The translations under genes were made by a program, and so were the position numbers. The notes beneath the pieces were generated by a model. The model did no database searches and was not told the DNA's origin. It was given only the letters and a program-made list of their open reading frames with translations. DNA of 39,516 nucleotides from NCBI GenBank assembly GCA_020053015.1, contig JAGVNY010000171.1, positions 1 to 39,516 of the forward strand, read 5' to 3'. Of this stretch, positions 1 through 39,516 are shown piece after piece; position 1 is the first letter of the stretch; the number at the start of each line of letters is the position of its first letter. This DNA is from Candidatus Zixiibacteriota bacterium. GTDB lineage: Bacteria; Zixibacteria; MSB-5A5; JAABVY01; JAHJOQ01.

Positions 1-1229
1 ATAGTGCGCCCTGATCCATGGAGGGTCGACCCGTACGTCTCCGACATTGCTTTGTCTGTTCCAACCAGAAGATAAGTTCCGGATTCCATCGAGCCGCCGA
101 CGATCACCGGCTGACCAATGGCCCTGTATCTTGACGGAATCTCGTGTGATCCGGGGCCGAAGGCACGCGTAGCGCCCTTGCGATGAACCACAACCTCTTG
201 TTCCTTTCCTTCAATCGTATACTTCTCGATCTTCGCTATGTTATGTGCGACGTCGTAGATCGTAGAGACTCCGATCTCGTGGTCCGATTTTCCTATCACC
301 TTTCGCAGCGCCTGGCGAACGCTGTTGGTAATGACTTGGCGGTTGGCAAAAGCGTTATTTGCGGCACATTTCATCGCGGCAAAATACCGTTGTCCTTCAT
401 CGGAGTTGAATGGCGCGCACGCGAGTTCTTTGTCACGTACTGTAATGCCGTATTTCCGTACGCTTTTTTCGAAGACTTGAAGATAGTCAGTCGCCACCTG
501 GTGACCGAAACCACGTGACCCGCAGTGAATCGTGAGCACGATCTGATTGGGCCTGTCGATCCCCAGCACGCGGGCAGCTTCTGCATCACGTATGTTCTCA
601 GGCCGTACTACTTCGATCTCGAGGTAGTGGTTGCCCGATCCGAGTGTCCCGAGCTGATTAATTCCTCGCTTGAAGGCCTTCTCGGAAACGACATCAGGGT
701 CGGCTCCTTCCAGACAGCCCGACTGCTCAGCCGAATCCTGATCGGCTTCCGTGGCGTAGCCGTTGCGGACGCACCATCCGACACCGTTGGTCATCACGTC
801 ACGAAAAGTCTTGTTGTTCAGCGCAACGGTGCCATCTTTGCCTGCCCCGGCAGGCACCAGATTGAAGAGCATGTCTACGAGCTGTTTGAGCTTCGGTTTG
901 ACTTCGTCTTCTGTCAGATTAGTGCGCAGCATTCTCATGCCGCAGTTGATATCGAAGCCGATACCTCCGGGTGAGATGATGCCGTCAGTGATAGAAAACG
1001 CAGCGACCCCTCCGATTGGAAAACCATAGCCCCAGTGACCGTCAGGCATGCAGAGTGCGTGGCCGACGATTCCCGGCAGACATGCAACGTTTGTGATCTG
1101 CTCGAGCACGCCGTCTTCGAGATTCGCGATCAGCCGATCAGACGACAGAACTCTTGCAGGGACGTTCATGCCGGACTTCTGCGACGGATCGATCTCCCAG
1201 ATTCCTTCCGCTATCTTGTGCTTTTCCAT
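1..1229 (-). CDS. rtcB: RtcB RNA-splicing ligase, C-terminus runs off the window start
   Basis: Reverse-strand translation from ATG at 1229: MEKHKIAEGIWEIDPSQKSGMNVPARV...MPDGHWGYGFPIGGVAAF...ISPGGIGFDINCGMR...GTLGSGNHYLEIE...HCGSRGFGHQV...HRKGATRAFGPG...LVGTDKAMSETYGSTLHGSGR; classic RtcB motifs. Archease is adjacent. Confidence 0.97.
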   Translation of the reverse strand, partial: MEKHKIAEGIWEIDPSQKSGMNVPARVLSSDRLIANLEDGVLEQITNVACLPGIVGHALCMPDGHWGYGFPIGGVAAFSITDGIISPGGIGFDINCGMRMLRTNLTEDEVKPKLKQLVDMLFNLVPAGAGKDGTVALNNKTFRDVMTNGVGWCVRNGYATEADQDSAEQSGCLEGADPDVVSEKAFKRGINQLGTLGSGNHYLEIEVVRPENIRDAEAARVLGIDRPNQIVLTIHCGSRGFGHQVATDYLQVFEKSVRKYGITVRDKELACAPFNSDEGQRYFAAMKCAANNAFANRQVITNSVRQALRKVIGKSDHEIGVSTIYDVAHNIAKIEKYTIEGKEQEVVVHRKGATRAFGPGSHEIPSRYRAIGQPVIVGGSMESGTYLLVGTDKAMSETYGSTLHGSGRT

Positions 1230-1316
1230 GACTCATCCTGTCTGTCAAATGGTACTCATGCCGATGCGCGGTCTCATCTGTCATCAACATGCATTCTGAC
1301 GGTGTGTTTCGTTACG

Positions 1317-1766
1317 CTACAAATCAAAAATCACGAAAGCGCTCCAGCCGGAGGCTTCCTTTTGGATTCTGAGCATGTGCATAGTAACGGCCTTTATGTC
1401 GACCGAAATTTCGTGACGATTATGGTCGATACGCTCGCCTTTGACCGTAGCGCGAAGTCTGCATATCTGGCCGATCTCAAGCGAGTCTATTTCGAACTCC
1501 GAGAACAGAACATTCTCCGAATCTCTGATGAACACAAGTTCGGAGAGCCAGCCGTACAGAAGCCTCTCGAGGGAGTCATCTTCGACAGCTACTTCCCACT
1601 TCATACAGGACTTAATCGACCGCAACTCGGTCATTCGCGACATCATGGATACCGCTGCATCCTCGAAAATCGCTTCCGGAGACTCGGCTTGAATCTCCAC
1701 CGCACAGTCCGCGGTGGCTATGCCCTCAACGAATCTGAACGACACTTGGTACTCTGAATCCTCCAT
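1317..1766 (-). CDS. Archease (RtcB cofactor)
   Basis: 149 aa, archease-like sequence (GIATADCAVEIQAESPEAIFEDAAVSMMSRMTEL...), immediately upstream of rtcB. Confidence 0.9.
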   Translation of the reverse strand: MEDSEYQVSFRFVEGIATADCAVEIQAESPEAIFEDAAVSMMSRMTELRSIKSCMKWEVAVEDDSLERLLYGWLSELVFIRDSENVLFSEFEIDSLEIGQICRLRATVKGERIDHNRHEISVDIKAVTMHMLRIQKEASGWSAFVIFDL

Positions 1767-1857
1767 TGGCAGGTGGTGCGGCGGATCAGAAGCAGCTCAA
1801 GTTTGAAATGTAGACTAACCTGATCGCTGGTGCAACTGAAATGTCCAACCGCGAGGC

Positions 1858-1886
1858 ACAAAAAAAGGCGCTCTTTCGAGCGCCTC
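1858..1886 (-). terminator. Rho-independent terminator of the ferredoxin gene
   Basis: Minus strand GGCGCTC-GAAA-GAGCGCC followed by TTTTTTT. Confidence 0.85.
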
Positions 1887-1903
1887 GGCAAAAGTTGCGC
1901 TAA

Positions 1904-2089
1904 CTAAGCCTTTTCAATGCAGTCGACAGGGCACACAGCCACGCATCTCGATCCGCCGTCAACGCCTTCGCACTCGTTGCACAGATTCGGATCGATAATG
2001 TAGATGTCTCCCTCGGCGATAGCGCTTTGGGGACACTCGGGTAAGCATAGTCCACAGGCCGTGCACTCGTCCGTTATTTTCATTGCCAT
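1904..2089 (-). CDS. 2x[4Fe-4S] ferredoxin
   Basis: CTACGLCLPECP ... CNECEGVDGGSRCVAVCPVDC. Confidence 0.93.
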   Translation of the reverse strand: MAMKITDECTACGLCLPECPQSAIAEGDIYIIDPNLCNECEGVDGGSRCVAVCPVDCIEKA

Positions 2090-2211
2090 TGCTGTATTCC
2101 TCCGCCTGGTTCAGGCTATGTGTATAGATTATGCCTTCTCAGCTTCACACAAAGTTTCTCGAATATATACGCATGTGGGAGCAACTGCAAGAGAAAAAAG
2201 TCACAAGACGA

Positions 2212-3726
2212 TCAGCGGAGTGTTAGACGTCGGTTGAGCAGCCAGGCAGTGATGAACACTGCGGCATAGACGCATGTCAGAAGCGCCTGAAAGACAAAAG
2301 CATCCACATGTCCCTGTCTGTAGAACACGATCGTGAAGTTGGCAAGACCGTGAAGGACAACCGCAATCAGCCAGTATTTCCAGACAAGTCTCCTGCCGAT
2401 ACCATAGCCGAGGAAGGCGCCCGTAGCGACATGAAATCCGATCGTGATCACACGTTCGTAAATCGGGAGCGAAATCAGATTAACTGAACCCATCGCATAG
2501 AGGAAGCCGGTAAGCCAGCAAGCCTCGACGAACCCAAATCCGGCGCCTGCTGCAGCCCCCAGCGACACGATCGCCTTGAGGTTCGGTCGCTTGCCCGGAA
2601 TGAACCTCATTCTTGCAGCAAGCGGCACGATCTTCAAAGTCTCCTGAAACAGCCCGGAAACCAAAGCAATCAAGAACGCGGCGAAGTAGACGCCGGAGCC
2701 CTTTGATCCAATAGAAGAGAACACGGTCGCACCGAGCTTCTGCTGAACAGGGGCTTGAATGACGAACACAAGCCCGAAAAGCAATCCTGCAACAGCAATA
2801 ATCCCCCATAAGGTGTAGTCCCGAGTCATCGATCCGGCAAATGCGGAGAGCAGAAGAGCGGATACCGCCGCGTACAGGCTCCAAACGACCAGCCGTCTTG
2901 GCAGTGTGGACCAGAAGAGACTCTGAGACGACACAGGAGTTTCGGATCTCGCTCCTTCGGGGAGGAGGTCAATAATAAGGCTCTGTCTTGGCTCGACCAC
3001 TCGCAGGAGCCTTCGGTCGCTGTCGCGATAGAATCTGTAGTTGAGAAAATCGCACGACAAGACCGTGCACTCAATCTTGTTTCCGTCCCATTCGATCGAT
3101 TCCTTTCCAAGCACGGCGACGTCCACCGGCACGCGCCTTACAGCCGACGGTATGAGAATGTTGACTCTGTGTGTATCGCCCGGGACAACGTTTAGATTTG
3201 AGAGAATGATCTCCCACTGCGTAATGAAGGTGTTGTCGGCCGTATACGTACCGGGAGGAACGTTAAACGCAAAAGCGGAGTCTACCGCTGATGCTCGAGA
3301 TACGCTTCCCGAGAAGACGTCGTTCAGAACGGTGCTGTGAACCGAGGATGATTGTCCGTTTGTCAGGTAGCTTGCGTTATATGCTCGTTGATAGCCCGCA
3401 TGAGTACAATACAGGGAGCAGGAGTATGCCGCTTTGAATTCTTGGCCAAGTGAGGACATGTCGAGCGACGCTTGCATCTCGAAAAGGAAGACGGAACCCA
3501 GATCCGAGGACTGTCGGGAACCAAGGTAGGTCGCGCTCTGAGTTCCGATCTCGGCTCTACCGATTCTGAGGGAGTAGACTCGGGTCTCGCCTTCCTTCCA
3601 CAGGCTTCTGAAGTCTGCACCGAGTGATACTAACGGTACGATCAGAAGTAATGATGCAGCAAATAGCGACAAGCGCCGAGATGGCGGCCAAGACGAGATT
3701 GTTTTGCGCGTTGACAAGTTTCTCAA
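2212..3726 (-). CDS. Membrane protein: secreted beta-rich N-terminal domain fused to PrsW/CPBP-like putative intramembrane protease domain
   Basis: N-terminal signal/TM, soluble ~230 aa region (EGETRVYSLRIGRAEIGTQ...), then multiple TMs carrying FQETLK, GFGFVEA, RVITIGFHVATGAFLGYG and HGLANF motifs. Confidence 0.65.
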   Translation of the reverse strand: MRNLSTRKTISSWPPSRRLSLFAASLLLIVPLVSLGADFRSLWKEGETRVYSLRIGRAEIGTQSATYLGSRQSSDLGSVFLFEMQASLDMSSLGQEFKAAYSCSLYCTHAGYQRAYNASYLTNGQSSSVHSTVLNDVFSGSVSRASAVDSAFAFNVPPGTYTADNTFITQWEIILSNLNVVPGDTHRVNILIPSAVRRVPVDVAVLGKESIEWDGNKIECTVLSCDFLNYRFYRDSDRRLLRVVEPRQSLIIDLLPEGARSETPVSSQSLFWSTLPRRLVVWSLYAAVSALLLSAFAGSMTRDYTLWGIIAVAGLLFGLVFVIQAPVQQKLGATVFSSIGSKGSGVYFAAFLIALVSGLFQETLKIVPLAARMRFIPGKRPNLKAIVSLGAAAGAGFGFVEACWLTGFLYAMGSVNLISLPIYERVITIGFHVATGAFLGYGIGRRLVWKYWLIAVVLHGLANFTIVFYRQGHVDAFVFQALLTCVYAAVFITAWLLNRRLTLR

Positions 3727-3836
3727 TGCACGACCTCGTAAGAGACAGTCCGATCAAAATATAGCCAATCCAGTTGGACTCGAAACAAAAAACTCATGTC
3801 CGGGAGTGAGCGCTGAATGCTGTCAAACCAGCTCAT

Positions 3837-4592
3837 TCAGCCTGTATGGCCGATTTCTCGCTCATCGTCGTCATACGGATTGCTCGGTGTGCGCTCTCGT
3901 CCGGTGAGCCATACGACTGCGATTGACAGCTCGTAGAGCGCGAGAAGAGGTATAGAGAGCATCAGTTGACTGAATACGTCAGGTGGTGTGAGAATCGCGC
4001 CAATTATGAACGCGAGAACAATGGCATACCTTCGGAACTTGCGCAAAGTCCTGTGAGTTATCACACCGATTCTCCCGAGGAAATACATCGCAACGGGCAG
4101 TTCGAAGACTATCCCGAATGAGAGAACGAAATACGCACAGAATGAAAGGAGATTGCCGACCGAAATGAGCGGGTTGAGATTCTCGGTGCCATAGCCCATC
4201 AGGAACTTCAGAGCTGCGGGAAGGACGAGAAAATAGCAGAAAGAGGCTCCCGCGGCGAAGAATAGTGTGCTCGCCAAGACGACCGGCACGACCATCTTCT
4301 TTTCTCTGGGATAGAGTCCCGGTGATACGAATTGCCAGAGCTGATATGATATCACAGGGATCGCGAGCATGATGCCCATTATGACGGAGAGCTTCAACCG
4401 GGTCGTGAACGCTTCCGCCGGAGCCATGAAGTAGACTTTGCCGACGAATGCAGCGAGCGCATCGATGACGCGATCGACGAAATACCACGCGATGGTCGCT
4501 CCGACAATACAGGCAACAGCAGATCTGATCAGGCGCTTTCGCAGCTCATCGAGGTGATCAAGGAATGACATCTCGGAGCGGTCTCCCGCCAT
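3837..4592 (-). CDS. tatC: Sec-independent protein translocase TatC
   Basis: MSFLDHLDELRKRLIRS...multi-TM, F.TRLKLS..., FGIVFELPV. Confidence 0.96.
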   Translation of the reverse strand: MAGDRSEMSFLDHLDELRKRLIRSAVACIVGATIAWYFVDRVIDALAAFVGKVYFMAPAEAFTTRLKLSVIMGIMLAIPVISYQLWQFVSPGLYPREKKMVVPVVLASTLFFAAGASFCYFLVLPAALKFLMGYGTENLNPLISVGNLLSFCAYFVLSFGIVFELPVAMYFLGRIGVITHRTLRKFRRYAIVLAFIIGAILTPPDVFSQLMLSIPLLALYELSIAVVWLTGRERTPSNPYDDDEREIGHTG

Positions 4593-4593
4593 G

Positions 4594-5052
4594 TCACTTC
4601 TCCCTGTCGAGGAGTTTTCTGACCTCGTTGTAGAACTCCTCGGTGTCTTTGAATTTGCGATACACTGAGGCGAATCTGACGTATGCGACTTCGTCGATCT
4701 CGTGGAGGCGCTGCATCAGCATCTCTCCAATCAGCTTGGAGGGAACTTCCTGCTTCCCCTGATTGAAAAGCTCCTTCTCGATGTCCATAACTATGTTTTC
4801 GATCTGTTTCTCGGAGACGGGTCTCTTGGTCGTGGCGAGCTCTATCCCGCGTCTCAGCTTCTGGCGATCAAATGGCTCTCGCCTTTCGTCCGACTTGCGG
4901 ACAGTCAGCCCTTCGATCTCAATGTACTCGTAGGTAGTGAAGCGCTGTCCGCATGCGGTGCATTCGCGTCTTCGCCTTATGGCTCTCCCCTCTTGTACAG
5001 ATCGGGAATCGACAACCTTATCGTCTTCGACGCCGCAGTGAGGGCACTTCAC
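4594..5052 (-). CDS. nrdR: Transcriptional repressor NrdR
   Basis: [17 protein letters not shown]...[17 protein letters not shown] + ATP-cone. Confidence 0.98.
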
Positions 5053-5546
5053 ACTTGCTCTCCTCTCAAATCGATCGTCTTGAGGGAATTGTCACCTAAG
5101 ACTACGTCGATCCGTATACCTGACTCACCGAGAAGCTGTCGTGACAGATCGTCCGGATAGCCATCCCTGCATACTATGCGCACGAGTCCCGCATTGATGA
5201 TGATTTTAGAGCAGAGACTGCATGGGAAAGTTGTCGTGTATATCGTCGCGCCGCTGATGTCGACCCCGGATGTTGCCGCCTGCACGACTGCGTTCTGCTC
5301 GGCATGGATCGCGCGGCAGAGTTCATGACGTTCGCCCGACGGGATCGCCAGCTTCTCCCTGAGGCAGCCGATTTCGAGGCAGTGCTGCAAGCCCTTCGGT
5401 GCGCCGTTGTATCCGGTTGCGAGCATTCGTTTATCTCGGACAATCACGGCGCCAACCTGTCTGCGGAGGCACGTTGACCGGGTTGCCGCGAGGTCGGCTA
5501 TTGACATGAAATACTGATCCCAGGTTGGTCTCGAGTCAGTCGCCAT
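5049..5546 (-). CDS. Deoxycytidylate (dCMP) deaminase, ComEB-like
   Basis: [11 protein letters not shown]...[11 protein letters not shown]...[15 protein letters not shown] zinc deaminase motifs; ORF extends to 5555, MATDSRPTW start chosen; overlaps nrdR start. Confidence 0.94.
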
Positions 5547-6336
5547 GGAACTCAACCTTGACCTTCGTTCCCCTTGCTACACGGAGAGTTCTGGACAAGC
5601 TCCCTTGGTTAATGGCCAGCTCGAGCAAACCACAACTGCCTACATATGCGACCGGCTTGCCACGTCCTACTTGGGAGTAGGTCGACATTATCGGTCCAAC
5701 CTTGCGCTGTCTTAAGTAGACGGTCGTTGAAGACGTTAAGTTGTCGGCCTGCATGTTCTGAGCCGGAATGTTTGTGATGGCATTGCCGAATCTGTCGATA
5801 CTGATGACTTCGCCGGCTATTTGCCGGGCGCCGATTTTAGGCGCGGATAGTTTGAGTCGAACAGGTTTCACGACTTCCGGCCCAAGCTCTGTCGGAGCCA
5901 CACCGAGAGAGAGATATGCACATGCGGGCGCCATTATGTCACGACCCTGAAACGTCCTGCTCGATGGTTCGATTCGAAAGTCAGGTCGCGTGATTTCGTG
6001 GCAACGGAAATCGTCGCTGTCTACGATCATGGTAAATATCCCGTTGTCAGGTCCGACAAACAAGCGGTCTCCCCTGCTGACGGCGACGACTCTGCGGGCA
6101 GTCCCGACTCCCGGATCGACAACACACAGAAAGACTGTGTCCGAGGGAAAGCACCTGTAGGATCGCCACAACACGAATGCAGCTTGCCGAATGTCTCCGG
6201 GATGCACTTCATGAGTGAGATCAACAATTGACAACAGCGGGTTGATGCACAGCATCACTCCCTTCATCTCGGCAACGTAGCTGTCGGCCGTGCCAAAGTC
6301 GGACAGGATTGCCACTATGCGCTGTCGTCTAATCAT
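5536..6336 (-). CDS. SAM hydroxide adenosyltransferase (DUF62 family)
   Basis: [28 protein letters not shown]...[18 protein letters not shown]...VVDPGVG; start re-assigned inside the longer ORF, giving an ATGA overlap with the upstream gene. Confidence 0.93.
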
Positions 6337-6752
6337 ACATCGAGGAGCTTGAGACCTGTCTCCGGATCGAGAGACCGAGCTATCTCGCCTTGCGATTGAA
6401 CTACCACGAATTCGGCTGTCATGGCCACAACACCCGAAAACAGATGACCACCAAACGCTCTGCATTGCCTATCGGATAGCGCTACATGCGCGTGCACGAG
6501 CATCTTGCCGTCGACGGTCGAGAAGTTGCCCGTCAAGCCGATCAGTTCAAATTCATCATCAAGCCTAACGTGGGTGTATTCTTTCGTACTGCTCTCGAAA
6601 TACCCGAGGTCGACGCTGTGCACTGTTCCGATTCCTGTCACTCCGCCCGATCTGAGATCGACAGCTTCAGCGAAGCGAGTGAGCGAGCCGATGACTTCTT
6701 CGCCTTTCTGAAGACGTACGACATACCCGAAATCTGTTTTTCTGTGTTTCAC
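6333..6752 (-). CDS. PPC/DUF296 domain protein
   Basis: GYVVRLQKGEEVIGSLTRFAEAVDLRSGGVTGIGTV...HAHVALSDRQCRAFGGHLFSGVV. Confidence 0.9.
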   Translation of the reverse strand: MKHRKTDFGYVVRLQKGEEVIGSLTRFAEAVDLRSGGVTGIGTVHSVDLGYFESSTKEYTHVRLDDEFELIGLTGNFSTVDGKMLVHAHVALSDRQCRAFGGHLFSGVVAMTAEFVVVQSQGEIARSLDPETGLKLLDV

Positions 6753-6824
6753 GAATCACAACTCCTTCGGGGAGTTCACTTGCCGATTAACGGTCCGAAC
6801 ATTGCTGCGGCGGCTTGAAGAAAC

Positions 6825-7178
6825 TCATTTCTGCTTGCTGCCTGCTTCGGACGTCAGCCCTCCACAACTACAATCGTCGATCCACTTCAGGTAATCGGCG
6901 TCGCCCATCAGCACAGGAATTGCGATGATCTCGGGCAGCTCGTAGCTGTGGTGCGACTTGATCACATCCCGCACCGCGTCGAAATTGTCCTTGCAGGTTT
7001 TGATCATCAGGATCAGCTCTCTGCCCAGCTGCGCATTGCCGCCCCACCGATAATACGACGTCACGCCGGGGATTATGTTGACGCAAGCCGCGAGCCGTTT
7101 CTCGATAAGCTCCTTGCCTATGTGATCTGCCTCGATTTGACTCGAGACGGTTGACATGACTGTTATGTACTTCTGCAT
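6825..7178 (-). CDS. cutA: Divalent-cation tolerance protein CutA
   Basis: KRLAACVNIIPGVTSYYRWGG...ELILMIKT...HSYELPEIIAIP. Confidence 0.96.
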   Translation of the reverse strand: MQKYITVMSTVSSQIEADHIGKELIEKRLAACVNIIPGVTSYYRWGGNAQLGRELILMIKTCKDNFDAVRDVIKSHHSYELPEIIAIPVLMGDADYLKWIDDCSCGGLTSEAGSKQK

Positions 7179-7202
7179 ACCAACTCTCTCACAGAGCGTT
7201 TG

Positions 7203-7508
7203 TCACCTTCTGATTTTCCGACCAAGCCGTTTCTCTATCGAATCCAGCTTGCCAGTGAGCCTGTTCTTAGCGCCCGCGCGATCGTCAATGGCGATTCGCG
7301 TCGCAACACGTGCATGCTTCTTGCGGAGTGCGAAATGGCACTGCTTGACCAAATCCATGAGCTCATCCCATTCTCCTTCGACAACCGTGCCCATAGCGTG
7401 CGTTTGGTGCGGAAGCCCCGATTGCTCGACGATGTCGACCACGTCTGCTACGGCCTCAGATAAGCTCTCACCGCTTCCGATCGGATATGTGGAGAACTCC
7501 AGAATCAT
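7203..7508 (-). CDS. MTH1187-family thiamine-binding protein
   Basis: MILEFSTYPIGSGESLSEAVADVVDIVEQSGLPHQTHAMGTVVEGEWDELMDLVKQCH; start chosen within longer ORF. Confidence 0.9.
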   Translation of the reverse strand: MILEFSTYPIGSGESLSEAVADVVDIVEQSGLPHQTHAMGTVVEGEWDELMDLVKQCHFALRKKHARVATRIAIDDRAGAKNRLTGKLDSIEKRLGRKIRR

Positions 7509-7527
7509 CCTAATTTCACTCTGCCTG

Positions 7528-8790
7528 TTATGCCCGCTTTCCAAGGGCAAGAAGTTCCGGATAGAGCGGATATCTGTCGCAGAGTTTCTTCACTTCGCTG
7601 CGCACTTCTGCATAGCTGTCCGCATTGCCGAGATTGTTGATGACTCTGTCAATCAACCTTGCGATCTGTCGCATGTCCTGCTCATTCATGCCCCGAGTGG
7701 TAACTGCCGGAGCGCCTATCCTGATTCCCGATGTCACGAACGGTTTGCGAGTATCGAACGGCACCGTGTTCTTATTGACAGTGATGTTCGCCTCATCCAG
7801 TGCGTTCTCGACCTTCTTACCTGAATACTCCTTGTCGATAAACGACAGTAAAAGCAGATGGGTATCGGTTCCACCCGAAACAACGCGCTGACCGAGCTTG
7901 ATGAATTCGTCCGCCAGCGCTGCCGCGTTCTTCAGAATCTGTTGCTGATAGAGCTTGAATTCCGGCCTGAGAGCTTCAAGCAACGCAACCGCTTTGGCTG
8001 CGATCACGTGCATGAGCGGCCCACCCTGGATTCCCGGCATCACGGTCCGGTCGAGATCTTCGGCGTACTTCTCCTTGCACATAACCATCCCACCGCGCGG
8101 ACCGCGCAGAGTCTTGTGCGTGGTAGTCGTGACAAAATCGGCGTATGGAACAGGCGATGGATGCAGCCCGGTCGCCACGAGTCCGGCGATGTGAGCAATG
8201 TCGACCATCATATATGCACCCACGGAGTCGGATATCTCTCTGAATCTTTTAAAGTCGAGTGTGCGCGGATATGCCGATGCTCCGGCTACGATCATCTTCG
8301 GCTTGACCTCTTTCGCCTGTCGAGCGAGAACATCGTAGTCGATTGTCTCGGTCTTCTTGTCGACCTGGTATCCAACGAATTTGAAGAGCTTACCAGAGAA
8401 GTTTATTGGATGTCCGTGAGTAAGATGCCCGCCATGCGACAAGTCGAGTCCCATTACCGTATCGCCCTGTGTGAGCACGGTGAAGTATACGGCCATGTTC
8501 GCCTGCGAGCCTGAATGCGGCTGGACGTTCGCATGTTCGCAGCCGAACAGCTTCTTGGCGCGCTCGCGTGCGAGGTCCTCCGCCATGTCGACGAACTCGC
8601 ATCCGCCGTAGTAGCGCTTATGTGGATATCCCTCGGCATACTTGTTGGTCATTACTCCACCGGCAGCTTCAAGTACTGCGGGCGATACGAAATTCTCCGA
8701 CGCGATCAGCTCGATCTTCTCGTTCTGGCGGCGAGTTTCGCCGTATATCGCATCGTATATTTCAGGATCAGTGTCCTTAAGGTAGCTCAT
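7528..8790 (-). CDS. glyA: Serine hydroxymethyltransferase
   Basis: [16 protein letters not shown]...[20 protein letters not shown]...[13 protein letters not shown]; start at [10 protein letters not shown]. Confidence 0.98.
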
Positions 8791-8962
8791 CACATCTCTC
8801 CGCGATTTCTTCCTTCTTTGCCATTCGCCGCGTTGCATTACGGCGAGCCAAGCGGCAGACCGCTTGACCTATTGTCCGCGCGCACACTTCTCTTCGGTGC
8901 AGCGTTTGACACAGGAATCAACGGGTGGTAGGGATAAAAGGCAAGTGGAAATTGGGGGGATT

Positions 8963-8989
8963 GTAGGTCGAAACCCTTGCGGTTTCGAC
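8963..8989 (+). repeat. GTAG-headed hairpin (REP-like)
   Basis: GTAG GTCGAAACC CTTGC GGTTTCGAC. Confidence 0.85.
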
Positions 8990-9016
8990 AACGAATCTAC
9001 TCAAGAAAGAGGCTTT

Positions 9017-9117
9017 GTGCGTGGCGGATGTCCCATCTGCCACGAAAGGCATGCACGCCGACCACAATCCGTGTCGGGTTTCTCCCTGCGCTTCGCGCAC
9101 TCCGGAACCCGACCTAC
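9017..9117 (-). repeat. Composite REP-like element ending in CTAC with nested hairpins
   Basis: GTGGCGGATG TCC CATCTGCCAC then GTCGGGTTTC TCCC TGCGC TTC GCGCA CTCC GGAACCCGAC CTAC. Confidence 0.8.
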
Positions 9118-9124
9118 TTTCGGA

Positions 9125-9151
9125 GTCGAAACCACGAGGGTTTCGACCTAC
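9125..9151 (-). repeat. GTAG-headed hairpin (REP-like)
   Basis: Reverse complement GTAG GTCGAAACC CTCGT GGTTTCGAC. Confidence 0.85.
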
Positions 9152-9164
9152 GAAACAACAAAAC

Positions 9165-9213
9165 TGGGTCCCGGCTGAAGTTTACCCCGTACTTGATACG
9201 GGGCCGGGATGAC
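9165..9213. repeat. CTGGGTCCCGGC...GCCGGGATGAC nested palindrome
   Basis: TCCCGGC/GCCGGGA arms enclosing CCCCGTA CTTGA TACGGGG. Confidence 0.65.
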
Positions 9214-9222
9214 GATGTCCAG

Positions 9223-10167
9223 CTATGCCCCTACCGTCGCCTCCGTGTACACGAAGTCGAGCCAGCCGTAGGGATCGTCATGGTCGCCGGCAAGATACTC
9301 GAAAAAGCGATCCTGAATTCGCTTCGTGACCGGGCCTCGCCTGCCGCTGCCAATCACGATCTTGTCGATCATCGATATCGGAGTTATCTCGGCAGCGGAG
9401 CCGGTGAAAAACACTTCGTCCGAAATGTAGAGCGCTTCGCGCGGTATATTGGCCTCTATCACTTTGTAGCCAAGTTCTTCTGCAAGTGTCAGAACTGTGT
9501 TGCGCGTGATGCCGGGCAGAATCGACGCATCGAACGGGGGTGTTAGGACAGCACCGTCGCGCACTATGAAGACATTCTCGCCTGATCCCTCAGAAACGTG
9601 ACCGTTGACATCAAGAGCAATTCCCTCGACACAGCCTCTCGCGATGGCTTCCATCTTAATCAGTTGCGAGTTCATGTAGTTCGCGCCACTCTTAGCCATG
9701 CAGGGCATCGTGTTCGGCGCGATTCGAGCCCACGACGACACGCACACCTCGACGCCGTTCTCCAGAGCAGCGGGGCCGAGATACTTTCCCCACTCCCAAG
9801 CCGCTATGGCGACGTCGATGGGACATGAACCGGGATCGACACCCAGCGAGTGATATCCTCGGTACACGATAGGCCTAATGTAGCATTCGGAAAGCTTGTT
9901 GGCTCTGATGGTCTCCAGAGTAGCATCATAAATGTCCTGGCTCGAGAATGGAATCTGCATCCGGTAAATTTTCGCCGAATCGAAGAGCCGGTCGATGTGA
10001 GCTTTTAGTCTGAATACAGCAGCGCCCCGATTAGTCTTGTAGGCTCTGATACCTTCAAACACGGACGATCCGTAGTGAATGACATGAGACAAAACATGGA
10101 TTCTTGCATCCTTCCAGTCGATCAGACGACCGTTCATCCATATCTGCCCATCACCTTTGAAAGCCAT
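9223..10167 (-). CDS. ilvE: Branched-chain amino acid aminotransferase
   Basis: GDGQIWMNGRLIDWKDARIHVLSHVIHYGSSVFEGIRAY...SGENVFIVRDG...LPGITRNTVLTLAEELG. Confidence 0.96.
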   Translation of the reverse strand: MAFKGDGQIWMNGRLIDWKDARIHVLSHVIHYGSSVFEGIRAYKTNRGAAVFRLKAHIDRLFDSAKIYRMQIPFSSQDIYDATLETIRANKLSECYIRPIVYRGYHSLGVDPGSCPIDVAIAAWEWGKYLGPAALENGVEVCVSSWARIAPNTMPCMAKSGANYMNSQLIKMEAIARGCVEGIALDVNGHVSEGSGENVFIVRDGAVLTPPFDASILPGITRNTVLTLAEELGYKVIEANIPREALYISDEVFFTGSAAEITPISMIDKIVIGSGRRGPVTKRIQDRFFEYLAGDHDDPYGWLDFVYTEATVGA

Positions 10168-10189
10168 GATGCCTCCTGCCGTTGTCTAT

Positions 10190-11341
10190 TCAAACAGACG
10201 ATACTTCTTTGAAAACTTCGCGCGCTATGACGAGCCGCTGCACCTCCGACGTGCCCTCGCCGATCTCGCACAGTTTCATGTCGCGATAGTAGCGCTCCGC
10301 CGGATACTTCGCGCTGTATCCATCGCCACCCAGAATTTGAATGGCCTGATACGTGCAGAAATTGGCGACCTCCGAAGCATAGACCTTTGCCATCGCGGAT
10401 TGTTTCGTCATTGGCTTGCCGGCGTCTTTCAAGTACGCGGCCCCGTAGACGAGATTACGCGCTGCTTCCACCTGTATGGCCATGTCAGCGACCTTCCATT
10501 GAATCGCCTGGTAGTCGGATATCGGTTTCCCAAAGGTCTTGCGCCGAAGCGCATACTTAGAGGCCAATTCCAGCGCAGCCTGAGCGAGTCCGAGCGCCAT
10601 CGCACCGATAGAAATTCGCCCGCCGTCGAGAGTAATCATGAACTGCTTGAATCCCTGTCCCTCGGGTCCGAGGCGCTGGGATTCATGTAACTTGAGGTCA
10701 TCAAAGTGCAGATATGCCGTATCCGATCCCCGACAGCCGAGCTTGTTCTCCTTCTTGCCGACGGAGAATCCGACCATGCCCTTTTCGAGAATGAACGACG
10801 ATATCCCTTTGACGCCACCTTCGTTGCTTGTTCGGGCAGTTGCAATAGCCACGGTGCAGGGATTGGCAGACGTGATCCAGCATTTCGTGCCGTTGATGAT
10901 GTAGTGATCGCCGCTCTTGACAGCTTTCGATCTAGTTCCGCCTGCGTCCGATCCCGCCTCCGGTTCGGTCAGTCCAAATGCAATCAAGTCGCCCTTTCCA
11001 CAGGCGTTGGGCAGATACTTGCGTCGCTGCTCCTCATTGCCGAATGCGTATATCGGGAATGTGCCGAGGGAGTTGTGAGCGGCGAGTGTCAAGCCGGTTG
11101 AACCGCATACGCGGGAGACTTCTTCGACGACCAGCGCATACTCTGCCTGGCTGTATCCGACGCCGCCGTAGTCCTTTGGTATCAGGCAGCCCCACCATCC
11201 ACGAGAATTGATGAGCGCTTGCACTTCGGGCTTGAACACCTGCTTCTCATCGATTTCTGCCGCATGCGGAGCAATCTTCTCCTCGCAGAATTGCCGGACC
11301 TCCCGTCTGAACTCAGCGAGTTTCTCAAGAATGTCGTACAT
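10190..11341 (-). CDS. Acyl-CoA dehydrogenase (short/branched-chain type)
   Basis: GLTEPEAGSDAGGTRSKAV...IINGTKCWIT...GGRISIGAMALGLAQAALE...EIGEGTSEVQRLVIAR. Confidence 0.95.
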   Translation of the reverse strand: MYDILEKLAEFRREVRQFCEEKIAPHAAEIDEKQVFKPEVQALINSRGWWGCLIPKDYGGVGYSQAEYALVVEEVSRVCGSTGLTLAAHNSLGTFPIYAFGNEEQRRKYLPNACGKGDLIAFGLTEPEAGSDAGGTRSKAVKSGDHYIINGTKCWITSANPCTVAIATARTSNEGGVKGISSFILEKGMVGFSVGKKENKLGCRGSDTAYLHFDDLKLHESQRLGPEGQGFKQFMITLDGGRISIGAMALGLAQAALELASKYALRRKTFGKPISDYQAIQWKVADMAIQVEAARNLVYGAAYLKDAGKPMTKQSAMAKVYASEVANFCTYQAIQILGGDGYSAKYPAERYYRDMKLCEIGEGTSEVQRLVIAREVFKEVSSV

Positions 11342-11343
11342 TG

Positions 11344-12486
11344 TCAGTCCTTAAGTATATCTCTTGATATGACTATCCGCTGCGCTTCCGAGGTCCCCTC
11401 GTAAATCTCTGTCACGCGAGCATCTCTGAAATAGCGCTCGACCGGATACTCTTTGACATAACCGTAACCACCATGGATTTGAACAGCTTGGTTAGCGACG
11501 AAGTTCGCCGTTTCGGATGCGAATAGCTTCGCCATCGACGTCTCCTTGTCGAAACGGCCGGGAGCGCCTGCAAGGACGGCGGCACGGTACGTCAAGAGTC
11601 GCGAGGCATCGATCTTCATCGCCATGTCAGCAAGCTTGAACTGAATCGCCTGGAAGTTGCAGATCGCTTGTCCGAACTGCTTGCGAGTTTTGGAGTACGA
11701 CACCGCTTCTTCGAATGCCGCTTCTGCAATGCCGATTGACTGAGCTGCCACTCCAATACGTCCGCCCGCAAGAAGTGACAGAGCGATCTTGAATCCCTTT
11801 CCTTCTTCTCCAAGAAGACTGCTCTTGGGTACTTTTGCATCGATGAAAGAAACTTCGCGCGTATCGGAGCACTTCAGGCCCATCTTCTTCTCCGGGGCGC
11901 CGAGTGACATTCCGTCGATTCCGGGCTCCACGAGCAGGCATGACACTCCCTTCGAACCAGCTTCTGGATTCGTGAGGGCAAACACGACGAATATCTTCGC
12001 TAACTTGGCGGTCGAGACCCAGCTCTTCGTGCCGTTGAGAACGTAGCAGTCACCCATGGAAACTGCCTGCGTCTTGATCGAGCCAGCATCGGTGCCTGCG
12101 TCCGGTTCGGTGAGGCAGTACGAACTGAGGTATTCGCCGGTAGCAAGCTTCGGCAGATACTTCTTCTTCTGATCTTCAGTTCCGTAAATAGCGAGCGCTT
12201 TCTCGACCAGCGAATTATGCACTGAGAGAGTGATCGCAAGTCCTGCACAGGCTTTTCCGATTTCCTCGATTGCCAATACGTAGCTGAGAGTGTCAACCGC
12301 GAGTCCGCCGTATTCTTCAGGCGCGAGCAACCCGAAATAGCCGAGTTCTCCCGCTTCGGCGAGAAGATCGTCGGGCATGTGCCCCTCGGCATCCATCTCC
12401 TCGGCTATCGGTTTAACGCGCTTGATGGCAAATTCTCGCGCTGCGTCGCGCATCATCTTCTGGTCGTCATTCAACTCAAAATCCAT
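11344..12486 (-). CDS. Acyl-CoA dehydrogenase (butyryl-CoA dehydrogenase-like)
   Basis: SYCLTEPDAGTDAGSIKTQAV...LNGTKSWVSTA...GGRIGVAAQSIGIAEAAFE...EIYEGTSEAQRIVISRDIL. Confidence 0.95.
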   Translation of the reverse strand: MDFELNDDQKMMRDAAREFAIKRVKPIAEEMDAEGHMPDDLLAEAGELGYFGLLAPEEYGGLAVDTLSYVLAIEEIGKACAGLAITLSVHNSLVEKALAIYGTEDQKKKYLPKLATGEYLSSYCLTEPDAGTDAGSIKTQAVSMGDCYVLNGTKSWVSTAKLAKIFVVFALTNPEAGSKGVSCLLVEPGIDGMSLGAPEKKMGLKCSDTREVSFIDAKVPKSSLLGEEGKGFKIALSLLAGGRIGVAAQSIGIAEAAFEEAVSYSKTRKQFGQAICNFQAIQFKLADMAMKIDASRLLTYRAAVLAGAPGRFDKETSMAKLFASETANFVANQAVQIHGGYGYVKEYPVERYFRDARVTEIYEGTSEAQRIVISRDILKD

Positions 12487-12495
12487 CTCTATACC

Positions 12496-13350
12496 TCATG
12501 CCTGACTCGTGTAGTCGTAGAACCCTCTGCCGCTCTTGCGTCCGAGATATCCGGCCTCGACCATCTTGCGCAGCAGTGGACACGGGCGATACTTCGGATC
12601 GCCGAGTCCTTCGTGCATGACCTCGAGAATCGCGAGACAGACGTCGAGCCCGATGAAATCGGCCAGCGTCAGCGGCCCCATAGGATGTGCCATGCCCAGC
12701 TTCATCACTGTGTCGATAGCTTCCTTCGTCGCCACCCCTTCAAACAAGGCGTATACCGCTTCGTTAATCATAGGAAGCAGGATTCTGTTGGCGACAAAAC
12801 CAGGATAGTCGTTGACCTCAACCGGTGTCTTGCCGAGTTTCTTTGCGGTTTCGTCGACCAGTTTGTACGTCTCGTTTGAAGTTGCCACGCCGCGAATGAC
12901 TTCAACCAGCTTCATCATCGGCACCGGATTCATGAAGTGCATTCCGATGACTTTGTCCGGACGTTTTGTGGCGCTCGCAAGCTTGGTAATGGGCAGCGAT
13001 GAGGTGTTCGAGGCAAGTATCACATCCGGCCTGCATGCGGCGTCGAGCTTCTTAAACAACTCTATCTTAGTCTCGAAATGCTCGGTGGCGGCTTCGACCA
13101 CGAGGTCAGCTTTACCGGCGTCGGCAAGATCGACAGAAAACGAAATGTTGGCCAATGCCTCATCCATCTTGGCCTGCGTGATCTTCTCCTTTGCAAGCTC
13201 GCGCCCCATGTTCTTCTTGATAGTATCGCGGGCGCGATCGACGAACTCCTGCTTTATGTCGATCATGATAACTTTGAAGCCGTTTTGAGAAAAGACGTGC
13301 GCGATACCGTTTCCCATCGTACCCGCGCCGATTACAGCTACTGTATTCAT
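12496..13350 (-). CDS. 3-hydroxybutyryl-CoA dehydrogenase
   Basis: [21 protein letters not shown]...[13 protein letters not shown]...[19 protein letters not shown]...[15 protein letters not shown]. Confidence 0.97.
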
Positions 13351-13390
13351 TCCTCTACTCCCAATGTACTGGTTCTTCCGTTTGTTCTGT

Positions 13391-14578
13391 CTACATCAGC
13401 TCAATGGACATGGCAACTGCGTTGCCGCCGCCAAGACACAATGTCGCGAGACCGGTCTTCAGTCCTCTGTCTTTCAGTGCGTATATAAGAGTTGCGACTA
13501 CCCTCGCGCCGGATGCTCCGATCGGGTGTCCGAGAGCGACTGCTCCCCCGTGCACGTTTACTCGCGACCAGTCCCAGCCGAGCTCTTTGCCGTCGGCGAG
13601 AGCCTGGACGGAGAAAGCCTCGTTGGCTTCGATCAGATCGAAGTAGTCTATGTCGACATTCATCTTCTTCATCAGCTTGCGCACAGCGTAAATCGGCGAG
13701 AAGAATATGTCTTTCGGATCGACGCCTGCAGCAGAATAGCCAGTGATCTTTGCGAGAGGCTTCAGCCCATTTGTTTCTGCATAGCCGAGAGAGGTTACGA
13801 CGAGCGCCGCCGCGCCGTCATTGAGCCCGGGTGCGTTTCCTGCGGTGACCGTACCATCTTTCTGGAAAGCCGGACGCAACTTGGTGAGGCTGTCGACCGT
13901 TGTGTCGGCTCTCGGGCATTCGTCCTTCCTATATAGCACAGGGTCGCCCTTCTTCTGCGGGATTGCAACCGGAAATATCTCGTTGTTGAATTTGCCCGCT
14001 TCCTGCGCGGCTATCGCCTTCCGATGGGAATTGTAGGCGTATTCATCCTGCTCCTCGCGGGAGATGCTCGCTTTAGCAGCGGTGAGCTCCGCAGCGCTGC
14101 CCATGTGCCAGTTGTTGAAAGAGTCCCACAATCCGTCATAAACCATGAGGTCGATTAGCTTCTTGTCGCCGAACTTCAGCCCAGCTTTGGCGCCGTGGAG
14201 CGCGTATGGCGTCCCTGACATCGACTCCATGCCGCCAACAACATAGCAGTCTCCGTCGCCCGCCTTGACGGAAGCAGCGGCCATCATTGCGGCCTTGAGG
14301 CCAGAACCGCAAACCTTGTTGATCGTGAGAGCGACGACCTCGGGAGGCACACCCGCCCCGATGCTGGCTTGCCGCGCAGGCGCCTGTCCGCAGCCGCCCT
14401 GCACCACCTGGCCCATAATCACTTCGTCTATCGTTGCGGGATCTATGCCGGCGCGTTTCACAGCTTCTTTAATCGCTAAGGCGCCGAGTTGAGTTGCCGA
14501 GAAACCGGACAGCGAGCCGAGGAAATTGCCGATCGCGGTTCTGCATGCTGATACGATGACTGGCTGGGGTCTGTCCAT
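13391..14578 (-). CDS. Acetyl-CoA acetyltransferase (thiolase)
   Basis: [11 protein letters not shown]-type motif ([16 protein letters not shown]), [38 protein letters not shown]. Confidence 0.97.
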
Positions 14579-15215
14579 TCTTGTTCCTCCGTGAAAGATA
14601 TAGATTTATTACTGACTTGCGTTCTTCATCAACACATTACTCTCAGCTCGTGAAATATGTAACAAGTAGCGCCACAATTTAACATCTCGGTATCACCACC
14701 GCAAACAGAAAAAGGCCACCGATCGGCGGACGAAGCGGTAGTAATGTGAGGAATTGAAATGACCACGTGGGCGAACTGACTTCCAGCCGTGCAAAAGCAA
14801 ACGGCGATCCGTTCGATGACCGATTGATTGAACTGGAGGACTCTCTGTTTTTCAGCAGAAGGAGACTCAGCTGATGGGTTGCCTTCGCCAGGTAAGACCT
14901 TAGCGCTAACTCGAGCTTCGCCAGCCATTCAGTTCTGGTGTCCACGACCCGGAGCTTGTGACAATGGTATCAAACACTTCTGACCCTGGGAATGAGCTGC
15001 AGGTGTAACTGGCAGTGTCACAATGTATTGCAATCGTCCCTGGGCGAGCCGCAGACGAGGGAGCAAGAAACATGGCAGGATCATTGCAAGAACTTCTTGC
15101 CGAATCATTTAGAACTTAGTATGTTCACACACCGCATTGAGCGGTCAGGAACGAAGAGAGAGATGCTTTGCGAATAACGTTCGGTAACCTTCATGCAGCG
15201 GAGGATCTAAGGGAT

Positions 15216-17714
15216 ATGGACAAACGCACATCAGCAAATCCGTGGATCGCTTCTAAGAAGTGGATGCAAATCGCTGGAGTCATTGCGATGATCGCGCTTA
15301 TGGCATCGCCGGCGATCGCCAGCGAAGCCGACATCGTAGTACCTGATTTGGACACCGGGAGCTTCTTCGGAATGACCGGCCACAACCTTCTTCTCGGAGG
15401 CATTGTGGTCTGCTTGCTCGGAATGCTCTTTGGTTGGATTGCATACAAGGGTATTGAGAAGCTACCAGTTCACAAGGCGATGCGCGACGTCTCTGAACTG
15501 ATTTATGAGACTTGCAAGACTTATCTCTTCGCTCAGGGCAAATTTATCATGCTGCTCTGGGTGTTTGTCGGCGCAATCACCGTGGTCTATTTTGGATGGC
15601 TGCGTCCGGTTGGATTCGGCAATCTGCTGGTTATCTTGCTCTTCAGTCTCATCGGCATCAGTGGCAGCTATACGGTCGCGTGGTTTGGAATACGGATTAA
15701 CACATTTGCGAACTCGCGGTCTGCATTCGCAAGTCTCACGGGAGTTCCTTATCCCACATACTCGATTCCACTGCGTGCCGGCATCAGCGTGGGGACGCTT
15801 CTGATTTCGATCGAGCTAATCATAATGCTGGCCATCCTGTTGTTTATTCCCGGCAGTCTTGCGGGCTACTGCTTTATCGGATTCGCGGTCGGCGAATCGC
15901 TGGGTGCAGCTGCGCTCAGAATCGCCGGTGGCATATTTACCAAGATCGCTGACATTGGCTCCGACCTGATGAAGATTGTCTTCAATATCAAAGAGGACGA
16001 TGCTCGCAATCCGGGTGTCATCGCCGATTGCACTGGCGATAATGCCGGAGATTCGGTGGGACCCACGGCTGACGGATTCGAGACATATGGCGTGACGGGA
16101 GTTGCGCTGATCACCTTCATTCTTCTTGCGGTCAAAGAGCAACCGATCCAGGTCCAGTTGCTCGTTTGGATCTTCGTGATGCGTGTGATGATGATCGTAA
16201 CGAGCATAGGCTCATACTGGGTCAACAGCATAATCGCGAAAGCTCGCTACGGAACGGCCAAGAGCTTCAATTTCGAAGCGCCGCTCACATCGCTCGTATG
16301 GATCACGTCGATCGTTTCGATCTTCGTTACCTATCTCGCATCTTATCTTATGATACCGGAGCTCGGAGACGGGACTCTTTGGTGGAAGCTTGCGACAATC
16401 ATCAGCTGCGGTACTCTTGCGGGTGCACTGATTCCGGAGCTCGTCAAAGTGTTCACGTCCGTCAAATCGCGACACGTGAAGGAGGTCGTCACCGCGGCCC
16501 GTGAAGGCGGAGCATCGCTGAACATTCTTTCAGGCCTTGTCGCAGGCAATTTCAGCGCATACTGGATGGGAATGGCGATCATCATCCTGATGAGCATTGC
16601 CTGGGGAGTGAGCACTTCCGGACTGGGTGGCATAATGGCAGCTGCGCCGGTGTTTGCTTTCGGTCTGGTGGCTTTCGGTTTTCTCGGCATGGGGCCAGTA
16701 ACGATCGCGGTGGACTCTTATGGGCCTGTGACCGATAATGCGCAGTCCGTGTACGAGCTTTCCATGATTGAAACCCTTCCCGGGATTAAGGGAGAGATCA
16801 AGAAGGATTTCGGATTTGAACCAAACTTTGACACGGCAAAAGCTTACCTCGAGGAGAATGACGGCGCCGGGAACACGTTTAAGGCGACGGCAAAGCCGGT
16901 GCTGATCGGTACTGCTGTCGTTGGTGCAACCACGCTGGTTTTCTCTATCATACTTCTCCTTTCGCAGAAGGCGGCCGGTGTAGTTGGATCGCATCTGACT
17001 CTCGCGGAGATCTCAGACGTGCTCGCCCAGGCCGGTTATCAGTTCTCGATTCTGAACGCCCCCTTCCTACTCGGCCTGATCGCGGGCGGCGCGGTGATTT
17101 ACTGGTTCACAGGCGCTTCGATGCAGGCGGTTTCTACAGGCGCTTACCGTGCGGTTGAATTCATCAAGGCGAACATCAAGCTCGACTCGGAGGTCACCAA
17201 GGCATCAATCAAGGACAGCAAGCGTGTCGTGGAAATCTGTACCCAATACGCTCAGAAGGGTATGTTGAACATATTCATTACGGTGTTCTTCACGACGCTT
17301 GCGTTCGCGTGCGTTAACTCGTACTTCTTCATCGGGTATCTGATCTCGATAGCGATATTCGGTCTCTATCAGGCGTTCTTCATGGCGAATGCCGGAGGCG
17401 CATGGGACAACGCGAAGAAGATCGTCGAGACAGAACTTCGCGAAAAGGGCACTCCGCTTCACGCCGCGACGGTCGTCGGCGACACAGTTGGTGATCCATT
17501 CAAGGATACATCGTCGGTTGCAATGAACCCGGTCATCAAGTTCACGACTCTGTTCGGAGTGTTGGCAGTGGAGCTGGCAATCGAGTTGCCGCAGAACACA
17601 AGGTTGATCTTGGCCGCTCTGTTCTTTGCGGTTGCGGTCATATTCGTTTACAGGTCGTTCTACAAGATGCGCATCAAAGGCGACGAGAAGGCGGCAGCCA
17701 GACACGCGCATTAG
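15216..17714 (+). CDS. hppA: Membrane-bound pyrophosphatase (ion-translocating)
   Basis: ADCTGDNAGDSVGPTADGFETYG; GNTFKATAKP; TVVGDTVGDPFKDTSS; many TMs. Start at ATG 15216 behind GGAGG rather than TTG 15168. Confidence 0.96.
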   Translation: MDKRTSANPWIASKKWMQIAGVIAMIALMASPAIASEADIVVPDLDTGSFFGMTGHNLLLGGIVVCLLGMLFGWIAYKGIEKLPVHKAMRDVSELIYETCKTYLFAQGKFIMLLWVFVGAITVVYFGWLRPVGFGNLLVILLFSLIGISGSYTVAWFGIRINTFANSRSAFASLTGVPYPTYSIPLRAGISVGTLLISIELIIMLAILLFIPGSLAGYCFIGFAVGESLGAAALRIAGGIFTKIADIGSDLMKIVFNIKEDDARNPGVIADCTGDNAGDSVGPTADGFETYGVTGVALITFILLAVKEQPIQVQLLVWIFVMRVMMIVTSIGSYWVNSIIAKARYGTAKSFNFEAPLTSLVWITSIVSIFVTYLASYLMIPELGDGTLWWKLATIISCGTLAGALIPELVKVFTSVKSRHVKEVVTAAREGGASLNILSGLVAGNFSAYWMGMAIIILMSIAWGVSTSGLGGIMAAAPVFAFGLVAFGFLGMGPVTIAVDSYGPVTDNAQSVYELSMIETLPGIKGEIKKDFGFEPNFDTAKAYLEENDGAGNTFKATAKPVLIGTAVVGATTLVFSIILLLSQKAAGVVGSHLTLAEISDVLAQAGYQFSILNAPFLLGLIAGGAVIYWFTGASMQAVSTGAYRAVEFIKANIKLDSEVTKASIKDSKRVVEICTQYAQKGMLNIFITVFFTTLAFACVNSYFFIGYLISIAIFGLYQAFFMANAGGAWDNAKKIVETELREKGTPLHAATVVGDTVGDPFKDTSSVAMNPVIKFTTLFGVLAVELAIELPQNTRLILAALFFAVAVIFVYRSFYKMRIKGDEKAAARHAH

Positions 17715-17718
17715 ACCA

Positions 17719-17745
17719 GTAGGTCAATCCCTGTCCGGGATTGAC
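17719..17745 (+). repeat. GTAG-headed hairpin, 5 nt after hppA stop
   Basis: GTAG GTCAATCCC TGTCC GGGATTGAC. Confidence 0.85.
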
Positions 17746-17761
17746 TCTTTGAATTAGAAGT

Positions 17762-17788
17762 GTCAAGCCTCAAGAAGGCTTGACCTAC
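17762..17788 (-). repeat. GTAG-headed hairpin, inverted partner of 17719-17745
   Basis: Reverse complement GTAG GTCAAGCC TTCTTGA GGCTTGAC. Confidence 0.85.
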
Positions 17789-17795
17789 AAACCAG

Positions 17796-17829
17796 AATCT
17801 CGCAATCCGCCACGACGGGTTGCGAGATT
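17796..17829. repeat. Inverted repeat, possible terminator
   Basis: AATCTCGCAA ... TTGCGAGATT followed by TGTTTTGG. Confidence 0.6.
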
Positions 17830-17845
17830 TGTTTTGGGGAGTGAG

Positions 17846-17872
17846 GTAGGTCGAAACCCTCGTGGTTTCGAC
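17846..17872 (+). repeat. GTAG-headed hairpin
   Basis: GTAG GTCGAAACC CTCGT GGTTTCGAC. Confidence 0.85.
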
Positions 17873-17920
17873 TCCCTTGATGTCATCGCGGCAAAAGCTG
17901 GGATCCAGATGGATGCGGAC

Positions 17921-17972
17921 GTAGCACGGGCGTCTCGCCCGTGAACGATCATAGTCCAGACGACTATGCTAC
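17921..17972. repeat. Head-to-head pair of 23-nt GTAGCA hairpins (BIME-like)
   Basis: GTAG CACGGGC GTCTC GCCCGTG (17921-17943) and reverse complement GTAG CATAGTC GTCTG GACTATG (17950-17972). Confidence 0.85.
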
Positions 17973-17981
17973 TTGAAAGGC

Positions 17982-18011
17982 GTAGTCAGGCACGCGGGGA
18001 GCGTGACCTAC
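17982..18011. repeat. Imperfect palindrome with GTAG/CTAC at both ends
   Basis: GTAGTCAGGCACGCGGGGAGCGTGACCTAC. Confidence 0.65.
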
Positions 18012-18039
18012 CTCAGTGCACGATATGTCGTGGCAATGT

Positions 18040-18084
18040 GTCGGGTTTCTCTTCCGTCCTCGACGGCATCGGAACCCGACCTAC
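18040..18084 (-). repeat. GTCGGGTTTC...GGAACCCGACCTAC nested hairpin (REP-like)
   Basis: GTCGGGTTTC TCTT CCGTC CTC GACGG CATC GGAACCCGAC CTAC; preceded by CACGA TATG TCGTG. Confidence 0.85.
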
Positions 18085-18098
18085 TTTGCTAATTTGTA

Positions 18099-18611
18099 TT
18101 AAAGCTTGTCTTCAGCCACGATTTCGAGGATAGGAGTCTCGGTGTCGACGAGGTCACCGGGTGAGAATGATATCCCGCGGGCGATGCCATCAAGCTTGGC
18201 GACGACTACGTTTTCCATCTTCATTGCCTCGACAATGCAGACGGGAGCGCCTTTGGTCACTTTCTCCCCTTCAGCCACTATGACCTTGACGAGTTTGCCC
18301 GGCATGGGGGCGTGAACTTTCTGCACACCGTCGATTACTTCGGTCCCGCCTTGACCGGCCGTCTGTCCCTCCGCGAGAATGTCCTCAAGGATGTGCACCG
18401 AGCCGTTGCAATGCACATAGACCTTGCCGTTCACAGTGGCTGCGTGCAGAAGTCTGGAACAGGCGCCGTCTGATATCATGAACGAATTCGGATCGATCCG
18501 CACAACGGAAAGGTCAGCGTTCCTTTCTCCGAGAGATAGCTTGTAGCCGTGTGTCGACTTGTCGAGAGTAAGTGCGTAGCTCTTGTCTTTGATTCTGTAT
18601 TCGTAGTGCAT
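18099..18611 (-). CDS. Biotin carboxyl carrier subunit of acyl-CoA carboxylase (BT-like domain + biotinyl domain)
   Basis: VHAPMPGKLVKVIVAEGEKVTKGAPVCIVEAMKMENVV; start MHYEYRIK chosen. Confidence 0.93.
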   Translation of the reverse strand: MHYEYRIKDKSYALTLDKSTHGYKLSLGERNADLSVVRIDPNSFMISDGACSRLLHAATVNGKVYVHCNGSVHILEDILAEGQTAGQGGTEVIDGVQKVHAPMPGKLVKVIVAEGEKVTKGAPVCIVEAMKMENVVVAKLDGIARGISFSPGDLVDTETPILEIVAEDKL

Positions 18612-18633
18612 TATGTGTTCCCGCAAACAGAGT

Positions 18634-18660
18634 GTCGAAACCACAAGGGTTTCGACCTAC
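18634..18660 (-). repeat. GTAG-headed hairpin between biotin carboxylase and BCCP genes
   Basis: Reverse complement GTAG GTCGAAACC CTTGT GGTTTCGAC. Confidence 0.85.
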
Positions 18661-18672
18661 TGGATCCAGCGA

Positions 18673-20175
18673 CTAAGCGGATCCGATTTCCCACTTGCCT
18701 ACAGTCTCCCATGGGGACGGAATGGTTGATGATGCGCCCGCAGCCCCTCCGCCACCGGTAGCTGCCTGACCGGCGAGCGCTCCGGCAGCCAGCACGAAAG
18801 CCAGGTCGGTGCCATCGGTCTCAGTGGGTGACCAACTACTCATGTTGCTCGGAATGAAACCAGTGTAGGTTCGTCCTGCGATGAACTCCGGGTTGTTGAG
18901 CACGTCGCGGAGGTAGTCGATCTGGGTTGTAACCCCCAACACGACATACTCCGACAGCGCCTTGATCATTCGCTTGCGGGCGGCTTCGCGATCTGTTCCC
19001 CACACGATCAGCTTCGATAGAATCGGATCGTAGAAGACAGATACTTCGATTCCGGAGTATATCCCCGAATCGACTCTCACTCCTGGGCCGACAGGTTCCT
19101 TCAGATAGTGAATCTTACCCGCCGCCGGGAGAAAGTTGTTCGAAGCGTCCTCTGCGTAGATACGGCATTCGATCGAGTGTCCTCGCTGCGTGATAGTGCT
19201 CTGTTTGAACGACAGTGGCTCACCGGCTGCGACCTTGATCTGCTCAATTACCAGATCGACTCCGACAACCATCTCCGTGATGGGATGCTCGACTTGGATG
19301 CGCGTGTTCATCTCCAGGAAATAGAAATTGCCGTTTTGATCGAGGAGGAATTCAACCGTCCCCGCATTCGAATAATGACACGCCTGCACGACCTTGACAG
19401 CGGCCTCGCCCATTCTTCCGCGTAGCTCAGGGTTGAGCGCTACCGATGGCGTTTCCTCGATGATCTTCTGGTGGCGTCTCTGAATCGAACACTCGCGCTC
19501 GAATAAGTGAACGGCGTTGCCGTGAGTATCACCGAAAACTTGAAACTCGATGTGACGCGGGTTCTCGATATACTTCTCCAGATAGACCGAGTCATCGCCG
19601 AAAGCTGACTTCGCTTCGCGCTGAGCACCTTCGAGAGCGCCTTTCAGGTCTTCAGGCTTGTTGACAACGCGCATCCCCTTCCCGCCGCCACCTGCTGCGG
19701 CCTTGAGCAGCACAGGGTATCCGACCTTGTCCGCTTCGCGTGCGAAGAGACCCACGTCACTCGCGGACGCCTGCATCCCCGGAATGACCGGGACCTTCGC
19801 GGCTATCATCATCTGACGTGCTTCAACTTTGTTGCCCATCGACTTGATCGACTCCGGATGCGATCCGATGAAGACGATTCCGTCTTTTCTGCAGCGTTCA
19901 GCGAATACGTGATTCTCGGCGAGGAATCCATAGCCGGGGTGTATCGCAGTGCAGCCCGTCTTCTTGGCCGCAGCGATGATCTTGTCGATCGAAAGGTAGC
20001 TTTCGATCGGAGACGGTGGTCCTATGCATACGGCTTCGTCCGCACGAAGCACGTGCAGCGCAGTTCTGTCCGCTTCGGAGTATACAACAACAGAGTGAAT
20101 GCCGAGCTCGCGGCAGGCATGTATTATACGGCAAGCGATCTCGCCGCGATTAGCGATGAGAATCTTGTTAAACAT
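18673..20175 (-). CDS. Biotin carboxylase subunit of acyl-CoA (methylcrotonyl-CoA-like) carboxylase
   Basis: MFNKILIANRGEIACRIIHACRELGI...KAAAGGGGKGMRVV...FLEMNTRIQVEHPITEMV. Confidence 0.96.
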   Translation of the reverse strand: MFNKILIANRGEIACRIIHACRELGIHSVVVYSEADRTALHVLRADEAVCIGPPSPIESYLSIDKIIAAAKKTGCTAIHPGYGFLAENHVFAERCRKDGIVFIGSHPESIKSMGNKVEARQMMIAAKVPVIPGMQASASDVGLFAREADKVGYPVLLKAAAGGGGKGMRVVNKPEDLKGALEGAQREAKSAFGDDSVYLEKYIENPRHIEFQVFGDTHGNAVHLFERECSIQRRHQKIIEETPSVALNPELRGRMGEAAVKVVQACHYSNAGTVEFLLDQNGNFYFLEMNTRIQVEHPITEMVVGVDLVIEQIKVAAGEPLSFKQSTITQRGHSIECRIYAEDASNNFLPAAGKIHYLKEPVGPGVRVDSGIYSGIEVSVFYDPILSKLIVWGTDREAARKRMIKALSEYVVLGVTTQIDYLRDVLNNPEFIAGRTYTGFIPSNMSSWSPTETDGTDLAFVLAAGALAGQAATGGGGAAGASSTIPSPWETVGKWEIGSA

Positions 20176-20222
20176 CTGACATCTATGGAGTGAGTCTCCG
20201 CCGGAGATCGGTTTGCGTTAGC

Positions 20223-21008
20223 TCAATCATTGATCCATCTTGGTTTGCGCTTGTTGAGAAAGGCATCCATCCCTTCCTGTCCCTCGTCCGACTTGCGGAG
20301 GTCAGCGATGACCTTGGCCGTGTGCACTTTCGATTCCAGCAGTGTCTTCTCGGTGACTGTAGGCAGAAGCTCTTTGCAGCATCGAAGCGCCTCGGGCCCG
20401 GAGCTTACAAGCTGCTGAACCATAGTCTCGACTTCGGCGTCGAGACTTTCCGGCGAAGCTACCCGGTTGATAAGTCCGGCGCGAAGTGCGTGGTCGGCAG
20501 AGAGCCTCTCCCCTGTTAAGAAGAATTCGCGCGCCTTGCCCTCGCCCACACGCTTGACGACATAGGGTGAGATGCAAGCGGGCACGACGCCTATCTTGAC
20601 TTCGGAGAATGAGAAGACTGCTTCGGATGAAGCTATGGCGATATCGCAAACCGCGACGAATCCCGTTCCGCCTCCGATTGCTGCGCCGTTGATTCTGCCC
20701 ACGATCGGTTTTGGGCAGCTATAGATGAGGTGAAAGACTTCCGCAAGTTTTAGTGATTCAGAGAAATTCCGCTCATAGCCATAGTCCTTCACTGACCTCA
20801 TCCAGTTCAGATCGGCACCGGCGCAGAACGACTTCCCGGATCCCGTGAGAACTGCGACACGCATCCCTTTGTCCCGTCTGACTCGTTCGAACACATCGTA
20901 CAACTCATCGATCATCTGTCCGTTGAACGCATTGTGGATTTCCGGTCTTGAGAAAGTGATTCTCCCGATTCTGTCTTTGCGTTCGTAGGTCAGCGTTTCG
21001 TAGTTCAT
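20223..21008 (-). CDS. Enoyl-CoA hydratase/isomerase family (candidate methylglutaconyl-CoA hydratase)
   Basis: RIGRITFSRPEIHNAFNGQM...SFCAGADLNWM...GRINGAAIGGGTGFVAVCDIAIA; context with MCC-like subunits. Confidence 0.93.
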   Translation of the reverse strand: MNYETLTYERKDRIGRITFSRPEIHNAFNGQMIDELYDVFERVRRDKGMRVAVLTGSGKSFCAGADLNWMRSVKDYGYERNFSESLKLAEVFHLIYSCPKPIVGRINGAAIGGGTGFVAVCDIAIASSEAVFSFSEVKIGVVPACISPYVVKRVGEGKAREFFLTGERLSADHALRAGLINRVASPESLDAEVETMVQQLVSSGPEALRCCKELLPTVTEKTLLESKVHTAKVIADLRKSDEGQEGMDAFLNKRKPRWIND

Positions 21009-21017
21009 ACTCCACCT

Positions 21018-22625
21018 TCACATTCTGAACACGCCGTAGCGCTGGTCTGGGATGGGGGTATTGAGAGACATGGCGATGCCGAGAGCGAGCAGCGTACGAG
21101 TATCGGTAGGATCGACTATGCCATCATCCCAGATATGTGATGTCGAATAGTAAGGAGATGATTCGAATTCGTACTTCTCGAGGATCGGTCGCTTGAACTC
21201 CGCCTGCTCGTCGTCGGACAACTTGACGCCCTTCTTCTGAAGCTGATTGAGCTTTACGGTCAGAAGCACGTCGGCAGCCTGCTCTCCTCCCATCACGCAG
21301 ATCTTCGAATTAGGCCACATCCAGAGCAATCGCGGAAAGTAGCCGCGACCACACATTGCGTAATTGCCGGCGCCGTATGATCCACCGACTATAACCGTGA
21401 ACTTCGGCACGTCGGCGTTCGCTACGGCATGAACGAGCTTGGCTCCATCCTTGGCGATGCCGCCGTGCTCGTACTGCTTGCCAACGATGAATCCGGTGAT
21501 GTTCTGCAGGAAGACCAGCGGTATCTTTCGAGATGTACAAAGTTCAATGAAATGAGCGCCCTTGACACTGCTCTCAGAGAAGAGCACGCCGTTGTTCGCG
21601 AGAATCCCGACAGGATATCCCATGATGCGAGCGAACCCGCACACCAGTGTTATGCCATAGAGCTCCCTGAATTCCTGGAACTTCGAACCGTCTACGATTC
21701 GAGCGATCACCTCTCGTATATCGTAGGCTCGCTTCAGATCGACCGGCACAACACCGTAAAGCTCTTCAGGGGCGTAGTGCGGATCCTCAGGAGCCGTTAC
21801 ATCAAGCGGAAACTTGGGCTGTCTATCCAGACACTCGATGATATTCCGCGCAATCTGAATCGCGTGTTTGTCGTCTCGTGCATAGTGATCAGCCACTCCG
21901 GAAATCCTGCAATGGACGTCGGCGCCTCCGAGATCCTCGTCAGTAACCGATTCACCTGTCGCAGCTTTGACAAGCGGCGGGCCACCAATGAAGATAGTTC
22001 CTTGTTTCCGCACGATCACGGTCTCATCGGACATCGCCGGCACGTACGCTCCGCCTGCAGTGCACGATCCCATGACAACGGCAATCTGAGGAATTCCAAG
22101 CCCCGAAAGGCGAGCCTGATTATAGAAGATTCTGCCAAAGTGATCTTGGTCGGGGAACGTACCCGACTGGTGCGGGAGGAAAATGCCGCCCGAATCGACG
22201 AGATAAACGCAGGGCAACCTGTTCTCGAGCGCAACCTGTTGTGCTCGGACGTGCTTCTTTATTGTGAGCGGATAGTAAGTGCCGCCTTTGACTGTGGCGT
22301 CGTTGGCTACAACCAGAACTTCGCGGCCATGGACAACGCCGATCCCTGTGACCATTCCGGCGGATGGCGCCTCGTTGTCATACTCGTCCCATGCTGCAAG
22401 CGGTGAAAGCTCGATAAACGGCGTGTTCCGGTCAAACAGCAATTCAAGGCGTTCATGTGCTGTTAGCTTCCCGCGCTCATGGTGGCGTTTGACCATGCCT
22501 TCAGGCCCACCCTTCTTAACGAGGGCGAGGCGCTCTTTCAACATCGCAGAAAGCTTCAGGAATTCGTCTCTGTTCGTCTTGAATGCCGCCGACTTGGTGT
22601 CAACCTTCGATTCTATGCGAAACAT
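21018..22625 (-). CDS. Acyl-CoA carboxylase beta subunit, methylcrotonyl-CoA carboxylase-like
   Basis: [32 protein letters not shown]...[16 protein letters not shown]...[11 protein letters not shown]; resembles MCC beta rather than PCC beta. Confidence 0.93.
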
Positions 22626-22629
22626 GCTC

Positions 22630-23043
22630 TTATACCGTCGTCACGCCCTGAATCGCCGGCACTGCTTTATATCCGTATGAAAGGACGCCGTGCTCACCAT
22701 GCGTCTGCACCCGTCTGAACTCGATCTTCACTTTCTGTCCGATCTTCAGCGTCGACGGATCGCAGTCGGCAACTTGGCATGTGATCTTTGTCCCATCTGT
22801 GAGTTCGATCATCCCGACCACATACGGCGCCGAATCCTTGAACTGGCTCGGCGGAACTTCGATCGTTGTGAAAGTGTAGATCGTCCCTTCATTAGGTAGC
22901 TGATATGGCTTCAGACTTGACCCGTCAAGACTTCCCGGGCTGACACGCCGGGGTGGAAAGAAGACCTTGTTGTGCTTGGCACACTTGACTGCCTCAAGTC
23001 TATATCTCTGCGGGTTTTCCCGCCATGTTCTCGACGGAAACAT
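22630..23043 (-). CDS. DUF35 OB-fold protein (acyl-CoA-associated) with degenerate zinc ribbon
   Basis: [38 protein letters not shown]...OB-like C-terminus; TAATG start/stop overlap with the thiolase gene. Confidence 0.88.
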
Positions 23044-24200
23044 TAAATCACCTCCATGATGTGAATCACGCATGAACCGCCTGATCCGCCCATGTTTTGT
23101 GTCATGCCGACCTTGGCGCCCTTGACCTGTCTTGCCCCGGCATCCCCGCGAAGCTGATTGACAGTCTCGATTGCCTGCGCTATGCCGGTAGCTCCCACCG
23201 GGTGGCCCTTAGATTTCAATCCTCCGGAGGGGTTGATCGGAATTCTGCCGCCTATATGTGTCTCGCCCGATTCGGCCCCTTTGCCGCCTTCGCCCTTCTT
23301 GAAGAATCCAAGGTCTTCCGCAACGATGATCTCCGCAATCGTGAAGCAGTCGTGGACTTCCGCGAAGTGGATATCAGTTGGCTTCTTCCCGGCCATCTTG
23401 TAAGCGCGCTCCGCGGCTGTCGTCACCGCGTCGAGTCGCGTGATCGACTCTCTCGAGTGGAGGGCGATGCTGTCGGTCGCGTGGCCGATACCGGTGATCT
23501 TCACTATCGGCTTCTTGCAAATCTTTCGAGCCGTAGCAAGATCTGCGACCACCACACATGCGGCGCCGTCGGTGATCGGCGAGCAGTCAAGTATCCGGAG
23601 AGGATCTGCCACCATGACTGAGGTCATCACCTCTTCAAGTGTCACTTCAAACGGATACTGAGCCTTCGGGTTCTTTGCGCCGTTCTTATGGTTCTTGACC
23701 GCTACGTGAGCAAGTTGTTCACGGGTCGTACCATAGTCGTGCATGTGCCGCCGCGCCATCATGGCATACAACCCGGGGAATGTCGCGCCATGGAATACCT
23801 CGTACTCCTGATCTGCCGCAGTCGCCAGAGCGTATGTCGCGTCGTCGCCTGAGCAGTCGGTCATTTTTTCGACGCCCCCCGCTATTACTATATCCGAGTG
23901 ACCGGACGCGACCTCAAGAAACGCGGACTTCAGCGCCACGCCGCCGGATGCGCATGCTGATTCTACACGGGTGCACGGCAGACCCTTCATGCCGAGGTAA
24001 TCGGCCATTAGCGAGCCGATATGCTCCTGGCCGACAAACAGACCCGGCGTCATCGATCCGATATACATTCCATCGACATGATCTACGCCGGCATCCTTGA
24101 TTGCCTCAATTGCAGCGTCAACATATATATCACGAAGAGAGTCGTTCCATAGCTCTCCCCACTTGTTCATCCCAACGCCGATTATTGCAACTTCTCTCAT
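23043..24200 (-). CDS. Archaeal-type acetoacetyl-CoA thiolase
   Basis: [17 protein letters not shown]...[22 protein letters not shown]...[20 protein letters not shown]...[13 protein letters not shown]. Confidence 0.92.
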
Positions 24201-24212
24201 ATGTTCACCTCA

Positions 24213-25259
24213 TCACTTGTTCTTGAGAATTTTCTTCCGGAACTTCGCGTAAGTCCCGTAATCGACGTAGATTTTGTGCTCATCGAGCTGTGGCCGCGTT
24301 TTCGGACAGAGATTCTGAACCTCTTTGATTCGATCCGTAACTTTCCATACGAACGAGTCCGAACCCGCTCCGGAACCATAAGAGCACATCATTATCATGT
24401 CACCGGGCTTGGCAATGTCGAGAATCGCCGTAAGGCCGAGCGGCGACGCCCCGGAGTACGTGTTGCCGAGTACCGGCACGAGCCAACCCGTGACAATCTG
24501 CTCCTTCGTGAAGCCGAGCATCTTGCCGACTCTCATCGGGAATTTGCCATTCGGCTGATGGAACACGGCGAACTGGAAATCTTGCGGCTTCATCCCTGAT
24601 TTCTGAAGGATTGCCTTAGTCGCGCCTGTGATATGTTCGAAGTAAGCGGGTTCACCCGTGAACCTGCCGCCGTGCTGCGGATAATGCTCGTGCTCGCGGC
24701 GCCAGAAGTCCGGAGTGTCCGACATGTACGAATGCGTGTACAAAACCTCAGCAACCACGTTTTCGGCGCCCATTATGAAAGCTGCCGATCCCGCTGCCGC
24801 CGAATATTCGAGAGCGTCACCGGGAGCGCCTTGCGAGGTGTCTCCGCCTATTGCGAGCGAATACTTGACATATCCTGATTTCGCGAGCCCGAGGCAGGTG
24901 AACATCGCCTCCGATCCGGCTTTGCAGGCGAACTCGTAATCCGCACAGTGGCAATCTTTCACAGCGCCTATTGCCTCAGCCACGATCGTGCCGGACGGCT
25001 TTACCGCGTATGGATGCGATTCGGATCCGACATAAACCGCGCCGATCTCAGTGCCGGATATGCCCGCGCGCTTCAGCGCGTAACGGGCCGCTTCGACCGA
25101 CAGTGTCACCGTGTCAACGTCGGGCGCCGGTACCGACTTTTCGGTCAATTGCAGTCCTTTTTTGTAAGACGGTGCATCAGCTCCCCAGGTCTTTGCGATC
25201 TCCTCGACTTTGATCCTGTGTCGGGGTATCTTGGCTCCGTACCCCACTATTCCTACCAT
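24213..25259 (-). CDS. Archaeal-type hydroxymethylglutaryl-CoA synthase
   Basis: VYVGSESHPYAVKPSGTIVAEAIGAVKDCHCADYEFACKAGSEAMF...GDTSQGAPGDALEYSAAAGSAAFIMG...FHQPNGKFP. Confidence 0.93.
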   Translation of the reverse strand: MVGIVGYGAKIPRHRIKVEEIAKTWGADAPSYKKGLQLTEKSVPAPDVDTVTLSVEAARYALKRAGISGTEIGAVYVGSESHPYAVKPSGTIVAEAIGAVKDCHCADYEFACKAGSEAMFTCLGLAKSGYVKYSLAIGGDTSQGAPGDALEYSAAAGSAAFIMGAENVVAEVLYTHSYMSDTPDFWRREHEHYPQHGGRFTGEPAYFEHITGATKAILQKSGMKPQDFQFAVFHQPNGKFPMRVGKMLGFTKEQIVTGWLVPVLGNTYSGASPLGLTAILDIAKPGDMIMMCSYGSGAGSDSFVWKVTDRIKEVQNLCPKTRPQLDEHKIYVDYGTYAKFRKKILKNK

Positions 25260-25570
25260 AGACTATTCCTCTTTCTCGTATAGCAAAGGTTCATTCTTTT
25301 CGAGTACTGTCCGGTGTGTATATCAGAATGCATGAAGAGCCGACTCACGCGCCTAAAGCGCCCACACATCGTTATGGACCATCGCCCCGCCAAGAAAATA
25401 ATAATATCCCCCTCAAAAGGCTCTAAGTCAAGGGAAAATGGCGAGAACTAAGACCCTGCCAGTATTCACATAGCGAAAGGAACGTAGAAGCTGTTTGCTA
25501 AAGACGAAGTTCGATTGTGTCGAGACAAGAAATGCAGTCATCTCACCAACAACTAACCGCGAGGAAGAGA

Positions 25571-25750
25571 ATGGGCAAAAGGGACAAAGCGGATAGAGAG
25601 TTCATCGAAGTCATACGCATTACAGGCGAGAGAGCACGCCGCAGGCGAGACCTGGGTTATCCAAGCCTTCCAGCTCCAAATCGAGAGATAAACAGAAGCG
25701 GGTGGTTCACGCGATTACTCCGGTTTCTCATGGGTCATTCTATTCCGTAG
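25571..25750 (+). CDS. Small basic hypothetical protein
   Basis: ATG preceded by GAGGAAGAGA; MGKRDKADREFIEVIRITGERARRRRDLG... (ORF also has GTG start at 25517); weak support. Confidence 0.3.
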   Translation: MGKRDKADREFIEVIRITGERARRRRDLGYPSLPAPNREINRSGWFTRLLRFLMGHSIP

Positions 25751-26795
25751 AGAATCTGAGTATGAGTGAGATTGTGGCTAGCACCAGAGCGGTGAAAGCG
25801 ACTATGGGTCCTATCCGATGCAACAGAGGAATGAACTTGGTCGAGAACCGAATGGTGAACGCGCCGTGCACCAAGCCAGGCGGCAATCTCGGAATCTGCC
25901 GGCAGCCGGAAGCCCACTCATAGTATTCAGCATACTGAGGGTTTAGGACGTCGGGAAGAATGTAGTTGGGCTGTCCCCCCACAACTCGCACGGCGCCGTC
26001 TTCTTGCGAGACCACGAACGGTTCCATCGGCGCACGAAAGAAGCGCGTCCTCCAGTCCTCAATGTGCACATTCGTATCTGGATGTTCTCTTCCGTCAAAG
26101 ACCAGTTTTTCCAGCAAGTCGTTTAGATTATTCAATGCCCAGCCTTGATCCTCTGTTGAGCCAAAGTCACCGTCGCTAATCACCTGACGTAAGTCAATCA
26201 TCTTCTTCTTAACGTCAAGCTGGACTTGCTCAGGACCCGAAACGCTGTAAGTCAATGTCAAATTGTTTATCAGAAAGCACCGTCGTCGTTCCAGCCAATT
26301 GCGATGCTCTTGCGGCCCCGTAAACGGGCTGATTCTCCATCTGAACCAACGCTTCTCGTTGGCAAACATCGCTCTTCCTAAGCTAACTCGGACAACACCG
26401 AACAGACAGCTGTTCATCAGCACGCGCTGTTCCGAAGTGAACTCAGTCGTATCTACATGATTCCCACCCCGAAAAACGCCGAAGATCTTGCTGTTTTTGC
26501 GGCTATTTTGAGGATGAGGGAGTGTAAGTCGGAGTTCAGTCGTATCATTATCCGTGTTGTGGACTTCATACCACATTCCCTTGGAATAGCGAGAGTCCCG
26601 GGCCACCAAATCTTCTGTCATGTCTATAAAAGGCGGATGCTGCGGCAAAGACCCGTCTTCATCGAAAAGTCTCTGTGGCACTACACAGTAGAGATCTTCC
26701 ACGCTTTTTTCGGAATCGTTCTTGATCAAAAGATCGACTACAATTTCTGGTATCCCTGCTACCTTTGAGAGCCAAATGGACTCGGAGGCATACAT
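25740..26795 (-). CDS. Uncharacterised protein with C-terminal TM helix
   Basis: ~350-aa ORF (MYASESIWLSKVAGIPEIVVDLLIKNDSEK...), C-terminal hydrophobic segment GPIVAFTALVLATISLILRF; ORF open to 26837; no family recognised. Confidence 0.7.
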   Translation of the reverse strand: MYASESIWLSKVAGIPEIVVDLLIKNDSEKSVEDLYCVVPQRLFDEDGSLPQHPPFIDMTEDLVARDSRYSKGMWYEVHNTDNDTTELRLTLPHPQNSRKNSKIFGVFRGGNHVDTTEFTSEQRVLMNSCLFGVVRVSLGRAMFANEKRWFRWRISPFTGPQEHRNWLERRRCFLINNLTLTYSVSGPEQVQLDVKKKMIDLRQVISDGDFGSTEDQGWALNNLNDLLEKLVFDGREHPDTNVHIEDWRTRFFRAPMEPFVVSQEDGAVRVVGGQPNYILPDVLNPQYAEYYEWASGCRQIPRLPPGLVHGAFTIRFSTKFIPLLHRIGPIVAFTALVLATISLILRFSTE

Positions 26796-26877
26796 GACAA
26801 CTATGGACCTTCCCGCTGCGAAGATTGATATGCACATCTGTTCTTACCCCTGCCGGATCTCCGTCCTCATATTGAGT

Positions 26878-27108
26878 CTATTTCGCCGTCCAGAATCTGA
26901 GCATGGAAAGAATTCGAAGAAGCCAGACCGTCAATGATGCAGTTTGTGGTGGGCTCGGAATCGGCTGGCGAGGACCACAGTGATTCGAACTTCTTCTTGC
27001 GTGAGCAAGCAAAGCGTAATGCTGAATCATCGCGACGAATCGCGGGCTGGCAGCTTCTGACACCGATGCGGCGATATCACTTCCGCGCTCAGGTGGCTTA
27101 CTGTGCAT
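26878..27108 (-). CDS. Small uncharacterised ORF with strong Shine-Dalgarno
   Basis: Reverse strand AAGGAGGTGATCAG-ATG; 76 aa; sigma70-like promoter upstream. Confidence 0.45.
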   Translation of the reverse strand: MHSKPPERGSDIAASVSEAASPRFVAMIQHYALLAHARRSSNHCGPRQPIPSPPQTASLTVWLLRILSMLRFWTAK

Positions 27109-27197
27109 CTGATCACCTCCTTGAATTGGTTCTAATCTTGTTAAAAGACCTTGCCCGCTGATGCGATTGACAATCGTTGCGTTCTTTGTGCGGACTA

Positions 27198-27227
27198 TTT
27201 ATAGTGCTCACAAATACTCGATGTCAA
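27198..27227 (-). promoter_or_regulatory. Sigma70-like promoter for the orphan unit 27108->25740
   Basis: Minus strand TTGACA-18 nt-TATAAA. Confidence 0.65.
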
Positions 27228-27319
27228 GCTTTTTTCGTGGGTAAGCTGAAATTCTCGCACAGGAGAATATCCCCATGTAGGCTGAATTTCAAGAGCCTCG
27301 GTGGATATCGCGAAGGCGC

Positions 27320-28025
27320 TCATTCCATCAACTCCCTTATCCACTGGAATGCCATGCCAATACCGATATTTGCCTGATAGTATTCGGGACTCACATCGAC
27401 TGACCCTTCTCCAAGCTGCTGTGAGGTACGGAGAAGCTTTTCATGTATCGCGTACCAGCCTCTGCAACTACAGTGTTCGACAAGTTGATCTCACCTCCGA
27501 ATGAGAAGACGTAGCCGACTGCCGTCTCTGGATGGCTGCGCAGTTCCTGTCGGGTCTCATTGTCCTCGTCGAAATCATCCGGAATAACACCGTCGGTATC
27601 GATTCTGTGATGCACGACGGCGATACTCGCGCCAGCAAAGGGTCGCACAAAACCGTTGCCATGTCTACCCCTCTTGCGCCAAGGTAGAAGCGCTTGTAGT
27701 CTTGGCTGGCTTCTTGCTCAACGCGTAGGCCTGTGGTCTTGTCTCGGAATCTCATCCTCTTGCCGAGCAGATTGGTGATCTCCATTCCCGAGGTTGCTGC
27801 GAATATGTTATGTACCTCCGGCACGGAAAGGACGGCGTGAAAACCGACACCGCAGCCCCGGGTCGCTGTGCTTCTCGGTGTCCGCACCGTTGAGTCGCAT
27901 GTGCAGTCCGTTGATCCCTGTCCTGCCACCGGCATAGGCAGCATGACTCTACATGACAAAAGAAAGAGCACTGCCAGAAGACCGCATCGCATATTGAATT
28001 GTGGGTTATTTCTCCCGAAGACCAT
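27320..28025 (-). pseudogene. Frameshifted secreted outer-membrane beta-barrel-like protein
   Basis: Signal-like N-terminus (MRCGLLAVLFLLSCRVMLPMPVAGQ) in one frame, continuing as GNGFVRPFAGASIAVVHHRIDTDGVIPDDFDEDNETRQE...AVGYVFSFGGEINLSNTVVAEAGTRY in a second, and EKLLRTSQQLGEGSVDVSPEYYQANIGIGMAFQWIRELME* in a third. Confidence 0.6.
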
Positions 28026-28188
28026 AAATGAACCTCCATCTTAGCATTGCCGAAGTCTCAGATATTCGATTTCATGGCAGGTCAGACTTCGCAGCCAGCA
28101 TCGCATCATCAGAGTCACAATGCTACAGTTTTTCACATTAGTCGAGTTCGATAGCATAATGGCAGCGGGCTCTGGTGCCTGAGCCTTT

Positions 28189-30387
28189 CTACACCTGCCA
28201 GAACTCCGAACGCTCTTCGGTAGGCATGGTTGTGGTTATCGATCCGTAGGAAGGCCAGCGCTCGATCTGCTCACCCTCGCGGTAGACTCCCAGGGCGATA
28301 CGCGCGTTGAAATGGTCGTCGAATTGAACTGCGCCCCTTGGGATTGACAGCTCGATAATCTTCCTCGAAGCAAATACGCCCCTGAACTCGGCTGTCGAAT
28401 AGGGCGATTGCGCGGAATCTCTCACCTGCAACTCGACTGACCCTTTGCCAAAGTCGATCAGGTACTGTCGTTGCGTCTCCAGCTCCAATTGAAACACGAA
28501 GTCCGACATGGAGTTGTCATCGGGTCGCGCGACGAGATCAAGTCTGAAATAGAGATTGTTGTCGTCGAACCCGAAGTAGATCGCTCGCACGACATTGACC
28601 GCACGGTGCATGGCCGAGCCGAGCTTCAGGCAATTCAACATGCCTGCATCGTGCCATTCGTAGAACGACGTCACGAGTCCGTCGATCTTGGGGCTCACCA
28701 ATCCTACCGGCTGCTCAATGCCGGTAATAATCTTCACGCCTCTTATCGGAGTGAGGAGCTCCTCGGGCGGTGCCTTGCCGATGAGCTTGTAGACTGCTGA
28801 CAAGTGCGACCTGAAGAGTCTGTCGAAAAGGTAGTCCTGATCGGATGAATGGTCATCGCCGTACCACCAGCACCAATCGGATCCCTCGGCAACATAGATC
28901 TCTTTCCAGGCCTGATTCAGTTTGTCAGGATCGGCTTGAGGATTGGCACGCTCGTAGTCAACCAGCGCATTGCGCGCTGCCGACAAGAAGTCCCACGCCC
29001 GGTTATCCTGCTCATGACCGATCCAGACCTTGAAATTGTGATTTATCCACGATCCGGCGAACAGATAGGGCAATTCGCGCAAGTCAGTGTCTTTGTCGAA
29101 GACCTCCGACACCGTCACAGTCTCGATGCGATCCTCATGCGAGAGTCTCGTATACAGAGCACGAAGAAAATCTGCGCCGTCGTTCTTGTAGTACTCCCAG
29201 GCATTGTCGCCGTCCAGGATTATCGGGAGCACGTACTTCTCCATCTCGGGGCGTTTCAGCTGGCTCCGCACAGCGAGCAAATTCTTGACGAAGTCGTCTG
29301 CTGCCTTCTCAGCATCCCATCCAGAATAGACAAAACCGATCTTGTCGGACAACGTGTGGTCTCTGAAGATGATTCCCAATCGGCCTTGTTCTCTCGTTAG
29401 TTGATAAGGTCGCCTGAAAGACACATTTGCAGGAAACTTCAGCCCTCGTGTCCTTGTTTCCGGATGGTTCGTGGTTGCGTAGAACACCTCCTCATCAGTG
29501 GCGATCCACTTAATGCCATGCTTTAGAAGAATTGGTATAAGCTGTTCTGCAACAGAACCTTCGGATGGCCACATCCCCCTCAACTCCCGTCCGAACAAGC
29601 GTTTGTACAGATCGCACGACATCGATATCTGCTTCTCAGCGTCTTCCGGGTGCGAAAACCGCAGGTCTGGAAGCTGGATGCGCGGCATCGCTTCACGAGC
29701 AAGCTCGGTGTCGATCAGAAGCGGCAGAATCGGATGGAAATAAGGCGAGAAGGAAACTTCGATTTGACCACGATTCTGGGCCTCACGGTAGGCGGGTGTT
29801 ATCTGCTGAAGGAGCTTCCTATGGAACGCGATCAGTGTCTGTTTGTCTTCCTCGGCGAAATCTCTCTTCTTCGCAAAGAGCGGAGCGATTTCCGGGTCGG
29901 AACGAAACATCGGATCGATCCATGCGAGATTCGACCAGATCGCCAGATCAATGAAATCCTGATCCGACAATGTAGCCGCTGCCTTAGCTCGGTCGGAGCT
30001 TGCCGACATAGCCTTCTCGTACAGCTGATAGTATCTCAGGTGCGGTTGGATCATATTGTTGACGTTCGCCGAGAAAAACGATGACACTATCTCTGTCCGC
30101 TCAGCGTCGGTCAGATCTGCAGCGGGCTTCGACGTCAGCGCCATGTGCGAATCTACGGCATCGTTCCGCGCGTAGTCGTCAATCTGCTCGATCAAAGAGG
30201 GAACGAGATTGAACACTTGCTTTATCTTCGGGAAGTCATCGAGGATACGGACCATGTCAAGATAGTCCTTGACACCGTGCAGCCGTACCCACGGAAGTAC
30301 GTAGATTCCGCTATCGAAGTCCTTGTAGAACGGCTGGTGCTGATGCCAGATGAAGACAACCCTGAGCGCCGGTCGTTTTTCTGACAT
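28189..30387 (-). CDS. Glycoside hydrolase family 57 protein
   Basis: RVVFIWHQHQPFYKDFDSGIYVLPWVRLHGVKDYLDM...GMWPSEGSVAEQLIPILLKHGIKWIATDEEVF. Confidence 0.95.
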   Translation of the reverse strand: MSEKRPALRVVFIWHQHQPFYKDFDSGIYVLPWVRLHGVKDYLDMVRILDDFPKIKQVFNLVPSLIEQIDDYARNDAVDSHMALTSKPAADLTDAERTEIVSSFFSANVNNMIQPHLRYYQLYEKAMSASSDRAKAAATLSDQDFIDLAIWSNLAWIDPMFRSDPEIAPLFAKKRDFAEEDKQTLIAFHRKLLQQITPAYREAQNRGQIEVSFSPYFHPILPLLIDTELAREAMPRIQLPDLRFSHPEDAEKQISMSCDLYKRLFGRELRGMWPSEGSVAEQLIPILLKHGIKWIATDEEVFYATTNHPETRTRGLKFPANVSFRRPYQLTREQGRLGIIFRDHTLSDKIGFVYSGWDAEKAADDFVKNLLAVRSQLKRPEMEKYVLPIILDGDNAWEYYKNDGADFLRALYTRLSHEDRIETVTVSEVFDKDTDLRELPYLFAGSWINHNFKVWIGHEQDNRAWDFLSAARNALVDYERANPQADPDKLNQAWKEIYVAEGSDWCWWYGDDHSSDQDYLFDRLFRSHLSAVYKLIGKAPPEELLTPIRGVKIITGIEQPVGLVSPKIDGLVTSFYEWHDAGMLNCLKLGSAMHRAVNVVRAIYFGFDDNNLYFRLDLVARPDDNSMSDFVFQLELETQRQYLIDFGKGSVELQVRDSAQSPYSTAEFRGVFASRKIIELSIPRGAVQFDDHFNARIALGVYREGEQIERWPSYGSITTTMPTEERSEFWQV

Positions 30388-30393
30388 ATGCTC

Positions 30394-31086
30394 TTAGTCT
30401 TGTGAGTCTGGTGCGGGCTCCAGCACTCCATGCTCAACCATGAGCTGTTTTGCTTCCAATACCCGCTGGCTCTCCCCCGGGAATCTACTGAAGATGTCGT
30501 AGGCTTCTCGAGCCGCTTTGGCATCGCCTGCTGCTGCAAATGAGTTGATGGCAAGAAACAGGCAATCTTTAGAAAGGTGACTGGATGGGAATCTCTTGTA
30601 GACTTCGAAGAACTTCTCCCCTGCCTCTTTCATACTGCCCTTCGCTCGAAGGCAATGTGCGAGTCCTGCGGTCGCGTTTGCCGTCAGGAGATCATCGAAT
30701 GCATACTTGTCGAGATGCAGGCGATAGTATTTCTCCGCTTGGTCGTAATTCTCGAGCTGAAAGTAGGCATCCGCCAAGTACAGGCTTGCCAGCCTTGCGG
30801 CATCGGTGCCGCCGAAGTTGTCGACCACGGACTGGAAGTCCACGGCTGCGAGCTGGAAATTGCCTGCGCGGAACTCAACTGCGGCTCGTCCGAAAGCCTC
30901 CTGCGCTTCGCGTTCCTTTTTGCGGCCGCTCGATACGAGAAGCAATGCTACCACAACAACCACTACAACCGCTGCTATCACGCCAAACAGCCTTGTGGAG
31001 TTCTCAAGGAAATACTCCTGCGCTCTGAGCATGGAGGTTACGAACTTGTCCTGCTTGATATCCCGTTTCGTCAATTTCTGATTCAT
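30394..31086 (-). CDS. TPR-repeat membrane-anchored protein (YfgM-like architecture)
   Basis: N-terminal TM (LFGVIAAVVVVVVVALLLV) followed by TPR-like repeats. Confidence 0.8.
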   Translation of the reverse strand: MNQKLTKRDIKQDKFVTSMLRAQEYFLENSTRLFGVIAAVVVVVVVALLLVSSGRKKEREAQEAFGRAAVEFRAGNFQLAAVDFQSVVDNFGGTDAARLASLYLADAYFQLENYDQAEKYYRLHLDKYAFDDLLTANATAGLAHCLRAKGSMKEAGEKFFEVYKRFPSSHLSKDCLFLAINSFAAAGDAKAAREAYDIFSRFPGESQRVLEAKQLMVEHGVLEPAPDSQD

Positions 31087-31228
31087 CGCAATCCTCTAAT
31101 TCCCTCTTACTGAGGTTCCTGCAGCCGCGCCATCAATCTACTTCATGACGCCGCGGATTCCAGTCTGAGCCGACGCTGCATCCGGAGACTTCCAGTGTAG
31201 ACCATCTGAGCTCAACAACTTCTTCGGC

Positions 31229-32674
31229 TTAGAAGAAGCCTGTGAAGCTCACCGTTATACTCGTCTGCTTCTCGCTCCTGTCACCACCGAAGTAGTCGAT
31301 CGCATCGAAGCCGGTAACAGTCATCTTATGTGTGTAATGCTCAATGGCTGCGTCCAGCCATATCCTATCCCAGTGGATTCCTGCTCCGGCACTGAACGCC
31401 ATTGCGGTCGTAGTTCTATCGTTGTAGAGAGCCGGAACGAGTATATAGAAGAAGTCATCATTGTCCCTGACGTAGTATGCGGTCGAATTCTCAATCTCGT
31501 TCAAATAATGCCGGATGTAGCGGAAACCGCCGCGGAGAGGGATTATGCCTTTCGATGTCTGCAGCGTGTATTCGAAGCCAACCCGTCCTTCACCACCGTT
31601 TCTGAACGCCGCAGGAAAAGACGAGAAGTACTCTTCCTTCTCACCGGAACTCTTGATCAAACTGCTGTCGAGGTAATGGTACTCTGAGGTTCCGAAGCGT
31701 CTCCACTCGACATCAGCGGATATCAGAAGATTCGGAGTGACTTGATACGCGGCTCCGATCGCTACTGAGAGGGGGATATCGAGTTTCGTTGTCTGGTCCA
31801 CCACGTAGAAGTCAGCCTTAAGCTCCTTAATCACGTAAACATCGGTTTTGGTTTCCCAGGTTGTGTCGTTCTGTATTACTTCCCACGATTCCTTAAGCTG
31901 GAATGGCGTACGTACGACCAAGCCAAGCCGCAGGTCGGATATCTTGTACATTGCGCCGAAGGTCAGATCGAACCCGAAGAAGTCGGACTGACCCAGGGAC
32001 TCTGCTCTGAAAAGCCGTTTGCGAACGTCTGGTCTCTGTACGCCGACATCTCTCGACCAACGGGCTTCAACGGTCTCTATGAAGTCGGATGATCCGAGGT
32101 AGAGGTTAGCGGAGGACCCTATCGATAAATCTTCCCAAACATAAGTGCCGAATCCAAGGTTGACAACGTCAAGCCCACCCGTGCGTTCCACATGCAGATT
32201 CGATACCGCGAGCGAATCCCAAGTCAATTCGGTGATCGCAAGCCATTCAGGCAGATATGGGTTGAACATGTCCGCGAAGGCTATTTCATTAAGTCTTCTG
32301 TATGCTATGCTGAGCGAGAACTGATGACCTTTCAGCTTGAGAGGAGCAAGAAACGATGCGTAATTCACTCGCCAAATATTGTCTGATACGGCGAACTCGC
32401 CGCCGTCAAGCGTCGGATAAGTAAGTGCCGTTGAGACCCTTGGCTTTACGAATGCTCCGGAAAACGACACCTGGGGATCGAGCAATTGGATAAGACCTGC
32501 CGGATTCCATGTCACAGCCGATGCATCGTCGGCGATTGCAGTGAAGGCACCACCCATTGCGCGAGCGCGCACGCCGCCGCCTATCCAGTTCAAATCCACG
32601 CCTTTGTATGCTGCAGCCTGGCTCACCAACGAAGCAATGAGCAGCGTCGTCAAAACCAATATTCTAATCTTCAT
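31229..32674 (-). CDS. PorV/UPF0164-like outer-membrane protein
   Basis: Signal peptide MKIRILVLTTLLIASLVSQAAA; GVRARAMGGAFTAIADDASAVTWNPAGLIQL; beta-rich; ends in ...VSFTGFF. Confidence 0.85.
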   Translation of the reverse strand: MKIRILVLTTLLIASLVSQAAAYKGVDLNWIGGGVRARAMGGAFTAIADDASAVTWNPAGLIQLLDPQVSFSGAFVKPRVSTALTYPTLDGGEFAVSDNIWRVNYASFLAPLKLKGHQFSLSIAYRRLNEIAFADMFNPYLPEWLAITELTWDSLAVSNLHVERTGGLDVVNLGFGTYVWEDLSIGSSANLYLGSSDFIETVEARWSRDVGVQRPDVRKRLFRAESLGQSDFFGFDLTFGAMYKISDLRLGLVVRTPFQLKESWEVIQNDTTWETKTDVYVIKELKADFYVVDQTTKLDIPLSVAIGAAYQVTPNLLISADVEWRRFGTSEYHYLDSSLIKSSGEKEEYFSSFPAAFRNGGEGRVGFEYTLQTSKGIIPLRGGFRYIRHYLNEIENSTAYYVRDNDDFFYILVPALYNDRTTTAMAFSAGAGIHWDRIWLDAAIEHYTHKMTVTGFDAIDYFGGDRSEKQTSITVSFTGFF

Positions 32675-32718
32675 CAGGTATGTTCCTCCCGTCACATTCC
32701 TCAGCAAATTTCGCCCAA

Positions 32719-32746
32719 GATATAACAAACTGGAGTGGCCTGTCAA
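32719..32746 (-). promoter_or_regulatory. Sigma70-like promoter for the outer-membrane protein gene
   Basis: Minus strand TTGACA-16 nt-TATATC. Confidence 0.6.
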
Positions 32747-32828
32747 ACTGTTTTTCGACTTTCAGTTGGGCGTAACAGACCACCCAATTGCTTATGACGG
32801 ATGACAAGCCCTTACGTTGAACTGAAAA

Positions 32829-32902
32829 TACCCCCGGGGTGACTCGAACACCCGACTCGCGGTTTAGGAAACCGCTGCTCTATCCACCTGAGCTACGGGG
32901 GC
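32829..32902 (-). tRNA. tRNA-Arg (anticodon CCT)
   Basis: GCCCCCGTAGCTCAGGTGGATAGAGCAGCGGTTTCCTAAACCGCGAGTCGGGTGTTCGAGTCACCCCGGGGGTA; cloverleaf folds; CCA not encoded. Confidence 0.95.
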
Positions 32903-33061
32903 AAGCGGTCAGCATGTTATATCATCTGCCAGGCAGAGTCAACAGAATTGTGGATTTAGGCGAAGTCGGAAGATTGCGCAAGCCGAACCCTGGCGAGGCA
33001 GCCTGCTGAACGGGAACTGACACTGAAGTCGTCTTCGGTGGCGGACCTTACCCTATGCGGA

Positions 33062-33322
33062 TCACTTGTATCTCACCGAGAACTTGTCGTAGCTGTTCTT
33101 ATACTTCTTCCATTCGATCTGGAAGGTGGCGACATTGGCCCACTTCGGGCCCTTCTTGATCGCCATCAGGAAACCGGAAACATCGTCCTTGGCGCCTTCG
33201 ATCTCGATTTCAACGTCGCCCGTGTCCAGGTTTCGCACATATCCGGTGATCGGAAAATCTTGAGCAGTGGACGTCGCAAAATAGCGAAATCCCACTCCCT
33301 GCACCATGCCCGAAATCAGCAC
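33062..33322 (-). CDS. Acylphosphatase
   Basis: MLISGMVQGVGFRYFATSTAQDFPITGYVRNLDTGDVEIEIEGAKDDVSGF. Confidence 0.95.
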   Translation of the reverse strand: MLISGMVQGVGFRYFATSTAQDFPITGYVRNLDTGDVEIEIEGAKDDVSGFLMAIKKGPKWANVATFQIEWKKYKNSYDKFSVRYK

Positions 33323-33807
33323 TCTTGCGCAGGTGAAATCGTCTTTGCTGTCTTCTGTTGAGCTAATCTCACTGCCTCCTGAGGGGTTTTTGCGGTGATG
33401 GTTGCGGGGATATTCCAGCCTCCCAAGTCTATTACAGGTTTGCCTGACTTCAGCGCAAGAGCGATCTCGGACATCGTGCCATACTCACCTGCGAGAGCGA
33501 TCAATGCGTCACTCGTGTTCACCACGATCACATTGCGCGCTTCTCCGAATCCGGTCGGAATCGCGTGATCGATGAACTGGTTTGCATCTGATCTCACTCT
33601 GCCCGGAAGAATCCCGATGGTCGCCCCTCCTGCCGATTTGGCGCCCCGAGATGCTGACTCCATCACTCCCCCAAGTCCCCCGCAGACAAGAACAGCGTCC
33701 GACTCCGCGATCAATCTGCCAACCTCGAACGCCAGCGTCCTGACCTCAGGCGTGCAATTACCCGCCCCTATCACGCCTATGTACGACTTACAAATCTTGT
33801 CAGGCAT
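33316..33807 (-). CDS. TIGR00725/LOG-like Rossmann family protein
   Basis: IGVIGAGNCTPEVRTLAFEVGRLIAESDAVLVCGGLGGVMESASRGAKSAGGATIGILPG. Confidence 0.92.
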   Translation of the reverse strand: MPDKICKSYIGVIGAGNCTPEVRTLAFEVGRLIAESDAVLVCGGLGGVMESASRGAKSAGGATIGILPGRVRSDANQFIDHAIPTGFGEARNVIVVNTSDALIALAGEYGTMSEIALALKSGKPVIDLGGWNIPATITAKTPQEAVRLAQQKTAKTISPAQEC

Positions 33808-33840
33808 AGCACATTCTGTGGATATTCTGCCCTGACAGTA

Positions 33841-33914
33841 TCGGGGCGACTGGACTTGAACCAGCGACCCCTTAGTCCCGAACCAAGTGCTCTACCAAAC
33901 TGAGCTACGCCCCG
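33841..33914 (-). tRNA. tRNA-Pro (anticodon CGG)
   Basis: CGGGGCGTAGCTCAGTTTGGTAGAGCACTTGGTTCGGGACTAAGGGGTCGCTGGTTCAAGTCCAGTCGCCCCGA; CCA not encoded. Confidence 0.95.
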
Positions 33915-34050
33915 ATACTGCCGGGCTTCTGACGATGTTATCGACTTTTGGCGATTTGTCAATAGGAAAGTGGGAGCGCACACACGCGCAGGACCGAAGG
34001 CGGGATCCGAGCCGCTCCTCGGCGGACGGGAAGTTCCAATCAGTCGGTGA

Positions 34051-34150
34051 GTAGGTCGGCCTCTGGAGCCACGCGGCGCGTGGCGTAGAAGGCCAACAAG
34101 TCAGTGTCGGGTTTCTTCTTGCGCTCCGCGCAATCCAGAACCCGACCTAC
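34051..34150 (+). repeat. 100-nt GTAG...CTAC composite repeat, copy 1
   Basis: Two nested hairpins (GCCACGC/GCGTGGC; GTCGGGTTTC[TTGCGC/GCGCAA]GAACCCGAC); inverted copy at 36721-36820. Confidence 0.9.
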
Positions 34151-34237
34151 TCGAATCAAGCATCTCACAACCTTTGGAACAACCTCAGAACTCTCACCGG
34201 CGTAGGACAAAAACGAATGTTTTGCAGTTCTATCCGG

Positions 34238-34576
34238 CTAAGGCTTCAGATTCTTTCTGATCTCTTTCAGCAAGTCTCTCAGATAAGATTTCTCGGCCTG
34301 TACTGTCATGATGCCGAATTGCTCGCTTTTCTCAATTGCTGCAATGACGTCGTTACGCGACATCGGTGGACCGGAAATCGCCCGAACCGTGTAGTCGGGA
34401 CCCTTTCGGTGGCGCTCTGCGATTAGCTTCTTGAGATCATCTTCACTAAGTGTATCAATGTCGACAATCCTCTCCTCTCCGGACACGATCTCGTCGTAGA
34501 GAATGAACTTCTCGCGAGTTGGGTCATAGCACAGCGGTTTCTTGCGATTGGCTTCATCTATCTTGGGCATCGGCAT
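34238..34576 (-). CDS. Small protein homologous to the N-terminal domain of the adjacent caspase-like protein
   Basis: 112 aa; AGGAGG RBS; ungapped alignment over ~93 aa with the 34766-35893 product. Confidence 0.85.
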   Translation of the reverse strand: MPMPKIDEANRKKPLCYDPTREKFILYDEIVSGEERIVDIDTLSEDDLKKLIAERHRKGPDYTVRAISGPPMSRNDVIAAIEKSEQFGIMTVQAEKSYLRDLLKEIRKNLKP

Positions 34577-34686
34577 ATGAGTTCAACCTCCTGTTACCGC
34601 ACACATTACTTCGCGAGTTGCCGAGCGGCTGTGATTCATCAGATTATACACACTCGCTCCCCTGTTCAGCAAGATCTGAGTTTGCG

Positions 34687-34720
34687 TCCGGGCTGCCTGA
34701 CCAGCGTCCGACAGCCCGGA
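34687..34720. repeat. Inverted repeat between caspase-like gene and small-protein gene
   Basis: TCCGGGCTG ... CAGCCCGGA (9-bp arms); possible attenuator/terminator. Confidence 0.5.
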
Positions 34721-34765
34721 GAGAGCAGCATCAGACGAGCTCAATGTGCTGAATCAGTCTCGATA

Positions 34766-35893
34766 CTAATCCTCAAGCACGCCTGCTAATGCCAGAGCAT
34801 CCTCGCGTTCGAGCGCCGTCATCGGGAAACAGACCTTTACATAGCGATACGGAACGATCTTTGCTGAAGGATTGCCCAACAGCTTCAGGTGGTCTCTGTC
34901 CCATGTTAAGTACGTTGCGGCGACAGTGTTAGGCACCTGTGCGATAGCGGCATTGAACGCCTTAACGGTGGCTTCGTATGCCTGCTTTGCCGTAGCACCG
35001 TTGGCCATCATCACGTCGTAAGTGCTATCGGACTTTGCGAAGAGCAGGAACTCGTTGACCGGTGTCGACGAGTTATCCCACATCAGAATGAAATTCTCGG
35101 TATAGCCTGCATACGAGTTGGCGCCCTTCGAGACCGTGTCGGGTCCGAGCTTGCTTGCGGTCTGGCAGCTCAGGAAGTGAATCGATTTTGGTTTCACTTC
35201 TGCCGGATCGTAGTGTCCGACTTCCAATATGTGGTTGCCGGCGTGTCCCGTATACACTGAGTAGTTGCCGTGTCCGATGCCGCTGATGTAGACGGTCAGG
35301 CCGTTCTTCGCCTGAGGCACGAAATTCTGCCGGATGTCATCAGTGCCAGTCAAGGCAACTTTGGAAAATCCCCGAGCCACGAATACAGGATGAACGTTCT
35401 TGATCCTGTAGTTGGCGAATGGCGTCGTTACCCCGTCCGTTGTGTTCTCGCAGAAGAGCACACGAGTGCGGAGGCGCAACTTAATGCACTTCTTTACCGG
35501 CTTCCACGGTGGTATGCGAGGCACCGTCGGTTTCGGCACTGTTGGCCAAGCCGGGAGCGCCCCTCCGCCGAGAGATGCCATCAGCTCATTGCAGTACTGC
35601 ATTTCCGCTCGCAATGCCTTCTGCCCGAACTCGGTGCGCTCCTCGATCTGCTCCATCACTTCGCTCTTCGTCAGCACACCTACTCCGATGACTCCGAGCT
35701 TGAATTCAGGCTCGAGCGCGTATCGCTCCAGTGCCAGCTTGATCTGGGTATCCTCGTCGAGTGTGAACAGCGAGCCCAGACTTAGGCTCGGCTGCGCAGC
35801 AACATCGCGCGCGGTCAGGAACTGGCCGGTAGGTGAAACCGTCAGAGGTTTCTTTGCGGCGTATTCCTTGAATTGCAGGTTCCCGATCTTCAT
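34766..35893 (-). CDS. Caspase-like (clan CD / C25-CHAT-like) putative cysteine protease with N-terminal adaptor-type domain
   Basis: Candidate His in VYISGIGHGN and Cys in SIHFLSCQTASKLG; downstream GANSYAGYTENFIL...; start at MKIGNLQF behind AGGAGG. Confidence 0.65.
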   Translation of the reverse strand: MKIGNLQFKEYAAKKPLTVSPTGQFLTARDVAAQPSLSLGSLFTLDEDTQIKLALERYALEPEFKLGVIGVGVLTKSEVMEQIEERTEFGQKALRAEMQYCNELMASLGGGALPAWPTVPKPTVPRIPPWKPVKKCIKLRLRTRVLFCENTTDGVTTPFANYRIKNVHPVFVARGFSKVALTGTDDIRQNFVPQAKNGLTVYISGIGHGNYSVYTGHAGNHILEVGHYDPAEVKPKSIHFLSCQTASKLGPDTVSKGANSYAGYTENFILMWDNSSTPVNEFLLFAKSDSTYDVMMANGATAKQAYEATVKAFNAAIAQVPNTVAATYLTWDRDHLKLLGNPSAKIVPYRYVKVCFPMTALEREDALALAGVLED

Positions 35894-36720
35894 GATCGAC
35901 CTCCTGTAACCCCATTTACCTAACCACATGCATCGTGCTGCCGCTCCGGCTTGGGGTTATTCACCGGAGAGGTTGAGCACGTGCGCCTTGCGCCCAACCA
36001 GCACCGCCCTCAAACACGCTCATCGCCTTGCGTTCGATTTCCTGAACCCGACTTCGCGGTGCCGGGCTGCGGCACGTTGAAGACTGTGATCAAGATTCGA
36101 TTCTGGCTGCCAAAGCCCTTCTTTGACAACCAAACCTACACGAAAGTCAATCGACTATCGGACCGGTTGAACAGCTACTGCGATGCGTCACTGTACGAGA
36201 ACAGCCTCGCTAATACGGATGCAATAACTGGTGCAAAATCGAGTTGCAGTACCGTGATGAAAAACCCAACGTGAACAAAATAGCACTATTTAGGTATGGT
36301 TGTCAACCTAAAGATTGAATGGCCCGGACGTTTTTTTGAAGGTATGGGAGGGCCGAGTATGAGGACGGCACGACAGCCACATGATGACTTGAACGATTCC
36401 GAATTTGCCCTAACACTTGCTTCTGGTAAACTGGGGGATGAAGGGACCGATGTGAAAGCCGCTCAGCTCGAGCAATGCCCTTCTCTGCAAATGCGCTGTT
36501 AATCCTCTCTTCTCCGATGTCCTTGTCAGCGTACGACGCAGCCGTGCATTGGCGGAGGATCACCACCAAACATGACATTTATCAGATAGACTATGTCGTC
36601 AATGTCGATGTGACAAAGGAATGGTTTCGTCTGCGGACCGGACTGCCGAGGCAAATCGGCAGGTCATGTGGCGTCGAGAATACCGAGGTTGTCCCACAAG
36701 TAGCGAAATGCTTGATTGGA

Positions 36721-36820
36721 GTAGGTCGGGTTCCGGATTGCGCTATGCGCAAGAAGAAACCCGACACCGACTTGTTGGCCTTCTGCGTCACGCGAAGCGT
36801 GACTCTGGAGGCCGACCTAC
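36721..36820 (-). repeat. 100-nt GTAG...CTAC composite repeat, copy 2 (inverted)
   Basis: Reverse complement matches 34051-34150 at about 88/100 positions by manual alignment. Confidence 0.9.
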
Positions 36821-36827
36821 TCAGTGA

Positions 36828-36929
36828 CCCGCAACCACTTGAAAGGGCGCCGGGTCACACTCCCCGCTTTGGCGGGGAGCAAGACCCGTCGCAATTTTTC
36901 GGGCGGTTCTGGGTTTTTCAACAAGCCCC
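36828..36929 (+). repeat. Second structured repeat family, copy 1
   Basis: CCGCAACCACTTG...GGGTC ACA CTCCCCGC TTTG GCGGGGAG CAA GACCC GTCGCAATTTTTCGGGCGGTTCTGGGT...CAACAAGCCCC. Confidence 0.85.
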
Positions 36930-36979
36930 CTTGTTCCGGGTTTATGGCTTTGCTCTGCTCATTGGTGCCGCGAACTATT

Positions 36980-37750
36980 CTAAACTTTGATCTTCGTTCC
37001 TGCGAACTTGCGGAATGTGGCGTGTGAGGTCATGTCGATCGCGAGAGGTGTGATAGAGATGAAACCTGCATTAACAGCGGAGAAATCTGAGCCTTCGATT
37101 TCCGTCCATTCCGGTTCACCGCCGATCCAGTAGTACTTGCGTCCGCGCGGGTCCTGCTTCTCCACTATGATGTCGTTGTAAACCCGTTTGCCGAGTTTTG
37201 TAATGAGCGCCCCTCTATAGGCCTTCTTGCCAAGATACGGGATGTTGATGTTTAGGAGCATGGATTCAGGAAAAGGCCAGTCTCCAAAATGCCGCACGAT
37301 CTTCCGGACAGCACGTGCAGCGGGTGCATAATCGGCCGACTCCCAGTCCGCAAGCGATACCGCTATCGACGGTATCTGCAGGATCGAACCCTCAATCGCA
37401 GCGGCCACTGTGCCTGAGTATGTGACGTCATCCCCCATATTCGGGCCATGATTGATGCCGGAAATCAGATAGTCGGGTCGTCGGCTTCTCAGCAGAGCGT
37501 GCACTGCAATCATAACACAGTCTGTCGGTGTTCCGTCGACGGAGTAGCAGTCATCGCGGTGCTTGTTTATGCGCAACGGGCGCTGAAGTGTGAGCGAATG
37601 ACTCGAGGCTGACTGCTCGGTCTCAGGTGCGACGATAACAGTATCGCCGAGCTTTCGAATCTCCCGTTCGAGGGCAGCAAGACCGGGCGCGAAATACCCG
37701 TCGTCATTTGTAAGCAAGAACAGTGGTTTTGTTGTGGTTCGCTTCATCAT
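36980..37750 (-). CDS. surE: 5'-nucleotidase SurE
   Basis: PLFLLTNDDGYFAPGLAALEREI...VVAPETEQSASSHSLTLQRPLR...SVDGTPTDCVMIAV...SGINHGPNMGDDVTYSGTVAAAIEG. Confidence 0.97.
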   Translation of the reverse strand: MMKRTTTKPLFLLTNDDGYFAPGLAALEREIRKLGDTVIVAPETEQSASSHSLTLQRPLRINKHRDDCYSVDGTPTDCVMIAVHALLRSRRPDYLISGINHGPNMGDDVTYSGTVAAAIEGSILQIPSIAVSLADWESADYAPAARAVRKIVRHFGDWPFPESMLLNINIPYLGKKAYRGALITKLGKRVYNDIIVEKQDPRGRKYYWIGGEPEWTEIEGSDFSAVNAGFISITPLAIDMTSHATFRKFAGTKIKV

Positions 37751-37763
37751 CTCACTTGCGTTT

Positions 37764-37823
37764 GTCGAAACCACAAGGGCTTCGACCTACGACTCTGCCG
37801 AAACCGCAGGGGTTTCGACCAAC
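37764..37823 (-). repeat. Two tandem GTAG-type hairpins
   Basis: GTCGAAACC ACAAG GGCTTCGAC CTAC (37764-37790) and GCCGAAACC GCAGG GGTTTCGAC CAAC (37797-37823). Confidence 0.8.
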
Positions 37824-37870
37824 GATTTCTCACAAGGGTCGCGACTCACAGCACTTGTCATTCCCGCGAA

Positions 37871-37974
37871 GGGGCTTGTTGAGAGACCTAGGACCGCCCG
37901 AAAAGTTGCGACGGGTCTTCTTGCTCCCCGGCGGAGCGGGGAGTGTGACCCGGCGCTCTCGCAAGTGGTTGCGG
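37871..37974 (-). repeat. Second structured repeat family, copy 2 (inverted)
   Basis: Reverse complement CCCGCAACCACTTGCGAGAGCGCCGGGTCACACTCCCCGCTCCGCCGGGGAGCAAGAAGACCCGTCGCAACTTTTCGGGCGGTCCTAGGTCTCTCAACAAGCCCC. Confidence 0.85.
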
Positions 37975-38017
37975 GCAGGTCACAACCACGACTTCGTCGT
38001 GGTCAAGACCTGCCCGC
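37971..38017. repeat. Nested hairpin related to second repeat family
   Basis: GCGGGCAGGTC ACA ACCACGA CTTCG TCGTGGT CAA GACCTGCCCGC. Confidence 0.85.
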
Positions 38018-38097
38018 AACATCCTGTCGCTCTCACGGGCAATAAAGCATCCAATTACACTTTCTCAACACTCCCGAAGGCGGGAATCCAGGTTCGT

Positions 38098-38120
38098 GTC
38101 GAAACCGAAATGGTTTCGAC
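38098..38120 (-). repeat. GTCGAAACC/GGTTTCGAC hairpin, degenerate GTAG flank
   Basis: GTCGAAACC GAAAT GGTTTCGAC CCAA. Confidence 0.75.
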
Positions 38121-38156
38121 CCAAGATTATATCACAAATCAAACTCAAACGCAAGC

Positions 38157-38831
38157 TTACCAGAACAAACTCCGGACAAGCAGCTTCAGAAATCGCCAGC
38201 CATCGATGATCGGATTAATGAAGCTCTCCTGCGTGCCATAGATGGTGGGTATTCGGACTTCTCCGATTCTCATGTGTGCTTTCCCAGCTCGAATCAATAT
38301 CTCTGATTCAAGATCGTACCTGTCGCACAGAAGCGGAATCCTCTTAAGCGCCGAGGTTCTTATCCACCGGTAACCTGATTGAGAATCTCTCACCAGTGTG
38401 CCTGCGAATAGAGAAACCACGGCGGAGGTTACGAAGTTTGCGAATATCCTCAGACGCGGCATGTGTCTATCACGATGCCGAGTGCCGATGATGAGATCGA
38501 AACATCCCGATTCGGCACATGACAGTACTGATGGGACAAGACTCGGATCGTGCTGCAGGTCGGCGTCGATTGTAATCACGCCATCAAACCCATTCACTGC
38601 AGCGTACTGGAATCCTGTGCGCAAAGCTGCGCCCTTTCCCCTATTTGTGGTGTGGGGAATGACGGTGGCGCATGATCGTCTTGCAATCGAAAGCGTGGCA
38701 TCTGTTGAACCATCATCGACAACCAGTATTTGCTGGAGCGAGATCGTGCGTGAAAGCTCGTTGAGAAGAATTCCGATAGTCTTCTCAGCATTGTAGGCTG
38801 GGACGACGACGAGTGTGCGGATCTGTGGCAT
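38157..38831 (-). CDS. Glycosyltransferase family 2 (dolichyl/polyprenyl-phosphate sugar synthase-like)
   Basis: LVVVPAYNAEKTIGILLNEL...ILVVDDGSTDATLSIA...NRGKGAALRTGFQYA...ITIDADLQHDP. Confidence 0.95.
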   Translation of the reverse strand: MPQIRTLVVVPAYNAEKTIGILLNELSRTISLQQILVVDDGSTDATLSIARRSCATVIPHTTNRGKGAALRTGFQYAAVNGFDGVITIDADLQHDPSLVPSVLSCAESGCFDLIIGTRHRDRHMPRLRIFANFVTSAVVSLFAGTLVRDSQSGYRWIRTSALKRIPLLCDRYDLESEILIRAGKAHMRIGEVRIPTIYGTQESFINPIIDGWRFLKLLVRSLFW

Positions 38832-38904
38832 GAAGCGAAAGTAACCACGAGTCGCAAGTCGATCAAGGGGAATCGGCGCAAACGGGGTGCGCTGCTATCA
38901 AGGT

Positions 38905-39516
38905 TCAGAATTCTGCGCAGCCGTAACGGGGAGGAGCGCCACCTGCGTACATATAGTTCAGCATGAATTGGACATCGATTATGTTGAACTCGCAGTCGCC
39001 GTTCACATCGAACAGATTAGTGTCCGTTTCGCTCCACTGATTGCGAAACAACGCCCCGATCATCCTGATGACGTCGGATAGCGTGTGGTGCGTGTCTTCG
39101 TTTGTATCACCGCCGGGAGTGCGTGAAGCCCCCAGAAGGTCTGCGATGTGGCTGAGAATCGCATAGCCGGATTCCAGCTTGAGACAGTACACCGGAAACC
39201 CGATCAGCGCACGGAACGAAGTATCCCGCTGAGAGTACATTCCACACACTTTGTTATCGAAGGGGCTTGGTTGATCGCCGGATTCGAATGTGAAGATCGG
39301 CGTTGCAACGGTTGTGTCGATGTCGTAAGCTTCCACATGGCAGAGCCTGTCGGTCGTACCCAATCCGTTGAAGGTGCAGGCAAAGAGGTCTGAATCAGGC
39401 ACAGCATCAGTCCACCCATGCAGCCCGGTGGCAGACAGGAAGCCGCATTCACCGTCCTGTTCGAATGACCTGATTCCGAACCAGCTGAGTCCTTGTTCTG
39501 ATAGATGCAAAGCGAG
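38905..39516 (-). CDS. Secreted protein C-terminus with dockerin-type repeats, 5' end beyond the window
   Basis: GDTNEDTHHTLSDVIRMIGALFR ... FDVNGDCEFNIIDVQFMLNYMYAGGAPP; frame open towards the window end. Confidence 0.75.
   Translation of the reverse strand, partial: LALHLSEQGLSWFGIRSFEQDGECGFLSATGLHGWTDAVPDSDLFACTFNGLGTTDRLCHVEAYDIDTTVATPIFTFESGDQPSPFDNKVCGMYSQRDTSFRALIGFPVYCLKLESGYAILSHIADLLGASRTPGGDTNEDTHHTLSDVIRMIGALFRNQWSETDTNLFDVNGDCEFNIIDVQFMLNYMYAGGAPPRYGCAEF

Follow-up and report, generated by a model that had tools for sequence, protein, structure and literature searches.

The window, a 39,516-nucleotide stretch of a Candidatus Zixiibacteriota contig (JAGVNY010000171.1, assembly GCA_020053015.1), contains two adjacent genes on the minus strand, whose coordinates and strand in the initial annotation were confirmed. 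The long gene (34766..35893) encodes a protein of 375 amino acids composed of an N-terminal domain (residues 1–110, positions 35564..35893, minus strand), a Pro-rich linker (residues 111–135, positions 35489..35563, minus strand), and a clan-CD-like catalytic-type domain (residues 136–352, positions 34838..35488, minus strand). The N-terminal domain is delimited by its alignment with the free domain and by the same predicted secondary structure. The small gene (34238..34576) encodes a protein of 112 amino acids, a free-standing copy of this N-terminal domain. The start of the long protein at position 35893 is backed by the motif MK(I/V)GxLxF, which is kept in all five homologues, and a longer open reading frame (ORF) beginning at 35929 has no conservation support in these sequences. 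The leader that had been described as near-identical in front of both genes turned out to be a real 19-nt match (84%), albeit weaker than claimed, with a strong Shine-Dalgarno sequence at its center. At the other four loci where the pair occurs, the long and small genes share no such match, and the leader is therefore not characteristic of the system.

The gene order SurE – tRNA-Pro – SLOG protein – acylphosphatase is common to the window and six related genomes. The distance between SurE and tRNA-Pro, calculated from gene coordinates, is 79–234 bp in the six relatives versus 3,064 bp in the window, and this extra sequence (33916..36979) holds the pair. The pair was inserted into an otherwise conserved SurE/tRNA-Pro site. 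A dispersed MITE-like repeat stands on either side of the pair in opposite orientations, the left copy at 34043..34208 on the plus strand and the right copy at 36663..36828 on the minus strand, 82% complementary over 166 nt. Interpretation of this 166-nt inverted repeat as the ends of a transposable element was ruled out because these are two copies of a dispersed element and, with at least 40 copies of it in the genome, the flanking repeat gives no evidence of a dedicated transposon. The MITE-like element has a palindromic GAGTAGGTCGG...CCGACCTACTC core, is about 105–140 bp long, and is present in at least 40 copies in the window genome.

Distribution and mobility of the gene pair

Homologues were searched for in one genome per species (85,462 species) using exact short-peptide patterns. 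Such a scan catches close relatives only, and therefore the rarity of distant relatives is less certain. Homologues of the long protein were found by the long-protein scan in Chloroflexi (locus L003, 71% identity), Phycisphaerae (L004, 63%–64%), and Bacteroidales (L005, 60%). The small-protein scan revealed a fourth locus, in the phage contig L008, where the long protein was 57% identical. At all five loci, the window included, the small gene was located directly downstream of the long gene on the same strand, and no third neighbor was common to the five. The surroundings comprised a glucosamine-6-phosphate-deaminase-like gene at L004, ankyrin-like and alpha-L-fucosidase-like genes at L005 (the names being our readings of the ORFs), and terminase and portal genes at L008.

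Apart from the seed genomes, the pair was missing from all genomes searched among the relatives of the window genome (148), its phylum (134), the order of L005 (295), and the class of L004 (348). Plasmid searches returned no homologue, and searches of phage records yielded the virus vir519 as the sole one. In L008, the AT-rich pair (31%–40% GC) adjoins GC-rich phage genes (56%–63%), and the pair was missing from all 79 related terminase loci. The two phages most closely related to L008 have, upstream of the HNH gene that they share with it, a gene for an nSTAND1 NTPase. In L141 (1671-4395), the phage cargo located upstream of HNH-terminase consists of an nSTAND1 NTPase gene and a weak GIY-YIG-like gene. 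The position of the L141 cargo is that at which L008 bears the protease pair, and the L008 site looks like a variable cargo site. Alternatively, L008 is possibly a chimeric contig or host DNA located beside a prophage. In L005, the pair lies between direct repeats of 46 nt, which were considered as a sign of an integron/attC cassette; this candidate was rejected since the same repeat is present elsewhere in the contig. REP-like intergenic repeats of 46–66 nt with a GCTCGC..GCGAGC hairpin were observed at L005:2417, 2483, 4554, and 6544.

Judging from these sequence comparisons, the pair is a rare mobile unit that appears to have spread between distant phyla and onto phage. Carriage at mobile or variable sites, as is usual for anti-phage defense systems, was observed in two forms, the SurE/tRNA-Pro insertion and the phage contig L008, and PADLOC gave no match for either protein.

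Over all pairs of loci, dN values were 0.22–0.40 for the long gene and 0.23–0.50 for the small gene, while dS was at or near saturation. Low dN together with saturated dS indicates that both genes encode real, constrained proteins, and the comparison of dN with dS across the five loci points to purifying selection on both. Within the long protein, identity between loci was the highest in the catalytic-type domain (62%–77%), intermediate in the N-terminal domain (43%–69%), and, among the internal segments, the lowest in the linker (36%–52%). The distances of the long and small genes correlate (r = 0.77 for only five loci), a value that was reached in 8 of 120 label permutations and that agrees with both genes having been inherited together. 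Neither the curated libraries nor the literature searched contain this pairing, the domain family, or the peptidase group; the parts themselves, a clan-CD-like peptidase and a small interaction domain, are of known kinds.

The catalytic-type domain

The predicted catalytic residues of the long protein are His208 in GIGHGN (codon at 35270..35272, minus strand) and the predicted nucleophile Cys243 in HFLSCQTA (codon at 35165..35167, minus strand). As noted initially, the HG and C motifs are confined to the long protein. The His and Cys are invariant in its five homologues and in the viral relative P0003, and the wider motifs Y(I/L)SG(I/V)GHG and HFLSC are invariant in the long proteins of all five loci. 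The spacing between His and Cys is 35 residues in each of the five long proteins and 36 in P0003. For comparison, C25 peptidases from related genomes have a spacing of 34–35 in all 26 cases and of 35 in 24 of them, although these 26 sequences are close to one another and therefore not independent. A loose pattern of the dyad matched no protein outside the family among 393 local ORFs. The strand context, in which the His and the Cys each terminate a core strand, was read from the sequence.

Searches of the catalytic region against Pfam, NCBIfam, PADLOC, PHROG, and PDB returned nothing above threshold. The only peptidase family in Pfam with a sub-threshold match was C25 (PF01364), and the match was to P0003 (E = 0.015, 15 bits with a cut-off of 23); neither the long protein (P0001) nor its homologues matched PF01364 above the gathering score. 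Matches of the long protein to Glyco_hydro_67C (E = 6e-4) and LemA were rejected, being below the cut-off and different between homologues. In the AlphaFold2 (AF2) model, pLDDT of the catalytic core was mostly below 40, and the order of strands and helices in the modelled part was compatible with clan CD. Comparison of the catalytic domain by hhalign with home-made profiles of C25, C14, and CHAT resulted in weak matches, in which the His or Cys columns coincided where aligned. In the reversed-profile controls, C25 was within a factor of about twenty in E-value, and the C14 control scored better than the real profile. No secretion signal was seen in the long protein.

Based on its sequence motifs, the long protein is probably a cytoplasmic clan-CD-like cysteine peptidase. 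The caspase-like reading proposed initially is retained with respect to the invariant clan-CD-like His/Cys dyad, but the dyad is nearer to that of gingipain-type (C25) peptidases than to that of caspases (C14). The GHG...SC dyad and its spacing resemble those of the C25 peptidases of related genomes, while the score below the Pfam gathering threshold, the lack of a visible secretion signal, and the different N-terminal domain distinguish the long protein from them. It is, as predicted from these features, C25-like in motif and not a member of C25, and the homologues represent an apparently new peptidase group, clan-CD-like and missed by the curated libraries. The lack of a confident fold or a curated family match could also mean that the HG and C motifs are structural and the protein has some other activity. 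We consider this improbable, since all five homologues have the dyad unchanged and at the distance typical of C25 (36 residues in the viral relative, which is 26% identical), the strand-helix order of the modelled part fits clan CD, and the viral relative has a sub-threshold C25 match. Peptidase C25 itself is abundant in the phylum of the window, being found in 57 of 59 genomes with up to 21 matches per genome, and CHAT is also common.

The N-terminal domain and its free copy

The gap-free likeness of the small protein to the N-terminus of the long protein, reported in the initial annotation, was recovered by BLASTP, which aligned 102 residues in a single ungapped block, 27 of them identical (E = 9e-11). 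The Smith-Waterman score was 108, compared with an average of 26 and a highest value of 58 over 5,000 shuffles. The profile comparison proposed as a check of this relationship, carried out with five-member families of free and fused domains, gave a significant match of both N-terminal regions (96% probability, E = 1.1e-9). In addition, a profile of the long protein retrieved the small protein as the second match in each of the five genomes or records.

Fused and free copies share 19%–26% identity within a locus and the same 19%–26% between loci. Because identity within loci equals that between loci, the duplication is older than the spread. The duplication that gave rise to the free and fused domains is therefore predicted to predate the dissemination of the pair across phyla, and both copies appear to have been retained since then as a divergent pair with distinct putative roles.

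The AF2 model of the small protein (pLDDT 88.3, pTM 0.81) represents an alpha/beta fold in which a beta hairpin is followed by helices, the final helix being long, and the same elements were predicted for the N-terminal domain of the long protein. Foldseek found no match to the small-protein model, the best E-values in PDB and BFVD being 0.39 and 0.93, respectively. The domain had no Pfam match above the cut-off and was not recognized by any sequence library. The small protein has no transmembrane segment, second effector domain, or flexible cleavage linker. The sequence PLCYDPxR is invariant in the small protein at five loci, and a Pro, two Leu, an Arg, a Gly, and a Glu are invariant across 13 domain sequences.

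More distant relatives of the domain were sought with a ten-row profile combining fused and free copies. Three more proteins, all from Chloroflexi, about 132–142 amino acids long and consisting of the solo domain, were found at E-values of about 1e-6 (L135:1291-1719; L136:1394-1807, minus strand; L137:1429-1827). They bear an extra N-terminal RCGRWKLKPFELPRPV segment and are unnamed in Pfam and NCBIfam. Their genes are located near epimerase, flavin-oxidoreductase, or msrB-like genes, and no related protease was found within up to about 9 kb per side in two genomes and within the 2.7 kb of the third contig. The search for other fused or solo occurrences that had been suggested initially revealed the pair at five loci and the solo domain in three Chloroflexi genomes. 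Given its occurrence as a solo protein, the domain may serve interactions in general and not be an inhibitor dedicated to the protease. The sequences define a predicted domain family that is found fused, paired, and solo, with a core of Pro, Leu, Leu, Arg, Gly, and Glu.

The viral relative P0003, encoded by the archaeal Caudoviricetes virus vir519 (BK063666) attributed to Methanofastidiosa, is 26% identical to the long protein over residues 171–348, lacks the N-terminal domain, and contains a C-terminal hydrophobic segment. Among 298 ORFs of vir519, the best match to the domain profile was an ORF of 66 amino acids with a domain-like C-terminal half (E = 0.0086, not reached by any of 1,918 shuffles). 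This ORF and the protease-like gene form a pair at L006:3708-4651, and the stop codon of the former overlaps the start of the latter by 4 nt. As the match spans only about 34 residues, the split arrangement is taken as suggestive that the domain and the protease can work as separate chains. A second vir519 ORF (P0007), considered as a homologue of the small protein, was rejected as a chance match.

Possible role of the free copy

The succession of N-terminal domain, Pro-rich linker, and catalytic domain corresponds to the layout of a latent protease with a pro-domain. The reading we favor, held tentatively and with slightly less than even confidence, is that the two genes form a small protease module that is mobile, in which the free copy is a trans-acting cognate regulator, inhibitor, or threshold partner of the protease. 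The N-terminal domain would hold the peptidase latent or recruit it, and the free copy would bind the peptidase in trans, most probably as an inhibitor setting the activation threshold. A trigger such as infection would then remove the inhibitor, making the peptidase active. We infer the peptidase activity, the binding of both proteins, the inhibition, and the defense or addiction role from the gene layout and sequence features; wide sporadic transfer and phage carriage possibly suit such a role. The initial annotation proposed that the free domain is a regulator, adaptor, decoy, or substrate of the protease; of this, the homology of the free and fused domains and their pairing in five unrelated contexts are supported, while any such role is putative.

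A narrower version of this reading is possible but doubtful. It regards the pair as a self-sufficient two-gene protease/anti-protease module, in which the duplicated pro-domain is a dedicated trans-acting antidote, functioning as a proteolytic toxin-antitoxin or abortive infection system. This putative, hitherto undescribed module would be phage-borne and transferred across phyla, and its domain would be one for which no relative with a known structure or function can be detected.

Stand-alone relatives of protease propeptides are known in eukaryotes. In Plasmodium, a propeptide-like protein, SUB1-ProM, is encoded beside subtilase genes and inhibits SUB1 (PMC6993865), and the propeptide-like inhibitors of MEROPS family I29 include CTLA-2alpha, crammer, and BCPI (PMC4089206). 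Similarly, the small protein is a free homologue of the N-terminal region of a protease, the assignment of this region as a pro-region following from the layout, and, as in the case of SUB1-ProM, it is encoded beside the protease. On the contrary, SUB1-ProM and I29 inhibitors act on the subtilase and papain clans, are eukaryotic, and have no sequence relation to the domain described here, for which inhibition is a prediction. Within the gingipain-type peptidases, the propeptide of RgpB blocks its own enzyme (PMC13366090). Should the free copy indeed inhibit or gate the protease, the pair would represent a minimal bacterial case of the eukaryotic pro-domain/inhibitor logic, in the form of a mobile unit of two genes whose small size permits complete testing in a laboratory strain. 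The locus also adds a new small domain family and a clan-CD-like peptidase group that the curated libraries miss.

The effector-associated domains (EADs), which pair with caspase-like or trypsin-like effectors (PMC7159879, PMC8195603), offer another, rather unlikely explanation, according to which the domain is a homotypic or heterotypic recruitment module and the free copy scaffolds or clusters the protease so as to activate it, or connects it with a sensor not seen here. In the layout described for EADs, a caspase-like effector carries a small non-catalytic domain of which the neighboring gene encodes a second copy, as is the case here, the domain exists solo elsewhere, and EAD4, EAD5, and EAD10 have predicted alpha+beta folds like the small-protein domain. 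However, adjacent EAD copies tend to be closest to each other (PMC7159879), whereas the fused and free copies of this pair resemble each other no more than they resemble copies from other phyla. Moreover, no STAND, MoxR-vWA, or other core NTPase/vWA component was conserved beside the pair at the inspected loci, and the domain matched no known domain model. The comparison with EADs made initially therefore holds for the layout and fails for the similarity of adjacent copies. The EACC1-caspase system (PMC7159879) likewise consists of two genes, one for a small protein and one for a peptidase of the caspase superfamily, but EACC1 has a single transmembrane helix and is encoded by the 5′ gene, while the small protein described here is encoded by the 3′ gene, lacks a transmembrane segment, and duplicates the N-terminal domain of the protease itself.

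Instead of regulating the protease, the free domain could be its substrate, cleaved to free an active fragment, as in the caspase-nuclease (canu) defense system, bacterial gasdermin, and Craspase. The genes are strictly paired, PLCYDPxR is invariant in the small protein, and protease/pro-effector pairs are an established logic (PMC12799240). In canu, the caspase-type protease purifies in complex with its partner CanB, but, unlike the pair described here, the canu partners are not reported to be related, and no nuclease gene is located beside the pair (PMC12799240 for canu). The small protein is the same compactly predicted domain as the N-terminus of the protease itself and has neither a second effector domain or transmembrane segment nor a flexible linker for cleavage, which makes the substrate role unlikely. 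The idea that neither protein acts on the other, a chance-duplicated cargo domain having moved with the protease gene as one piece, agrees with the passenger genes of mobile units and with the solo occurrence of the domain, but is very unlikely given that, over deep divergence and with purifying selection on both, precisely this pair and no further shared neighbor has been retained at each of the five loci.

A strong hairpin is located between both genes in the window (34687..34720, minus strand), and at all five loci a stem-loop of roughly 11–13 bp is present no more than about 50 nt from the protease stop codon (z from −2.4 to −4.9), its sequence being unrelated from locus to locus. No T-run follows the stem-loops at any of the five loci, so they are not canonical intrinsic terminators, and promoter and terminator scans gave nothing clearly exceeding the shuffled expectation. 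The hairpin may attenuate read-through or stabilize the mRNA end, and its presence suggests that both genes are expressed in unequal amounts and controlled separately.
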